This document shows, piece by piece, positions 1 through 64,000 of a DNA stretch of 64,000 nucleotides (the first letter of the stretch is position 1; each line of letters begins with the position of its first letter). This DNA comes from an uncultured Pelagibacteraceae bacterium (GTDB lineage: Bacteria > Pseudomonadota > Alphaproteobacteria > Pelagibacterales > Pelagibacteraceae). The DNA is taken from contig CACIRB010000002.1 of the NCBI GenBank assembly GCA_902588925.1, forward strand, positions 19,211 through 83,210. The letters are read 5' to 3'. The translations under genes and the position numbers were made by a program. Under the pieces are notes generated by a model that saw only the letters and a program-made list of their open reading frames with translations, ran no database searches and had not been told where the DNA came from.

Positions 1-276
1 CTAGCACCAAGAGACAGTTACTATAAAAAAACTATTTCAAATATGCAGGAGGTTATAGCAAGAGGTGCCAAAGTTCTTTTAATTACAAATAAAAGCAAAG
101 ATGAGATTGTTTCTGAGAATATTTGGGAAACTATTGAGGTAGAAAATACTAACGATGATTTACTGCCATTCCTATTAACTGTGCCACTACAAAAACTTGC
201 TTATTATTCTGCTCTTAAAAAGGGTTATGATATAGATAAGCCAAGAAATTTAGCTAAATCAGTCACAGTTGAATAA
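1..276 (+). CDS. glmS: glutamine--fructose-6-phosphate aminotransferase, C-terminal fragment (gene begins outside window)
   Basis: Frame 1 is open from base 1 (LAPRDSYYKKTISNMQEVIARGAKVLLITNK...) and ends ...DKPRNLAKSVTVE, the typical GlmS SIS-domain C-terminus. Confidence 0.93.
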   Translation, partial: LAPRDSYYKKTISNMQEVIARGAKVLLITNKSKDEIVSENIWETIEVENTNDDLLPFLLTVPLQKLAYYSALKKGYDIDKPRNLAKSVTVE

Positions 277-305
277 AGTCTAAACTCTGCTAAAACACCT
301 CTAGG

Positions 306-1691
306 TTGAATATGAAAAATTGGAAAAAAAATAGTTGGAGAAAATATCCGGTAAAACACATACCTGAGTATCCAGATAAAAAAGAACTAAATAAGGTTTT
401 AGATAAAATTGGCACTTTTCCACCCTTAGTATTTGCAGGGGAGACTAGACATTTAAAAGATCAGTTAGCTGATGTTGTAGATGGAAAAGCATTTTTACTT
501 CAAGGCGGAGATTGTGCAGAAAGTTTTGCTGAATTTAACCCTGATAATCTAAGAGATACATTCAAGTTAATTTTGCAAATGTCTTTAGTTTTAACTTACT
601 CAGCCTCATTGCCAGTAGTGAAAGTTGGGAGAATTGCTGGTCAATTTTCAAAACCTAGAAGTTCTCCAGTTGAAAGCAAAGATGGTGTTGAGCTTCCGAG
701 TTATTTAGGAGACAATATAAATGGAATGGAATTTACTGAAAAAGCAAGAATACCAGACCCAAAAAGATTATTTAAAGCTTATTCTCAGTCAGCAGCAACT
801 TTAAACCTTATAAGAGCATTTTCAAAAGGAGGTTTTGCAGATTTAAACAAAGTTCATTTATGGAACTTAGGTTATATAAAAAAAAGTCCAGAAGCTAAAA
901 AATTTAAAGATCTAGAGGATAAAATTGCTGATGCTATAGCATTTATGAGAGCGTGTGGAATTACATCAGATTTTAACAATAGATTATATACTGTGAATTT
1001 TTGGACATCACATGAAGCGTTACTGTTACCTTTTGAAGAAGCAATGACTAGAACAGACTCTACTACAGGTGAGAATCATGATACCTCAGCTCATTTTGTT
1101 TGGATAGGTGATAGAACAAGACAGCTTGATGGTGGACATGTAGAGTTTTGTAGAGGAATTGAAAATCCTATAGGTATAAAATGTGGACCAACTTTAAAAC
1201 CTGATGATTTAATTAATCTTTGTAACCGAATTAATCCAAAAAATGAAAAAGGTAAAATTACTTTAATTTCAAGATTCGGAGCAGATAATGTTTCAAAATT
1301 TTTACCAAAATTAATTAGAGCAATCAAAAAAGAAGGATTAAATGTAATTTGGTCTTGTGACCCATGCCATGGAAATACAATTAAAGCTGCAACAGGTTTC
1401 AAAACAAGACCATTTAACAGTGTACTAAATGAAGTAAAAAATGTTTTTGCATGTCACCAAAGTGAAGGAAGTTATGCTGGAGGTCTTCACATTGAGTTAA
1501 CTGGTCAAGATGTAACGGAATGCATTGGTGGAGCACAAAAAATTTCTGAAAAAGATCTTTCTTCAAGATACCATACTCATTGTGATCCTAGATTGAATGC
1601 TAACCAAGCTTTAGAATTAGCATTTATGATTTCTGATGAGATTAAAAAGAATAGCACATATTCTAAAAATGCAGATAGAGCGGCATCTTAA
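306..1691 (+). CDS. class II 3-deoxy-7-phosphoheptulonate (DAHP) synthase
   Basis: 461 aa; motifs LLQGGDCAESF, KVGRIAGQFSKPRS, WNLGYI, SRFGADNV, WSCDPCHGNT typical of type II DAHP synthases. Confidence 0.95.
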   Translation: MNMKNWKKNSWRKYPVKHIPEYPDKKELNKVLDKIGTFPPLVFAGETRHLKDQLADVVDGKAFLLQGGDCAESFAEFNPDNLRDTFKLILQMSLVLTYSASLPVVKVGRIAGQFSKPRSSPVESKDGVELPSYLGDNINGMEFTEKARIPDPKRLFKAYSQSAATLNLIRAFSKGGFADLNKVHLWNLGYIKKSPEAKKFKDLEDKIADAIAFMRACGITSDFNNRLYTVNFWTSHEALLLPFEEAMTRTDSTTGENHDTSAHFVWIGDRTRQLDGGHVEFCRGIENPIGIKCGPTLKPDDLINLCNRINPKNEKGKITLISRFGADNVSKFLPKLIRAIKKEGLNVIWSCDPCHGNTIKAATGFKTRPFNSVLNEVKNVFACHQSEGSYAGGLHIELTGQDVTECIGGAQKISEKDLSSRYHTHCDPRLNANQALELAFMISDEIKKNSTYSKNADRAAS

Positions 1692-1730
1692 TACGTTGTA
1701 AATTTTTATTAATTAAATATTCTATAATCA

Positions 1731-2468
1731 ATGAAAGTCTCAGAAAAAGCAAAGTTTATATCTAATTGGATTAAAAACTATGTAGACAATATGCCTTCAA
1801 AGGCTCAGTCTCTAGTTATAGGGATATCTGGAGGTATTGATTCGTCTGTTTCTAGCACTTTGAGTGCGATGACTGGTTTAAGAACAATAGTTTTGTCGAT
1901 GCCAATTAAGCAAAAATCACATCAACATGATTTAAGTTTAAAACATCAAGAATGGTTAACTAAAAATTTTAAAAATGTTGAAGCACATACAATTAATCTA
2001 GATGAGTTGTTTTTGGCATTTAGTTCAAGTTTATCCAAATTTGACAATGAGCATGGAATGGCAAATTCTAGAGCCAGATTAAGAATGACCACACTTTACC
2101 AAGTTGCTGCAGCTAACAAAGGTATAGTAGTTGGAACTGGAAACAAGGTAGAAGACTTTGGAGTTGGATTTTATACAAAATATGGAGATGGAGGAGTTGA
2201 TATTTCCCCTATAGCGGATTGCAATAAAACTCAAATTTGGGAACTTGGTAAAGAGCTTGGTATTTTAAAGGAAATTATTGAAGCAGCACCTACTGATGGA
2301 TTGTGGGACGACGGTAGGACCGACGAAGGTCAACTTGGACTAAAATATGAAGAACTTGAGGAAGCCATGAATAATCCCAAATCTTCTAATAGAGCAAAAT
2401 ACGAAACCATTAGAAAACAAAATTTGCATAAAATGGAGCCTATTCCAGTATGCAAAATTCCAAATTAA
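1731..2468 (+). CDS. nadE: NH3-dependent NAD(+) synthetase
   Basis: SGGIDSSV P-loop, GTGNKVEDFGVGFYTKYGDGGVDISPI; no glutaminase domain (245 aa). Confidence 0.94.
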   Translation: MKVSEKAKFISNWIKNYVDNMPSKAQSLVIGISGGIDSSVSSTLSAMTGLRTIVLSMPIKQKSHQHDLSLKHQEWLTKNFKNVEAHTINLDELFLAFSSSLSKFDNEHGMANSRARLRMTTLYQVAAANKGIVVGTGNKVEDFGVGFYTKYGDGGVDISPIADCNKTQIWELGKELGILKEIIEAAPTDGLWDDGRTDEGQLGLKYEELEEAMNNPKSSNRAKYETIRKQNLHKMEPIPVCKIPN

Positions 2469-2513
2469 TCAAATAGATTCACAAATCTATCTTTTAAGTA
2501 TATTTCTAAAATT

Positions 2514-3869
2514 ATGAATAATGATATTTTTTTAACAAATAATCTTACAAACAAAAAAGAAAAATTTGTTCCCATAGACGAACAAAATGTAAGAATGTAT
2601 GTCTGTGGACCAACAGTTTATGATGATCCTCACATTGGAAATGCAAGACCAATAGTTGTATTTGATATTCTATATAAAATTTTTAAAAAAAATTATTCTA
2701 AAGTTACTTATGTTAGAAATATTACAGATGTAGATGATAAAATTATCAAATCTTCAAAAGAAAATAATATTTCAATTTCAGAATTAACAAACAAAGTAAC
2801 CAAAAGTTTTGGTGAAGATTGTAATTATTTAAATTGTGAAACTCCAAATCACCAACCTAAAGCAACAGAAAATATTGACTCGATGATTCAAATGATCTCT
2901 GAATTAATCAAAAAAGGTTTTGCTTACAAAAACAATGACCATGTTTATTTTGAGGTTAAAAAGTTTAAGGATTATGGTCAGCTATCAAATAAAAAATTAG
3001 AAGATTTAATTGCTGGATCAAGAATTGAAGTAAGTGAAAATAAAAAAAATTCAGAAGATTTCGTTTTATGGAAACCATCAGCAAGTGATGAACCTTCTTG
3101 GGATTCTCCATGGGGCAAAGGAAGACCAGGATGGCATTTAGAATGTTCAGCGATGTCAAAAAAATTTTTAGGAGAAGAGTTTGATGTTCATGGAGGTGGT
3201 ATTGATTTAATATTTCCTCATCATGAAAATGAGATAGCACAGTCAAGATGTGCCAATGGTACAAAGGTATTTGCTAATTTTTGGTTACATAATGCTTTTA
3301 TCACTATGTCCAATGAAAAGATGGCAAAATCTCAAGGTAATATCTTAAAAATCAAAGATTTTAGAAACAATATCAGTGGTCAAGTTTTAAGACTAGCTTT
3401 AATGAGTGCGCATTACAAACAGCCATTAGATTGGAATGATAAACTTTTAGAAGATTGTGAAAACACAATAAACAAATGGTACAATGTTTATGTAGAAAGC
3501 AATAACAATAAAGATATCTCTAATGAAATTCTTAAACCACTTTATGATGATTTAAATACACCAGGTTACATTGCAAATTTGCACCAATTATATGAGAAGG
3601 CTCAAAAAGGGGATGACAATGATAAAAGTTTATTTGTTTCTGCTTGTCAGTTTGTGGGTTTGTTTAATCAAAATAAAGATGAGTGGTTAAGCTTCAAAAC
3701 AAGCAGAGCCTCTATTTCAGAAGAGGAAATCTCACAGAAAATTGATGATAGAAATAAAGCAAGAGAAAACAAAAATTACGAAGAAGCTGATAAAATTAGA
3801 AATTATCTTTTAGATAAAGGTGTTTTAATAGAAGATAAAGATGGTAAAACGACCTGGAAATTTAAATGA
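2514..3869 (+). CDS. cysS: cysteinyl-tRNA synthetase
   Basis: YVCGPTVYDDPHIGNARPIVVFD, WHLECSAMS, HGGGIDLIFPHHENEIAQS, KMAKSQGN. Confidence 0.97.
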   Translation: MNNDIFLTNNLTNKKEKFVPIDEQNVRMYVCGPTVYDDPHIGNARPIVVFDILYKIFKKNYSKVTYVRNITDVDDKIIKSSKENNISISELTNKVTKSFGEDCNYLNCETPNHQPKATENIDSMIQMISELIKKGFAYKNNDHVYFEVKKFKDYGQLSNKKLEDLIAGSRIEVSENKKNSEDFVLWKPSASDEPSWDSPWGKGRPGWHLECSAMSKKFLGEEFDVHGGGIDLIFPHHENEIAQSRCANGTKVFANFWLHNAFITMSNEKMAKSQGNILKIKDFRNNISGQVLRLALMSAHYKQPLDWNDKLLEDCENTINKWYNVYVESNNNKDISNEILKPLYDDLNTPGYIANLHQLYEKAQKGDDNDKSLFVSACQFVGLFNQNKDEWLSFKTSRASISEEEISQKIDDRNKARENKNYEEADKIRNYLLDKGVLIEDKDGKTTWKFK

Positions 3870-5467
3870 GTAAAGAACAGCTTTATATTTTTGATACAAC
3901 ACTACGTGATGGAGCGCAAACACAAGGTGTAGATTTTTCTATTGATGATAAAGAGAAAATTTCATCTGCATTAGACTTGTTAGGTGTTGATTATGTAGAG
4001 GGCGGTTGGCCAGGTGCCAATCCAACAGATACAGAATTTTTTAATAAAGATCACAATTTCAAATCAACAAAATTAACAGCATTTGGAATGACAAAAAAAT
4101 CAGAACATAGTGCTGAAAATGATCCAATGTTATCATCATTAATTAATTCAAAAAGCTCATCTGTTTGCTTGTTTGGTAAATCATGGGATTTCCAAGTGAA
4201 AGTTGCCTTAGGAATTACTAACGATGAAAATTTAACAAACATAAGCGAAAGTACCAAACATATTGTTAAATCAGGTAAAGAATTCATGTTTGATGCTGAG
4301 CATTTTTTTGATGGATATAAATCCAATCCTGAATACGCATTGTCTTGTTTGAAAGCTGCATATAATAATGGAGCAAGATGGATAGTTTTATGTGATACTA
4401 ATGGTGGAACATTACCACATGAAATTTCAAAAATTGTTACTGAAGTAAGCAAACATATCCCAGGAAAAAATTTAGGAATACACGCTCATAATGATACTGA
4501 AAATGCAGTAGCTAATAGTCTCGCTGCAGTTCAAGCAGGAGTAAGACAAGTTCAAGGAACTATAAATGGATTAGGAGAAAGATGCGGTAATGCTAATTTG
4601 ATGTCTATAATACCCTCATTTTTTTTAAAAAAAGATTTTTCTGATAAATTTAAACTGAGTATTAAAAGAGAAAATTTAAAAAATTTAACTCAATGTTCAA
4701 GATTGTTAGATGAAATATTAAATAGAAAACCTAATAAACATTTACCTTATGTTGGTGCTTCTGCTTTCTCACACAAAGGTGGAATGCATGTATCTGCAGT
4801 TCAAAAAGATCCTAAAACTTATGAGCATATTAATCCTGAAGAAGTTGGAAATTCTAGAAATATTGTAGTTTCAGATCAATCTGGACAATCAAATATAATG
4901 TCTAGATTAAATTCAATTGGTATTAATGTTCAGAAAAGTGATCCGAAGATTAAAAAACTTTTAGAAGAAGTAAAAGATAGAGAGTTTATCGGTTATAGTT
5001 ACGATGGTGCCGACGCATCTTTCGAATTACTTGCAAGAAGATTAATGGGAGAGATACCAAGATACATTTCAATTAATGAATACGATGTTTCTGTAAAGAA
5101 AGACAAAACGGGAGAGATTATATCTTACGCTAAAGCTCAATTAGAAGTAGATGGAGACAACATTTTATGTGAAGGACAAGGAAATGGACCTGTGAATGCT
5201 TTAGATAATGCAATTAGGAAGAATGTTAATAAGTTAGCTAAATATTCTGAGTATTTAAAAGATCTGAGACTTGTTGACTATAAAGTTAGAATTTTAAACA
5301 CAGGTACAGAGGCAGTTACTAGAGTTAGTATTGAAAGTACAGACTCTAAAGGAGTAAACTGGTTCACTATCGGAGTATCGCCTAATATAATTGATGCTTC
5401 ATTCAAAGCTTTAGTGGATAGTTTAGATTATAAATTATTTAAGGATAAAGCGCCTGGAAGTTTATAA
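3866..5467 (+). CDS. cimA: citramalate synthase
   Basis: DTTLRDGAQTQGVDFSIDDK, EGGWPGANPTD, GIHAHNDTENAVANSLAAVQAGVRQVQGTINGLGERCGN; 533 aa. Confidence 0.9.
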   Translation: MSKEQLYIFDTTLRDGAQTQGVDFSIDDKEKISSALDLLGVDYVEGGWPGANPTDTEFFNKDHNFKSTKLTAFGMTKKSEHSAENDPMLSSLINSKSSSVCLFGKSWDFQVKVALGITNDENLTNISESTKHIVKSGKEFMFDAEHFFDGYKSNPEYALSCLKAAYNNGARWIVLCDTNGGTLPHEISKIVTEVSKHIPGKNLGIHAHNDTENAVANSLAAVQAGVRQVQGTINGLGERCGNANLMSIIPSFFLKKDFSDKFKLSIKRENLKNLTQCSRLLDEILNRKPNKHLPYVGASAFSHKGGMHVSAVQKDPKTYEHINPEEVGNSRNIVVSDQSGQSNIMSRLNSIGINVQKSDPKIKKLLEEVKDREFIGYSYDGADASFELLARRLMGEIPRYISINEYDVSVKKDKTGEIISYAKAQLEVDGDNILCEGQGNGPVNALDNAIRKNVNKLAKYSEYLKDLRLVDYKVRILNTGTEAVTRVSIESTDSKGVNWFTIGVSPNIIDASFKALVDSLDYKLFKDKAPGSL

Positions 5468-5469
5468 AA

Positions 5470-6333
5470 ATGAAAATTAAAAAATTTTCAGAAAAACCTT
5501 CAAATATAGATAGTAGAATAGGGGCAAGGCCTATTGTTTGTTATCCAAATAACACAATTGAAGATAAAAATTTAAACATTCTGCATTCTGCAAGAGAGCA
5601 CTTGATTAAAAAAGATGAAGTAATTATTCCTCCAAGGGATGCAAAAACTTTCGAGGTAAAATTTGGTGAGTTTTTTAGAATTGAAAGTGTAGATGGCCCA
5701 CAAGTAGGAGATCTAAATTTATTTAATTTAAATAATTTAGAGGAAAAATTTTACTCAGGCAAAACAAGAGCTTTATATGGAACACATCTATCTGTTGGAG
5801 ATAAAATGTTTAGTAGCTTTCCATACCTTAGATCTTTAGCTACAATAACTTGGGATACTTTAGATTGGTATGATTATGACAAAGACGGCGGCTCTGTTCA
5901 TGATGTAATTGGTACTAGATGTGATCCTTATACCTCAAAACTTTTAAGCGGTAATGATTACCACTACTGTTGTCATTCAAATCTAACAAGGGCATTAGTT
6001 AAAGAAAAAAATGTTAAATTAGACCATGCTGAAAAAATAGTTCATGATGTATTAAATGTATTTATGCTAACTGGTTTTACCAATGATACAAAACAATACT
6101 TTATGAAAGCTAGTCCAGTTAGACCAGGGGATTATCTAGAGTTTTTTGCTGAAACAGATTTATTGGGGGCTCTTTCTGCTTGTCCAGGAGGAGATTGTGG
6201 ATCTGAACATTCTTCTGATGTTGCAAAATGTTATCCTCTAAAAGTTTCTATTTGGTCTGTAGATCCTAAGTATTTAACTGATATTAAACCGTCTGCTATT
6301 TCAAGTTATAACAGAAATCATGGCATCGATTAA
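5470..6333 (+). CDS. DUF1989 / urea-carboxylase-associated family protein
   Basis: DGPQVGDLNLFNL, FSSFPYLRSLATI, GTRCDPYT...YHYCCHSNL, CPGGDCGSEHS; family-like Cys-rich motifs. Confidence 0.8.
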   Translation: MKIKKFSEKPSNIDSRIGARPIVCYPNNTIEDKNLNILHSAREHLIKKDEVIIPPRDAKTFEVKFGEFFRIESVDGPQVGDLNLFNLNNLEEKFYSGKTRALYGTHLSVGDKMFSSFPYLRSLATITWDTLDWYDYDKDGGSVHDVIGTRCDPYTSKLLSGNDYHYCCHSNLTRALVKEKNVKLDHAEKIVHDVLNVFMLTGFTNDTKQYFMKASPVRPGDYLEFFAETDLLGALSACPGGDCGSEHSSDVAKCYPLKVSIWSVDPKYLTDIKPSAISSYNRNHGID

Positions 6334-7046
6334 TGTCTGTTAATAATATTTCTTTCATTTTACACAAACCTCAGCTTTCAGAAAATATTGGAGCTTGCGC
6401 AAGAGGAATGAAAAATTTCAATTTTCAGAAACTAATTATTATTGATCCTAAACCAATATTTCCTAACGATAAAATTTTAGCAACTTCAGTAGGAGCTAAG
6501 AATATTATTAACAAAGCAAAAAATTATGAAAATTTAGAAAAGTCTTTAAAAAATATTGATACTGTAATCGCAACATCTGCAAGATTTAGGAATAAAAATA
6601 TTAAGCATATTCAGTTAGAGGATTTAAAAAAAATTAATTATAAAAAGAAAGTAGCTTTCTTGTTTGGATCAGAAGCATCTGGTTTATCTAACAATGAAAT
6701 TAGTTATGCTAATTATACCCTTCAAATTCCTACAAATCCTGATTTCAAGTCATTAAACCTTTCTCATAGTCTTATAATTATTGCTCAATTTGTATCAAGC
6801 ATCATTAATTCAAGGGTTTCCTCTTTTGATAAATCCAATAAAGTAAAATCAGCTTCTAAAAAAGAAATAGTTGCTATGGCTAATTTATGTATCAAGAATC
6901 TTGAGGAGATTAATTTCTTTAAATCAAAAGAGAAGAAACCAATAATGCTAGAAAACCTAAGAAATATCTTTTATCGAATGGAATTATCATCAAAAGAATC
7001 ACGCATTTTATCTGGTGTATTTTCTAGTTTAGGTAAAAAACGTTGA
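6333..7046 (+). CDS. SpoU/TrmH-family RNA methyltransferase (TrmJ-like)
   Basis: LHKPQLSENIGACARGMKNF, LFGSEASGLSNNEI, LNLSHSLIIIAQ. Confidence 0.88.
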   Translation: MSVNNISFILHKPQLSENIGACARGMKNFNFQKLIIIDPKPIFPNDKILATSVGAKNIINKAKNYENLEKSLKNIDTVIATSARFRNKNIKHIQLEDLKKINYKKKVAFLFGSEASGLSNNEISYANYTLQIPTNPDFKSLNLSHSLIIIAQFVSSIINSRVSSFDKSNKVKSASKKEIVAMANLCIKNLEEINFFKSKEKKPIMLENLRNIFYRMELSSKESRILSGVFSSLGKKR

Positions 7047-7074
7047 TTGACAAAAGTAAGAGTAAGTTTATAAA
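7047..7074 (+). promoter_or_regulatory. putative sigma70-type promoter of rpsD (TTGACA-N16-TATAAA)
   Basis: TTGACA at 7047-7052, TATAAA at 7069-7074, 16-nt spacer, 12 nt upstream of the rpsD ATG. Confidence 0.7.
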
Positions 7075-7086
7075 GCCCTCTATTAA

Positions 7087-7704
7087 ATGACAAAAAGATT
7101 AAACTCCAAACATAAAGTAGACAGAAGATTAAAGGTTAACCTATGGGGTAGACCAAAAAGTCCATTTAATACTAGAGCTTATGGACCTGGTCAACATGGT
7201 CAAACAAAAACATCTAAACCTTCAGATTATGGAATTCAGTTACAAGCTAAACAAAAATTAAAAGCTTACTATGGAAATATTAATGAGAAACAATTCAGAA
7301 ATATCTATAAAAAAGCAGTTATGCTTAAGGGCGATACTGGTGAAAATTTAATTGGTCTTTTAGAAAGAAGATTAGATGCAGTTATCTATAGAGCAAAATT
7401 TGCAACTACTATTTTCTCAGCTAGACAATTAATCAATCATGGTCATGTAAGAGTTAATGGAAAGAAAGTAAATATTGGAAGTTATTTAGTTAAAGAAGAA
7501 GATTCTATTGAAATTAGAGATAAATCAAAAGAATTAGCAATAATTGATATAGCATTAGCGAATAAAGAAAGAGAAACACCTGAGTACATTCAAATGGATG
7601 AAAAAAATAAAAAATTAAAATTCGTAAGAGTACCGAAATTTGAGGAAGTTCCTTATCCAGTAATCATGGAACCTAACTTGGTTATTGAATATTATTCTAG
7701 ATAA
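7087..7704 (+). CDS. rpsD: 30S ribosomal protein S4
   Basis: [32 protein letters not shown]4 domain [22 protein letters not shown]. Confidence 0.97.
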
Positions 7705-7707
7705 CAA

Positions 7708-8385
7708 ATGATACAAAGAACATCTAGAGAGCATGTTCTAAAAATTTTAAAAGAAAATCAAAATAATTGGAAAATTTTGGATATTGGATCCAATATAGCT
7801 CCAGTAGAATTTGCACAAACAGTTGCTGATGTTCAAAATTTTTCTAAATTTTATGAAGAAAAAAATAAAAAATTTGTTTTAATTAAAGACAAAAATCTTC
7901 CATTCTCAAATAACCAATTTGATTTTGTTTACGCTAGTCATGTAATAGAGCATGTGGAAGATTTATCTTTTTTTATAAGTGAACTAAAAAGAATATCAAG
8001 AAAAGGATATATTGAACTTCCATCAATACTGGAAGATAATCTTGTTCTTTCAACAAATAGTAGTGACGATCATAAATGGATGTTCAAATTTGATGATGTT
8101 GAGAAAGTTTTATTAGTTGAAAAGAAAAAACAATTAATTGAACCATTTATAACACATGGAGTTTTATTTGATTCTTTGAGAAAAAATTTTAGAGATAGTT
8201 TAGTTTTAGAACTTTATTGGGAAAATGAGATAAATTATGAATTTAGAGATTTTACTGTAAAAGCAAAAAAACCTATTTTCTTCTCAATAATAAAAAAATA
8301 TTTTAGTCACTTTGTAAGAAAAAATAAAATAACTTCACTGTTTATAGTTTTAATATTAGTTTTAATACTAGTAATGATAAATTAA
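7708..8385 (+). CDS. class I SAM-dependent methyltransferase with hydrophobic C-terminal segment
   Basis: KILDIGSNIAPVEFA, LPFSNNQFDFVYASHVIEHVEDLSFFISELKRI; C-terminal ITSLFIVLILVLILVMIN. Confidence 0.75.
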   Translation: MIQRTSREHVLKILKENQNNWKILDIGSNIAPVEFAQTVADVQNFSKFYEEKNKKFVLIKDKNLPFSNNQFDFVYASHVIEHVEDLSFFISELKRISRKGYIELPSILEDNLVLSTNSSDDHKWMFKFDDVEKVLLVEKKKQLIEPFITHGVLFDSLRKNFRDSLVLELYWENEINYEFRDFTVKAKKPIFFSIIKKYFSHFVRKNKITSLFIVLILVLILVMIN

Positions 8386-8386
8386 T

Positions 8387-8719
8387 TTAATTTTTAAAAT
8401 TAATACCTTTGTCTTCAAGGACTTTCTTAAGCTCTCCATTTTCATACATTTCTTTTACGATATCGCATCCTCCAACAAATTCTTTTTTAATATACAATTG
8501 TGGAATTGTTGGCCAATCACTGTAAACTTTAATTCCTTCCCGTATATTTTGATCCTCTAAAACATTTACTCCCTTAAAATTTACTTCTAGAATTTTTAAC
8601 ATATTTGATACAGCCATTGAAAAACCACACTGTGGAGCATCGGGGGTTCCTTTCATAAATAAACAAACCTCATTGTTGTCTATATGATCTTGAATTAAAT
8701 TTTTTGTAGCTTCATCCAT
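8387..8719 (-). CDS. grxD: monothiol glutaredoxin, Grx4 family
   Basis: CLFMKGTPDAPQCGFSMAVSNML, WPTIPQLYIKKEFVGGCDIVKEM. Confidence 0.95.
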   Translation of the reverse strand: MDEATKNLIQDHIDNNEVCLFMKGTPDAPQCGFSMAVSNMLKILEVNFKGVNVLEDQNIREGIKVYSDWPTIPQLYIKKEFVGGCDIVKEMYENGELKKVLEDKGINFKN

Positions 8720-8949
8720 TAATGCTCCTTTGTTTTAATTGCTAGGGCATGTAACTCATTTCCCATTCGTCCCTTTAAAGAATTATATACCATTTTGTGT
8801 TGTTCAATTTTACTTTTTCCTGAAAATTGAGAAGATGTCACAGTCGCTGAATAATGATTTCCATCACCTGCTAAGTCTTGAATTTCAACAACTGCATCAG
8901 GCATTGCCTCTTTAATTAAACTTTCAATTTCTTTTAAATTCATTGCCAT
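8719..8949 (-). CDS. BolA family protein
   Basis: MNLKEIESLIKEAMPDAVVEIQDLAGDGNHYSATVTSSQFSGKSKIEQHKMVYNSL; the listed ORF start (8976) overlaps purL, so the start is more likely MAMNLKE at ~8949 or MNLKE at ~8943. Confidence 0.88.
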   Translation of the reverse strand: MAMNLKEIESLIKEAMPDAVVEIQDLAGDGNHYSATVTSSQFSGKSKIEQHKMVYNSLKGRMGNELHALAIKTKEH

Positions 8950-11141
8950 TAGTTGCCCATATAATTTAAAAACCACTTTGTATTTGAACTTGCCAATTCG
9001 TCAATTGTAACTTTTGTCTTATCATCAATATATAGCTCATTTTCATTAATTGTGCCAAGTTCGTCAAAATGAACTGCATTTTTATTCAAAATATCTGTGA
9101 CTTTTTTTAAATCTTTTTTACCAACCTCAATAATATAACGTCCTTGATCTTCACTAAAGAAATACTCCATTTCATTTATTAAATATTTTGGTTTGTTAAG
9201 ATTAATTCCTTTTTTACCTTTGATACACATTTTGGCTACTGCAGTAACAATACCCCCTAAAGAAACATCATGAGCACTTTTAATGAGATTACTTTCAATA
9301 AGTTTTAATAGAGTTTCACCATTATTTTTTTCATTAAATAAATTAATTTCAGGAGGAGGACCATTTTTTTCGTCTAAAATATTTCTTGCAAATAAAGTTT
9401 GATCTAAATGTCCTTCAGTTTTTCCAATAACCAAAACTACATTATTAATCTCTTTAAAATCCATAGTGATCATCTTATTATAATCCTTGATTAAACCGAC
9501 GCCTCCAATAGCAGGCGTAGGCTTTATACCTTTATCTTTAGTTTGATTGTAAAAAGAAACATTTCCTGAAACAACTGGGAATTTTAAATATTCACTTGCT
9601 TCACCAATTCCTTGAACACATTCAACAAACTCACCCATATTCTCTTCATTTTCAGGGCTTCCGAAATTTAAGCAATTAGTAATAGCAATAGGTTTTGCTC
9701 CAACAGAAATTAAATTTCTAAAACTTTCGCAAACAACTTGTTTTCCACCTGTAAGAGGGTGAGCCCAACAATAAACGGCAGAAGAATCGACAGATGCAGC
9801 TACAGCTTTATTTGTTCCATGTACTCTCACAACTCCAGCATCACCACCTGGTTTTTGAATAGTATCTCCCATAACCGTATGATCATATTGTTGCCAAATC
9901 CATTCTTTGCTACAAATATTTGGGTTTGCTAAAATTTTTTTTAGAACATCTATAATTTTAAAATTTTTTAAGTCCTCTTTTTTAATTTTATTTTTTTTAG
10001 GTAGTTTTGCTTTTTTCCATTTTCGGTCATACATAGGAGAATTTTCAACTAATGTATTTACTGGAATGTCTGCTACCATTTCTTCATCAAAGTAAAGTTG
10101 GATTTTTTTTGAATTAGTTGTTTTGCCAATTACTGCAAAATCTAAATTCCATTTATCAAATATTTTTTTTGCTTGTTTTTCTTTTCCATTTTCTAAAACA
10201 ATTAACATTCTTTCTTGGCTTTCTGATAGCATAATTTCATAAGGTGACATTTTACTTTCTCTACATGGAACCTTGTTTAAATATATTTCAATTCCAAGAT
10301 TTCCTTTTGAAGCCATTTCAATACTTGATGATGTTAATCCAGCCGCACCCATATCTTGTATAGCGATAATTGAGTCTCCGGCCATTAATTCTAAACAAGC
10401 TTCAAGAAGAAGTTTTTCAGTAAACGGATCTCCAACTTGTACAGTAGGTTTTTTTTCCTCTATTTTATCGTCAAAACTTGCTGAAGCCATACTAGCTCCA
10501 TGGATCCCATCTCTTCCTGTTTTTGATCCAACATAAATGACAGGTTTATTTAAACCAGCTGCTTTTGAATAAAAAATTTTATCTTTTCTAACTAACCCTA
10601 AGGTCATTGCGTTAACCAATATGTTTCCATTATATGAGCTGTCAAAACTCGTTTGTCCTGCAACTGTTGGGACGCCCATACAATTTCCGTATCCTCCAAT
10701 ACCATGAACAACACCTCTTAAAAGATTTTTTGTCTTTTTGTGTTGTGGTGAACCAAAATGAATTGAGTTTAAGTTTGCAATCGGTCTTGCACCCATTGTA
10801 AATACATCTCTCATAATTCCCCCAACACCAGTTGCTGCACCTTGATATGGCTCAATAAAGGATGGATGGTTATGGCTTTCAATTTTAAATACAATTGCAT
10901 CATTGTCTTCAATATCAATAACACCCGCGTTTTCTCCAGGTCCTTGGATAACTTTTTTTCCTTTTGTTGGTAGTTTTTTTAAATGAAGTCTTGAGGATTT
11001 GTAAGAGCAATGCTCATTCCACATTGCAGAAAAGATTCCAAGTTCAGTAATATTTGGTGTTCTTTTTAATAATTCACAAATTTTAGTATATTCATCTCTC
11101 TTTAACCCATGATCAATAGCTACTTGTTCGTTTACTATCAT
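8949..11141 (-). CDS. purL: phosphoribosylformylglycinamidine synthase subunit PurL
   Basis: [61 protein letters not shown]. Confidence 0.97.
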
Positions 11142-11821
11142 TTTAAATTATTAATTAAATTATTAAAAAAAATTGAACCATCTTCTCCAGATAAACAATT
11201 ATCTATCATTCTTTCAGGATGAGGCATCATACCCAAAACATTTTTTTCTTTATTAAATATACCAGCAATATTTTTAATGGAACCATTTGGGTTATAGTGT
11301 TCTTCTACCTTCCCATTTTCATCACAATAATTTATTGCAACTTGATCATTGTCTTCAATCTCTTTTAATTGGTCTTGGGTACAAAAATAATTTCCTTCAT
11401 TGTGAGCAATATGAAATTCTAGGACATTATTTTTAATATTATTAAAATAACGATTTGTTTTATTATTAATTTTTACAAATACATTTTTACAAATAAATTC
11501 TAAATATTTGTTTCTTAACAACACACCAGGAACCAAACCTGTTTCAACTAATATTTGAAAACCATTACAAATTCCCATTACCATACCACCTGAGTTTGCA
11601 AAATTAATCACTGATTTCATAATTTTAGATTTAGAAGCCATACTTCCACATCTTAAATAATCACCGTATGAAAAACCACCAGGTAACACTATTAAATCAC
11701 TTTTTGGAAGTTCAGCATCGTTATGCCAAACCATTTTATTTTTAAATCCAAATTTTTTAAGTGCAACATCCATATCTCTATCACAATTTGATCCAGGGAA
11801 AGTAATGACAGATGATTTCAT
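11138..11821 (-). CDS. purQ: phosphoribosylformylglycinamidine synthase subunit PurQ
   Basis: [55 protein letters not shown]. Confidence 0.97.
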
Positions 11822-11824
11822 TAA

Positions 11825-12067
11825 TTACTTTAGATCAATAATTTTATAGTTTTCAATTACGAGATTAGCTAAAAGTTGTTTACACATTTCTTCTACTTTA
11901 TCTTTAGCTTTTTTTGGATCATCTTCTTTTGTATCAATTTCAAAGTATTTACCTTGTCTAACTTCATTGACATCATTAAAACCCATTCCATCTAAAGTTT
12001 GATGAATAACTTTACCTTGAGGATCTAATACGTCTTTCTTTAAAGTGATTACTACAGATATTTTCAT
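11825..12067 (-). CDS. purS: phosphoribosylformylglycinamidine synthase subunit PurS
   Basis: 80 aa; VVITLKKDVLDPQGKVIHQTLDGMGFNDVNEVRQGKYFEID, between purC and purQ. Confidence 0.95.
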   Translation of the reverse strand: MKISVVITLKKDVLDPQGKVIHQTLDGMGFNDVNEVRQGKYFEIDTKEDDPKKAKDKVEEMCKQLLANLVIENYKIIDLK

Positions 12068-12849
12068 TTTTTTTTTCTTTTAACAGATGATAATTTTGTG
12101 ACATTTACAGCACTTACATTGGATTGTTCATGTAAAATACCTAATCTTTTAGCAACTTCAGTATAAGCTGGTATTAGATCACCTAAATCTTTTCTAAAAC
12201 GATCTTTATCAAGTTTTTTATCAGTAATACTGTCCCAAAGTCTGCACGTATCAGGGCTTATTTCATCTGCTAAGATTATTTCTTCTTTACCATTTGATTT
12301 AAATCTTCCAAATTCTAGTTTGAAATCAATCAACTTTATTCCAACTCCTCTAAACATTCCAATCATAAAGTCGTTAATTCTTAAAATCATTTTTTTGACT
12401 TTATCAATTTCACTTTTAGTAGCCCAATCAAATGCTAATATGTGTTCCTCCGCAATTAGAGGGTCACCTAATTTGTCTTCTTTTAAGCAGTATTCAATTA
12501 ATGGTTCTTTTAAAACAGTTCCATCCTCAATGCCCAGCCTTTTTGTGATAGATCCTGTTGCAACATTTCTAATAATAAATTCAATTGGAATGATCTCAAC
12601 TAGTTTGATTATTTGTTCACGCATATTTAATCTTTTAACTAAATGATTTTTAATTCCTATTTGAGATAAATTTGAGAGAATGTGTTCAGATATTCTATTG
12701 TTTAAAACACCTTTGCCCTCAATTGTAGTTTTTTTTTGATTATTGAATGCCGTTGCATCGTCTTTAAAATATTGGATAACTAGATTTTTATCATTTGTTG
12801 CATAAATGATTTTCGCTTTACCTTCGTATAATTTTTTTCCTTTTTTCAT
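12064..12849 (-). CDS. purC: SAICAR synthetase
   Basis: KLYEGKAKIIYAT, FIIRNVATGSITKRLG, LIDFKLEFGR, LADEISPDTCRLWD. Confidence 0.96.
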   Translation of the reverse strand: MKKGKKLYEGKAKIIYATNDKNLVIQYFKDDATAFNNQKKTTIEGKGVLNNRISEHILSNLSQIGIKNHLVKRLNMREQIIKLVEIIPIEFIIRNVATGSITKRLGIEDGTVLKEPLIEYCLKEDKLGDPLIAEEHILAFDWATKSEIDKVKKMILRINDFMIGMFRGVGIKLIDFKLEFGRFKSNGKEEIILADEISPDTCRLWDSITDKKLDKDRFRKDLGDLIPAYTEVAKRLGILHEQSNVSAVNVTKLSSVKRKKK

Positions 12850-14141
12850 TATTTAAAAACTCTTCTAAAGATCAAATTTACATTTTTAAAGTGTTTTGCA
12901 TAACTAAATATTGATTTAAGCCTTTTTGTTGTAACTTTACTCATAATAAACTTATCATTAGAGATCACATCAAATAAGTTTAGGTTTTTTTCAAAACATT
13001 TTTTTGCATATGATTGAACCATACTGTATGATTTTTCTCTACTTAAACCAGATTTAGTTAATTCTAGCATAACTTCTTGAGAGAAAATTAATCCTTTAGT
13101 TAAATTTAAATTTTCCATCATTTTTTTTGGATAAACAATCATGTTATCTAAAATGTTTGTTAATCTAACCAACGCAAAGTCTGTTGTAATATTTGCATCT
13201 GGTCCTATATTTCTTTCTACACTTGAGTGAGAAATATCTCTCTCATGCCATAGAGCTATGTTTTCTAAAGCAGGCATCACTGTACTTCTAACCATTCTTG
13301 CTAAACCAGTTAAATTTTCACTTAAAATTGGATTTTTTTTGTGAGGCATTGCAGAAGATCCTTTTTGGTTTTTTGAGAAATACTCTTGTAATTCATAAAC
13401 CTCTGTTCTTTGTAAATGTCTTATCTCAATTGCAACTCTCTCAATCGAACCTGCAATAATACCTAAAACTGAAAAATAAAAAGCATGACGATCTCTTGGA
13501 ATAACTTGAGTTGAAATTGGCTCAATTTTTAATCCTAATTTTTTCGCAACATGTTTTTCTACATTTGGGTTTATGTTTGCAAAAGTTCCAACCGCACCCG
13601 ATATTGCACAAGTAGATACCTCATCTATTGCATCCTTAAGTCTTTTTTTGTTTCTTTTAAATTCCTCATAAAATGAAGCTAATTTTAATCCAAAAGTAAC
13701 CGGTTCAGCGTGAATACCATGACTTCTTCCCATACATGGAGTCATTTTATATTTATTTGCTTGTTTCTTTAGTACTTTTAAAATTTGATCGATATCTTTA
13801 AGAATTATTTTTCCAGACTGAACTAATTGAATATTAAAACTAGTATCAAGCACATCTGATGAAGTCATTCCTTGATGTAAATATCTTGCTTTGATTCCTG
13901 TCTTTTCTGTAACAGAGGTAAGAAAAGCTATCACATCATGTTTAACTTCAGACTCTATTTTATGAATTCTGTTAACATTGATAACTGCTTTTTTTCTAAC
14001 TATTGAAGCTACTCCTGTTGGTATCTGCCCAAGTTTTTCCATAGCCTCAGCAGCTGCAACTTCTACATCTAACCAAATTTTGTATTTATTTTCCTCTGAC
14101 CAAATATCAGTTAGTTCTTTTCGAGAGTATCTTTTAATCAT
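12849..14141 (-). CDS. purB: adenylosuccinate lyase
   Basis: MIKRYSRKELTDIWSEENKYKIWLDVE, HQGMTSSDVLDT, SSAMPHKKNPILSENLTGLAR. Confidence 0.97.
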   Translation of the reverse strand: MIKRYSRKELTDIWSEENKYKIWLDVEVAAAEAMEKLGQIPTGVASIVRKKAVINVNRIHKIESEVKHDVIAFLTSVTEKTGIKARYLHQGMTSSDVLDTSFNIQLVQSGKIILKDIDQILKVLKKQANKYKMTPCMGRSHGIHAEPVTFGLKLASFYEEFKRNKKRLKDAIDEVSTCAISGAVGTFANINPNVEKHVAKKLGLKIEPISTQVIPRDRHAFYFSVLGIIAGSIERVAIEIRHLQRTEVYELQEYFSKNQKGSSAMPHKKNPILSENLTGLARMVRSTVMPALENIALWHERDISHSSVERNIGPDANITTDFALVRLTNILDNMIVYPKKMMENLNLTKGLIFSQEVMLELTKSGLSREKSYSMVQSYAKKCFEKNLNLFDVISNDKFIMSKVTTKRLKSIFSYAKHFKNVNLIFRRVFK

Positions 14142-14144
14142 TAA

Positions 14145-14915
14145 TTATAAGTATGGGGGCTTTGAATAACCTTTAGCAGATTCTGTAAAGATTTCATAAC
14201 CATTTTCAGTAATTCCTAACGTATGTTCAAATTGAGCTGATAAAGATTTATCTTTTGTAACAGCTGTCCAACCATCATTTAACATTTTGACTTCATATTT
14301 ACCTGAATTTATCATGGGTTCGATTGTAAAAGTCATTCCAGGTTTTAACTCTGGTCCAGAGTTTTTATTTCCATAATGTAAAATATTTGGTGGTTCATGA
14401 AATGTTGTGCTTATACCGTGACCACAAAAGTCTCTTACCACAGAATAACCTTTTTCTTCTACATAAGATTGAATTTCATGACCAATATCTCCCAATTTAG
14501 TTCCTGGCTTTAATATTTTGATAGCTCTAATCATAGACTCGTACGTTGCATCTATAAGATTGTTTAATTTAATTGGTGTTTTACCAATGCAAAACATTCT
14601 GCTTGTATCCCCATAATGTTCATTTACTATCGCAGTGACATCAACATTAACTGCATCACCATCTCTTAAAATTCTATCCGATGGAATTCCATGACACACA
14701 ACATGATTTAATGAAGTACATAAAGATTTTGTAAAGCCCCTATAATAAAGCGGAGCAGAGTGTCCTCCATTATCTCTTATAAACTCATAACCCAATTTAT
14801 CTATATAGTCTGTTGAAACACCTTCTTTTATATTTTCAGTTAACATATCAAGAGTTCTTGCCGCTAAATTTCCAGCAACTCTCATTTTTTCAAATTTTTC
14901 TTTATAATCACTCAT
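14145..14915 (-). CDS. map: methionine aminopeptidase type I
   Basis: STDYIDKLGYEFIRDNGGHSAPLYYRGFTKSLCTSLNHVVCHGIPSDR, CGHGISTTFHEPPNILHYG, FTIEPMI. Confidence 0.96.
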   Translation of the reverse strand: MSDYKEKFEKMRVAGNLAARTLDMLTENIKEGVSTDYIDKLGYEFIRDNGGHSAPLYYRGFTKSLCTSLNHVVCHGIPSDRILRDGDAVNVDVTAIVNEHYGDTSRMFCIGKTPIKLNNLIDATYESMIRAIKILKPGTKLGDIGHEIQSYVEEKGYSVVRDFCGHGISTTFHEPPNILHYGNKNSGPELKPGMTFTIEPMINSGKYEVKMLNDGWTAVTKDKSLSAQFEHTLGITENGYEIFTESAKGYSKPPYL

Positions 14916-15606
14916 CTAAAATTTTAAGTTTTTTATCTATAAAAATTTTCTTTGAACTTATATCACATCTATAAGCTAAAAAATTCACTCCAGCTTTTTT
15001 AGCTTTTAGATATGCGTTGTAATATTCTTCATCTATATCTTTAGCTATTTTAAAATATTTCATATTTTGAATTTGAACTAAAAATATTAAGTAGGCTTTG
15101 TAACTTTTTTTTATGGCATTAATAAGGGTTAATAAATGCTTAATTCCTCTAGTTGTTGGCGCATCTGGAAATTCAGCGGTATCTTTATTTCTAAATAATG
15201 TAACATTTTTTACCTCAACAAAGGTTTTTTGACCTTTGTTTTCTAATAAAAAATCAAATCTAGTTTCCTCATTAAAAAAAACCTCTGGTTTTATAGAGCC
15301 ATTATTTTTAAGTTCTTTTATAAGACCGTTGCTTAGCCCATGTTCAACTATTCTATTTGCCATATGAGTATTCACCCCAACTAAATTTTTTCTAGATTTA
15401 ATAATTTCTAATCCATATTTTAATTTTCTTTTTGGATCGTTATTAGGAAGCAAATAAACTTCATTACCTACATCTAACAAACCTTTCATTGATCCTGTGT
15501 TAGGACAATGAGCTGTGACAATTTCTTTACCCAGCTTTACGTCAGTAAAAAACCTTTTATAACGTTTGATTAATTTGCCTTTTATTAAAGACTTGGTAAA
15601 TTCCAT
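14908..15606 (-). CDS. sfsA: sugar fermentation stimulation protein SfsA (DNA-binding/nuclease-like)
   Basis: LIKGKLIKRYKRFFTDVKL, AHCPNTGSMKGL, FVEVKNVTL, FPDAPTTRGIKHL. Confidence 0.93.
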   Translation of the reverse strand: MEFTKSLIKGKLIKRYKRFFTDVKLGKEIVTAHCPNTGSMKGLLDVGNEVYLLPNNDPKRKLKYGLEIIKSRKNLVGVNTHMANRIVEHGLSNGLIKELKNNGSIKPEVFFNEETRFDFLLENKGQKTFVEVKNVTLFRNKDTAEFPDAPTTRGIKHLLTLINAIKKSYKAYLIFLVQIQNMKYFKIAKDIDEEYYNAYLKAKKAGVNFLAYRCDISSKKIFIDKKLKILDE

Positions 15607-15626
15607 TACTAAATTATATATTTCAT

Positions 15627-16376
15627 ATGGATAAAAAAGTAAAAGTTAATGCTTCAATTTTAATAATAGGTAATGAAATTTTATCTGGCAGAACCCAAGA
15701 CACGAATACATCAACTTTAGCAATCTGGCTAAATTCAATCGGTGTTAATGTTGCTGAAGTTAGAGTAATACCTGATATTGAAGATATTATTGTTGATACT
15801 TTAAATTTACTTAGATCAACATATGATTACGTTTTTACAACTGGTGGTATTGGTCCAACACATGATGATATTACAGCTCAGTCAGTATCTAAGGCTTTTG
15901 GAATAAAATATGAAGTCCATAAAGAAGCTTTTAAAATTTTAGAAAAATATTATCAACCAGGTGAATTTAATGATGGAAGACAAAAAATGGCATGGATGCC
16001 AGAGAATGCAAATTTAATTCTAAATCCAACAAGTGGTGCACCTGGATTTAATGTTGAAAATGTTTTTTCTTTACCTGGTGTTCCCTCTATTTTGAAATCT
16101 ATGTTAGGTGGTTTAACAAACGAAATTGTTGGTGGAGAACCTATTAAAAGTCTTACAATAAGTTTAAAAACTGTAGAAAGTGAGATTGCAAACTCTTTAA
16201 CTAAAGTTCAAAATGATAATAAGGATGTTGAAATTGGAAGCTATCCTTTTTTTCACGCAGGTAAATTAGGTGTATCGATTGTGATAAGATCAGAAGATAA
16301 AAATAAAATAGATGATTGTAATTCTCAAATTTTAAAATTTGTAAACGAAAAAAATATTGAAGTAGTGGATCGTTAA
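15627..16376 (+). CDS. CinA N-terminal (MoaB/molybdopterin-binding-like) domain protein
   Basis: ILIIGNEILSGRTQDTNTSTLAIWLNSIGV, TTGGIGPTHDDIT; only the ~250-aa N-terminal domain present. Confidence 0.88.
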   Translation: MDKKVKVNASILIIGNEILSGRTQDTNTSTLAIWLNSIGVNVAEVRVIPDIEDIIVDTLNLLRSTYDYVFTTGGIGPTHDDITAQSVSKAFGIKYEVHKEAFKILEKYYQPGEFNDGRQKMAWMPENANLILNPTSGAPGFNVENVFSLPGVPSILKSMLGGLTNEIVGGEPIKSLTISLKTVESEIANSLTKVQNDNKDVEIGSYPFFHAGKLGVSIVIRSEDKNKIDDCNSQILKFVNEKNIEVVDR

Positions 16377-16777
16377 TGCTGTATTTTGCTTATGGTAGTA
16401 ATCTTCATCATTTTCAAATGAAACGTAGATGTAAAGATAGTGTTTTTTTAAAAAAAATAAATTTAAAAGATTTTAAATTAACATTTAGAAGCAAATATAG
16501 AGCTGCAGATATAGAGCCAAAAAAAAATTCAATTGTACCAGGTGGATTGTTTGAAATTTCAAAAAGTGATGAGAAAAAATTAGATGTATATGAGGATTTT
16601 CCAATTCTTTATAAAAAATATTATTTTTATTACTATGGAAAAAAAGTGATGACTTATACAATGGTTAAAAAATCTCCGTTCAAATTTCCAACTGAAAGAT
16701 ATTTAAATGTCATAAAAAAAGGATATCAAGATTGTAAACTTGATGAAAGATTTTTACTTAAAGCACTTAGAACATAA
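16376..16777 (+). CDS. gamma-glutamylcyclotransferase-like (AIG2/GGCT) protein
   Basis: LYFAYGSNLHHFQMKRRC...PGGLFEISKSDEKKLDVYEDFP. Confidence 0.85.
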   Translation: MLYFAYGSNLHHFQMKRRCKDSVFLKKINLKDFKLTFRSKYRAADIEPKKNSIVPGGLFEISKSDEKKLDVYEDFPILYKKYYFYYYGKKVMTYTMVKKSPFKFPTERYLNVIKKGYQDCKLDERFLLKALRT

Positions 16778-16783
16778 ATAAGA

Positions 16784-18004
16784 CTAAAGATAATATTTAT
16801 TATCCTCATTAACAGCTATTTCTAATCTTGATAAAAAATCTGGAATTGCACTTTTAACTCTGCTCCATGTTGGTATAAATGGAGCATCCATGGGATTTAA
16901 ATAAAAGTCTTCGCCAGCTTTAATTATATTTTTTGAAAATAATTCAACAGCTTTTTCTTCTGAGTGTGAATCAAATTTCAAACCATTCATTTCAGCATCA
17001 CCTCGATAAGCGTCAATTAAATCAAGTGCTGACCTATAGTATGTTGCTTTAAGTGATCTCAATTGTTCTCTACTAAACGAGTGACCTTGAGTAGCAAGTT
17101 TTTTGATAAAGGTCTTAATTATATCAATGGACATTCTTGACAAACCTTTATTTTCATCATCAATAGATAAATCTTGATGTTTGTGGTCATAAGTATCTGC
17201 TAAATCAACCTGACAGATATTTTGTGGAGAAAAGTTTCTTTGCATCTCTGACAATATTCCAATTTCTATTCCCCAGTCTGATGAAATTCTTAATTCAGGA
17301 AGAATATTTCTTCTAAAAGAAAATTCTCCAGCTAGTGGGTATTTAAATGATTTCATAAAATCCAAATATTCACTTTTACCTATTGTTTTTTCTAAAGCAT
17401 TTAATATCGGAAACACTAAAAGTCTGGCTACTCTTCCATTCATTTTGTTATCTGCGACCCTAGGATAGTAACCTTTGCAAAATTCAAAATTGAATAAAGG
17501 ATTAACTACTGGGTAAAATAATTTTGCTAGCATCCTTCGATCATATGTTTTTATATCACAATCATGTAATGCGACAGATCTTGCACTATTTCTTGCTATA
17601 GACATTCCTATGCAGTACCAAACATTTCTGCCTTTGCCTTTTTCATTCGGTGCTAATGCTTTTTTTTGTAATTCTTTATCTAATTTTTTTAAATTTGGAC
17701 CATCGTTCCAAAGTATTGTGAATGGAGTTTCTAATTTTTCAAAAAATGTCCATGCTTTTCTGGCTTGTTTTTCATTAGCTTGATCTAGTCCTATTATTAT
17801 GTGATGTAGATAATTAGTTTTAGCAATTTCAGAAACAATTTTTGGTAATGCATCTCCATTTAATTCGCTATAAAGACAAGGCAATATAAGTTCCATTTTT
17901 CTCTCTTTTGAAAAACTTAAAAGCTCTTTTTCTATTTGCTTTGTTGACTTTGTTCCAAAGTCATGAAGTGTCGAAATAATACCATTTTGAGAAAAATCAC
18001 TCAT
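16784..18004 (-). CDS. glucosyl-3-phosphoglycerate synthase-like glycosyltransferase (GT81-type)
   Basis: LILPCLYSELNGDALPKIV, GKGRNVWYCIGMSIARNSARSVALHDCDIKTYDRRMLAKLFYPVVNP, SDWGIEIGILSEM; adjacent to an MPGP-like phosphatase. Confidence 0.8.
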   Translation of the reverse strand: MSDFSQNGIISTLHDFGTKSTKQIEKELLSFSKERKMELILPCLYSELNGDALPKIVSEIAKTNYLHHIIIGLDQANEKQARKAWTFFEKLETPFTILWNDGPNLKKLDKELQKKALAPNEKGKGRNVWYCIGMSIARNSARSVALHDCDIKTYDRRMLAKLFYPVVNPLFNFEFCKGYYPRVADNKMNGRVARLLVFPILNALEKTIGKSEYLDFMKSFKYPLAGEFSFRRNILPELRISSDWGIEIGILSEMQRNFSPQNICQVDLADTYDHKHQDLSIDDENKGLSRMSIDIIKTFIKKLATQGHSFSREQLRSLKATYYRSALDLIDAYRGDAEMNGLKFDSHSEEKAVELFSKNIIKAGEDFYLNPMDAPFIPTWSRVKSAIPDFLSRLEIAVNEDNKYYL

Positions 18005-18015
18005 AATTCACTTTA

Positions 18016-18855
18016 TTAATTTTCGTTTATTTTAACTAGAGCCATTTTAATCACATCTGCCCAGCCTTCAGGAGATGGCTTATTTGTTGTTATTAAATTA
18101 TTTATAGGAATTTCATCTAAGGTGAATTTATCATTGAATACTAAGCATGGAAAATCACTCTTTTTTAGCATTTCTAAATCATTGTAATTATCACCTACAG
18201 CTATTGTTTTTATATTTTTATTATTTTTTTTTAAAAATCTGACAAATATTTGAAGAGCTTTAGCTTTACTAACCCTATCAGTTAAATTAATTACCCTTCC
18301 TCCTTCTTGTAAATAAAGACCTTCATTTTTAATTATCTTAGATAATTCATTTCTTTGACTTTTGGTTCCCTCAAATACAAATGGAATAGTGTATTTACGA
18401 TTTAAAGCCATTTGTAGTTTTTCATCCTCTAAACCAAAAACTAAACTTTGTTTTTTTTTATTCATTTCAGATACCCATTTGCATTTATTTTGCAGGTTTA
18501 TTGGAACTATATTTTTAAAAATATTTAAAAGATCATCCTTTTCTCTGCTAAGAATTAATTTTATAGGTAAGTTTGAATTGAATAATTCTAAGCCATTAAT
18601 AGCTGATCCGTTTTCAGAAATAAAAGGTAAGTTTGCTCTTAATTCGTAATTAAACTGTAAAATTTCTTTCTCGGTTTTACTAGTATTGGGTATTATAAAA
18701 ATTCCTTTTGATATTAGTTCTTTTAAATAGTCTTTTATTTCATCAAATTTAAACGTATCTCTATGAAGCAGAGAGCCGTCTAGGTCAGTAAATATCAAAA
18801 CTTTGATTGCTTTTTCCATTGATTGATATTTATTAAATATTTGAATAAATAACAA
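18016..18855 (-). CDS. HAD-IIB phosphatase, mannosyl/glucosyl-3-phosphoglycerate phosphatase-like
   Basis: LIFTDLDGSLLHRDTFKFD, PNTSKTEKEI, SENGSAI, AVGDNYNDLEMLK; paired with the GpgS-like gene. Confidence 0.82.
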   Translation of the reverse strand: MLFIQIFNKYQSMEKAIKVLIFTDLDGSLLHRDTFKFDEIKDYLKELISKGIFIIPNTSKTEKEILQFNYELRANLPFISENGSAINGLELFNSNLPIKLILSREKDDLLNIFKNIVPINLQNKCKWVSEMNKKKQSLVFGLEDEKLQMALNRKYTIPFVFEGTKSQRNELSKIIKNEGLYLQEGGRVINLTDRVSKAKALQIFVRFLKKNNKNIKTIAVGDNYNDLEMLKKSDFPCLVFNDKFTLDEIPINNLITTNKPSPEGWADVIKMALVKINEN

Positions 18856-18917
18856 TTTTACTAATTAGACTTGTTCAATTATAAATATTAGCATAAATAC
18901 TCATGAAATTCGTTAAT

Positions 18918-19003
18918 GCCCTCGTGGTGAAATTGGTAGACACAAAGGACTTAAAATCCTTGCCGCTTGCGGAGTGCCAGTTCGAGTCTGGCCGAGGGCA
19001 CCA
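18918..19003 (+). tRNA. tRNA-Leu (TAA), CCA encoded
   Basis: GCCCTCG...GACTTAAAATC anticodon arm with TAA, long variable arm, GTTCGAGTC T-loop, CGAGGGC A CCA; acceptor stem pairs. Confidence 0.95.
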
Positions 19004-19007
19004 CTAA

Positions 19008-19778
19008 ATGAGTAAGCTTCAAATTATTTCGGATAATAATAAAAAATCCTTAAATATAAAAAATATTCTATTTAAAAAAATAAAGTTCAATAACTTTAAA
19101 AAAGAAAATTTAATTATTGTCATTGGGGGAGATGGATTTATGCTTCAAACACTAAAGAGAAACAAGAATTCAAATAAAAATTTCTATGGAATTAATTCTG
19201 GTAATTATGGTTTTCTAATGAATAAATTTTCTTCTAAGGATATTATTAAAAACCTATCAAAAGCAAATGTGGTTACTATTTCACCTTTAGAAATGATAGT
19301 TAGAAATAAAAATAATCAAATTAGAAAATCTATAGCGATTAATGAGGTTTCGGTATTAAGACAGAGTAGACAAGCAGCCTCATTATCTATTAAACAAGGT
19401 TCAAGACAAATTATTAAAAAATTAGTTTCTGATGGAGTATTAGTATCAACTCCTGCTGGTAGTACAGCTTACAATCTTTCTGTTCATGGACCTATATTAA
19501 GTTTACATTCAAAAAAACTATCTATATCTCCAATAAGTGCATTTAGACCAAGAAGATGGAAGGGAAAAATTGTTAATGATAAATCAAAAATTATTATAAC
19601 AAATTTAAATCCATCTAAGAGACCCATTAGTGCGGTTGCAGATAATTTAGAAGTAAGAAATGCTAAATCAATCACTGTTAGAACTAACAATAAAATAAAG
19701 TTTAACCTTCTTTATGACAAAAATAGAGGTTTGCAAAAAAAGATTAAAATTGAGCAAATTAGAAAAGAGACCAGCTAG
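19008..19778 (+). CDS. nadK: NAD kinase
   Basis: IVIGGDGFMLQTLKRN, YGINSGNYGFLMN, NEVSVLR, GVLVSTPAGSTAYNLSVHGPIL. Confidence 0.94.
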   Translation: MSKLQIISDNNKKSLNIKNILFKKIKFNNFKKENLIIVIGGDGFMLQTLKRNKNSNKNFYGINSGNYGFLMNKFSSKDIIKNLSKANVVTISPLEMIVRNKNNQIRKSIAINEVSVLRQSRQAASLSIKQGSRQIIKKLVSDGVLVSTPAGSTAYNLSVHGPILSLHSKKLSISPISAFRPRRWKGKIVNDKSKIIITNLNPSKRPISAVADNLEVRNAKSITVRTNNKIKFNLLYDKNRGLQKKIKIEQIRKETS

Positions 19779-19782
19779 ATAA

Positions 19783-19920
19783 ATGAAAAAAATTAATCCA
19801 TCAATTTTGGTAGTAATTATTTTAGTTGGAGGTTTTTGTGCGTTTAAAATTATGTCTTTTCTTGGTTGTTATGTTCGTATTGAAAACGTAGATGAGTGTT
19901 GGAAATTAACAGCTTGGTGA
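19783..19920 (+). CDS. hypothetical 45-aa single-TM small protein
   Basis: ATG...TGA, MKKINPSILVVIILVGGFCAFKIMSFLGCYVRIENVDECWKLTAW, 4 nt after nadK; below the length cut-off of the supplied ORF track. Confidence 0.5.
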   Translation: MKKINPSILVVIILVGGFCAFKIMSFLGCYVRIENVDECWKLTAW

Positions 19921-19925
19921 TAAAT

Positions 19926-19976
19926 AGTGATGGTGCCCCCGCACGGATTCGAACCGTGGACATATTGATTACAAAT
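19926..19976 (-). repeat. duplicate 3' half of tRNA-Thr(TGT): candidate att-site remnant (copy 1)
   Basis: 51-bp block matching 24723-24773 with two mismatches (19957 T/C, 19962 A/C); covers CCA end, T arm, variable loop and anticodon loop; 5' half of a tRNA absent. Confidence 0.9.
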
Positions 19977-20112
19977 TTATAGATCCAAATTTTTTTTTCT
20001 TTCGCTACTAGATAACACAATACAACACTTTTAGTATGATGAGAGTCTACTAATTATTTTTCTACTATATATCGACTACAGATAGAATTTACTTTCTTAG
20101 ATTGATCAATAT

Positions 20113-21237
20113 TTATTTATTTTTTAATAATTTAAATATTAATTGTCTCAAATTTTGATTATTTTTATTTAAATACATTTGATTTTTAATTACTCTATAA
20201 TGTTTTTTATTCCAATTGACCTGGCTGCAATTAATTAAATTATTTAAAACTCTATCTACCTCATTGTAAGTAGGTTTTTTTATAAAAAAATATTCATATT
20301 TTTTTTTATTACCATCAGGCCATCCAAAATAATGTTTGGCATCTGTATCACTATTGTGTGGCCCCAAACATGCAATCTTTTTTTTTCTACTAATTGCTTC
20401 ATAACCCATTGTAGATGTAAAAAATAAAATATTTTCAAATTGGTCTAGTATTTTATATTTTTTTTCTCGTTGATTACTTTGATGAAAAATACAATTAGAT
20501 TTAAAAATTTTTTTATAAAAATTAATTTCAATAGATTGTTTAGGATTTTTTTTACTTCTTCTAAGTAAAATATGAAGTTTTTTCTTATTTTTAGTTAGAT
20601 ATAAATTGACTAAGTTTAGTATTTTTTTATAGCCTGCAAAATCTGCTTTACCCATACCTCCTTTCATCCCTTCATGAGTTTGAGATAAATATAAAAATTG
20701 CTTACGAAACTTTGTTTTATTAATTGGAATAAGATTATTATAAAAGTGTCCATGAGAAAGATATTTAGATTTTACAATTTTTTCATATTTTGGAATATAG
20801 TATTTATTAAATACAAAGAAATAGTCACACTTTAGATTTTTTGGCCATTTTTTTTCATTTACTTTAAACCAAGTCGCTAAACGAATTCCATTAGAAACTG
20901 AAATAAAATGGATGTTCTTGAAAAAATTTTTTAATTCATACAACTGATATCTTGCTTCATTGAAAGTAATTATAATTTTAGGCGATGTGAATTTTATGAA
21001 ATTTTTAGAGTAGGTTGAAAAAGAAAAATCTAAAAACAAAATTTGCTTTAGAAATAACCAGAAATAAATTTTTTTATTATCACGTAATTCAAGAATATTA
21101 AAATCTTTTTTGATAATTTTTTTAAAAGTTGATGCATGTATTTCATCAAAAAGAAGTATTTTATTTTTCTTTGGAAAATCAAAACGAAGTCGAATTCTTA
21201 AGAGTTGATTTATATATTTCAGAATTTTTTGATACAT
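20113..21237 (-). CDS. putative surface-carbohydrate biosynthesis protein (GT-B/transferase-like)
   Basis: 374 aa; SVSNGIRLATWF, GFxY-like LYLSQTHEGMKGGMGKADFAGYKK, FENILFFTSTMGYEAISRKKKIACLGPH; resembles Leptospira-type surface carbohydrate proteins. Confidence 0.55.
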   Translation of the reverse strand: MYQKILKYINQLLRIRLRFDFPKKNKILLFDEIHASTFKKIIKKDFNILELRDNKKIYFWLFLKQILFLDFSFSTYSKNFIKFTSPKIIITFNEARYQLYELKNFFKNIHFISVSNGIRLATWFKVNEKKWPKNLKCDYFFVFNKYYIPKYEKIVKSKYLSHGHFYNNLIPINKTKFRKQFLYLSQTHEGMKGGMGKADFAGYKKILNLVNLYLTKNKKKLHILLRRSKKNPKQSIEINFYKKIFKSNCIFHQSNQREKKYKILDQFENILFFTSTMGYEAISRKKKIACLGPHNSDTDAKHYFGWPDGNKKKYEYFFIKKPTYNEVDRVLNNLINCSQVNWNKKHYRVIKNQMYLNKNNQNLRQLIFKLLKNK

Positions 21238-21284
21238 TCAAATATCTTTTAATTTTCGTTTAATTTATATTAAGCATTGATCAA

Positions 21285-21309
21285 GGTGCTTAAATTAAGC
21301 GCCTTTTTT
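21285..21309 (+). terminator. Rho-independent-terminator-like hairpin + T6 in a divergent intergenic region
   Basis: GGTGCTT-AAATT-AAGCGCC (7 bp, one G-T) followed by TTTTTT. Confidence 0.65.
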
Positions 21310-21416
21310 CCTTTATAGAATTTAGGAATACGAATGCTTATTTATTGACACTTACATTCAAAACTTACCTTATCTTTTGTTAGATTTATTGTGACTATAA
21401 TCTATATATATTAAAA

Positions 21417-23621
21417 ATGAAAAAAAAATATTACTTATTAGGTATTCAATCGTACGCAAACCACGATTCTGGTGCAAGTATTTTAAAGATCGATGACTCT
21501 AATAATATTTTAGATTTTGTAGCAATATCAGAAGAAAGATTAATAAGAAAAAAATATCCTTATACCTTTCCCATACACTCAATAAATTACTGTATGGAGT
21601 ATTTCAATTTGAAGAAATTATCGCAAATTAATTTTATCATATCAGATTGGATACGTATAAAAAGATGGCTGAGATCAGGACCAGCATATAATTATCAATT
21701 ATTTGATTATATAAAAGAAAAGCTAAACTTTGATAAAGATAAGATTATTCAAATTGATCATCATCTTGCACACGCTGCAAGTACTTATTATTCAAGTGGG
21801 TATAAAGAATCTGCAATTTTAATTGTTGATGCAAATGGCTCAGATTGTGAAACAAATTCTTTTTTTTATGGAAAAAATAATAAAATTAGTCTTTTAGATA
21901 AAAGTAAAAATCATGGTATTGGCTCTGTTTATACTGCGATTACTAAAAATATTTTAAATCTTGGTGATAGTGGTGAAGGTAAAACGATGGGTTTAGCACC
22001 ATATGGAAAGGCTAATCCAAAAATAAAGATTAAACATTCATTAAATGGTATCCACACAAACTTTTCAGATTTTATGAGAAGAATACCTTATTCGGATGTT
22101 TTAAATCAAATAAATGAAAATTATAGACCTCAAGTAATAAAAAAAAATTATCCAAAAGCTACCAAAAAAAACATCATGAAAAAAATATTTTGCGATTGGG
22201 CATATGCAGTTCAAGATCTTACAGAAAGAGTATTTTTACATCTAGGTAAAGAACTTTACAAATTAAAAAAAGTAAAAAATATATGTTTAGCTGGTGGAGT
22301 TGCATTAAATTCAGTTGCTAATAACGTTTTGTTAAAAAAAACTAAATTTAAAAATATGTTTGTTTTTCCAGCATGTTCAGACTCTGGAATACCATTTGGA
22401 TTAGTCCTTTGGGGTTATCATAATATTCTGAAACGCAAAAAAAGAATAAAATTTAATAATGCTTATACTGGAAAAAAATACTCAAAAAAAGAATTATTAC
22501 TATTTTTGAAGAAATATAATTTTGACTTTAAAGAGACAAATCCAAAAGAAATTGCTATCCTAATATCAAAAGGTTTTGTAGTAGGAAATTTTTTTGGAAA
22601 AAGTGAATACGGTCCAAGAGCACTAGGTAATAGAAGTATTATTGCTGATGCTAGAAATCCTAAAATGAGAGATTTTATAAACAAAAAAGTAAAACATAGA
22701 GAAATTTTTAGACCTTTTGCACCCTCTATTCTTGAGGAATTTTCAAATAAATTCTTTGATATTGATAATTCACCTTTCATGTTACAGGTCGCTAAAAGTA
22801 AAAAAAGTAAACTTATACCCTCTGCTATTCACGTAGACAATACAGCGAGAGTACAAACAGTTAATAAATTTCAGAATCAAAATTACTATTCTATTATTAA
22901 AGAATTTTATAAATTAACAGGTATTCCAGTAATCTTGAATACGTCTTTCAATGATGCGGGAGAACCATTAGTTGAAACACCTCAAGATGCTATTTTATGT
23001 TTTTTAAAAACTAAAATCGATTGTTTAGTATTAGACAATATTTTACTTTTTAAAAACAAACAAAAAAAAATCAAAGAGAAAATAAGAAAACTAGACGCTA
23101 CAAGATCTCAAAAAATTAAGTTAGATGAAAAAAAATTGATTAAAAAATTTACGATCAAATATTCTGAAAATGAATTTAAAAAAAGAAAAAAGAAAGAAAA
23201 TTTAAAAGCTAAGTACCATGTTTTGAATAAACCGATAAGAAAAATTAAAAATTTTATAAAAAATTTCAATTCCCAGAGTAAACCATTATTAATTATTGGC
23301 TCAGAGGATCACACAAATATATTAAGCAAAATATTTAAATTAGATGAAAATAAAGTAGCTTTTTTAGATATAAATAAAAATGATATAATTAAGAAAAAGA
23401 AAAAAATTCATAAATTTGTAAAGATTAAAAAAATAGATTTTTCAAAATATTATGAAAATATATTTATTTCTACCTTCGAGTACAATAAAGAAATTATTAA
23501 AAAATTTAAAATTAAGAAATATTTTACTCCATATGATAATTCATCAAGAAGTATTATTGATTATTATTATATTAAGAAGTTTTCTGGTAAAACAAAATTA
23601 CATTCCAAAAGTATTTATTAA
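21417..23621 (+). CDS. carbamoyltransferase, NodU/CmcH/TobZ family, with C-terminal extension
   Basis: IDHHLAHAASTYYSSGYKESAILIVDANG, GEGKTMGLAPYG, CLAGGVALNSVANN, FGKSEYGPRALGNRSIIADARNPKMRDFINKKVKHREIFRPFAPSI, ILNTSFNDAGEPLVETPQDA; ~170-aa extra C-terminal region. Confidence 0.93.
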   Translation: MKKKYYLLGIQSYANHDSGASILKIDDSNNILDFVAISEERLIRKKYPYTFPIHSINYCMEYFNLKKLSQINFIISDWIRIKRWLRSGPAYNYQLFDYIKEKLNFDKDKIIQIDHHLAHAASTYYSSGYKESAILIVDANGSDCETNSFFYGKNNKISLLDKSKNHGIGSVYTAITKNILNLGDSGEGKTMGLAPYGKANPKIKIKHSLNGIHTNFSDFMRRIPYSDVLNQINENYRPQVIKKNYPKATKKNIMKKIFCDWAYAVQDLTERVFLHLGKELYKLKKVKNICLAGGVALNSVANNVLLKKTKFKNMFVFPACSDSGIPFGLVLWGYHNILKRKKRIKFNNAYTGKKYSKKELLLFLKKYNFDFKETNPKEIAILISKGFVVGNFFGKSEYGPRALGNRSIIADARNPKMRDFINKKVKHREIFRPFAPSILEEFSNKFFDIDNSPFMLQVAKSKKSKLIPSAIHVDNTARVQTVNKFQNQNYYSIIKEFYKLTGIPVILNTSFNDAGEPLVETPQDAILCFLKTKIDCLVLDNILLFKNKQKKIKEKIRKLDATRSQKIKLDEKKLIKKFTIKYSENEFKKRKKKENLKAKYHVLNKPIRKIKNFIKNFNSQSKPLLIIGSEDHTNILSKIFKLDENKVAFLDINKNDIIKKKKKIHKFVKIKKIDFSKYYENIFISTFEYNKEIIKKFKIKKYFTPYDNSSRSIIDYYYIKKFSGKTKLHSKSIY

Positions 23622-23638
23622 ATAAAAATATATTTTTA

Positions 23639-24526
23639 TTAATTAGCAATAGCTATTAAAGTATCATTAAGATTGTTTTTTATTAAATAGCGATCATAAT
23701 TATCTAAATCATTTTTTCTAGTTATAAGACTTTTGAAAAAAGTATGTCCTCCTGGTTTATCTTTTAACATCCAGCCTAGATGATTATTTAAATTGTGCCT
23801 CTGAATTTTAATTATCTTTATGTTTTTAAATTTTGCTTTTTTAAGAAACAATGTCAAACTTTTTGGAGTATGCCAAATTAAACTTTCTCTACAAAATGTA
23901 AATTGTTTAAAATTTCTAAGATCATATTTACTAATCAATGCATCATTTGCACAAGGTACCTCAATTATTATTTTCCCCCCTTTTTTTAAATACTTTTTAA
24001 TTTTAATTAGAGTTTCTATTTGATTAGGTAAATAGTGCAATGTATGAAAAAGAGTTACTAAATCAAACTTATGTTGAAATTTATTAATTTCAGACTGAAC
24101 TTTAATTTTAGAATTTTTTTTTTTAATAAATTCTATTGATGCTTTAGATAACTCTACACCATTCAGTTGATTGGTAATCTTGTTACAAAGAAATAAAAAC
24201 TGGCCATAACCACAACCATAATCTAGAACATTTTTATTTTTTATAAATTTCTTAAAAAGATTAAAATATCTTAAATAATCATTTAATATATTTGTTTTAT
24301 TAATAAATAATTTAGAAGTTTGTTTTGGTGTTTTTACATCAAAAATTTTTTTGTAAAAATTATCATTAACTAAATATTTTTCTAAAAAAATAAATTTATT
24401 TTTAGTATCTAATAAAACAGCCGATCTCCCATTTCTTAAATTTTTTTTTATTACTTTTAATCTATTGTTTTTTATTAAACCAACTTTTTTTAAATCATTA
24501 AAAACTGGATTATTAATTTTAATCAT
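23639..24526 (-). CDS. class I SAM-dependent methyltransferase
   Basis: NVLDYGCGYGQFLFLCNK, FDLVTLFHTLHYLPNQIETLIKIKKYLKKGGKIIIEVPC. Confidence 0.85.
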   Translation of the reverse strand: MIKINNPVFNDLKKVGLIKNNRLKVIKKNLRNGRSAVLLDTKNKFIFLEKYLVNDNFYKKIFDVKTPKQTSKLFINKTNILNDYLRYFNLFKKFIKNKNVLDYGCGYGQFLFLCNKITNQLNGVELSKASIEFIKKKNSKIKVQSEINKFQHKFDLVTLFHTLHYLPNQIETLIKIKKYLKKGGKIIIEVPCANDALISKYDLRNFKQFTFCRESLIWHTPKSLTLFLKKAKFKNIKIIKIQRHNLNNHLGWMLKDKPGGHTFFKSLITRKNDLDNYDRYLIKNNLNDTLIAIAN

Positions 24527-24722
24527 TTTGATATTGTTTATTAGGTGTTAACAATAATTTCAAGTATGTGATTACTAATCAATTGGTAAAGTTTAAATAA
24601 ACATTTGTTAACAACAATAATTTTAAAATATTTTTGATTAAGAAAATCTCACAACAATCCTACAACACATAAACTTAAATTAAATATAAATGTATTAAGA
24701 ATAATAAGTGTTGATTTAATTG

Positions 24723-24773
24723 AGTGATGGTGCCCCCGCACGGATTCGAACCGCGGACCTATTGATTACAAAT
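24723..24773 (-). repeat. tRNA-Thr 3'-half repeat (copy 2, part of the intact tRNA; candidate att site)
   Basis: Matches 19926-19976, two mismatches. Confidence 0.9.
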
Positions 24774-24803
24774 CAATTGCTCTACCAACTGAGCTACAAG
24801 GGC
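24728..24803 (-). tRNA. tRNA-Thr (TGT), CCA encoded
   Basis: Reverse complement GCCCTTG TA GCTC AGTTGGTA GAGC A ATTGA TTTGTAA TCAAT AGGTC CGCGG TTCGAAT CCGTG CGGGGGC A CCA folds as a cloverleaf. Confidence 0.95.
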
Positions 24804-24906
24804 TCTTAGATCTCAAGCTTTTATACCATTAATTATATTTTTCAAATTTTATTTTCTTTGATAATACAAGTATTTTTAAAAATGGTGATTATAAAATATA
24901 TTTTTA

Positions 24907-25872
24907 TTAAAACTTGTTTAAATTTAGCCAATTTTTTTTGTAATCTTGATAAGTTTTTTCTAAACCTTTTTTTAAAGAAACTTTAGGTTTAAAACCAAAA
25001 TATTCCATTCGTACACTGTCTAACAATTTTCTTGGAGTGCCATCGGGTCTAGTAAAATCATATTCAATTTTACCTTTAAATCCTACGATTTTCTTTATAT
25101 TTTTTGCCAGTTCATTAATAGTTATCTCAATATTACTCCCAACATTAACGTGACTTGACATTGGTGTAGAAAATTTTCTAAAGGTTCTTATATCTTTATT
25201 CATTAAATGAATAGACGCTTTTGCTAAATCATCAACGTATAAAAATTCTCTTTTTGGTTTTCCACTACCCCAAATAACAACTTTTTTTGAATTATTCATT
25301 TTTGCTTTATGAAACCGATTTATCAGTCCTGGTATTACATGACTATCTTCATCATGATAATTATCACCTGGACCATAAAGGTTCGTCGGCATTATGCATC
25401 TATAATCTAAACCATATTGTCGATTATAACTTTCGCACATTTTAATTCCTGCAATTTTAGCGATCGCATATGGTTCATTTGTAGGTTCTAATTTTCCTGT
25501 CAAAAGTTTTTCTTCTTTTATGGGTTGTTTGGCCTTCTTAGGATAAATACAGCTTGATCCCAAAAACAATAATTTTTTAATACCACTTACATAAGAGCTA
25601 TGAATTATATTAGTTTGTATCATTAGATTTTCGTAAATAAAATTTGCTGGGTAATTATTATTAGCACTAATTCCTCCTACTTTAGCTGCTGCTATATACA
25701 CTTCATCTATCTTATTTTTTTTAAAAAAATTTAGAACTTTTTTTTGATCTAACAAATCAAGTTCTTTTTTTTCTTTAGTTATTAGTTCTACATTGCGCAA
25801 TTTTAAATAGCGAACTAAAGCAGATCCAACCATACCATTATGCCCTGCAATGAATATTTTGGTTTTAGACAT
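24907..25872 (-). CDS. fcl: GDP-L-fucose synthase
   Basis: [75 protein letters not shown]. Confidence 0.96.
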
Positions 25873-25895
25873 AATCTTTTCAAATATAATATTTT

Positions 25896-26957
25896 TTAAT
25901 TTTTATGATTATATGATTTACCTTTTTTTAATAAGTCGATGTCTTTTTCAACCATTTCTTTTACTAACTGTTCAAAAGAAATTTTTGGTATCCAGTTTAA
26001 TTCTTTTTTTGCTTTACTAGCATCACCTAGTAATGCTTCTACCTCTGTAGGACGAAAATATCTTGAATCAATTTTAATAATTTCTTTTCCATTATAAACT
26101 CCAACTTCATCTAAACCTGTACCTTTCCACTCAATTTTCATATCTAAATTTTTCAAAACCAACTTCACAAAGTCTCTTACAGAATACTGTTTCCCAGTAG
26201 CTATAACGAAGTCTTGTGGTTTTTTTTGTTGAAGCATTAACCATTGAACCTCAACAAAGTCTTTTGCATGACCCCAATCTCTTAATGCATCAAGATTTCC
26301 AAGATACAAGCATTCTTGAAATCCTAGTTTTATACGAGATAGTCCTCTTGTAATTTTTCTAGTAACAAAAGTTTCACCTCTTACTGGACTTTCATGATTA
26401 AATAAAATGCCATTACATGCATAAATATCGTATGCCTCTCGGTAGTTTACTGTTATCCAATAAGCATAAAGCTTCGCAACTCCGTAAGGACTTCTAGGAT
26501 AAAAAGGAGTATTTTCATTTTTTGGATTTTCTTTAGATGCTCCATATAACTCAGAAGTTGATGCTTGATAAAATTTTGTTTTTTTTTCTAATTTCAAAAT
26601 TCTAATAGCCTCTAAAATTCTAAGAGTTCCTAATGCATCTGAGTTTGCAGTATACTCAGGTTTCTCAAAAGAAACAGCAACATGACTTTGAGCTGCTAAA
26701 TTATAAATTTCATCAGGTTGAACTTCTTGAATTATTCTAATTAAAGATGTTGCATCTGTTAAATCTCCATAATGTAAAATTAATTTACGATGTTTTTCTT
26801 GTGGATCTTGATATAAATGATCAATACGGTGTGTATTTATTAAAGATGATCTTCTTTTGATACCATGAACTTCATAACCTTTTTGCAATAAAAATTCTGC
26901 TAAATAGGATCCGTCTTGACCAGTTATTCCTGTTATTAAAGCTTTACTTTTTTTCAT
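25896..26957 (-). CDS. gmd: GDP-mannose 4,6-dehydratase
   Basis: [83 protein letters not shown]. Confidence 0.97.
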
Positions 26958-27065
26958 TATTTAAAAATATTATTAAGTCGATTTTTTTATAATTAATATA
27001 ATAATCATACTATTTATTTATGTTATTGTATTATTAATTTTTTAAAAAATAGTTAAAAATTTTTA

Positions 27066-28094
27066 ATGAATAGTAATTATCAAACATCACTTGTTATAAC
27101 AACAATTAACAAGCCAAATAAAGTTATTAACAAGTACTTAGATATAACTAAAAAAAACAAAATTAACTATATAATCATTGGTGATAAAAAAACTCCAAAC
27201 TATAAAAATAAATATCCGTACTTTGATTTAAAAAAACAAAAAAAATTTAATTTTAAAATTTTTAATTTATTACCTTACAATACGTATTCTAGAAAAAATC
27301 TTGGTTATCTTATTGCAATGAAAAATAAATCAAAAATTATTATAGAGACTGATGACGATAATTTACCAAAAAAAAATTTTTTCAATAATTTAAAAATTAA
27401 TAAAACTCTTAAAGAGTTTAGTGGACCTAGATGGATAAACATACTAGAAATTTTTAAAACAAATAACAAAATTATTTGGCCGAGAGGTTTTCCATTAAAT
27501 TTATTAAATAAAAAAAATAAATATAAAGTTAAAAAAAGAAATGTTTTTTCTCCTATTCAGCAAAGAATGTGTGATGGTAATCCTGATGTTGATGCTATTT
27601 TTAGATTAACTAAAAAATTTAGAAACCATTATTTTAAGAAAATTGATATCGCAGTAAATAATAAATCAATCTCTCCTTTTAATAGTCAAAACACAGTCTG
27701 GCATGAAATTGCCTTTCCCCTAATGTATTTGCCATCTTATTGCACCATGAGATCTACCGATATATGGAGAGGATTAATTGCAGTAAGGATTTTAGAAAAT
27801 TATAATTGGAATTTAACTTTTTTAAAATCAACAGTTATACAAGAAAGAAACCCCCATGATTTGATGGATGATTTTATTCAAGAAATACCAGTTTATAAAA
27901 ATAATGTTGAACTTTGTAATGTGATTAAAAAAGTAAATTTAAGCAATAGATATAAAGATATACTCTTAAATATTTATAAGTGTTATGATCAACTAGTTAA
28001 AAAAAAAATTTTAAATAAAAAAGAGTTACCACTATTAAAAAGGTGGTTACTAGATATAAATAAAATTTATCCAAATTTAAATAAATATAAATAG
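27066..28094 (+). CDS. STELLO-like glycosyltransferase (DUF288-like)
   Basis: LVITTINKPNKVINKYLDI, LLPYNTYSRKNLGYLIAMKNKSKIIIETDDDNLPKKNFF, GPRWINILEIF. Confidence 0.7.
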   Translation: MNSNYQTSLVITTINKPNKVINKYLDITKKNKINYIIIGDKKTPNYKNKYPYFDLKKQKKFNFKIFNLLPYNTYSRKNLGYLIAMKNKSKIIIETDDDNLPKKNFFNNLKINKTLKEFSGPRWINILEIFKTNNKIIWPRGFPLNLLNKKNKYKVKKRNVFSPIQQRMCDGNPDVDAIFRLTKKFRNHYFKKIDIAVNNKSISPFNSQNTVWHEIAFPLMYLPSYCTMRSTDIWRGLIAVRILENYNWNLTFLKSTVIQERNPHDLMDDFIQEIPVYKNNVELCNVIKKVNLSNRYKDILLNIYKCYDQLVKKKILNKKELPLLKRWLLDINKIYPNLNKYK

Positions 28095-28103
28095 TAAATT
28101 AGA

Positions 28104-28820
28104 ATGAAAACAAATATTGCTATATTTACTCCAATGGCTAATGAAGAAAAAAATGCAAAAAAATTTATTTTAAAAATTTTAAAATATAGAAAGTATTTTA
28201 ATAAATTCAGATATTTTATTATATTAGATAAAGCATCAACAGATAATACTTATAAAATTGTTAAAGAATTAGAAAATAAGCATAAACCATTAAAAGTAAT
28301 ATGGTCACCAAAAAACAAAACTGTAGTTGATGCTTATGTAGAAGGGTATAAAAATTGTTTAAAAACTGATTATGAGTGGATACTAGAAATAGATGCTGGA
28401 GGAAGTCATAACCCAAAAAATATATTAAATTTTATCAAATTTATTAACAATGATTATGATTGTATTTATGGGAGTAGATTTTGTAAAAATGGAAAAATGT
28501 TAAATTCTAATTATATAAGAGATCTTTTTAGCAAAGGTGGATCTTTATTGACAAAATTTTTTTTTAATATCAATTTGTTGGATACTACTAGCGGCTATCA
28601 AATGTTTAACAAAAATGTTCTCAAAAAAATTATTAATAAGAAGTTATTATCAAGAAATAGATTTTTTCAGACTGAAATTAAAATCTATACTCGAAAACTG
28701 AATATTAAAGAAGTGCCTATCCAGTATGTTTGTCAAACTCATACTATGAATTTGTATGCAATTTTTGAATCAATTTATTTGTTACTTAAAATAAGATTAT
28801 TAAATAAAAATCACATATAG
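28104..28820 (+). CDS. GT2 family glycosyltransferase (dolichyl/polyprenyl-phosphate-sugar transferase-like)
   Basis: IFTPMANEEKNAKKFI, LDKASTDNTYKIVKEL, WILEIDAGGSHNPKNI, YGSRF, DTTSGYQMFNKNVL. Confidence 0.85.
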   Translation: MKTNIAIFTPMANEEKNAKKFILKILKYRKYFNKFRYFIILDKASTDNTYKIVKELENKHKPLKVIWSPKNKTVVDAYVEGYKNCLKTDYEWILEIDAGGSHNPKNILNFIKFINNDYDCIYGSRFCKNGKMLNSNYIRDLFSKGGSLLTKFFFNINLLDTTSGYQMFNKNVLKKIINKKLLSRNRFFQTEIKIYTRKLNIKEVPIQYVCQTHTMNLYAIFESIYLLLKIRLLNKNHI

Positions 28821-28833
28821 ATTATTTTATAAT

Positions 28834-30522
28834 TCATAGTCCTTTACAAGTTTTTTCATTCTCTAAATAGGTTTTTGTTTTTACTAAGTAAAAATAAGTA
28901 ATAAATTCTTCATTACTATCTATCATGTTATACTCAGATATTTCTTTAATACATCTTTCCAGTGAAATATTTTCTAAATTCGTTTTAAATTTTCTAGAAC
29001 GATGAATTTTAGAAGGCTGATTAATGAGAATATATTCAATTTTATTTTTTAATAAAAATTTTTTCTCAAATTCATTTAAAGCATTTTCTAAAGATTGATT
29101 ATCATGAGCAAATTGCTTGTGTATTTTTTTTCTCTCAAAAACATAGTTAGGTGTGGCTACCATACCTTTTCTATGATAAGTTGGGATTTTACTAAAGAAA
29201 GCAAAATTTCCATCAGTACTATCAAATACTTTCGTTGATTTATCAAATTTTTTTTCATCAAGCATTTCAGCAAACTTCATAACTGCATAAGGTTCTTTTT
29301 TTTTATAATCGATATTTCCATAAGGTGCGTTGTGATTATATTCAATATTTTTACGTATATATATTGAATTATAAAAAATCAGTGGAATAGTAATAATAAT
29401 AAGAATGTAAAAAAAAGTTTTCTTAAAAATGAAGTTTCTAAAAAATGTTTTTTTTAAAAAAAATTTTAGATAATATAAAAATAATGAAATTGATAATATT
29501 GCAGCATTTAGATGTACAACGAAATACCATCTTCCCACAGATCCAATTTTAGTAAATAAAATTTGATATGAAGTATGTAAAAATATACCAATTAAAAGTA
29601 GCCACACAATATTTAGATAACTTTTTACTTTAAATGAAATATTTTCTTTTTTAATAAATTTAGACAATAAAGTGCAACTAATTGCGCATATTAAAGTTAC
29701 GATTAGAGCCAATATCCCATATTTTATTTGACGTGTTAAGAGGGTTGATAGGACTATTTCTTTATTAATATTTGGAAAATTTGATTTTATAACACCAGAA
29801 AGCGGTACTGGAGATCCAGTTATATAATAAATTAAGACCACATATCCGCCAACCATTAAAATTGGAGGTAAAGTTAATGCTAATGCTTCTTTTATTTTTT
29901 TTTGAACCAATGTACTTATTATTAAAAAACCATGCAATGGTGAAATTAATAAAACTAAATCTAAACGTGACAAAGCTATTAAAGATGAGATCATTCCAAT
30001 ACTAAATGCAATTAGAATATTTATTTTATCTTTTATTATAAATTTATAGATGACATAATAAATGTAGCCTAGAAATAGAACAACTGACAAAGCAGTTTCC
30101 ATATACCAAAAAAAATATTTTGTAGCTAAAACTGCAAACAAAAATGTAGAAATAATCTGTATAAATCTATCATCATATATTCTACTAATTTTATAAAAGA
30201 ACCATATTGAAATTATAAAAAAAATAAAAAGAAATATGGATAATATATAAACAATTATTGCCAGGTTCTCAGTTATTGAAAAACTAATTGCTACAAATAC
30301 AAGCCACAGTGGATGAAATCCATTAGAGGGATATAAACCGTTCCAAGAAAAAAATCTCAGGTCAGATGCTTCACGACCATATACAAAATAATAAAAAGTA
30401 TCACCTGGGGTTCTAGATAAAGTATAAATAGGTGGTTCAAGAAAAGAATATAGAATATAACTAACTAGAAAAAACAATACTATTATAAATAAATAAACTT
30501 TTTCTAATTTGTGGTCTATCAT
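28834..30522 (-). CDS. multi-TM glycosyltransferase-like (GT39/PMT-like) membrane protein
   Basis: 562 aa, many hydrophobic segments, RTPGDTFYYFVYGREAS...GLYPSNGFHPLWLVFVA, soluble C-terminal region. Confidence 0.65.
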   Translation of the reverse strand: MIDHKLEKVYLFIIVLFFLVSYILYSFLEPPIYTLSRTPGDTFYYFVYGREASDLRFFSWNGLYPSNGFHPLWLVFVAISFSITENLAIIVYILSIFLFIFFIISIWFFYKISRIYDDRFIQIISTFLFAVLATKYFFWYMETALSVVLFLGYIYYVIYKFIIKDKINILIAFSIGMISSLIALSRLDLVLLISPLHGFLIISTLVQKKIKEALALTLPPILMVGGYVVLIYYITGSPVPLSGVIKSNFPNINKEIVLSTLLTRQIKYGILALIVTLICAISCTLLSKFIKKENISFKVKSYLNIVWLLLIGIFLHTSYQILFTKIGSVGRWYFVVHLNAAILSISLFLYYLKFFLKKTFFRNFIFKKTFFYILIIITIPLIFYNSIYIRKNIEYNHNAPYGNIDYKKKEPYAVMKFAEMLDEKKFDKSTKVFDSTDGNFAFFSKIPTYHRKGMVATPNYVFERKKIHKQFAHDNQSLENALNEFEKKFLLKNKIEYILINQPSKIHRSRKFKTNLENISLERCIKEISEYNMIDSNEEFITYFYLVKTKTYLENEKTCKGL

Positions 30523-30568
30523 TAAAATTATAAATACTTAATTGTTAATCTTTATTTTAGTTTAATTT

Positions 30569-31318
30569 TTATTTAACTGCCTTTTTTTTTAAATAACAAA
30601 GATGATGAAATACAATCGCTGCACTATTTGAGATATTTAAACTGTCAATTTCTTTATTAATATTTATTCTAACAAAAAAATCTGCATATTTACTTGTATG
30701 CTGTCTCATTCCAAATCCTTCTGAACCAAATAAAAGAATATTATTTCCTCGCCACTCTATATCAGTAAAATCCTTTTGACCTTTAGCATCAAAACCATAA
30801 ACCCAGAAATTTTTTTCTCTTAAATTTTTTAAAGTTGAATTAATATTAGATACTTGAAAGATATTTACATGTTCCATGCATCCGCTTGCTGATTTATACA
30901 TCAGTTTACTATCTCGTGGAAAATGTCTTTCTTTAATTATTAAACCGTCAATATGAAATGACGCAGCATTCCTTATTAATGATCCAATATTTCTTGGATC
31001 ACTAACCTCATCAATACAAACTAATGTTAAGTTATTTTTACCTTTAATGAATTGTTTAAGCTCTGGTTGATCTAAATGCTCAATTTCAGCAACATAACCA
31101 TTATGCATTAGTTGTTCTTTAGAAGTATACTTGTCTAATTCTTTTTTAGATTTAAAGTAAATTTTAACATCTTCTAAAATATTTTTATTTGGATTTTTTC
31201 TATGAATATTTTTTTTAGATTCTTCTGTCAAAAAAACTCTCAAAACCTTTCTTCTAGGGTTTCTAAGAGCTTCAATAACGGCATGCTGACCAACAATGAA
31301 AAAAGATGATTTATTCAT
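30569..31318 (-). CDS. rlmB: 23S rRNA (guanosine-2'-O-)-methyltransferase RlmB-like
   Basis: VGQHAVIEALRNPRRKVLRVFLTEE, CIDEVSDPRNIGSLIRNAASFHIDGLII, FGSEGFGMRQ, LNISNSAAIVFHH. Confidence 0.92.
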   Translation of the reverse strand: MNKSSFFIVGQHAVIEALRNPRRKVLRVFLTEESKKNIHRKNPNKNILEDVKIYFKSKKELDKYTSKEQLMHNGYVAEIEHLDQPELKQFIKGKNNLTLVCIDEVSDPRNIGSLIRNAASFHIDGLIIKERHFPRDSKLMYKSASGCMEHVNIFQVSNINSTLKNLREKNFWVYGFDAKGQKDFTDIEWRGNNILLFGSEGFGMRQHTSKYADFFVRININKEIDSLNISNSAAIVFHHLCYLKKKAVK

Positions 31319-31448
31319 AAATTATCATGAGTTTTACACGGTTTTTTTATTATTTTCCTATTAAATCACATATTGCATTTGCATAAATAAAATATATAAA
31401 ACGCATGTTATTTGAAGCTTTATTGAACAAGGGGACACTTCCCCAAAA

Positions 31449-31534
31449 GGAGGGGTTCCAGAGCGGTCAAATGGGGCGGGCTGTAAACCCGTTGACTTCG
31501 GTCTTCGAAAGTTCGAATCTTTCCCCCTCCACCA
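31449..31534 (+). tRNA. tRNA-Tyr (GTA), CCA encoded
   Basis: GGAGGGG acceptor, CTGTAAA anticodon loop, long variable arm, GTTCGAATC, CCCCTCC A CCA. Confidence 0.95.
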
Positions 31535-31578
31535 TTTAATAAATTTTAGATAACATGGAGTGTTACTCTTGGGGTTGT

Positions 31579-31652
31579 GCGGGTGTAGTTCAATGGTAGA
31601 ACGCTAGCCTTCCAAGCTGGATGTAAGGGTTCGATTCCCTTTACCCGCTCCA
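31579..31652 (+). tRNA. tRNA-Gly (TCC), CCA encoded
   Basis: GCGGGTG...CTTCCAA anticodon loop...GGTTCGATTCC...TACCCGC T CCA. Confidence 0.95.
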
Positions 31653-31697
31653 AGAAATTAAAGTAAGAAACAAAAAAAAAACTGAGGTTAAAAAGAA

Positions 31698-32888
31698 ATG
31701 TCAAAAGAAAAATTCGTACGAAGTAAACCCCACTGTAACATTGGGACTATTGGTCATGTCGACCATGGTAAAACAACTCTTACTGCAGCTATAACAAATG
31801 TATTAGCTGAAGCTGGTGGTGGAACAGCTGTAGCATATGATCAAATTGATAAAGCTCCAGAGGAAAAAGAAAGAGGAATTACAATTTCAACGGCACACGT
31901 TGAATATGAAACTGAAAAAAGACACTACGCTCACGTGGACTGTCCAGGCCACGCTGACTATGTAAAAAATATGATTACAGGTGCAGCACAAATGGATGGA
32001 GCAATATTAGTTGTTAATGCAGCTGACGGTCCTATGCCACAAACAAGAGAGCATATTCTTTTAGGAAGACAAGTTGGTATTCCAGCAATTGTTGTTTACC
32101 TAAATAAAGTAGATCAAGTTGATGATAAAGATATGATTGAACTTGTAGAAGAAGAGATAAGAGAACTCTTAACTTCTTATAAATATCCAGGAGACACAAC
32201 TCCAATCGTTAAAGGTTCAGCTTTAGCTGCAGTTGAGAAAAGGGATGAAGAAATTGGAAAAAATTCAATTTTGGAATTAATGAAAGCAGTTGATGAACAT
32301 ATTCCACAACCAGCCAGAGAAGTCGATAAACCTTTCTTGATGCCTGTTGAGGACGTATTTTCAATTTCAGGAAGAGGAACTGTTGCAACAGGAAGAGTTG
32401 AGTCAGGTGTAATTAAAACTGGTGAAGAAGTTGAAATTGTTGGAATTAGGGAAACAAAAAAATCAGTTTGTACTGGAGTAGAAATGTTTAGAAAACTACT
32501 AGACTCTGGTGAAGCTGGAGATAACGTTGGAATTTTATTGAGAGGTATAGAAAGAACTGACATTGAAAGAGGTCAAGTTCTTTGTAAGCCTGGATCAATA
32601 ACTCCTCATACTAAATTTGAAGCCCAAGCCTATATTCTTAAAAAAGACGAGGGTGGAAGACACACTCCTTTCTTTACAAAATATAGACCACAGTTTTATT
32701 TTAGAACAACAGACGTAACGGGGGAAGTAGAATTACCAGCAGGTACAGAAATGGTTATGCCAGGTGATGATGCTAAATTCACTGTTAAACTGATTACACC
32801 TATTGCAATGGCAGAAAAACTAAACTTTGCTATTAGAGAAGGTGGTAGAACTGTTGGAGCAGGAGTAGTAACTAAAATTATAGAGTAA
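31698..32888 (+). CDS. tuf: elongation factor Tu
   Basis: [59 protein letters not shown]. Confidence 0.99.
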
Positions 32889-32898
32889 CTCTATAAAT

Positions 32899-32974
32899 AG
32901 GAGTGTAGCTCAATTGGTAGAGCGCCGGTCTCCAAAACCGGAGGCTGAGGGTTCGAGTCCCTCCGCTCCTGCCA
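32899..32974 (+). tRNA. tRNA-Trp (CCA), 3' CCA encoded
   Basis: AGGAGTG TA GCTC...CTCCAAA anticodon loop...GGTTCGAGTCC...CGCTCCT G CCA. Confidence 0.95.
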
Positions 32975-32991
32975 ATTTGAGCTAAAGAATT

Positions 32992-33183
32992 ATGAAGAAC
33001 CCGATTAAATTTATGCAAGAAGTGAAACAAGAGGCTTTTAAAGTTACTTGGCCTACTTGGAAAGAAACTTTGCAAGGTGCTTTAATGGTATTCGTTATGG
33101 CGGTTGTAATGTCTTTATTTTTCCTTTTATTAGATCAGGTTCTTAAATTCTTCTTAGAATTGTTATTAAAGGTGAGTATTTAA
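32992..33183 (+). CDS. secE: preprotein translocase subunit SecE
   Basis: FMQEVKQEAFKVTWPTWKETLQGALMVFVMAVVMSLFFLLLDQVL, between tRNA-Trp and nusG. Confidence 0.95.
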   Translation: MKNPIKFMQEVKQEAFKVTWPTWKETLQGALMVFVMAVVMSLFFLLLDQVLKFFLELLLKVSI

Positions 33184-33185
33184 TA

Positions 33186-33716
33186 ATGAAGAATTGGTAT
33201 ATTGTTCAATCACACTCCAGTTTTGAGAATAAAGTTGCCTCATTAATTAAGGAAGAGGCTGATAAGGCTAAAATAAGTGAGAAATTTGAAGAAATTATCG
33301 TTCCAACTCATGATGTAACTGAAGTTAAAAGAGGAAAGAGAATTCAAAGAAAAAAGAAATATTTTCCTGGATATGTTTTAATAAAGAGTGAGATGGATAA
33401 TAACATTTATCATATGATAAAAGGAATAAAGAGAGTGAGTGGTTTTCTTGGATCAAAAGGCATCCCAGTTCCAGTATCTGATAAAGAAGTTGAGAAAATT
33501 TTAGGTCAAATTAAAGATGGTGTGGCTCAACCAAAATCTGGTATAGATTACAGCGTTGGTGAAAAAGTCCAGGTTGTTGATGGACCATTTGCATCATTTA
33601 ATGGTATGATTGAAGAAATTGATGAAGAAAAAGCTAGACTTAAGGTGTCAGTTTCTATATTTGGTCGTCCAACACCAGTAGATTTAGAATATAACCAAGT
33701 TGAGAAAGTAAGTTAA
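33186..33716 (+). CDS. nusG: transcription termination/antitermination protein NusG
   Basis: [49 protein letters not shown]. Confidence 0.97.
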
Positions 33717-34141
33717 TGGCAAAAGAAATAAGTGGATTTATAAAATTACAAATTAAAGGCGGACAAGCTAATCCTGCTCCCCCAGTAGGTCCTGCGTTAG
33801 GTCAACGTGGAGTGAATATAATGGAATTTTGTAAAGCATTTAATGATAAAACAAAATCTATGGCAGGAAAACCTGTTCCAGTTGAAATTACTGTATACAA
33901 AGATAAAAAATTTGATTTTAAAATTAAATCACCACCAGCATCTTTCTATATTAAAGAAGCTGTGAAATTAAAAGGTGGATCTAAAGAGCCAGGAAGAAAT
34001 ATTGTAGCTTCAATTTCAAAAAAACAATTAGAAGATATTGCTAAAGAAAAAATGAATGATTTAAATGCTCATGATATAAATGAAGCGGTAAAAATTATTG
34101 CAGGTTCAGCTAGATCAATGGGTATAGAGGTGAAAGAATAA
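33716..34141 (+). CDS. rplK: 50S ribosomal protein L11
   Basis: [35 protein letters not shown]. Confidence 0.98.
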
Positions 34142-34830
34142 TGGCTTCAAAAAGATACAAAAAATTGCCTGAAAAAACTAAAGACTTAAATGCAGAGTCT
34201 ATTGAAAAATTATTACCTGAGCTAAAAAAAAATTGCACAACAAAATTTGATGAATCTTTAGATTTAAGTTTTCAAATAAATAACAAACAAAAGAAAAGTG
34301 AAGTCAACATTAGAACTGTAGTAAATCTTCCAGGAGGAACAGGCAAGAAAGTAAAAGTTGCTGTTGTTTGTGAAGATAATAAAGCACAAGAAGCAAAAGA
34401 TGCAGGCGCTGATATTGTTGGTGGAGATGAATTTGTTGAACAAATCAAAGGTGGAGATTTAAATTTTGAAAAATTGATTTGTACACCGGGAATGATGATT
34501 AAACTCTCAAAATTAGGAAAAGTTTTAGGCCCAAAAGGATTAATGCCAAATCCTAAACTCGGTTCAGTATCTGAAAATATTAAACAAGCAGTTACTGATG
34601 CAAAATCAGGACAAGTTGAAATTAGAAATGATAAAGATGGAAACATAGGTGTAAGTATTGGAAAAAAATCATTCAGTGATGATCAATTATTAAAAAATTA
34701 TAATGCAATAATAGAAGCATTAGAAAAAGAAAAGTCTAACAACACACTTAAAGGTGATTTAATAAAAGGTGTTTTTGCAACTTCTACTATGGGTGTTTCA
34801 TACAAAGTTAAATTAGGAAAATCGATATAG
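34141..34830 (+). CDS. rplA: 50S ribosomal protein L1
   Basis: VNLPGGTGKKVKVAV, GADIVGGDE, TPGMMIKLSKLGKVLGPKGLMPNPK. Confidence 0.98.
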   Translation: MASKRYKKLPEKTKDLNAESIEKLLPELKKNCTTKFDESLDLSFQINNKQKKSEVNIRTVVNLPGGTGKKVKVAVVCEDNKAQEAKDAGADIVGGDEFVEQIKGGDLNFEKLICTPGMMIKLSKLGKVLGPKGLMPNPKLGSVSENIKQAVTDAKSGQVEIRNDKDGNIGVSIGKKSFSDDQLLKNYNAIIEALEKEKSNNTLKGDLIKGVFATSTMGVSYKVKLGKSI

Positions 34831-34832
34831 TT

Positions 34833-35354
34833 ATGATGAACAAAGAACAAAAGAAAAATTATATTGAAGAAATGATTTCTAAATTTGAGAGTAGTAAAGC
34901 TGTGATGGTTACACACTATCAAGGCTTAACAATGACTCAATTAGATGATTTAAGAGCAAAAATGAGAGAGCATGGAATTGTCTTTAAGATCACTAAAAAC
35001 AGAATTACAAAATTAGCATTGGAAAAAACTAAGTGTAAAGATTTATCTAATCTTTTCACAGGTCCAACAGCAGTCGCATTTGGTGAAGATGCAATAATGT
35101 CTGCAAGAATATTGTCTAAATTTGCTAAGGATAATGAGAATCTTAAATTAATTGGTGGAATAATGGATGATGAGGTCTTGGATCAGGCCGGTGTTCAAAA
35201 CGTTGCTAGTTTACCTACGCTAGATGAAGCAAGAGCCAATATTGTAGGTATTTTAAACGCTCCAGCCTCAAAATTAATTAGTATTTTGCTTGCACATTCG
35301 GAAAAAATGAGTAGTTTGTCCGCAGAAAATTCTGAAACACAACCCAAAGAGTAG
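34833..35354 (+). CDS. rplJ: 50S ribosomal protein L10
   Basis: VMVTHYQGLTMTQLDDLRAKMREHGIVFKITKNRITKLAL. Confidence 0.96.
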   Translation: MMNKEQKKNYIEEMISKFESSKAVMVTHYQGLTMTQLDDLRAKMREHGIVFKITKNRITKLALEKTKCKDLSNLFTGPTAVAFGEDAIMSARILSKFAKDNENLKLIGGIMDDEVLDQAGVQNVASLPTLDEARANIVGILNAPASKLISILLAHSEKMSSLSAENSETQPKE

Positions 35355-35360
35355 AAAAAT

Positions 35361-35726
35361 ATGCCTGATCTAAACAAAATTATTGAAGACTTATCAAGTT
35401 TGACTGTTGCTGAAGCAGCTGAACTTTCAAAACAGTTAGAAGAAAAGTGGGGTGTAACTCCAATGGCAGCAGCAGCTCCAGCAGCAGCAGGTGGTGCGGC
35501 TCCAGCAGAAGACAAAGATGATTTTACTATCATGCTAGTTTCTGCAGGTGATAAAAAAATCAATGTCATCAAAGAAGTAAGAGCAGCTACTTCATTAGGT
35601 TTAAAAGAAGCAAAAGATCTTGTAGAGGGAGCACCAAAAGAAGTTAAATCAGGTGTTAACAAAAAAGATGCCGAAGAGATCAAAGCTAAACTAGAAGCTG
35701 CTGGCGCAAAAGTAGAACTTAAATAA
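35361..35726 (+). CDS. rplL: 50S ribosomal protein L7/L12
   Basis: Ala-rich hinge; [44 protein letters not shown]. Confidence 0.98.
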
Positions 35727-35745
35727 ATTAATTAGAAAGAATTCA

Positions 35746-35771
35746 AATACTGATTATTTTTAATCAGTATT
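35746..35771 (+). promoter_or_regulatory. perfect 11-bp hairpin between rplL and rpoB (attenuator/RNase-processing candidate)
   Basis: AATACTGATTA-TTTT-TAATCAGTATT. Confidence 0.75.
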
Positions 35772-35782
35772 ATTTAACATAG

Positions 35783-38700
35783 ATGCAATTATCTTTTACT
35801 GAAAAGAAAAACATTAGAAAAAGTTTTGGTAAACTTAAAGAGAGCTTATCAATACCAAATCTTATCGAAGTTCAAAAAAATTCTTATAAAGAATTAACAG
35901 AATTTAATATTGAAACAGAATTAACCAAAGGTTTTGATAGAGTATTTAAAAGCATATTTCCTATTGAAGATTTGAACGACAAGGCGACTCTTGAGTATGT
36001 TTCTTACAGATTAGAAAAACCAAAATTTGATGTTGAAGAATGTATAACAAGAGGTTTAACTTACTCTTCAGCTCTTAAATGTACATTAAGATTAGTTGTT
36101 TACGAAATAGATCAAGAAAATAATACTAAAGATATTTTATCAGCAAAAGAACAAGAAGTTTACATGGGCGAAGTTCCTATGATGACTAATAGCGGAACGT
36201 TTATTACCAATGGAGTTCAACGTGTTGTAGTAAACCAAATGCATAGAAGCCCAGGTGTTTTCTTTGACCATGATAAAGGAAAAACTCACGCAAGTGGAAA
36301 GTTATTATTTAATTGTAGAGTAATACCTAATAGAGGTTCATGGTTAGATTTTGAATATGATGTTAAAGATTTTTTATATTTTAAAATTGATAGAAAGAAA
36401 AAAATATTTGCATCAACTTTACTTTTAGCTTTAGGTTTTTCAAAATCAGAAATTGTTGATGAGTTTTATGATAGTGAACAATATAATTTTGATCCTAAGA
36501 CAGAAAAGTGGAAAACTAAATTTAATCCTGATAATTATAAAGCTAAAAATTTTTCAGAAGAAGTAATTGATGCAAAAACTGGCGAAGTAGTAATAAAACT
36601 AGGTGATAAAATAAACTTTTTAAATGCTAAAAAATTAGCTAACGATGGACTTAAAGATATTTTAGTTTCAAGAGAGTCTCTTTTTGGAAAGTTCTTACAC
36701 AGAGACGTTAAAGTAAGTGATGAAGAAGAAGGTACGTTTAAAATTGGTACTGAGCTAAATGATACAATTATTCAACAAATATTGGACGCAAATATTCATT
36801 CTTTACAAATATCGGTAACAAATTCCATAAATAAAGGATCTTATTTATTAACAACTGTTTTAGCAGACAAAAATAACTCTAAAGACGAAGCTATAACTGA
36901 AATATACAAAATGTTAAGACCAGGTGAGCCACCAACAATAGAGATAGCCACTCAAATATTTAACAATCTTTTCTTCAGCTCAGATAGATACGATCTATCT
37001 GATGTTGGTAGAGTGAAAATGAATTCAAGATTGAACCAAGAGTGTTCTGATAAAATTACGATCTTAAGAAATGATGACATTATTGCAATTATTCACAAAA
37101 TGTTAGATTTACGAGATGGTAAAGATGATGTTGATGATATTGATCATTTAGGAAATAGAAGAGTACGTTCTGTAGGTGAATTAGTAGAAAACCAAGCCAG
37201 AATTGGTGTTTACAGAATGGAAAGAGCTATTAAAGAAAAAATGACTACTTTAGACGTTGAGTCTGCGATGCCACAGGATTTAATTAACGCAAAACCACTA
37301 ACTGTTTCATTGAAAGATTTTTTTGCTAGCTCTCAACTTTCACAGTTTATGGATCAAACAAATCCATTATCTGAAATTACACATAAAAGAAGAGTTTCTG
37401 CTCTAGGACCAGGTGGACTAACAAGAGAAAGAGCAGGATTCGAAGTTCGAGACGTTCACCCAACTCATTATGGAAGAATTTGTCCAATTGAAACTCCAGA
37501 GGGACCAAACATCGGTTTGATAAATAGTTTATCAACTTATGCAAAAATAAATAAATATGGCTTTATTGAAAGCCCATATAAAAAAGTAAAAGATGGGGTT
37601 GTGCAAGATAAGGTTGAGTATTTGTCTGCAATGGAGGAAACAAAATTTACAATTGCTCAAGCAAATACAAAGTTAGATAAAAATGGAAAGATAGTTGAGG
37701 AACTTGTTTCTTGCAGACAAAATTTAAATTTCCTTTTATCAAAACCAGATGCAATTGATTATATCGACGTTTCACCAAAACAACTTGTTTCTGTTGCAGC
37801 TTCTTTAATACCTTTCTTGGAAAATGATGATGCTAACAGAGCTCTAATGGGTTCTAACATGATGAGACAAGCAGTTCCTCTTTTAAAACCAGAATCTCCA
37901 TTGGTTGGTACTGGAATTGAAAGTGATGTGGCTTTAGACTCTGGTGTAACTATTGTTGCTAAGAGAGATGGAGTTGTTGATAAAATTGATGGTAAAAGAA
38001 TTGTTATTAAAGTAACAGAAGAAACTGATTTTAGTGAGTCAGGTGTAGATATTTATAACTTACAAAAATTTAAAAGATCAAACCAAAATACATGTATCAA
38101 CCAAAGACCACTTGTTAGAGTCGGTGATAAAGTTAAATCTGGTGATATTATTGCAGATGGTCCATCAACAAAATTAGGAGAGCTTGCACTTGGTAAAAAT
38201 GTAACAGTAGCTTTTATGCCATGGCAAGGTTACAACTTTGAAGACTCAATTTTGATTTCAGAAAGATGTGTAACTGACGATGTGTTTACTTCAGTTCATA
38301 TTGAAGAATACGAAATAATGGCGAGAGACACTAAATTAGGAGAGGAAGAAATTACCAGAGATATTCCTAATGTTAATGAGGAAGCTTTGAAAAATCTTGA
38401 TGAATCTGGAATAGTTTATATTGGAGCTGAAGTAAACGCTGGCGATATATTAGTTGGAAAAGTTACACCAAAAGGTGATTCCGCATCAGGACCAGAAGAA
38501 AAACTATTAAGATCAATTTTCGGAGAGAAAGCTATTGATGTTACTGATACATCTTTGAGAATGTCACGAGGTGCTAGTGGTACGGTTGTTGATGTAAGAG
38601 TATTTAACAGACATGGTATTGAAAAAGACGAAAGATCAATAACTATTGAAAGAGCTGAAATTGAACAAGTTCAGCAAGATAAATTAGTAGAGGAAGAAAT

Positions 38701-39868
38701 TTTAGAAAGAAGCATTAAACAAAGAGCTTCACAAATTTTATCGGGATCATCATTAACTAAAAAAGTAAAAGATTTATCTGAAGGATCTAAACTTGATTTT
38801 GATGTAATCAATAATCTTTCTATAAATGATGTATTTAAAATATCAGTTGGAAATGTAAATGATGAAGCAACTTTGGCACAACTCAAAGATCAATACAACA
38901 AAGCAAAACAAGACATTACAGAAAGATTTGAAGATAAAGTTTTAAAAATTAGAAGTGGTGATGATTTATTACCAAGTGTTATGAAAATGGTAAAAGTTTT
39001 TGTAGCTATTAAGAGAAGATTAAGACCAGGTGATAAAATGTCAGGAAGACATGGTAATAAGGGTGTTGTTAGTAAAATAGTACCAGTTGAAGATATGCCA
39101 TACAGAGAAGATGGTAGAGCAGTTGATATTGTTTTAAATCCTCTAGGTGTTCCAAGTAGGATGAATGTTGGTCAAATTTTAGAAACTCACCTAGGTTGGG
39201 CTTGTAAAGAATTTGGTGAACAGATTAAAAATCTAGTTAATGAAAATAACAAAAAAATTGAAAGAACTGAAAAAATAGAAAAATTTTTAAAATCTGTTTA
39301 TGGAGAAGATACTTTCAATGAAAAAGTAGACAAATTAAGTAAGAACGAATTTAAAGACCTCTGCGAAAACTTACAAAATGGTATTGCAATATCAACTCCT
39401 GTTTTTGATGGCGCTAAAGAGAAAAATGTAACTGACATGTTAGAGTTAGCGAATTTACCAGGATCTGGACAAACTTATTTATGGGATGGAAGAACTGGAG
39501 AAAAATTTGATAGACCAGTTACAGTTGGAATAATTTATATGTTGAAACTTCATCACTTAGTAGAAGATAAAATTCATGCAAGATCTACAGGTCCTTACAG
39601 TTTGGTTACACAACAACCTCTCGGTGGTAAAGCACAATTAGGTGGTCAAAGATTTGGAGAAATGGAAGTATGGGCTCTTGAAGCCTACGGAGCTTCTTAT
39701 ACTTTACAAGAAATTTTGACTGTAAAATCTGATGATGTTGCTGGAAGGGTTAAAGTTTACGAAACTATAGTTAAAGGTGAAGAGAATTTTGAGTCTGGTA
39801 TTCCAGAGTCATTTAACGTTTTAGTTAAAGAAATTAAATCATTAGCATTAAATGTGGAGCTTAATTAA
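35783..39868 (+). CDS. rpoB: RNA polymerase subunit beta
   Basis: 1361 aa; [62 protein letters not shown]. Confidence 0.99.
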
Positions 39869-42800
39869 TGAAAAAAGAATTAACAGATTTATTTAAAGGT
39901 AGCGAAATTTCTGAAGCACAAAATTTTAATAGTATAAAAATTTCTTTAGCCAGTCCTGAGAAAATTAAATCTTGGACATTTGGTGAAATTAAAAAACCAG
40001 AAACTATAAATTATAGAACATTTAGACCAGAGAAAGATGGTCTATTCTGTGCAAGAATTTTCGGACCAATAAAAGATTACGAATGTTTATGTGGAAAGTA
40101 TAAACGAATGAAATTTAGAGGTATTATTTGTGAAAAGTGTGGAGTTGAGGTAACTAAATCAAATGTAAGAAGAGAAAGAATGGGCCACATTAATCTTGCA
40201 ACTCCTGTGGCACACATTTGGTTCCTAAAATCATTGCCAAGTAGAATTGCACTTGCTGTAGATATGAAGTTGAAAGAAATCGAGAGAGTTCTTTATTTTG
40301 AAAACTTCATAGTAATCGAACCAGGACTAACTGGATTACAAAAAAACCAACTTTTAAATGAGGAAGAATTAGCAAAATACCAAGATGAATTTGGAGAGGA
40401 AAGCTTTACTGCAGGTATTGGAGCAGAAGCTGTTCTCGAGATGTTAAAAAATCTTGACTTGGAATTAGAAAGAAAAAATCTTGTTAGCTTCATTAAAGAA
40501 ACTAAATCTAAAGTTAATGAAGAAAGAGCAATCAAAAGATTAAAATTAATAGAGTCATTTATTGAAACTGGTCAAAAACCAGAGTGGATGATTATGACTG
40601 TTGTCCCAGTTATTCCACCAGAGTTAAGACCTTTGGTACCACTTGATGGTGGTAGATTTGCTACTTCAGATCTAAATGATTTGTACAGAAGGGTAATCAA
40701 CAGAAATAATAGATTAAAAAGATTAATGGATCTTAAAGCTCCAGACATCATTGTTAGAAACGAAAAAAGGATGCTTCAAGAGTCTGTTGATGCTCTTTTT
40801 GACAATGGAAGAAGAGGTCGAGTTATTACTGGAACAGGTAAAAGACCACTTAAATCTCTCGCTGAAATGCTTAAAGGTAAGCAGGGTAGATTTAGACAAA
40901 ACTTATTAGGAAAAAGGGTAGATTACTCTGGAAGATCAGTAATTGTTGTTGGTCCAGACTTAAAATTACATGAGTGTGGCTTACCAAAAAAAATGGCTTT
41001 GGAGTTATTTAAACCATTTTTATACGCAAGATTAAACAAATTAGGTTTAGCATCTACAATTAAACAAGCTAAAAAATTAGTAGAAAAAGAAACTAATGCT
41101 GTATGGGATGCATTAGAATTAATTGTAAGAGAGCACCCAGTTTTATTAAATAGAGCACCGACACTTCATAGACTTGGTGTTCAAGCTTTTGAACCAAAAT
41201 TAATTGAGGGTGACGCTATTGAATTACATCCTTTAACTTGTGCAGCTTTTAATGCTGACTTTGATGGTGACCAAATGGCAGTTCACGTACCGTTGAGTTT
41301 AGAAGCTCAGCTGGAGGCAAGAATTTTAATGCTATCAACAAACAACATTCTATCACCTTCAAATGGTAAACCTATTATCGTTCCGAGTCAGGATATGATT
41401 TTAGGAATATATTATCTTTCACAGGAACCAGTATCAGATAAACCTTCTGGATACTTTACTAATTCTGATCAAATAGAGTTTGCATTATCTTCGGGTGAAA
41501 TTAACGTTCACAGCACTATTATTTCAAGATATGAAACTGTTGACGAACAAGGTAACAAAAAGATTGAAAAATACACATCAACTGCAGGAAGATTTTTATT
41601 AGCCAATCTATTACCTAAAAATAGTAATATTAAATTTTCTTTAGTAGACAGATTGTTACCAAAAAAAATAGTTTCTGAAATAATCGATGTAGTTTTCAGA
41701 TTTTGTGGTCAGAAAACAACTGTAATTTTCTGTGATAAACTTAAAGATTTAGGATTTAAGCATGCATTTAAAGCAGGAATATCATTTGGAAAAGATGATT
41801 TAATTATTCCTGAAAACAAAACTCAATTAATTGATGATACTAAAAAATTAATTGCTGATTATGAAACCCAATATGCTGAAGGATTGATTACTAGAGGTGA
41901 AAAGTACAACAAGGTTGTTGATGCATGGTCTAAATGTACAGATAAAGTTGCGGGTGAAATGATGAAAAGAATTTCTGCAACTGAAAAAACAGAAGAAGGA
42001 TTAAAAATAAACTCAGTATTTATGATGGCTGATAGTGGTGCAAGAGGTTCAGCAGCGCAAATGAAACAATTAGCTGGTATGAGAGGATTAATTGCAAAAC
42101 CTTCAGGCGAAATTATTGAAAGTCCAATTATCTCTAACTTTAAAGAAGGATTAACAGCTTTAGAGTATTTTAATTCTACACACGGTGCCAGAAAAGGATT
42201 AGCAGATACTGCACTTAAAACAGCAAGTTCTGGATATTTAACAAGAAGATTGTGTGACGTTGCTCAAGATTTAACAGTAACAAAAATTAAATGTGATGAA
42301 CCAGGCTTTATTGAACTATCAGAGATCTTAGAAGGTGGAAATGTAGTTGTTAGTTTAGCCGAGAGAGCACTAGGTAGAGTTACAGCTGCTGAGGTGAAAA
42401 ATCCATTAAGCGGTGAGGTAATAATTAAAAAGTCAGAAATGATTGACGAGGCAGGTTGTGATAAAATTGATGCTGCAGGTGTTAAATCTATAAAAGTTTA
42501 TTCAGTAATGACTTGTAGTTCTAAAGAAGGTGTTTGTGCTACTTGCTACGGAAGAGATTTATCGAGAGGTAAAATGGTACATGTGGGTGAAGCTATTGGT
42601 ATGATTTCAGCTCAATCAATTGGAGAACCAGGAACGCAGTTAACGATGAGAACATTCCACGTTGGAGGAACGGCTTCAGTTAAACAAGATAATCAAATTA
42701 TTTGCAAAAGTGATGGAACATTAAAAATTATTAATTCAAATATTTTGGAAGATTCTAAAAAGAATTTAATTGTTATGGGAAGAAATACTCAACTTTCTAT

Positions 42801-44040
42801 AGAAGATGATAAAGGAGTTCAGATTGCAGTTTATAAAGTTGCTTATGGATCAAGATTATTCTTTAATAATGGAGACAAAGTTAAAGCAAATACAAAAATT
42901 TGTGAGTGGGATCCATATACAACGCCAGTAATTGCAGAAAAGAGTGGTATTGCTAGTTATGTTGATTTGATAGATGGTGTTTCAATTCAAGAAACTACTG
43001 ATGACGCAACTGGTATATCATCAAAATCTGTAATTGATTGGAGAGGTCAATCTAAGAGTACAGATTTAAAACCAAGAATTACTTTAAGAGATGAAAAAGG
43101 AAATGTAATTAAAAAAGCAGATGACAATGAAGCTAGATATTACTTAGTGCCAGATTCAATTTTATCAATTAAGGATGGTCAAAAAGTTTATGCTGGTGAT
43201 GTTATTGCAAGATTGCCTAAAGAAACAACAAAAACTAAAGATATTACTGGAGGTCTTCCAAGAGTAGCTGAGCTTTTTGAAGCTAGAAAAGCTAAGGATA
43301 GTGCTATCATTGCTGAAAATGATGGAAGTGTTGTTTTTGGAAAAGAAGTTAGAGGCAAACAAAGAATTTCGATTGTTCCTGACGACGGATCTGAGCCATC
43401 AAATTATTTAATTCCAAAAGGAAAACACATTAACTTTAATCCAGGTGAAAAAATTCAAAAAGGTGAATACCTTTTAGATGGCCAACCATTACCTCATGAT
43501 ATTTTAAGAATTTTAGGTATCAAAGAATTAACAGAATATTTTGTTAATCAAGTTCAAGAAGTTTATCGATTACAAGGTGTAATTATTAACGATAAACATA
43601 TTGAAACAATTCTTAGACAAATGCTTAAAAAAGTTGAAGTTAAGGTTTCTGGAGATTCAAGCTACTTACCAGGTGAAGTGGTAGATAGAATCAAGTTTGA
43701 TAATACTAATGAAAAATTAGTTGCAGAAGGCAAAACTCCTGCAGTTGGAGAAAGAGTTTTAATGGGTATTACTAAAGCTTCACTTCAAACAGAATCATTC
43801 ATTTCTGCTGCATCTTTCCAAGAGACAACACGAGTATTAACAGATGCTGCAATTAAAGGGAAAGTTGATCCATTAAACGGTTTAAAAGAGAACGTAATTG
43901 TTGGAAGGTTAGTTCCTGCTGGTACAGGTAATATCAAGAACAGATGGAACAACAAGGCCTTAGAAGATGATAATAGCTTCTTAGCAGAACAGGATAAACT
44001 TGAAGCTTCTGAGCCTGAAGAAACTCAAGCAAATCAATAA
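39868..44040 (+). CDS. rpoC: RNA polymerase subunit beta'
   Basis: 1390 aa; [16 protein letters not shown] catalytic motif, [18 protein letters not shown]. Confidence 0.99.
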
Positions 44041-44068
44041 AAAAATCACCTAATAATTGCAGTTTTAG

Positions 44069-44097
44069 TTTGACAATAGCTGATTAATAAGTATTTT
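44069..44097 (+). promoter_or_regulatory. putative rpsL promoter (TTGACA-N17-TATTTT)
   Basis: TTGACA 44069-44074, TATTTT 44092-44097 in the only sizeable gap of the rpo/str block. Confidence 0.6.
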
Positions 44098-44103
44098 GGC
44101 GAT

Positions 44104-44207
44104 GTTTTTGGTTGGAATGTAGTGCTCTTGAGGTACTAAACGCTGCCACAAAATAACCTGTCAGTTATTTTCATCTCAAAAATAAATTAATTAATTAAAA
44201 AAAAATT
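44104..44207 (+). promoter_or_regulatory. structured 5' leader of rpsL (possible ribosomal-protein leader RNA)
   Basis: Perfect 8-bp stem AAAATAAC/GTTATTTT (44150-44157/44164-44171) and an upstream imperfect AGTGCTC/GAGGTACT hairpin. Confidence 0.55.
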
Positions 44208-44579
44208 ATGCCAACTATTAATCAGTTGTTAAGAAAAAAAAGAGTTAAACAACTTTCTAGAAACAAAGTTCCTGCTTTACAAAAGCAACCTTTGAAAAGA
44301 GGTGTTTGTGTTAAAGTTTATACAACCACTCCAAAAAAACCAAACTCCGCATTAAGAAAAGTTGCAAGAGTTAGATTGTCAAACGGTTTTGAAGTAACTG
44401 CTTATATTCCAGGTGAAGGTCATAATTTACAAGAACACTCAGTAGTTCTAATTAGAGGTGGTAGGGTTAAGGATTTACCTGGTGTCAGATATCATATTTT
44501 AAGAGGAAATTTAGATACACAAGGTGTTGCTAATAGAAAACAAAGAAGATCTTTGTACGGAACTAAAAAAGGTAAATAA
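44208..44579 (+). CDS. rpsL: 30S ribosomal protein S12
   Basis: [57 protein letters not shown]. Confidence 0.99.
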
Positions 44580-45049
44580 TGTCTAGAAAAAAAACTCAAC
44601 CTAAAAAAAATGTAGTTCCTGATCCAAAATTTAATTCAACTATAATTCCAAAATTGATCAACAATATTATGTATGACGGTAAAAGAGGTATTGCCGCAAA
44701 AATAGTTTATGAAGCAATTGAAAAAATAAAAACAAAAACTAAAGACGAACCTATTAATATTTTTAATGAAGCAATTAACAATATCAAACCAACTGTAGAA
44801 GTTAGATCAAGAAGAGTTGGTGGTGCAACTTATCAAGTACCTGTTGAAGTTAAAAGTAAAAGAGCTCAAGCACTTGCAATAAGATGGCTAGTTGATTCGG
44901 CAAGAAAAAGAAAAGATAAACACATGTCAGATAAAATTTTTAATGAACTGTATGATGCTTATGAAAAAAAAGGTGCTGCAGTTAAAAAAAGAGAGGATGT
45001 TCATAAAATGGCAGAGTCTAATAAGGCATTTGCTCATTTTAGGTGGTAA
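44579..45049 (+). CDS. rpsG: 30S ribosomal protein S7
   Basis: NNIMYDGKRGIAAKIVYEA, PTVEVRSRRVGGATYQVPVEV. Confidence 0.98.
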   Translation: MSRKKTQPKKNVVPDPKFNSTIIPKLINNIMYDGKRGIAAKIVYEAIEKIKTKTKDEPINIFNEAINNIKPTVEVRSRRVGGATYQVPVEVKSKRAQALAIRWLVDSARKRKDKHMSDKIFNELYDAYEKKGAAVKKREDVHKMAESNKAFAHFRW

Positions 45050-45055
45050 TAAATT

Positions 45056-47134
45056 ATGGCTAGAACTCATACATTAGATAAATACAGAAATATTGGGATC
45101 ATGGCCCATATAGATGCTGGCAAAACAACTACTACAGAAAGAGTTCTATACTATACTGGAAAAAGTCACAAAATTGGTGAAGTACATGATGGTGCTGCAA
45201 CAATGGATTGGATGGAGCAAGAACAAGAAAGAGGAATTACAATTACATCTGCGGCTACTACTTGTTTTTGGAATGATCATAGAATTAATATCATAGACAC
45301 TCCTGGTCATGTAGATTTTACTATTGAAGTAGAACGATCTTTAAAAGTTTTAGACGGTGCTGTTGCCGTTTTTGATGGTGTGGCAGGCGTAGAACCTCAA
45401 TCTGAAACTGTATGGAGACAAGCTGATAAGTATAAAGTACCAAGAATTTGCTTTGTTAATAAATTAGATAGAACAGGCGCTGATTTCTTTAGATGTGTAG
45501 ATATGATAAGAGACAGATTGGGTGCCAAACCTTTGGTTGTACAAGTCCCTATAGGTACCGAAGCTTCTTTAACTGGTGTTGTTGACCTAGTTAAAATGAA
45601 AGCACAAATATGGAAAAATGAAGCATTAGGTGCAGAGTGGGAATATAAAGATATACCTGATGATCTAAAAGAAATTTCAGAAAAATATAGAACAGAATTA
45701 GTAGAAACAGCCGTTGAACAAGACGAAAAGCTAATGGAGGCTTATTTAAATGGCGATGAAATTAAAGAAGAAGATTTAGTTAAATGTATAAGAAAAGGAA
45801 CACTTAATTTTAGTTTTGTTCCAGTTTTAACAGGTTCAGCATTCAAAAACAAAGGTGTTCAGCCTTTACTTGACGCTGTTGTGAATTATTTACCAAGCCC
45901 AGTAGATATTGGTTCTATCAAGGGAACTAAATTAGGCAGTGAAGATGAAATGGAAATGAAATTTGAAGACAGTGTTCCATTTTCTGCTTTAGCTTTTAAA
46001 GTGGCTAACGATCCATTTGTTGGCTCATTAACTTTTATTAGAATTTATTCAGGTACAATCAAAACTGGTACTGCCGTCTTCAATTCTTCAAAAGAGAAAG
46101 AGGAAAGAGTTGGTCGTATGCTTTTAATGCACGCTAACTCTAGAGAAGACATTAAAGAAGCTAATGCAGGCGACATAGTAGCTTTAGCTGGATTAAAAAA
46201 TACTATTACAGGACACACTTTATGTGACAAAGAAAATTCAGTGCTTCTTGAACCAATGGAATTTCCTGATCCGGTAATTGAAATTGCAGTAGAACCAAAA
46301 ACAAAAGCTGACCAAGAAAAAATGGGAGAAGCTTTAGGTAGGTTAGCTAAGGAAGATCCTTCCTTTAGAGTTACATCAGACGAAGAGTCTGGACAAACTA
46401 TTATAAAAGGAATGGGTGAATTACACTTAGATATTATTGTTGATAGAATGAAAAGAGAATTTAAAGTTGAAGCAAACGTCGGTGCTCCACAAGTTGCTTA
46501 TAGAGAAACTATAGAAGCTGCTTCAGAGGTTGAATACACTCACAAAAAACAAAGTGGTGGTGCAGGTCAATTTGCAAAAGTTAAACTTTTAGTAGAGCCT
46601 CAAGAACCTGGTAAAGGTCGAGATGTTGAGAGCAAAATTAAAGGTGGCGCAATTCCAAAAGAATTTATCCCTGGTGTTGAAAAAGGTATAGAAACAGTTT
46701 CAGATTCTGGAATTTTAGCTGGTTTTCCAATGATTGATTATAAAGTAACTATCCTAGATGGTTTACATCACGATGTTGATTCTAGTGTATTAGCTTTTGA
46801 ATTAGCAAGTAGAGCTTGCTTTAAAGAGGCTTGTACAAAAGGTGGTTTAAAATTATTAGAACCAGTAATGAGAGTTGAGGTAGTAACTCCAGAAGATTAC
46901 ATGGGTGATGTAATAGGTGATTTAAACAGTCGAAGGGGTCAAATTAGTACTCAAGAACAAAGAGGTAATGCAACTGTGATTACAGCAATGGTTCCTTTAG
47001 CTAATATGTTTGGTTACATAAATAATTTAAGATCAATGTCACAAGGAAGAGCACAATATTCAATGTTTTTTGATCATTATTCCAAAGTTCCTCAAAATGT
47101 TCAAGACGAAGTAACTAAGAAGATTGCAGGTTAA
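45056..47134 (+). CDS. fusA: elongation factor G
   Basis: [51 protein letters not shown]. Confidence 0.99.
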
Positions 47135-47136
47135 TT

Positions 47137-47445
47137 ATGGAAAAACAAAATATTAGAATTAAATTAAGAGCATATGACAATAAAGTTCTAGATGCTTCTA
47201 CTGAAGAAATAGTGAATACAGTTAAAAGAACTGGAGCTACAATAAAAGGTCCAATACCACTTCCTACAAGAATAGAAAGATATACAGTTTTAAGATCTCC
47301 ACACATTGATAAAAAAAGTAGAGAGCAATTTGAGTCTAGAACTCACAAAAGATTAATCGATATTATAGAACCAACGCCACAAACTGTAGAGGCATTAATG
47401 AAGCTTGATTTAGCTTCCGGTGTAGATGTGGAGATAAAAATATAA
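47137..47445 (+). CDS. rpsJ: 30S ribosomal protein S10
   Basis: [43 protein letters not shown]. Confidence 0.98.
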
Positions 47446-47447
47446 TT

Positions 47448-48158
47448 ATGAGCGAGATAGCTTTATTAGGTAAGAAAATCGGCATGACTAGAGAATTTTA
47501 TAAGTCTGGTCAATTAGTACCTGTTACAGTTCTTAAAATTGAAAAAGCTAGAGTTATTCAAGTAATTGAAGAAGAAAATAGAGGTTACAAAGCCGTTCAA
47601 CTTGGATACGGAAAAATAAAAAATTCAAAATTAACAAAAGCAATGAAAGGTGTTTTTGCAAAGAAAAACACTGAAGCTAAGAAAAAACTAAAAGAATTTA
47701 GAGTAAACGATACTTCTGCTTATAAAGAAGGAAATGAGTTTGGTTTAGAAATTTTCAAAGATATAAAATTTGTAGACACAAGATCAAAAACTATCGGTAA
47801 AGGTTTTGCCGGTGCTATGAAGAGACATAATTTCGGTGGCTTAAGAGCCAGCCACGGTGTTTCTATATCTCATAGAGCTCATGGTTCAACAGGACACAGC
47901 CAAGATCCGGGTAAAGTTTTTAAAGGAAAAAAAATGGCTGGTCATATGGGTGATAAATTAAGAACGATGTTAAATATTGAAATTATAAAAACAGATTTAG
48001 AAAATGAACTACTTTATTTAAAAGGATCTATTCCAGGATCAAAAAATGCTGAAGTTATGGTTAAAAAATCAGTAAAAAATATAAGTAAAATGACAATAAG
48101 TGAAAAACAAGCTGCTGCTGAAGAAGCAAAAAAAACACCAGATAAGAAGAAAAAATAA
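47448..48158 (+). CDS. rplC: 50S ribosomal protein L3
   Basis: LLGKKIGMTREF, GFAGAMKRHNFGGLRASHGVSISHRAHGSTG. Confidence 0.97.
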   Translation: MSEIALLGKKIGMTREFYKSGQLVPVTVLKIEKARVIQVIEEENRGYKAVQLGYGKIKNSKLTKAMKGVFAKKNTEAKKKLKEFRVNDTSAYKEGNEFGLEIFKDIKFVDTRSKTIGKGFAGAMKRHNFGGLRASHGVSISHRAHGSTGHSQDPGKVFKGKKMAGHMGDKLRTMLNIEIIKTDLENELLYLKGSIPGSKNAEVMVKKSVKNISKMTISEKQAAAEEAKKTPDKKKK

Positions 48159-48781
48159 TGAAATTAGATAAAATTAGCATAGACGGAAAAAAAGATAGTA
48201 TTGAAGTTTTAGATAATATTTTTTCAGCAAAAATTAACCACAAGTTGGTAAGTGCTGTTCTTTACAAAACAAATGCCAATTACAAAGGCCGACACGCTAA
48301 GACTAAACAACAAAATGAAGTAAAAGGTCCAACATCAAAAATTTATGCACAAAAAGGTACTGGTGGAGCAAGACACGCTAGTAGAAAGGCTCCTATATTT
48401 GTTGGTGGTGGTATAGCTCATGGTCCAAAAGGTGAATTAGCTTACAAAAAAAGAAAGTTGAATAAAAATGAAAAGAAACAAAGTGTTGCTTCTTTGATTA
48501 CTGAAAAAAATAATAATAAGAACTTATTAATTTTAAATGATTTTAATTCTGAAATTAAAAAAACAAAAGAAATGAATTCAATAATTAACAAACTAGAAAT
48601 TTCTAATTCACTAATTATTCTTGATAAAAATTCAAAAGATAAGATAGAAAAATCTGTAAGAAATATTCCAAACGTAAAAGTTACTGACGTAAATCATTTT
48701 AGCGCATACGATATTATAAAATTTAAGAAAGTAGTTTTTACTGAAAGTTCAGTAAAAGAATTGGAGAAAAGGTATTCTTAA
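48158..48781 (+). CDS. rplD: 50S ribosomal protein L4
   Basis: GPTSKIYAQKGTGGARHASRKAPIFVGGGIAHGPK. Confidence 0.95.
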   Translation: MKLDKISIDGKKDSIEVLDNIFSAKINHKLVSAVLYKTNANYKGRHAKTKQQNEVKGPTSKIYAQKGTGGARHASRKAPIFVGGGIAHGPKGELAYKKRKLNKNEKKQSVASLITEKNNNKNLLILNDFNSEIKKTKEMNSIINKLEISNSLIILDKNSKDKIEKSVRNIPNVKVTDVNHFSAYDIIKFKKVVFTESSVKELEKRYS

Positions 48782-48782
48782 T

Positions 48783-49076
48783 ATGGATAAAATTCATTTA
48801 TACGACAAAATTCTTTTCCCAGTTGTAACTGAGAAATCAACAAACTTATCAGAATTGAATAAAATTACATTCAAGGTTCCTGACGGTGCTAATAAAAAAA
48901 ACCTAAAAAAAAATATTGAAAAAATTTTTAAAGTTAATGTCACTAAAATTAACATCATTAATAAACAAAATAGAACTAAACTCACTAGAGGTAAAAAAGT
49001 GAAAGTTTCAGGATACAAAAAAGCAATCATAACTCTAAAAAAAGGTCAAAGCATTGATCTAACAACAGGAATTTAA
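48783..49076 (+). CDS. rplW: 50S ribosomal protein L23
   Basis: ILFPVVTEKSTNLSELNKITFKVPDGANKKNLKKNIEKIFKVNV; position. Confidence 0.95.
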   Translation: MDKIHLYDKILFPVVTEKSTNLSELNKITFKVPDGANKKNLKKNIEKIFKVNVTKINIINKQNRTKLTRGKKVKVSGYKKAIITLKKGQSIDLTTGI

Positions 49077-49079
49077 GAA

Positions 49080-49919
49080 ATGGCATTAAAAACTTTTAAA
49101 CCATATACAAAATCTACTAGAGGCACTATTTTAGTTGATAGAACTGGTCTTTGGAAAGGTAAACCATTCAAAACACTTGTTTCTCCAAAAAATGCTATGA
49201 AGGGTAGAAATAATAATGGACACATCACTTCAATTAACAGAGCTGGTGGACATAAAAAAATGTATAGGCATGTTGATTTTTATAGAAAAAAATTTGACAT
49301 GGAGGCTTCTGTTGAAAGAATAGAATATGATCCAAATAGATCATGTTACATAATGTTGGTTAAATTTGAAGATGGAACTCATTCGTATTTTTTAGCTCCT
49401 CAAAAAATTAAAGTTGGAGATAAAATTGAAAGTGGATCAAAAAAAGAAATTAAAATTGGAAATTGCATGCCGTTACAAGATATACCAGTAGGTATCAACA
49501 TCCATAACGTTGAAATTCAACCAGGTGGCGGTGGTAAAATAGCTAGAGCTGCTGGTTCATCAGTTACAATCAGTGGATTAGATGGAAATTATAGTTTAAT
49601 TAAATTAGCTTCAGGTGAAGTACGTAAAATAGACTCTAGAGCATTAGCTACTATTGGAATTTTAAGTAATCCTGATCAAAAAAATATTAAAATTGGAAAA
49701 GCTGGTAGATCAAGATGGTTGGGAAGAAGACCTCATACTAGAGGTGTTGTTAAAAACCCAGTAGATCACCCACATGGAGGTGGTGAAGGTAAGTCAGCAG
49801 GAGGAAGACATCCGGTGTCTCCAACAGGACAATCAGCAAAAGGTTTAAAAACTAGAGATAACAAGAGAACAGACAAATTTATTGTTAAGAGAAGAAATAA
49901 AAGGAAGGATACTAAGTAA
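49080..49919 (+). CDS. rplB: 50S ribosomal protein L2
   Basis: [45 protein letters not shown]. Confidence 0.99.
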
Positions 49920-50209
49920 TGGCTAGAGCTGTATGGAAAGGACCATTTGTTGAGGAAAGCTTGATGAAAAAAGTAGACAAGTACAAAGATGATCCGAAGA
50001 AAATTCCAATTAAAACATGGTCTAGAAAATCTACTATTCTTCCAGATTTTGTCGGTGTGAGTTTTCAGATATATAACGGTAAGAAATTTATTCCAATAAC
50101 AGTTTCAGAGGATATGGTGGGTCATAAATTGGGAGAGTTTGCACCAACAAGAACTTTCTTTGGACACACACCAGCTGATAAGAAAGCTAAACCAGCAGAG
50201 AAAAAATAA
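49919..50209 (+). CDS. rpsS: 30S ribosomal protein S19
   Basis: [45 protein letters not shown]. Confidence 0.98.
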
Positions 50210-50211
50210 TT

Positions 50212-50610
50212 ATGGGTAAGAAAAAGAAAATTGATAAAAACAACGATAAGACTGTAAAGTCCATAAATAATGGAATTAGATCTAGCGTAAGAAAGATTAA
50301 TCCAATTTTAAAAAGTATTGTTGGTAAAAAGGTTGATGTAGCTATTAGAGATCTACAGTTTTCAGAAAAAAGAGTTACTAGGGATATTAGAAAAACAATT
50401 AGTTCAGCTGTTGCTAACGCTGAAAATAATTTTCAATATGATATCGATAATTTAATTGTCAAAGAAGCATATTGCGGAAAAAAAATTGTTATGAAAAGAT
50501 TTAGACCAAGAGCAAAAGGTAGAGCGGCACCAATTTTAAAACCTTGGTCGACTGTAACTATAATTTTATCAGAGGCAAAACAAATGGAGAAACATGGGAC
50601 AAAAGGTTAA
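50212..50610 (+). CDS. rplV: 50S ribosomal protein L22
   Basis: [46 protein letters not shown]. Confidence 0.96.
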
Positions 50611-51274
50611 TCCTGTAGGTTTTAGATTAGGTGTAAACAGAGGTTGGGACTCTGTTTGGTATGCTAAGAAGAAAGATTTTGGCAACTATCTAATTGAAGA
50701 TTTTAAAATAAGAGAATACATAAAGAAAAATGTAATTAACTCAGGTGTATCTAAAGTGATGATTGAGAGAACATCAAACAAATGTTACGTTACAATTTAC
50801 ACATCAAGACCTGGATTTGTAATTGGAAAAAAAGGAAGTGACATTGATAAAATTAAAAATAATTTATCAAAATTTACGACAAACGAGGTCAACTTAAATA
50901 TAAAAGAAGTTAAAAAACCTGAAACAAACGCATATTTAGTTGCTGAAAATATTGCACAACAATTAGTGAAAAGAATTTCATACAGAAGAGCTATGAAAAG
51001 AGCTATGCAATCTTGTATTAGATTAGGTGCTAAGGGGATTAAAGTATCAGTTAGTGGAAGATTAGGTGGTAATGAAATCGCAAGAACTGAATGGCTTAGA
51101 GATGGGAGCATACCTTCACATACTTTAAGAGCAGATATAGACTATGCAGAGGCGGAAGCTCTTACAACATATGGAATTATTGGAATTAAGGTTTGGATTT
51201 ATAAGGGAGAAGTTTTTGCAAGAGAGTTTAGCCAGGAAACAAACAAAGTAACTCCAAAGGAAGGTAAACAATAA
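50594..51274 (+). CDS. rpsC: 30S ribosomal protein S3
   Basis: [26 protein letters not shown]; 17-nt overlap with rplV. Confidence 0.98.
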
Positions 51275-51684
51275 TGCTTCAGCCAGTAAGAACTAAATGG
51301 AGAAAAGCTCATAAAGGAAGAATTCATGGTAATGCTACTAGAGCAAGTACTATTAATTACGGTGCGTATGCTTTAAAGGCATTACAGCCTGAAAGAGTTA
51401 CTGGAAAACAAATTGAAGCTGCTAGAGTTGCTTTAACTAGGCATATGAAAAGACAAGGAAGAGTATGGACAAGAGTATTTCCAAATATTCCAGTTTCTAA
51501 AAAACCAATTGAAGTTAGAATGGGTAAAGGAAAAGGATCCCCAGAATATTTTGCTTGCAGAGTAAAACCGGGAAGAATTTTATTTGAAGTTGATGGTGTA
51601 TCTGAACAAATTGCTAAAGAGGCACTTTATAAAGCTTCGGCAAAATTACCAATAAAGACAAAAACAATTAAGAGATTTGCATAA
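51274..51684 (+). CDS. rplP: 50S ribosomal protein L16
   Basis: [40 protein letters not shown]. Confidence 0.98.
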
Positions 51685-51876
51685 ATGAAAAAACAAGAGA
51701 TTAAAAAATTAAGCAAAGATGAAGTTATCAAAAATATTGATAAGCTTAAAAAAGACTTATTTAATTTTAGATTTCAAAAAATGAATTCTCAAATAACTAA
51801 TCCTGCAAAAATTGGAGAAACAAGAAAAACAATTGCAAGGTTGAAAACAATTTTAAAAGGAAAAATAAATGCCTAA
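51685..51876 (+). CDS. rpmC: 50S ribosomal protein L29
   Basis: 63 aa; LFNFRFQKMNSQITNPAKIGETRKTIARLKT. Confidence 0.94.
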   Translation: MKKQEIKKLSKDEVIKNIDKLKKDLFNFRFQKMNSQITNPAKIGETRKTIARLKTILKGKINA

Positions 51877-52105
51877 AAAAATATTAACAGGAGTGGTGAT
51901 AAGCGATAAACCAAATAAAACAGTTACAGTTATGGTAGAAAGAAAATATTCGCATCCTGTATTGAAAAAAGTCATAAGAGTTAGAAAAAATTACAATGCT
52001 CATGATGAAAATAATACATTTAAAACAGGTGATAAAGTTTCAATTATTGAAAGCAAACCATTTTCAAAAAATAAAAAATTTCAAGTTATGGAGAATAATA
52101 AATAA
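51869..52105 (+). CDS. rpsQ: 30S ribosomal protein S17
   Basis: [42 protein letters not shown]. Confidence 0.96.
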
Positions 52106-52473
52106 TGATTGGTGTACAGACAGAATTACAAGTTGCTGACAACACTGGTGCGAAAAGAATAGAATGTATCAAAGTATTGGGTGGATCTAAGAGAAGATAT
52201 GCCAGCATTGGAGATACAATTGTAATTGCTGTGAAAGAGGCTATCCCTAAGGGTAAAGTAAAAAAAGGAACTGTTCATAAAGCTGTAGTAGTAAGAGTTA
52301 AAAAAGGAATACATAGAAACGATGGATCAAAAGTTAAATTTGATAACAATGCTGCAGTGTTAGTTGACGATAAAGGTGAACCAGTTGGTACTAGAATATT
52401 TGGCCCTGTTACTAGAGAATTAAGAAGCAGAGGACAAATGAAAATAATTTCACTAGCACCGGAGGTTTTATAA
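52105..52473 (+). CDS. rplN: 50S ribosomal protein L14
   Basis: [37 protein letters not shown]. Confidence 0.98.
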
Positions 52474-52474
52474 A

Positions 52475-52720
52475 ATGATTAAAAAAGGCTTAAGAGTAAG
52501 AGTGTTAACTGGAAGAGATAAAAAAAAAGAAGGCGAAGTTATAGAAATCGATAGAGCGAATAATAGAGCCAAAGTAAAAGAAATTAATATGGTTAAAAAA
52601 CACGTTAAAACAACAAAAGAAAAAAAAGGTGGTATTTTTTCAAAAGAAAGTTTTATTCATTTATCAAATTTAAAATTAATAGATGAAAAAGCAGAAAAGA
52701 AAAAAGAGGCTAAGAAATAA
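52475..52720 (+). CDS. rplX: 50S ribosomal protein L24 (short form)
   Basis: [45 protein letters not shown]; 81 aa. Confidence 0.94.
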
Positions 52721-53274
52721 TGACTCCAAGACTAAAAGAAATTTTTAATAAAGAAATACAACCAGCTTTAAAAGATCAATTTGGTTTCAAAAATATTTAT
52801 ATGACACCAAGAATAGAGAAAATTGTTTTGAATATGGGTCTTGGTTTAGATGCTTCAGACTCTAAAATTCTTAAATCATGTGAAGAGGATATGGCAAAGA
52901 TAACGGGTCAAAAACCTGTAACTACAAAATTTAAAAAATCTGTAGCTAACTTTAAAACAAGAAAGGGATCAAATGCGGGTTTAAAAGTAACATTAAGAAA
53001 AAACAAAATGTATGAATTTTTAGATAGATTGGTGAATATTGCTCTTCCAAGAATTAAAGATTTTAGAGGATTGTCACCAAAAGGTTTTGACAAATTTGGA
53101 AATTATACTTTTGGTATAAAGGAACATATCATATTCCCTGAAGTTAGTTTTGATAGAGCTGACAAAGTAAGAGGCTTGGATATAATTATTGTTATAAAAG
53201 CGATCAACAAAGAGCACAGCTTTGCATTATTAGAAAAAATGAATTTTCCATTTATTAAAAAAGGAGATAATTAA
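52720..53274 (+). CDS. rplE: 50S ribosomal protein L5
   Basis: [54 protein letters not shown]. Confidence 0.98.
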
Positions 53275-53276
53275 AA

Positions 53277-53582
53277 ATGGCTAAACTTAGTGCTGTAAAT
53301 AAAAACAAAAAAAGAATTAAACTTTCAGACAAGATGTTCAAGAAAAGACAAAATTTGAAAAAAATAATAATGGATAAAAAACTACCATTAGAAGAAAGAT
53401 TCAAGGCGCAGCAAAAATTATCAAAGTTGCCGAGAAATTCAGCTAAAACAAGAGTGATGAATAGATGTGAGATAACAGGTAGACCACATGGCGTTTATAG
53501 AAAATTAAAAATATCAAGAATTGCTCTTAGACAATTAGGATTACAAGGAAAAATACCTGGCTTAGTTAAGTCAAGCTGGTAG
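53277..53582 (+). CDS. rpsN: 30S ribosomal protein S14
   Basis: [38 protein letters not shown]; zinc-ribbon-free form. Confidence 0.97.
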
Positions 53583-53593
53583 GAAGGAAAATT

Positions 53594-53989
53594 ATGAGTT
53601 TAAGTGACCCAATAGGAGATATGATAGCTAGAGTTAAGAACGCTCAAGCAAGAAATCATAAAAAAGTAGATTTGCCATCATCAAAGTTTAAATCAAAAAT
53701 TGCAGATATACTTAAAAATGAAGGTTTTATAAAAAATTTTAAAATTAGTTCAGAGGATAATAAACCAACATTGTCTTTAGAACTTAAATATCACTCTGGT
53801 AACCCAGTAATCAGTGCATTTGAAAGAGTTTCTAAACCAGGAAGAAGAATTTTTTCTAGTGCTGAAGGTTTACCTAAAATTAATAACGGTCTTGGTATTG
53901 CGATAGTTTCAACACCAAAAGGTGTAATGACTGATATTGACGCCAGAAAACAACGTGTTGGTGGTGAAATTATTTGTAAGGTATTTTAA
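53594..53989 (+). CDS. rpsH: 30S ribosomal protein S8
   Basis: LSDPIGDMIARVKNAQARNHKKVDLPSSKFK, GLGIAIVSTPKGVMTD. Confidence 0.98.
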   Translation: MSLSDPIGDMIARVKNAQARNHKKVDLPSSKFKSKIADILKNEGFIKNFKISSEDNKPTLSLELKYHSGNPVISAFERVSKPGRRIFSSAEGLPKINNGLGIAIVSTPKGVMTDIDARKQRVGGEIICKVF

Positions 53990-54528
53990 TGTCTAAAATT
54001 GGAAAAATAAATATATCAATTCCTGAAAAAGTTAAAGTTGCTTTAGCTGGCAATATTATAAATATAGAGGGGCCACTAGGAAAGAAATCAATAAATATTG
54101 ATTTAGATATGTTTAATTTGGATATCAAAGAAGGAAAAGAGATATCAATAAAACCAAAAAAAATTGACCAAAATTCTAAACGACTTTGGGGCATGAACAG
54201 AAGTTTAATTAATAATGCCGTAATTGGCTCAAGTACTGGCTATGAAAAAGTGTTAGAACTTGTAGGTGTTGGATATAGAGCAGCATTAAAAGGAAATCAG
54301 CTAAATTTACAATTAGGCTACAGTCACGATATTGATTTTGATATTCCAGAAGGAATTAAAATTGCTGTAGAAAAACAAACTACACTTAAGATCACTGGAT
54401 CTGACAAACAATTAGTTGGTGAAGTTGCATCAAAAATTAAAACATTAAGAAAAATTGAGCCATATAAGGGTAAAGGTGTTAGAGAAAAAGGTCAATATGT
54501 ACTTAAAAAAGAAGGTAAGAAAAAATAA
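53989..54528 (+). CDS. rplF: 50S ribosomal protein L6
   Basis: [60 protein letters not shown]. Confidence 0.97.
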
Positions 54529-54884
54529 TGAAACTAAACACTAGTATTAGAAAAAGATTTAGAGTTAGCAATAAAGTAAAAAAAGTTGCTCCAAAAGATA
54601 GATTTAGATTAAGTATTTCTAGATCTGCCAAAAATATTTCAGCTCAAATCATTGATGATACAAAAAAAGTAACTTTGTTATCAGCTTCATCCATTGAAAA
54701 AGATTTGAAATCATCTGATAAAATTAACAAAACAGAGTTGTCAAAATTAGTTGCTCAAAAGCTTGCAAAAAAAGCTCAGGAAAAAAATATTACAAAAATT
54801 TATTTTGATAGAGGATCTTATAAATACCATGGTAGAATCAAAGCTTTTGCAGACACATTAAGAGAAAATGGGATGGAATTTTAA
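54528..54884 (+). CDS. rplR: 50S ribosomal protein L18
   Basis: [46 protein letters not shown]. Confidence 0.97.
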
Positions 54885-54886
54885 TT

Positions 54887-55402
54887 ATGGAAAATAACAA
54901 AGACAAAAAAACAGACGATATTTTAGAAAAGTTAGTTCATATCAACAGAATTACAAAGGTTGTTAAAGGAGGAAGAAGATTTGGTTTTTCAGCTCTTGTA
55001 GTGGTAGGCAATCAAGCTGGAAAAATTGGAATAGCACACGCTAAAGCAAAACAAGTTCCAGATGCAATTAAAAAAGCCAATGAAATGGCTAGAAGAAAAT
55101 TAACACATATACCTTTGAGAGAAGGAAGAACAATCCACCATGATGTGAAAGCTAAAGATGGTTCTGGCAGAATAGTTTTAAGAGCAGCATCAAAAGGTAC
55201 AGGTATTATCGCAGGTGGTCCAGTAAGAGCAGTATGCGAGGTGTTGGGTGTAAAAGATATTGTTGCTAAATCAATGGGTACATCAAATGCACATAATGTG
55301 ATTAGAGCTACTATGAAAGCTTTAATGAAACAAAATTCACCAAAACAAATTTCAGCAATAAGAAATAAAAAAATATCAGAAATTATTGAAAAAAGAGGAT
55401 AA
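54887..55402 (+). CDS. rpsE: 30S ribosomal protein S5
   Basis: HINRITKVVKGGRRFGFSALVVVGNQAGKIGIAHAKAKQVPDAIKKA. Confidence 0.98.
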   Translation: MENNKDKKTDDILEKLVHINRITKVVKGGRRFGFSALVVVGNQAGKIGIAHAKAKQVPDAIKKANEMARRKLTHIPLREGRTIHHDVKAKDGSGRIVLRAASKGTGIIAGGPVRAVCEVLGVKDIVAKSMGTSNAHNVIRATMKALMKQNSPKQISAIRNKKISEIIEKRG

Positions 55403-55854
55403 TGATTACATTAAATACAAGACAGAAAATTAATAAACCTAAAATTAGAGTAGGAAGAGGTATTGGTTCAGGAAAAGGTAAGACATCTGGTAGAGGTGTT
55501 AAAGGTCAAAAATCAAGATCTGGTGTAGCAATAAAAAGTTTTGAAGGTGGTCAAATGCCTTTATACAGAAGATTACCTAAAAGAGGTTTTAATCCAATTT
55601 CAAGAGAAAACATTGCAATTTTAAACTTAGAAAAAATTCAGTCTTATATTGATAAAAAAAATATTAATCCAAATGAAGTACTAAATTCTTCATCTTTAAA
55701 AAAATTAAAATTAATTAACAAAAACTCTACAAAATTAAAAATATTAGGTACTGGAGAGTTAAAAGATAAAATTAATATTGAGGCTGACTTAGCTTCAAAA
55801 TCAGCAATAGAAAAACTAGAAAAAATTGGTGGATCTATTCAATTAAAAAAATAA
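55402..55854 (+). CDS. rplO: 50S ribosomal protein L15
   Basis: KIRVGRGIGSGKGKTSGRGVKGQKSRSG, FEGGQMPLYRRLPKRGF. Confidence 0.97.
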   Translation: MITLNTRQKINKPKIRVGRGIGSGKGKTSGRGVKGQKSRSGVAIKSFEGGQMPLYRRLPKRGFNPISRENIAILNLEKIQSYIDKKNINPNEVLNSSSLKKLKLINKNSTKLKILGTGELKDKINIEADLASKSAIEKLEKIGGSIQLKK

Positions 55855-55863
55855 TTTGTTCAA

Positions 55864-57144
55864 ATGAGCGCATCATCTTCAACAAATGATCTTAGAAATA
55901 GAATAATTTTTACCATAGCAATTCTTGCGGTATATAGATTTGGTACATTTGTTCCTTTACCAGGAATTGATCCAGAACAATTAAAAATCATGATGGATGG
56001 TAATCAAAAAGGATTACTTGGTATGTTTAATGTTTTTGCTGGAGGTGCCGTCAGTAGAATGGCAATTTTTGCTCTTGGTATAATGCCATACATATCATCA
56101 GCTATTATAGTTCAGTTGTTAACAGGGGTTTCAGATTATTTTAAGAATTTAAAAGCTCAGGGCGAAACTGGTAGAGCAAAGATTACTCAAATAACAAGAT
56201 ATGGAACAGTTTTACTCGCTACAGTTCAGGGTTATGGTTTATCGGTAGGTTTAGAGTCTTCTGCAGACTTGGTAATTAATCCGGGAGCATTTTTTAAAAT
56301 TACAACAGTGACAACCATTGTTGCTGGTACAATTTTTCTTATGTGGTTAGGAGAACAAATTACTCAAAGAGGAATTGGAAATGGAATTTCTTTAATTATT
56401 TTTGCTGGTATCGTTGCTGAAATACCTAGAGCTTTAGTTACAACTTTTGAATTAGGTAGAACAGGCGCTGTTTCAACTTTCATGATCTTAGCAATTTTTG
56501 TTCTTTTAATATTAACTATTTTATTTGTGGTTTTTATGGAGAGAGCGTTAAGAAAAATTCTTATCAATTATCCTAAAAGACAAATGGGAAATAAAATGTA
56601 TGGTGGAGAGTCTTCTCATTTGCCATTAAAAATTAATCAAGCAGGAGTAATACCAGCAATTTTTGCATCTGCTTTATTATTATTACCAGTAACTTTTTCT
56701 AATTTTTCTTTTTCAAACAATGAAACTTTTTTAAATTTAAGTTCTTATTTTACTCAAGGTCAACCTTTGTACATGTTGCTATATGCATCTGGTATAATAT
56801 TTTTTACATTTTTCTATACTTCAATTACATTTAACCCAACTGAAACAGCAGAAAACCTTAGAAAATATGGTGGCTTTGTTCCAGGTATTAGACCTGGTGA
56901 AAGTACAGCTATGTACATCGAAAATATTTCAACTAAACTTACTACAATAGGTGCTCTATATTTGACACTTGTTTGTTTAATGCCAGAATTTTTAATAGCT
57001 AACTACCCAATTCCTTTTTATTTGGGTGGTGCGTCTATCTTAATTGTTGTTGTGGTAGCCATTGATACTGTAACTCAAATTCAAACAAGATTAATGAGCT
57101 CTCAATACGAACAATTAATTAAAAAAACTAAATTTGGAAAGTAA
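55864..57144 (+). CDS. secY: preprotein translocase subunit SecY
   Basis: RNRIIFTIAILAVYRFGTFVPLPGID, GIMPYISSAIIVQLLTGV, GIGNGISLIIFAGI. Confidence 0.98.
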   Translation: MSASSSTNDLRNRIIFTIAILAVYRFGTFVPLPGIDPEQLKIMMDGNQKGLLGMFNVFAGGAVSRMAIFALGIMPYISSAIIVQLLTGVSDYFKNLKAQGETGRAKITQITRYGTVLLATVQGYGLSVGLESSADLVINPGAFFKITTVTTIVAGTIFLMWLGEQITQRGIGNGISLIIFAGIVAEIPRALVTTFELGRTGAVSTFMILAIFVLLILTILFVVFMERALRKILINYPKRQMGNKMYGGESSHLPLKINQAGVIPAIFASALLLLPVTFSNFSFSNNETFLNLSSYFTQGQPLYMLLYASGIIFFTFFYTSITFNPTETAENLRKYGGFVPGIRPGESTAMYIENISTKLTTIGALYLTLVCLMPEFLIANYPIPFYLGGASILIVVVVAIDTVTQIQTRLMSSQYEQLIKKTKFGK

Positions 57145-57708
57145 GTGAATATAGTCTTGTTTGGACCACCTGGTGCTGGTAAAGGTACTCAAGCCAAATA
57201 TTTAGTAAATAAATTAAATTCTTTTCAGATCTCAACTGGCGAACTTTTAAGAGAAGAAATATATAAAAATTCAGATATTGGTAAGACAATTACAAATGAC
57301 ATGAAAAATGGTAAATTTGTAAGTGATGAAATAGTAAATAAACTTATTGAAAATTTAGTTTCTGACCCTCAAAAAAAAAATAGATTAATATTTGATGGAT
57401 ATCCTAGATCTTTGAGCCAAGCAAAAAATTTAGATATTTTACTAGAGTCATCAAATCAAAAGATAGATCTAATATTGTATCTTAAAGTTGATAAAGACAC
57501 GGTAGTAAAAAGACTAGAGAAAAGAAAAATTATTGAAAATAGATCAGATGATGAAACAAATACAATACTAAAACGTTTTGATAAATACATGAACACAACT
57601 GAGCCAGTACTGAATTACTACTCAGTGAATCCTAAATTTAAGGAAATTGACGGTAGTTTAGAAATAGACGAAATAACAAGGAAAATAGACACTTTTATAA
57701 ATGTTTAA
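57145..57708 (+). CDS. adk: adenylate kinase (GTG start)
   Basis: IVLFGPPGAGKGTQAKYLV, QISTGELLREEI, IFDGYPRSLSQA; starts GTG. Confidence 0.95.
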   Translation: MNIVLFGPPGAGKGTQAKYLVNKLNSFQISTGELLREEIYKNSDIGKTITNDMKNGKFVSDEIVNKLIENLVSDPQKKNRLIFDGYPRSLSQAKNLDILLESSNQKIDLILYLKVDKDTVVKRLEKRKIIENRSDDETNTILKRFDKYMNTTEPVLNYYSVNPKFKEIDGSLEIDEITRKIDTFINV

Positions 57709-57712
57709 GACG

Positions 57713-57740
57713 TTGACTTTGATTAATCTTCTTATATAAA
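57713..57740 (+). promoter_or_regulatory. putative promoter of rpsM-rpsK-rpoA-rplQ (TTGACT-N16-TATAAA)
   Basis: TTGACT 57713-57718, TATAAA 57735-57740, ATG at 57764. Confidence 0.65.
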
Positions 57741-57763
57741 AGGCACAATTTATCACAAAAATT

Positions 57764-58147
57764 ATGGCTCGTATCGCAGGTATAAACATTCCACAAAATA
57801 AACTTGTCCACATTGGACTTACATATATTTACGGAATAGGAGATAAATTCTCACAACAAATTTGTTCTTCTCTAGAAATTCCAAGAGCCAAAAGAGTGAA
57901 TGAGTTAACTGATGATGAAATTTTAAAAATAAGAGAATACATCGATCAAAATTTTAAAGTCGAAGGAGATCTAAGAAGAGATTATTCTTTAAGTATTAAA
58001 AGATTAATAGATCTTGCATGTTATCGAGGAACAAGACATAGAAAAAAATTACCTGTAAGAGGTCAAAGAACAAGATGTAATGCAAGAACAAGAAAAGGAA
58101 AAGCAATCGCTATTGCAGGGAAGAAATTAACACCAACTAAAAAATAA
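57764..58147 (+). CDS. rpsM: 30S ribosomal protein S13
   Basis: [50 protein letters not shown]. Confidence 0.98.
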
Positions 58148-58149
58148 TA

Positions 58150-58599
58150 ATGGCAAAAACAGAGAAAACTGACAATAAAGATCAGAAGGTAGAAAAATCT
58201 TCTAAAAAAAGTGCAAAGAGCTCTTATTCAAAAAAGAAAAAGATAAAAAAGAATATTTTAAATGGAATTGCCTATGTACAGTCAACATTTAATAATACAA
58301 TAATTTCAATTGCTGATACAAATGGAAATGTAATATCTTGGGCTTCTGCTGGACAGAAAGGATTTAAAGGTTCAAGAAAATCTACACCTTATGCAGCACA
58401 AATAGCGGCAGATTCTGCTGCTTCAAAAGCATTAGAGTATGGAATGAAAACTTTATCGGTTGAGGTTAAAGGACCTGGTTCAGGAAGAGAAACAGCATTA
58501 AGAGCTTTACAAGCCAGAGGTTTTAAAATTTTGTCAATTAAAGATACAACACCGATGCCTCATAATGGAACTAGACCACCAAAAAAAAGGAGAGTTTAA
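58150..58599 (+). CDS. rpsK: 30S ribosomal protein S11 with Lys-rich N-terminal extension
   Basis: [61 protein letters not shown]. Confidence 0.98.
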
Positions 58600-59627
58600 T
58601 GGAAGTAGAAAATGTAAATGTTAAAAATTGGAAATCTTTGATTAAACCATCTAAATTAGATGTGCAAATTAGTGACGACTTAACTCATGCTAAGATTATA
58701 GCTGAACCTTTAGAAAAAGGTTACGGATTAACTTTAGGAAATTCTTTAAGAAGAATTTTGCTTTCTTCAATTAGAGGAGCTGCAGTTACTTCAATTCAAA
58801 TAGATGGTGTTCTACATGAATTTACATCAATCAAAGGTGTAAGAGAGGACGTAACAGATATTGTTTTAAATGTTAAATCATTAGCCTTAAAAAGTAATTC
58901 AGAAGGTACAAAAAAATTAGTTTTAGATGCAAAAGGTCCAGGTGAAATAAAAGCTTCAGATATTGCACCTGCGACAGATGTAGAAATATTAAATCCAGAG
59001 TTAGTAATATGTAACTTAGATGAAAATACAACTTTTCACATGGAAATGAATGTAAACACTGGAAAAGGTTATGTTCCAGCAGAACTAAACAAACCAGAGG
59101 AGCCACCATTGGGTTTAATTGCGATTGACTCTTTGTATAGCCCAGTAAAAAAAGTTTCTTATTCTGTTAGCACAGCAAGAGAAGGTAAAGCTCTTGATTA
59201 TGATAAATTAACGATGGAAGTTGAGACAAATGGTTCAATTTCTGCTGAAGATGCTGTTGCGTATTCTGCTAGAATTTTTCAAGACCAATTGAAAATGTTT
59301 GTTAATTTTGACGAACCAGTTGAAGCTCCAGTAAAAGAAGTTTCATCTGAACCTGAGTTTAATAAGAATTTATTAAGAAAAGTTGATGAACTAGAGTTAT
59401 CTGTTAGATCAATGAATTGCTTAAAAAACGACAATATAATTTATATTGGTGATTTAGTTCAAAAATCTGAGGGCGAAATGTTAAGAACCCCAAACTTTGG
59501 TAGAAAATCTTTAAACGAGATTAAAGAAGTTTTAACTGGAATGTCTCTGTATTTAGGTATGGAAATACCAAACTGGCCACCAGATAATATTGCAGAAATG
59601 TCAAAAAAATTAGAGGAAGCAATTTAA
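58599..59627 (+). CDS. rpoA: RNA polymerase subunit alpha
   Basis: [41 protein letters not shown]-terminal domain [15 protein letters not shown]. Confidence 0.99.
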
Positions 59628-60070
59628 TGAGACACGGCTTAGCCAACAAAAAACTAAATAGAACTTCTGAGCATAGAAAAGCTCTATTAAAGAATATGTT
59701 AAATTCTTTAATAAAATATGAACAGATCAAAACTACATTGCCAAAAGCAAAGTTCTTGAGACCACAAGCTGACAAAATTATTACATTAGGTAAAAAAGAT
59801 ACATTACAAACAACTAAAATGCTTGTATCTCAACTACAGGATATTAAATCTGCTGATAAAGTAAAAAAAACTCTATCTAAAAGATATTCAAATAGAAAAG
59901 GTGGCTACACAAGAATTATTAAAGCGGGTTTTAGATATGGTGATAATGCACCAATGGCAATAATAGAATTTGTAGATAGAGATGTAGAAGCTAAAAGAAT
60001 AGATAAGAAGAAAAAAGATACATCAAAACAAGTTCCAAAAACAGAAGAAAATAAACAAGCTACAGCTTAA
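59627..60070 (+). CDS. rplQ: 50S ribosomal protein L17
   Basis: [29 protein letters not shown]. Confidence 0.97.
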
Positions 60071-60080
60071 ATCATAAGTC

Positions 60081-60998
60081 ATGAACAAGTCCTACATCGT
60101 TGATTCAACGTGTAATGATATGCGTATTGATAGATGGATGAGATTAAATATTGGAAAAATACCACAAGGTCTAATTGAAAAATATCTTAGGACAGGGAAA
60201 ATTAAAATTAACAAAAAAAAAATTAAAAGCTCTTACAAAATAAAAAAAGGAGATCAGATAAATATATTTAATATTGAATTTAAAGAAAGAGTAGAGCAAA
60301 AAAAAATAAAATTTTTACCAACTAAAGAAATAATAAAATCAAACGAAGATCAAATAATTGATAATAATGATAATTTTGTTGTATTAAATAAAGCATCAGG
60401 AATATCGGTGCAAGGTGGTACAAAATCTAAAAAAAACTTAGTTGATATTTTTGCAAAGAGTGAAATTTTTAAAGGGACAAAACCTTATTCAGTTCATAGA
60501 TTAGACAAAGATACATCTGGCGTATTTATAATGGCGAAAAATAGAGAGAGCGCACAGTTACTAACATCTTTATTTAGATTAAGAAAAGTACATAAAACTT
60601 ATCTTGCGATATGCCAAGGAGAAATAAATAAAAACACAGGTGTTTGGGATGACGACTTAATAAGATACGATGGAGATAAAAGGTTAGTTGAAAAAGCAAG
60701 AACTATATTTAAGGTAATAGATAAAAATTCTGAAGCATCTTTATTGGAGTTAAAACCAATAACAGGAAGAAAACATCAGTTACGTAAACAACTTTTTGCA
60801 ATTGGAAATCCTATATTTGGTGATACGAAATACAAACTATCTAATTCAGATAAAGGTATAAATAAAAATCTCATGCTGCACTCGTATCAAATTAAATTTA
60901 AAATAAATGATGTGAAACATACTTATTCAGCCTTATTACCAGAATATTTTAAAAAGTTGTTAAAATCAAAAAGACTTAGATTTTCAAATTTGAAATAA
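60081..60998 (+). CDS. RluA/RluC-family pseudouridine synthase (S4 domain + catalytic domain)
   Basis: [64 protein letters not shown]. Confidence 0.92.
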
Positions 60999-61593
60999 AA
61001 TTTTTAATAATTTCATTATTCAAGTTAGAATAATCTTGATTTGAAATTTTTTTTAAATTTGTAACACCTTTATCAGAAATTCCACAAGGTACTATTTTTT
61101 TATAATTTTCTAAATTATTATCAATATTTATTGCAAATCCATGATATGCAATCCATTTTCTTACTCTAATGCCTATAGCAGCAATTTTTTTAATTTCATT
61201 TTTATCTTCATACCAGATACCAATATTTTCTTTATCAGGAAATGTTTCAATTTTATATTTTTTTAAACTTTGAATAATTGTATTTTCAATAATTGTAATA
61301 AATTTTCTAATGTCTTTTTTTTTTCTTAGATCAATAACAAAATAACAAATCAATTGACCTGGCCCATGATATGTAATTTTTCCACCTCTGTTTGTTTTTA
61401 ATAGATCAATTGATTTATCAATTATTTCATTTTCTTTATACGAGGTTCCTGCAGTAAAAATTTCAGGATGTTCCAAAATCCAAATTAATTCTTTTTCTTT
61501 ATTAGCTGAAATATTTTTTAATCTAGTCTCTAATACATCAATTGCTTCAAAATAATTTACCGGTTTTATTGACTTTTTGATCTCTATATCCAT
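60976..61593 (-). CDS. lipB: octanoyl-(acyl carrier protein):protein N-octanoyltransferase
   Basis: [70 protein letters not shown]. Confidence 0.95.
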
Positions 61594-61654
61594 TTAAAAA
61601 TTGTAATATTTTAATTATGTATTAATAGTGCACAACTAAATTATAGGTACATTT

Positions 61655-63028
61655 ATGTCTTTAATTAAAAAAACTAAAGATAAAAAAGTAAATTTTGAAT
61701 TCAATAAAGAATATTTAAGAGTTGTTACCTCTAAAATAGCCAACAATGATGCAAAATTTATTAACGACTCATTCAATGAAATGCACCCTGCGGATGCAGC
61801 AGATATAATTGAACAATTAAGCATTAGTGATAGAGAAAGTTTAATTAAACTAAATAATTTTAATATTGATGCTGAAGTTTTTGTAGAATTAAACGAGTCT
61901 ATACAAGCTGAAATAATTAAATATTTATCTTCAGATTCAATTGTAACTATTCTTACTAATTTAGAGTCAGACGATGCTATTTCGATTTTAGAAAACGTTC
62001 CTGAAGAGGACAAGAATACTATATTAAGCTCATTACCACCTAAGGACAGATTTGCCCTTCTAGAAAGCTTAAGTTATCCTGAGGATACAGCTGCTAGACT
62101 TATGCAGCGTGAGTTTACAGCTATACCAAGCAACTGGTCTGTGGGACAAACTATTGACTATTTAAGAGAAAATAAAGATCTGCCTGAAGAATTTTTGGAA
62201 ATATTTATTGTAAATGAAGAATTTAAACCTATTGGAACAGTTCCTTCGTCAAGAGTGCTAACTTCACCAAGAGACACAAAAATGGCAAGCATCATGTCCG
62301 AGTCTCAATTGTTAGTACCTGTAGATATGGATAAAGAGGAAGTGGCCAACCTATTTGAAAATTATAATCTAAATTCAGCAGCTGTAATTGATAAAAATAA
62401 TAAATTGGTAGGAATGATTATGAACGATGATGTTCTTACGGTCCTAAAAGAAGAAGCAGAAGAAGATGCATTAAGACTTGCTGGTGTAGGTGATGAGGAA
62501 ATTACTGATGGCGTTGTTACAAAAACAAAAAGAAGATTTAACTGGCTTTTACTGAATTTATTTACAGCATTTCTTGCAACTTGGTGTATTAGCTTGTTTG
62601 GAGCAACTATTGAGCAAATGGTTGTTCTCGCATTCTTGATGCCAATTGTTGCTTCAATGGGCGGTAATGCAGGAATGCAAACATTGGCTGTCACAGTAAG
62701 AACAATTGCAACAAATGACTTAACTCAAAATAATTTTTCATCAAATGTTTTTAAAGAATTTTCAATTGGTATATTAAATGGAATTATATTTGCTGCTATA
62801 AGTGCTTTAATAGTTCAAATTTGGTTTCAAGATAGTATTCTTTCTATAATCATCTCAATATCAATGGTACTTACAATGATTATAGCTGGACTGTTTGGTA
62901 TTCTTGTTCCTTTTACTTTAAAAAAAATGAATATCGATCCTGCAATTGCATCGAGTGTCTTTGTTACCACCATTACTGATGTTATAGGTTTTGTTTCATT
63001 TTTAGGTGTTGGAGCTTACTTTCTTTAA
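61655..63028 (+). CDS. mgtE: magnesium transporter MgtE
   Basis: MHPADAADIIEQL, CBS-pair region, MPIVASMGGNAGMQTLAVTVRTIA. Confidence 0.96.
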   Translation: MSLIKKTKDKKVNFEFNKEYLRVVTSKIANNDAKFINDSFNEMHPADAADIIEQLSISDRESLIKLNNFNIDAEVFVELNESIQAEIIKYLSSDSIVTILTNLESDDAISILENVPEEDKNTILSSLPPKDRFALLESLSYPEDTAARLMQREFTAIPSNWSVGQTIDYLRENKDLPEEFLEIFIVNEEFKPIGTVPSSRVLTSPRDTKMASIMSESQLLVPVDMDKEEVANLFENYNLNSAAVIDKNNKLVGMIMNDDVLTVLKEEAEEDALRLAGVGDEEITDGVVTKTKRRFNWLLLNLFTAFLATWCISLFGATIEQMVVLAFLMPIVASMGGNAGMQTLAVTVRTIATNDLTQNNFSSNVFKEFSIGILNGIIFAAISALIVQIWFQDSILSIIISISMVLTMIIAGLFGILVPFTLKKMNIDPAIASSVFVTTITDVIGFVSFLGVGAYFL

Positions 63029-63840
63029 AAATTATCAATCAATCTTACTTTATCAATATAATACGCAATAAATAAACGTGAGCTTCTAACAGTATTAGAT
63101 ATTTTAAGATCTTTAATTGATCTTAATTCTAAGTATTCAATTTTAATTTTTAAAAATTTCTCCAAATATTTCATTTTAATTCTCAAATGTTGTTTTATTT
63201 TTTTGTTTTTTGCCAAATTTCTTTTTAATTTAATTAAACTTTTGCTTAGAAAACTTGCTTTTCTAATACCATTTAAATCCAAATGATTATTTCTTGAAGA
63301 TAAAGCTATTTTGTTTTTATTTCTAATCGTTTTGCATGGAATAATAGAAGTTTTATATTTATTTTTTAAATAATTTTTTATTAAGAAATATTGTTGATAA
63401 TCTTTTTTACCCATAAATATTTTTTTGGGATTTACTAAATTTGTTAGTCTTTCCATTACATCTAGTACACCCTCAAAATGACCTTCTCTATATTTGGCAC
63501 ATAAAACTTTATATTTTTTTGTGATTTTTATGTTTGATTTTTTACTATTATTGTAAATATCTTTGAAACTTGGGATGTATAAGAAATCAACCTTTTTAGT
63601 TTTTTTTAAAATTTTAATATCCTCTTTAATATTTGTGGGATAATTCTTGAAATCTTTTTTGTTGTTAAATTGTTTGGGGTTGACAAAAATACTTACTATT
63701 GTCTTTTTGCAAGTTCGATTTGATCTATCTATAAGTGATAAATGACCCTCATGGATACTTCCCATTGTGGGAACAAAGCCAATATCATTAAAAGGCCTTA
63801 AAAATTTAAATAATGAATTATTATTTAATATAATTTTCAT
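63025..63840 (-). CDS. panC: pantothenate synthetase
   Basis: IGFVPTMGSIHEGHLSLIDRSNR, SIFVNPKQFNNKKDF, FEGVLDVMERL, MGKKDYQQYF, SSRNNHL; start set at MKIILNN (63840) rather than the longer ORF start 63870. Confidence 0.94.
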   Translation of the reverse strand: MKIILNNNSLFKFLRPFNDIGFVPTMGSIHEGHLSLIDRSNRTCKKTIVSIFVNPKQFNNKKDFKNYPTNIKEDIKILKKTKKVDFLYIPSFKDIYNNSKKSNIKITKKYKVLCAKYREGHFEGVLDVMERLTNLVNPKKIFMGKKDYQQYFLIKNYLKNKYKTSIIPCKTIRNKNKIALSSRNNHLDLNGIRKASFLSKSLIKLKRNLAKNKKIKQHLRIKMKYLEKFLKIKIEYLELRSIKDLKISNTVRSSRLFIAYYIDKVRLIDNF

Positions 63841-63874
63841 TTGTATTAAAAATCTAGATAAGTAAAACATTTAT

Positions 63875-64000
63875 ATGATTAAACAAGCAATTATTCCTCT
63901 AGCAGGTCAAGGAACTAGGCTTTTGCCTTTAACAAGTGTTTTTGCAAAAGAACTTCTTCCAATAAATGGAAAGCCTGGAATTGAATATATTTTAGATGAG
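63875..64000 (+). CDS. galU: UTP--glucose-1-phosphate uridylyltransferase, N-terminal fragment (truncated by window end)
   Basis: [42 protein letters not shown]. Confidence 0.93.

Follow-up and report, generated by a model that had tools for sequence, protein, structure and literature searches.

Stacked, eroded insertions at a tRNA-Thr gene of a SAR11 genome and the wider family of integrase-less cassettes to which one of them is related

SAR11 are among the commonest bacteria of the ocean and have streamlined genomes, and the question addressed here is how such genomes keep exchanging genes. In the tycheposons of Prochlorococcus, the hallmark is a deep-branching tyrosine recombinase encoded by the element itself beside the tRNA. 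Reportedly, these tRNA-anchored cargo and satellite elements were described by Hackl et al. in 2023. The ssrA genomic islands of Dehalococcoides include CIMEs, units without an integration module that accumulate by tandem accretion (PMC3146451). Excerpts of the reports on 'Ca. Actinomarinales' (PMC7771536) and 'Ca. Methylopumilus' (PMC10872708) describe additive flexible islands with tRNA-fragment repeats, and in the former the island encodes envelope sugars (PMC7771536). In SAR11, a prophage in tRNA-Val has been reported (PMC7542561). No description of the cassettes or iterons presented below was found in the open-access literature, and the wider SAR11 tRNA-Thr cassette system is apparently undescribed. 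It was a worn example, located in a 64-kb stretch of Pelagibacteraceae DNA (the window), that led to this system, in which a tRNA gene may act as docking site for successive integrase-less cassettes.

Positions 19926-19976 and 24723-24773 of the window form a direct repeat of 51 bp with two mismatches, as an earlier note on this DNA had reported, and a repeat finder lengthens the match to 60 nt at 90%. The note's observation that only the right copy continues into a full tRNA agrees with ARAGORN, which calls tRNA-Thr(TGT) there alone (24803-24728, minus strand). This intact tRNA-Thr(UGU), together with 5 bp of repeat, makes up the target site (24723-24803, minus strand). The left copy (19926-19976, minus strand) is a displaced tRNA-Thr 3'-half and the first copy of the attachment-site core, and in a whole-genome search with the tRNA it was the sole other strong match (E = 3.1e-18; next best 3.3e-8). 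Between the copies lie three ORFs of 374, 734 and 295 aa, none of them an integrase, as had been noted. Upstream, after nadK, a 45-aa ORF ending in CWKLTAW (19783-19920, plus strand) belongs to the chromosomal flank and directly abuts tRNA-Thr in empty sites.

Such empty sites were found when tRNA-Thr halves were mapped in 80 nadK loci from other SAR11 genomes, most of them single-cell assemblies. Six loci (L010, L012, L015, L016, L055 and L056) have the order nadK, 45-aa ORF, single tRNA-Thr and rlmB, the distance between nadK and the tRNA end being 227-233 bp; the ORF end was identified ahead of the tRNA in L010, L012, L015, L016 and L056. These six are among 63 loci in which nadK and a full tRNA-Thr are contiguous; one 3'-half copy or more is present in 27 of the 63, and in 6 there are at least two. 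In another 20, extra DNA exceeding 600 bp contains no repeat copy that could be recognised, which indicates that other routes exist. A genus survey of 115 genomes, comprising the window's own and 114 others requested at ≥90% completeness, placed tRNA-Thr 3'-half copies in at least 28 of the 114 near-complete genomes and 5'-half copies, on the opposite side of the tRNA, in five genomes. The cargo at the site is almost always different (248 ORFs fall into 166 clusters), and other genomes carry other genes between the same repeats. The tRNA-anchored insertion site proposed in the earlier note is borne out by the empty sites and this varied cargo, and the outcome that the note had named as fatal to its proposal, the same three genes in all relatives, was not what was found.

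Pooling of 123 loci (the window and 122 others) yielded 70 units, 69 of them outside the window, which were cut between successive 3'-half copies and clustered by their ends. The copies begin at tRNA positions 22-31 and mostly end at 76-81, thus spanning the anticodon region to just past the CCA. Class L0 comprises 56 units, and class L1 about a dozen units of 3.8-9.8 kb (13 left ends). Class L2 is represented by two complete units, those of the window and L139, and by the left ends of L020 and L067. Restriction-modification genes occur within the larger L1 units and in other large islands at the tRNA-Thr site.

Read directly from the sequence, L0 units share a compact anatomy: a tRNA half, a leader of about 94 nt with two 11-bp iterons, an ORF, matching iterons and the next tRNA half. 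Nearly all (52/56) measure 0.3-2.3 kb, and they hold one to four genes, the first at nt ~95. In 49 of the 52 small units the ORF starts 71-150 nt from the core, most often at nt 93-97, and 91 of their 92 ORFs are directed at the tRNA; arrays reach three units. In the leader, the two iterons stand about 11 bp apart and are followed by a -10-like TGATAAAGTTTT box ahead of the start codon; at the right end, two or three iterons are followed by TGTTGATTTTATTG at the tRNA. The iteron letters vary from unit to unit (GGTAACACT, CGTCACACT, GACAACAAT, TACACACT, GACCGCACT), but those at the left end of a unit correspond to those at its right end: the mean longest shared string is 9.51 within units and 6.43 between units, and 0 of 20,000 permutations came up to the within-unit figure. 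Iterons matched in this way look as integrase arm sites would, and they may well serve as such. PF00589 searches of 50 and 113 genomes detected no integrase inside L0 cassettes. The leader model R1 locates cassettes in 35 of 113 genus genomes, and L0-class units also occur in other SAR11 genera, at tRNA-Met (L194) and at tmRNA (L195, L196, L198, L199); the 3' end of tmRNA recurs up to four times within 2.7 kb of L196.

L0 cargo includes one cluster of 28 prepilin-like ORFs, and runs of prepilin-like genes (FTLIELLVVVAIIGILAAVGVVAYNGYT) occupy cassettes of L151, L192, L030 and L037. L192 (G232:C16:16532) has a strong L0 leader (E=1.4e-20) and a partial core, and shares a contig with tRNA-Thr, 18 kb away. 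At L181, two native pilin genes of G085 have an upstream region that matches the cassette leader in part. Many cassette ORFs begin with a nearly identical signal peptide, MKKLLGIVVLGLLLSG, followed by unrelated mature sequences (L011, L027, L035, L070, L075, L132, L135, L137, L146 and L163), a pattern suggestive of secreted domains being reshuffled behind a common 5' end.

Compared with the described systems, these cassettes stand closest to the Dehalococcoides CIMEs. In both, att-flanked integrase-less units lie in tandem behind a tRNA or tmRNA gene, and recombinase-bearing relatives are present (PMC3146451). The SAR11 units end in tRNA-Thr 3'-half copies (attL/attR-like), and no integrase gene was detected in them; functional att sites and accretion with a helper, of the CIME type, are plausible for them, and the matched iteron arms are in keeping with this. 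The SAR11 cassettes differ in being far shorter than the Dehalococcoides islands (mostly 0.3-2.3 kb), in having a leader and a gene start that are fixed, and in their matched iterons of tyrosine-integrase type; the Dehalococcoides islands use a serine recombinase (PMC3146451). They also seem to work like the tRNA-repeat cassettes of Actinomarinales and Methylopumilus, as far as the excerpts of those reports go; by the same descriptions, the leader, the iteron code and the fixed gene start appear in SAR11 only, and hosts and tRNAs differ (PMC7771536, PMC10872708).

With its integrase and primase, class L2 resembles the satellite-type tycheposons, and its members of 7.7-17 kb share with phage satellites of the PICI and PICMI types an integrase, a weakly scoring excisionase-like protein and a primase. 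The window element, unlike phage satellites, has none of these genes, nor does it have any of the hallmark genes encoded by tycheposons: no recombinase was found in the window or in the cassettes, and a tRNA-side integrase is seen in L2 relatives only. Arrays of short, few-gene, mostly same-strand units, each with a recombination site, are integron-like. An integron was rejected, as the core is a tRNA half with iteron arms, attC and an integron integrase are absent, and the complete genome G085 has no extra integrase.

The explanation judged probable for these data is a composite of stacked insertions at the window locus, within a family of integrase-less cassettes mobilised in trans. The anticodon-to-3' half of SAR11 tRNA-Thr(UGU) would serve as attachment core for several element classes. 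Each new insertion would settle beside the intact tRNA and displace the older 3'-half copy outward, so that units accumulate as an array. Most likely, a lambda-like tyrosine integrase, provided in trans by a phage or satellite, would bind the iterons as arm sites and then recombine the tRNA core, thereby moving the cassette.

An alternative is that RecA-type homologous recombination between tRNA-Thr repeats, or between flanking nadK and rlmB, swaps the cargo, the integrase-less units being relics. The core copies are near-identical over ~50 bp, which is enough for RecA-type exchange, many filled loci lack a recognisable repeat, and marine envelope islands are often exchanged in this manner, as replacement islands (PMC10872708). 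Repeat exchange does not, however, predict a conserved leader and right end in every unit, a fixed gene start at nt ~95, or matched iterons at both unit ends, and this explanation is considered unlikely. The earlier note had offered three origins for the locus: a decayed element fits the window and mobilisation in trans fits the wider cassette family, whereas a cassette swap by homologous recombination alone leaves unexplained why the iteron arms within the repeats are conserved and matched.

L2 relatives encode an integrase of about 450 aa (450-451), which starts about 210 nt from tRNA-Thr, together with a primase and the weakly scoring excisionase-like protein, and their ends carry tandem 11-bp iterons of the ATCGACTACA / TTGACTACA type. 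The integrase lies directly at tRNA-Thr in L020/L120 (17 kb) and L139 (7.7 kb), both of which hold the integrase, regulator and primase module of PICI-like satellites, and in L067/L121 the linkage of contigs from one genome ties it to tRNA-Thr. At other SAR11 targets (tRNA-Met, -Arg and -Ser, an Asn-type tRNA half and tmRNA), integrases of 315-345 aa occur occasionally, and many of them begin about 90 nt from the target, behind two similar 11-bp iterons. It is this shared leader geometry before integrase genes that points to integration of the cassettes in trans.

In some of these integrase loci, the iterons agree as well. The best cassette-iteron match of a 7.5-kb locus in G142, CGGTCGCACTATGGTCGCAA, lies in the leader, 33 nt ahead of the integrase start, and the cassette-iteron matrix gives clear matches at the integrase leaders of L202 and L205, a borderline one at L122 and no significant one at the others. 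In the complete genome G113, two leaders of all but identical sequence stand 3 kb apart in opposite orientation, one ahead of an integrase and the other ahead of a non-integrase ORF. The whole-leader model R1 gave no significant match at integrase loci, so that kinship between cassettes and integrases is read from geometry and, in some, iterons. Positions 1510-4690 of L205 (G113) contain inverted tRNA-Met 3'-half copies that have practically one 80-nt leader in common, which in one case precedes an integrase and in the other a 503-aa ORF.

Searches for the helper itself covered both genomes and phages. At tRNA-Thr itself, they revealed no integrated integrase that has cassette-type iterons. 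A query of the tRNA-Thr core plus 23 bp of right end returned no pelagiphage attP among the INPHARED matches listed; among these, matches to the core were phage tRNA-like sequences of ≤88% identity. In the INPHARED phage set, no homologue of the L2 integrase turned up, and for a 326-aa integrase only distant ones did, mainly in Pseudomonas and enterobacterial phages.

Another candidate is the host's own 325-aa Xer, present in nearly every SAR11 genome, which would move the cassettes as a resident integron integrase does. PF00589 searches of cassette-bearing genomes usually return it as the only tyrosine recombinase, and it is the only one in the complete genome G085, which has a three-unit array. 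Against it, phage-type integrases with the same leader geometry occur at other SAR11 tRNAs, and the tandem 11-bp iterons at both ends follow the arm-site pattern of phage-type integrases, unlike Xer sites, which makes a role for Xer very improbable. A genus-wide PF00589 search also indicates that most SAR11 genomes have a single Xer-like recombinase of ~325 aa and no XerC/XerD pair.

With mobilisation in trans by a phage or satellite tyrosine integrase as the preferred reading, the L0 cassettes would derive from integrase-first elements in which the integrase gene was replaced by cargo, leaving them helper-dependent. A broader proposal, which seems about equally apt to prove right or wrong, is a SAR11 cassette economy on tRNA and tmRNA genes: standardised integrase-less cassettes of one to four genes would carry at both ends an iteron 'address' naming the phage or satellite integrase that mobilises them, and cargo such as pilin-like and secreted proteins would have taken the place of the ancestral integrase behind the same leader. 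A readable leader, a fixed gene start and matched arms offer a concrete, searchable mechanism, and the leader model can locate cassettes in any SAR11 assembly. Should the iteron address prove true, each cassette could be assigned in advance to the phage integrase that moves it. The cargo, consisting of pilin-like, secreted and envelope-glycan proteins, with restriction systems in larger units, suggests that the site plays a part in phage-host conflict.

In the window, the outer unit begins with a left arm of the integrase-type L2 class (19978-20107; nhmmer E=1.3e-16), with iteron TATCGACTACA at 20070-20080. The profile, built from L020, L067 and L139 with the window left out, has no other significant match in the 64 kb, and the arm is identical to that of L067 at 86 of 98 positions. 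The cargo comprises the 374-aa ORF (20113-21237, minus strand), called a surface-carbohydrate protein in the earlier note and without a Pfam match; the 734-aa carbamoyltransferase (21417-23621, plus strand; PF02543 and PF16861), which has a 35% identical homologue at the same site in L031; and the 295-aa SAM methyltransferase (23639-24526, minus strand; PF13489). Pfam and tblastn searches detected no integrase in the window, and between 19900 and 30700 no satellite-protein remnants, the matches being rlmB and one 18-residue chance match. In the window genome (40 contigs, 62% complete), a single PF00589 protein was detected, a 325-aa Xer-like one on another contig, and a further integrase may lie elsewhere in that genome. 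There are no phage structural genes among the three ORFs, no conjugation or mobilisation genes in the unit, and no remnant of an integrase, regulator and primase module in the window; an ICE or IME was rejected, as the unit holds three glycan-type genes only. The outer unit is thus, to judge from these searches, an L2-type left arm with mobility genes absent and an interior of three envelope-glycan genes, and the locus appears to have lost mobility.

Beside the tRNA lies a further unit that the earlier note overlooked (24566-24722). A short, degenerate third copy of the core (ATGTGATTACTAATC; 24566-24580, minus strand), read from the sequence, marks the junction of two units and directly precedes the leader remnant of an L0-class cassette (24581-24644, plus strand; nhmmer E=3.8e-7 at 24584-24638), whose promoter and gene are lost. 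The leader is fused straight to the cassette right end (24645-24722, plus strand; nhmmer E=2.3e-5), in which iterons TCACAACAATCCTACAACACAT are followed by TGTTGATTTAATTG adjoining the tRNA, and only the degenerate core separates the remnant from the outer unit. The L0 leader and right-end profiles each have one significant match in 64 kb, both here, and the independent leader model R1 finds the same place only in the whole genome (E=1.3e-6). The inner unit is accordingly best described as a cargo-less, integrase-less cassette of a class different from the outer unit.

The note also missed that tRNA-Thr is bordered on its 5' side by the end of another element (24804-24891), 76/86 identical to the same position in L138, a value reached in 0 of 500 shuffles; the L138 island terminates in a displaced 5'-half of tRNA-Thr. 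Beyond it, the window has an island encoding an epimerase, a GDP-mannose dehydratase, glycosyltransferases and a membrane protein (24907-30522), where most relatives have rlmB ~40 bp from tRNA-Thr; no far-end 5'-half copy is recognisable in this island.

The earlier note had taken the two repeats as the ends of one element. An intact integrase-less element lying exactly between them would account for two clean repeats enclosing three genes, but the left end is an L2 arm and the right an L0 end, which assigns the repeats to different insertions, and a third core remnant with a cassette leader sits just inside the right repeat; this reading was dropped as highly unlikely. A duplicate created by assembly or single-cell amplification is scarcely credible and was likewise dropped: in its favour, the window's own assembly is incomplete and split into 40 contigs, and the relatives fetched stem mostly from single cells, but the same arrangement recurs in dozens of assemblies, the one-contig genomes G085 and G093 included, and the window ends match real end classes. 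The stacked-insertion reading would instead place at least two insertions, now eroded, on the 3' side, the outer with a left arm from the integrase-plus-primase, phage-satellite-like class and the inner a gene-less integrase-less cassette, with a further element on the 5' side. The L2 left arm, the L0 remnant and the 5'-side element end together mark the locus, on sequence grounds, as a composite: at least three insertions, now worn, with surface-glycan genes as cargo.

The surroundings of the site show further insertions. In L125 (G046, the genome of L012), prophage-like genes and a 347-aa integrase lie directly ahead of nadK, close to where tRNA-Leu is located (window 18918-19003) and with three iterons GTGCATNTGCA, which places a second site of integration next to that at tRNA-Thr. 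On the 5' side of tRNA-Thr, L143 (G284), L134, L138, L141 and L142 contain elements whose displaced 5'-half copy of 41-47 bp adjoins rlmB, and L143 has a 499-aa integrase near the 5' end of the tRNA. Such 5'-side insertions supply the tRNA-Thr gene with a new upstream region.

Follow-up and report, generated by a model that had tools for sequence, protein, structure and literature searches.

The tRNA-Thr(UGU) gene of the window (the whole 64,000-nucleotide stretch of DNA analyzed here) adjoins an additive genomic island, and the three genes beside it are probably cargo stranded in a decayed composite of several insertions, at a site where integrase-less cassettes would be moved by the integrases of satellites or phages. 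The features on which this reading is based are as follows.

19008..19778, plus strand: NAD kinase gene (Pfam NAD_kinase_C), a conserved neighbor that adjoins tRNA-Thr where the site is empty
19926..19985, minus strand: att copy 1, a displaced 3′ part of tRNA-Thr, 90% identical to 24723-24782
19986..20112: class C distal attachment arm with GACTACA-type repeats, from alignments to G039 and AG-898-C07
20113-21237, minus strand: LA_1612-family (TIGR04441) protein, putative GT-B glycosyltransferase, 374 aa, from profile and predicted structure
21417-23621, plus strand: predicted NodU/TobZ-type O-carbamoyltransferase, 734 aa, with a C-terminal extension of ∼180 aa, from Pfam, TobZ match, and motifs
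23639-24526, minus strand: predicted class I SAM-dependent methyltransferase (Methyltransf_23, E 3.4e-21), 295 aa
24565..24590, minus strand: att copy 2, a degenerate tRNA-Thr fragment with which the leader alignment begins
24565..24722: class A cassette emptied of its cargo, the leader now running straight into the trailer, from leader and trailer alignments
24728..24803, minus strand: intact tRNA-Thr(UGU), the integration target (ARAGORN)
24907..30522: glycan genes 5′ of the tRNA (GDP-fucose synthase, gmd, a STELLO-like glycosyltransferase [GT], GT2, and a putative membrane GT)

The earlier note had described the three genes as a bracketed element, and the brackets are real: they are 60-nt direct repeats (19926-19985 and 24723-24782, spaced 4,797 nt apart) that correspond to the 3′ part of tRNA-Thr(UGU), identity rising to 96% over the first 51 nt of copy 1. 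The trio is properly delimited by 19926 and about 24590, with the cassette remnant lying between it and the tRNA. On the distal side, the arm matched that of a P4-like satellite integrated at the same site in another genome (G039; score 73 versus 35 for the next best) and aligned end to end with AG-898-C07, the closest genome. On the tRNA side, the leader of the emptied cassette scored 132 (shuffled maximum, 60) and its trailer 97 (null, 65), and the same remnant was recovered a second time by an independent search. The two ends of the unit thus belong to different elements, a class C arm and a class A cassette, which indicates that the trio is leftover cargo of a decayed composite island. Class A cassettes have matching 11-bp repeats in both arms around the cargo; the trio, with its class C distal arm, does not, and it departs from the usual cassette plan in that its first gene is on the minus strand and no matching trailer follows. 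The att-bounded unit contains no integrase, and the only PF00589 match in the (incomplete) genome was a Xer-like gene of 325 aa on another contig. A tRNA 3′ repeat at the far border, a restored tRNA, and relatives with an empty site are all present, as in additive flexible genomic islands.

All three ORFs named in the earlier note were found, and profile matches back the families it gave them; its "divergent transcription" applies to a single pair, since ORFs 1 and 2 are divergent and ORFs 2 and 3 convergent. The 374-aa protein scored 159.7 bits against TIGR04441 (LA_1612 O-antigen family; curated cut-off, 150). Its AlphaFold model (pLDDT 80.6) has a GT-B-like fold, and the best Foldseek matches were PseG, a polysialyltransferase, and further GT-B enzymes; the structure prediction that had been proposed as a check is in line with a surface-glycan role. 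By its domains and motifs, the 734-aa protein is a predicted O-carbamoyltransferase of the NodU/CmcH/TobZ type: Carbam_trans_N (E 7.5e-34, 118.1 bits) and Carbam_trans_C (E 3.1e-63, 212.8 bits) both exceeded the Pfam cut-offs, TobZ was matched with 223.8 bits, and the metal-binding and active-site motifs HHLAH, GGVALN, EYGPRALGNR, and NTSFN are retained in an alignment with homologues and TobZ. It differs from these enzymes in its C-terminal extension, which among the homologues examined here only that of G061 also has; a pattern search of genome and viral contigs returned no close homologues. For the methyltransferase, the nearest solved structure by sequence was of the UbiG type, a weak match. 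It was also the only gene of the trio matched by PADLOC (mad2, E 8e-13), which was not taken as evidence for defense because the remainder of that system is missing.

The surface-glycan role that had been ascribed to the trio is plausible. Other genomes also have LA_1612- and NodU-type genes together in glycan clusters, side by side in G105 and separated by 3 kb in G138 and by 20 kb in G047, and a paralogue of the 374-aa gene in the genome of the window lies inside a NeuB/NeuA-type nonulosonate cluster. The expected co-occurrence extends to these two families only; the methyltransferase does not co-locate with the other two. The likely product would be a surface glycan whose sugars bear O-carbamoyl and methyl groups. 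The glycan genes across the tRNA, where most relatives have only ∼110 nt between tRNA-Thr and rlmB, are outside the att-bounded unit and probably linked to the trio in function.

The locus comes from a single-cell genome of the Pelagibacteraceae (SAR11). SAR11 is the dominant bacterium of the ocean. Across relatives, the tRNA-Thr site is an integration hot spot: 34 of 55 loci carried at least one 3′ tRNA copy, 11 were empty, the distance between NADK and the tRNA being 3-156 nt, and 10 were classed as other, counts that come from non-independent relatives and incomplete single-cell assemblies. Up to six modules stand in tandem at one locus, and all eight leader matches in 121 genomes lay in the tRNA-Thr region. 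Cassettes have been transferred between diverged genomes, as those shared by G114 and G094 (98.7% identity versus 80.8% for core DNA), G106 and G029 (99.1% over 333 nt versus 86.7%), and G073 and G054 (93.1% versus 77.0%) demonstrate. Nearly all tRNA-Thr modules lack an integrase; the integrases of G072, G120, and G028 were rejected as module genes, all three being outside these modules.

A typical module (0.7-4 kb) opens with an att core. Next come an arm bearing two 11-bp repeats and, mostly 92-96 nt past the core, a start codon; the cargo, for example pilins and restriction enzymes, lies on one strand and is followed by a second arm with repeats. The tandem repeats have comparable offsets in the two arms. 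The first ORF was on the plus strand in 43 of 45 modules, as were 91 ORFs overall, with five on the minus strand. Repeat types of leader and trailer agree within a module: the observed sum was 562 (permuted mean 476, SD 9.3), a value reached in none of 10,000 permutations.

In satellites, the integrase is at the position equivalent to that of the cargo. Viral contig L145 and G327 share the architecture of the modules, with the integrase as the first gene, 103-104 nt past the core, and G452 carries a truncated integrase of 78 aa together with cargo. G039 and L145 combine tRNA attachment with an integrase and with a primase-like protein of the P4 type or a small terminase; the satellite of G039, at tRNA-Thr, encodes the integrase and primase of a P4-like satellite, of which the window has the arm alone. 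Integrase identity was lowest at residues 3-14 (33-58%, versus 70-80% at residues 15-68), where arm recognition is expected to reside. IMG/VR yielded just one viral contig that bears an attP. Matches of cultured phages to tRNA-Thr were rejected as att sites, as the best ones were mostly phage tRNA genes. Two further phage contigs, L144 (with tRNA genes) and L146 (high-GC, ending in a tRNA, and apparently unrelated), were set aside because they match the core and have no arms; related integrases (30-37% identity) were mostly at tRNA-Met or elsewhere, not at tRNA-Thr.

These data are consistent with a mechanism in which satellite tyrosine integrases would recombine a core that extends from the anticodon stem to the tRNA 3′ end; with every insertion, the tRNA would be restored and a 3′ copy left behind. 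Typical cassettes would have kept both attachment arms, cargo having taken the place of the integrase. Having arms and no integrase, they would depend for movement on a satellite or phage that supplies a matching enzyme, which would bind these arms. Cassettes thus look like integrase-less satellite derivatives that would be mobilized in trans; as their leader spacers differ from those of satellites, they may be an old lineage of their own. In the window, a class C satellite arm and an emptied class A cassette bracket the trio, which may have arrived as satellite cargo or been inserted later.

The earlier note took the trio for a single mobile module, independent in both transfer and function. 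Despite the bracketing att copies and a coherent glycan theme, this is now largely refuted and very unlikely: the unit has neither an integrase nor ends of one class, further glycan genes, including those for GDP-fucose and glycosyltransferases, lie across the tRNA, and the trio as a set, supposedly the whole cargo of an element, was found in none of about 200 relatives. Somewhat less remote, and still improbable, is that the substrate modified by the carbamoyltransferase and the methyltransferase is a small soluble molecule, as it is for TobZ, GdmN, and NovN; the nearest solved structures are indeed antibiotic carbamoyltransferases, but no biosynthetic cluster is nearby, SAR11 homologues are located in glycan clusters, and nucleotide-sugar and glycosyltransferase genes adjoin.

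The most serious competitor, which we nevertheless consider unlikely, is that the repeats are operators of a common transcriptional regulator, and that modules are swapped without any integrase, by homologous recombination involving the tRNA-fragment repeats and the core genes on either side. The leader repeats do overlap a promoter-like stretch right before the start codon, tRNA copies in tandem lend themselves to homologous exchange, and the general lack of integrases would be accounted for. However, repeats are present at both module ends and match within the module, satellites carry their integrase gene behind an arm of this kind, and the same module recurs at differing array positions next to diverged core DNA. 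Integrase-driven insertion at tRNA-Thr remains the preferred reading.

Cis-mobilizable elements (CIMEs) are likewise att-flanked, devoid of a recombinase, and stacked by accretion, but they derive from conjugative elements, whereas the cassettes appear satellite-derived and are very small and numerous. Additive flexible islands at tRNA genes of Actinomarinales (PMC7771536), Methylophilaceae (PMC10872708), and Alteromonas (PMC4119200) share the addition of cassettes at a conserved chromosomal site and the tRNA 3′-end direct repeats; conserved arms, a fixed cargo position, and a link to satellite integrases are not described in the available portions of those reports. In the account of PMC10872708, tycheposons are tRNA-bordered cargo islands of streamlined plankton that carry a tyrosine recombinase, which is missing from the att-bounded unit of the window and from nearly every cassette, most cassettes also being smaller. 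Phage satellites (PICI, P4-like; PMC11389934) have the same arms as the cassettes, in which cargo replaces the integrase and all other satellite genes. Integron and CALIN arrays (PMC11389934) are likewise made up of small cassettes that depend for their movement on an enzyme from another locus; here, IntI was not found and most cassettes have their own arm and a probable promoter, and integron identity was rejected because recombination takes place at 3′ fragments of tRNA-Thr and an integrase is absent from the unit. None of the papers in the collection searched brings together SAR11, tRNA-Thr, and genomic islands. Additive islands at tRNAs have precedents, and what is new here is the variant in which cassettes have matched arms.

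Tentatively, and with somewhat less than even confidence, SAR11 may possess a tRNA-Thr cassette system of complete-attP units with many arm specificities, captured, shuffled, and spread by the integrases of passing satellites and delivering mainly pilin, restriction, surface, and defense genes. If so, the system would do the work of integrons with phage attachment sites as its basis. As the arms are recognizable, the pairing of satellite integrases with cassettes would be predictable from sequence, and the gathering of glycan, pilin, and restriction genes at one tRNA would be explained.

The three open reading frames under study were confirmed in the window sequence at the places the earlier note had given. 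They lie at the tRNA-Thr(UGU) locus between NADK (the NAD kinase gene) and rlmB, enclosed by a 60-nt direct repeat that constitutes the 3′ part of this tRNA:

19926-19985: first copy of the 60-nt repeat
19986-20112: distal arm of the G039/AG-898-C07 type (class C, the attachment arm of a P4-like satellite)
20113-21237, minus strand: ORF of 374 aa
21417-23621, plus strand: ORF of 734 aa
23639-24526, minus strand: ORF of 295 aa
24565-24722: class A (typical small cassette) leader with degenerate att, fused directly to a class A trailer; adjoins the tRNA
24723-24782: second copy of the 60-nt repeat

The leader remnant scored 132 (shuffled maximum, 60) and the trailer remnant 97 (shuffled, 65); judging from its sequence, 24565-24722 is a class A cassette whose cargo has been lost. 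The trio is situated between the class C distal arm and this emptied cassette, that is, between two unlike remnants, and therefore lacks the matched ends of an independent cassette; it may have arrived as satellite cargo or by a later insertion. In the single-cell genome AG-898-C07, the same class C arm is followed by different genes, including a helicase matching defence models. AG-898-C07 is also the closest of the Pelagibacteraceae single-cell genomes encoding proteins 98-100% identical to the neighboring glucosyl-3-phosphoglycerate synthase of the window (G000:C2:19211-83210; assembly of 852 kb, 62% complete). By this relatedness, the host is taken to be a SAR11 bacterium. A small conserved ORF (~45 aa, MKKINPSILVVIILVGGFCAFKIMSFLGCY...) follows NADK at 19784-19921, and also occurs in AG-898-C07 and the relatives G070, G041, and G082.

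In relatives, the gene order is tRNA-Leu, NADK, tRNA-Thr (minus strand), rlmB, tRNA-Tyr, tRNA-Gly, tuf, tRNA-Trp. The site was empty in 11 of 55 loci, the end of NADK being 3-156 nt from the tRNA; 34 contained one or more partial tRNA copies, which is no estimate of prevalence because the loci were partly picked from a list of such copies; the remaining 10 had other insertions, or NADK was out of view. Partial copies, mostly 48-59 nt long, began at the anticodon stem and extended a few nucleotides beyond the 3′ end; genome G106 had five clear ones in tandem plus a weak sixth. Contigs of named SAGs showed the same pattern. In G073, 40 nt from the 5′ part of tRNA-Thr are duplicated on the gene's opposite side (L098, 18605-18644), suggesting an insertion of reversed polarity.

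Modules of less than 4 kb (class A) share one anatomy. After the tRNA core comes a spacer (AAATAAACATTTGTTA-CAAC-ATAAT-like), then a pair of 11-bp direct repeats ∼60 nt past the core, and next an AT-rich box; the start codon mostly lies 92-96 nt past the core. At the far end, 11-bp repeats, numbering two, three, or more, precede the next core by ∼70-100 nt. In 43 of 45 modules, the first ORF was directed away from the leader; of the 96 ORFs, 91 were on this leader-outward strand. Repeat types differ among modules (GCAACAAT, GTCACACT, CGACACAC, and CCGCA types), but the two ends of one module agree: mean best 17-mer identity was 14.05 within versus 11.84 between modules (0 of 10,000 permutations as high), although some modules match poorly and an overlooked att copy would pair wrong ends. 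Such matched repeats fit putative arm-type sites of tyrosine integrases.

Where genomes shared a cassette, the host flanks were far more diverged and the array positions different: 98.7% identity versus 80.8% for the core in G114/G094 (core comparison over only 677 nt), 99.1% over 333 nt versus 86.7% in G106/G029, and 93.1% over 2683 nt versus 77.0% in G073/G054. A leader query matched 8 of 121 genomes, always at the tRNA-Thr region (in G064, beyond NADK).

A type IV pilin N-terminal motif was present in 18 of 94 module proteins; in many cassettes (L074, L081, L164, and other arrays), near-identical pilin N-termini (GFTLIELLVVVAIIGILAAVGVVAY) precede divergent C-terminal parts. Other domains were MrcB_N, DUF4268, Mrr_cat, DpnI, trypsin-like, epimerase, and autotransporter, and several module proteins matched PADLOC models of methyl-directed restriction enzymes and candidate defence genes. 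The 6-kb module of G016 encodes an MmeI-type restriction-modification enzyme, a helicase, and a T5orf172 protein.

In PF00589 searches covering most array genomes, no integrase other than those described below was found inside tRNA-Thr modules. (Most genomes of the genus showed a single Xer-like recombinase of ∼325 aa in this search, versus mostly two strong matches in the sister family.) On the viral contig L145 (8.9 kb), trailer repeats, a tRNA-Thr core, and leader repeats are followed by a PF00589 integrase; a small terminase and an AAA_25 ATPase are also encoded. In G327, NADK and the core are followed by an arm and an integrase of 73% identity. G452 has core, arm, a 78-aa N-terminal integrase remnant, three cargo genes (presumably for a peroxiredoxin-like, a methyltransferase-like, and a MORN-like protein, names read from the sequences), matching trailer repeats, and the tRNA. 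This integrase type occurred in 23 of 399 genus genomes, with >60% identity in only three; among four compared, residues 3-14 diverge more than residues 15-68. Because related integrases adjoin tRNA-Met in several genomes (L166, L167, L169, L171, L173), and the same arm and integrase in G332 (L162) a tRNA fragment apparently fitting a nearby tRNA-Arg, other tRNAs may harbor cassette systems of a similar kind. In G039, the site is occupied by a different, P4-like satellite with an Arm-DNA-bind_3 integrase and a DUF5906 protein.

Additive islands, likewise cassettes stacked at a tRNA and marked by tRNA fragments, have been described before (PMC7771536, PMC10872708, PMC4119200), and SAR11 hypervariable regions, one tRNA-flanked and without attC, were noted earlier (PMC2217521). 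No account of matched, diversified attachment arms with cargo in the integrase position was found in the literature; since subscription papers were thinly covered, this apparently undescribed design is regarded as such provisionally.

The 374-aa protein of the trio is a member of the LA_1612 O-antigen family (TIGR04441), scoring 159.7 bits with a cut-off of 150. Its predicted fold, a check the earlier note had proposed, is GT-B-like (pLDDT 80.6), with PseG, polysialyltransferase, and other GT-B enzymes as top Foldseek matches at modest TM-scores (∼0.4-0.5). A 61%-identical paralogue in the same genome (G000:C5:14631-15767, L093) lies within what we take, from gene names read from the sequences, to be a nonulosonate-type surface glycan cluster. 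Pfam recognised both carbamoyltransferase domains in the 734-aa protein, residues 16-546 of which align to TobZ, with conserved motifs kept; the final ∼180 residues gave no convincing Pfam match and, among aligned homologues, are common to that of G061 only. The 295-aa protein falls among the class I methyltransferases. Homologues of the LA_1612 and carbamoyltransferase genes occur together in three of the other loci inspected. On the other side of tRNA-Thr are GDP-fucose and glycosyltransferase genes: GDP-fucose synthase, GDP-mannose dehydratase, a STELLO-like glycosyltransferase, a GT2, and a membrane protein (24907-30522, before rlmB). Most relatives have at most ∼110 nt in this place; variability extends to the 5′ side of the tRNA.

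In rhizobia, fucosylated Nod factors are decorated by carbamoylation and methylation; for this reason, the trio's product is most likely a surface-glycan sugar bearing a carbamoyl or methyl group. A changed phage receptor would be a reasonable consequence of this predicted decoration.
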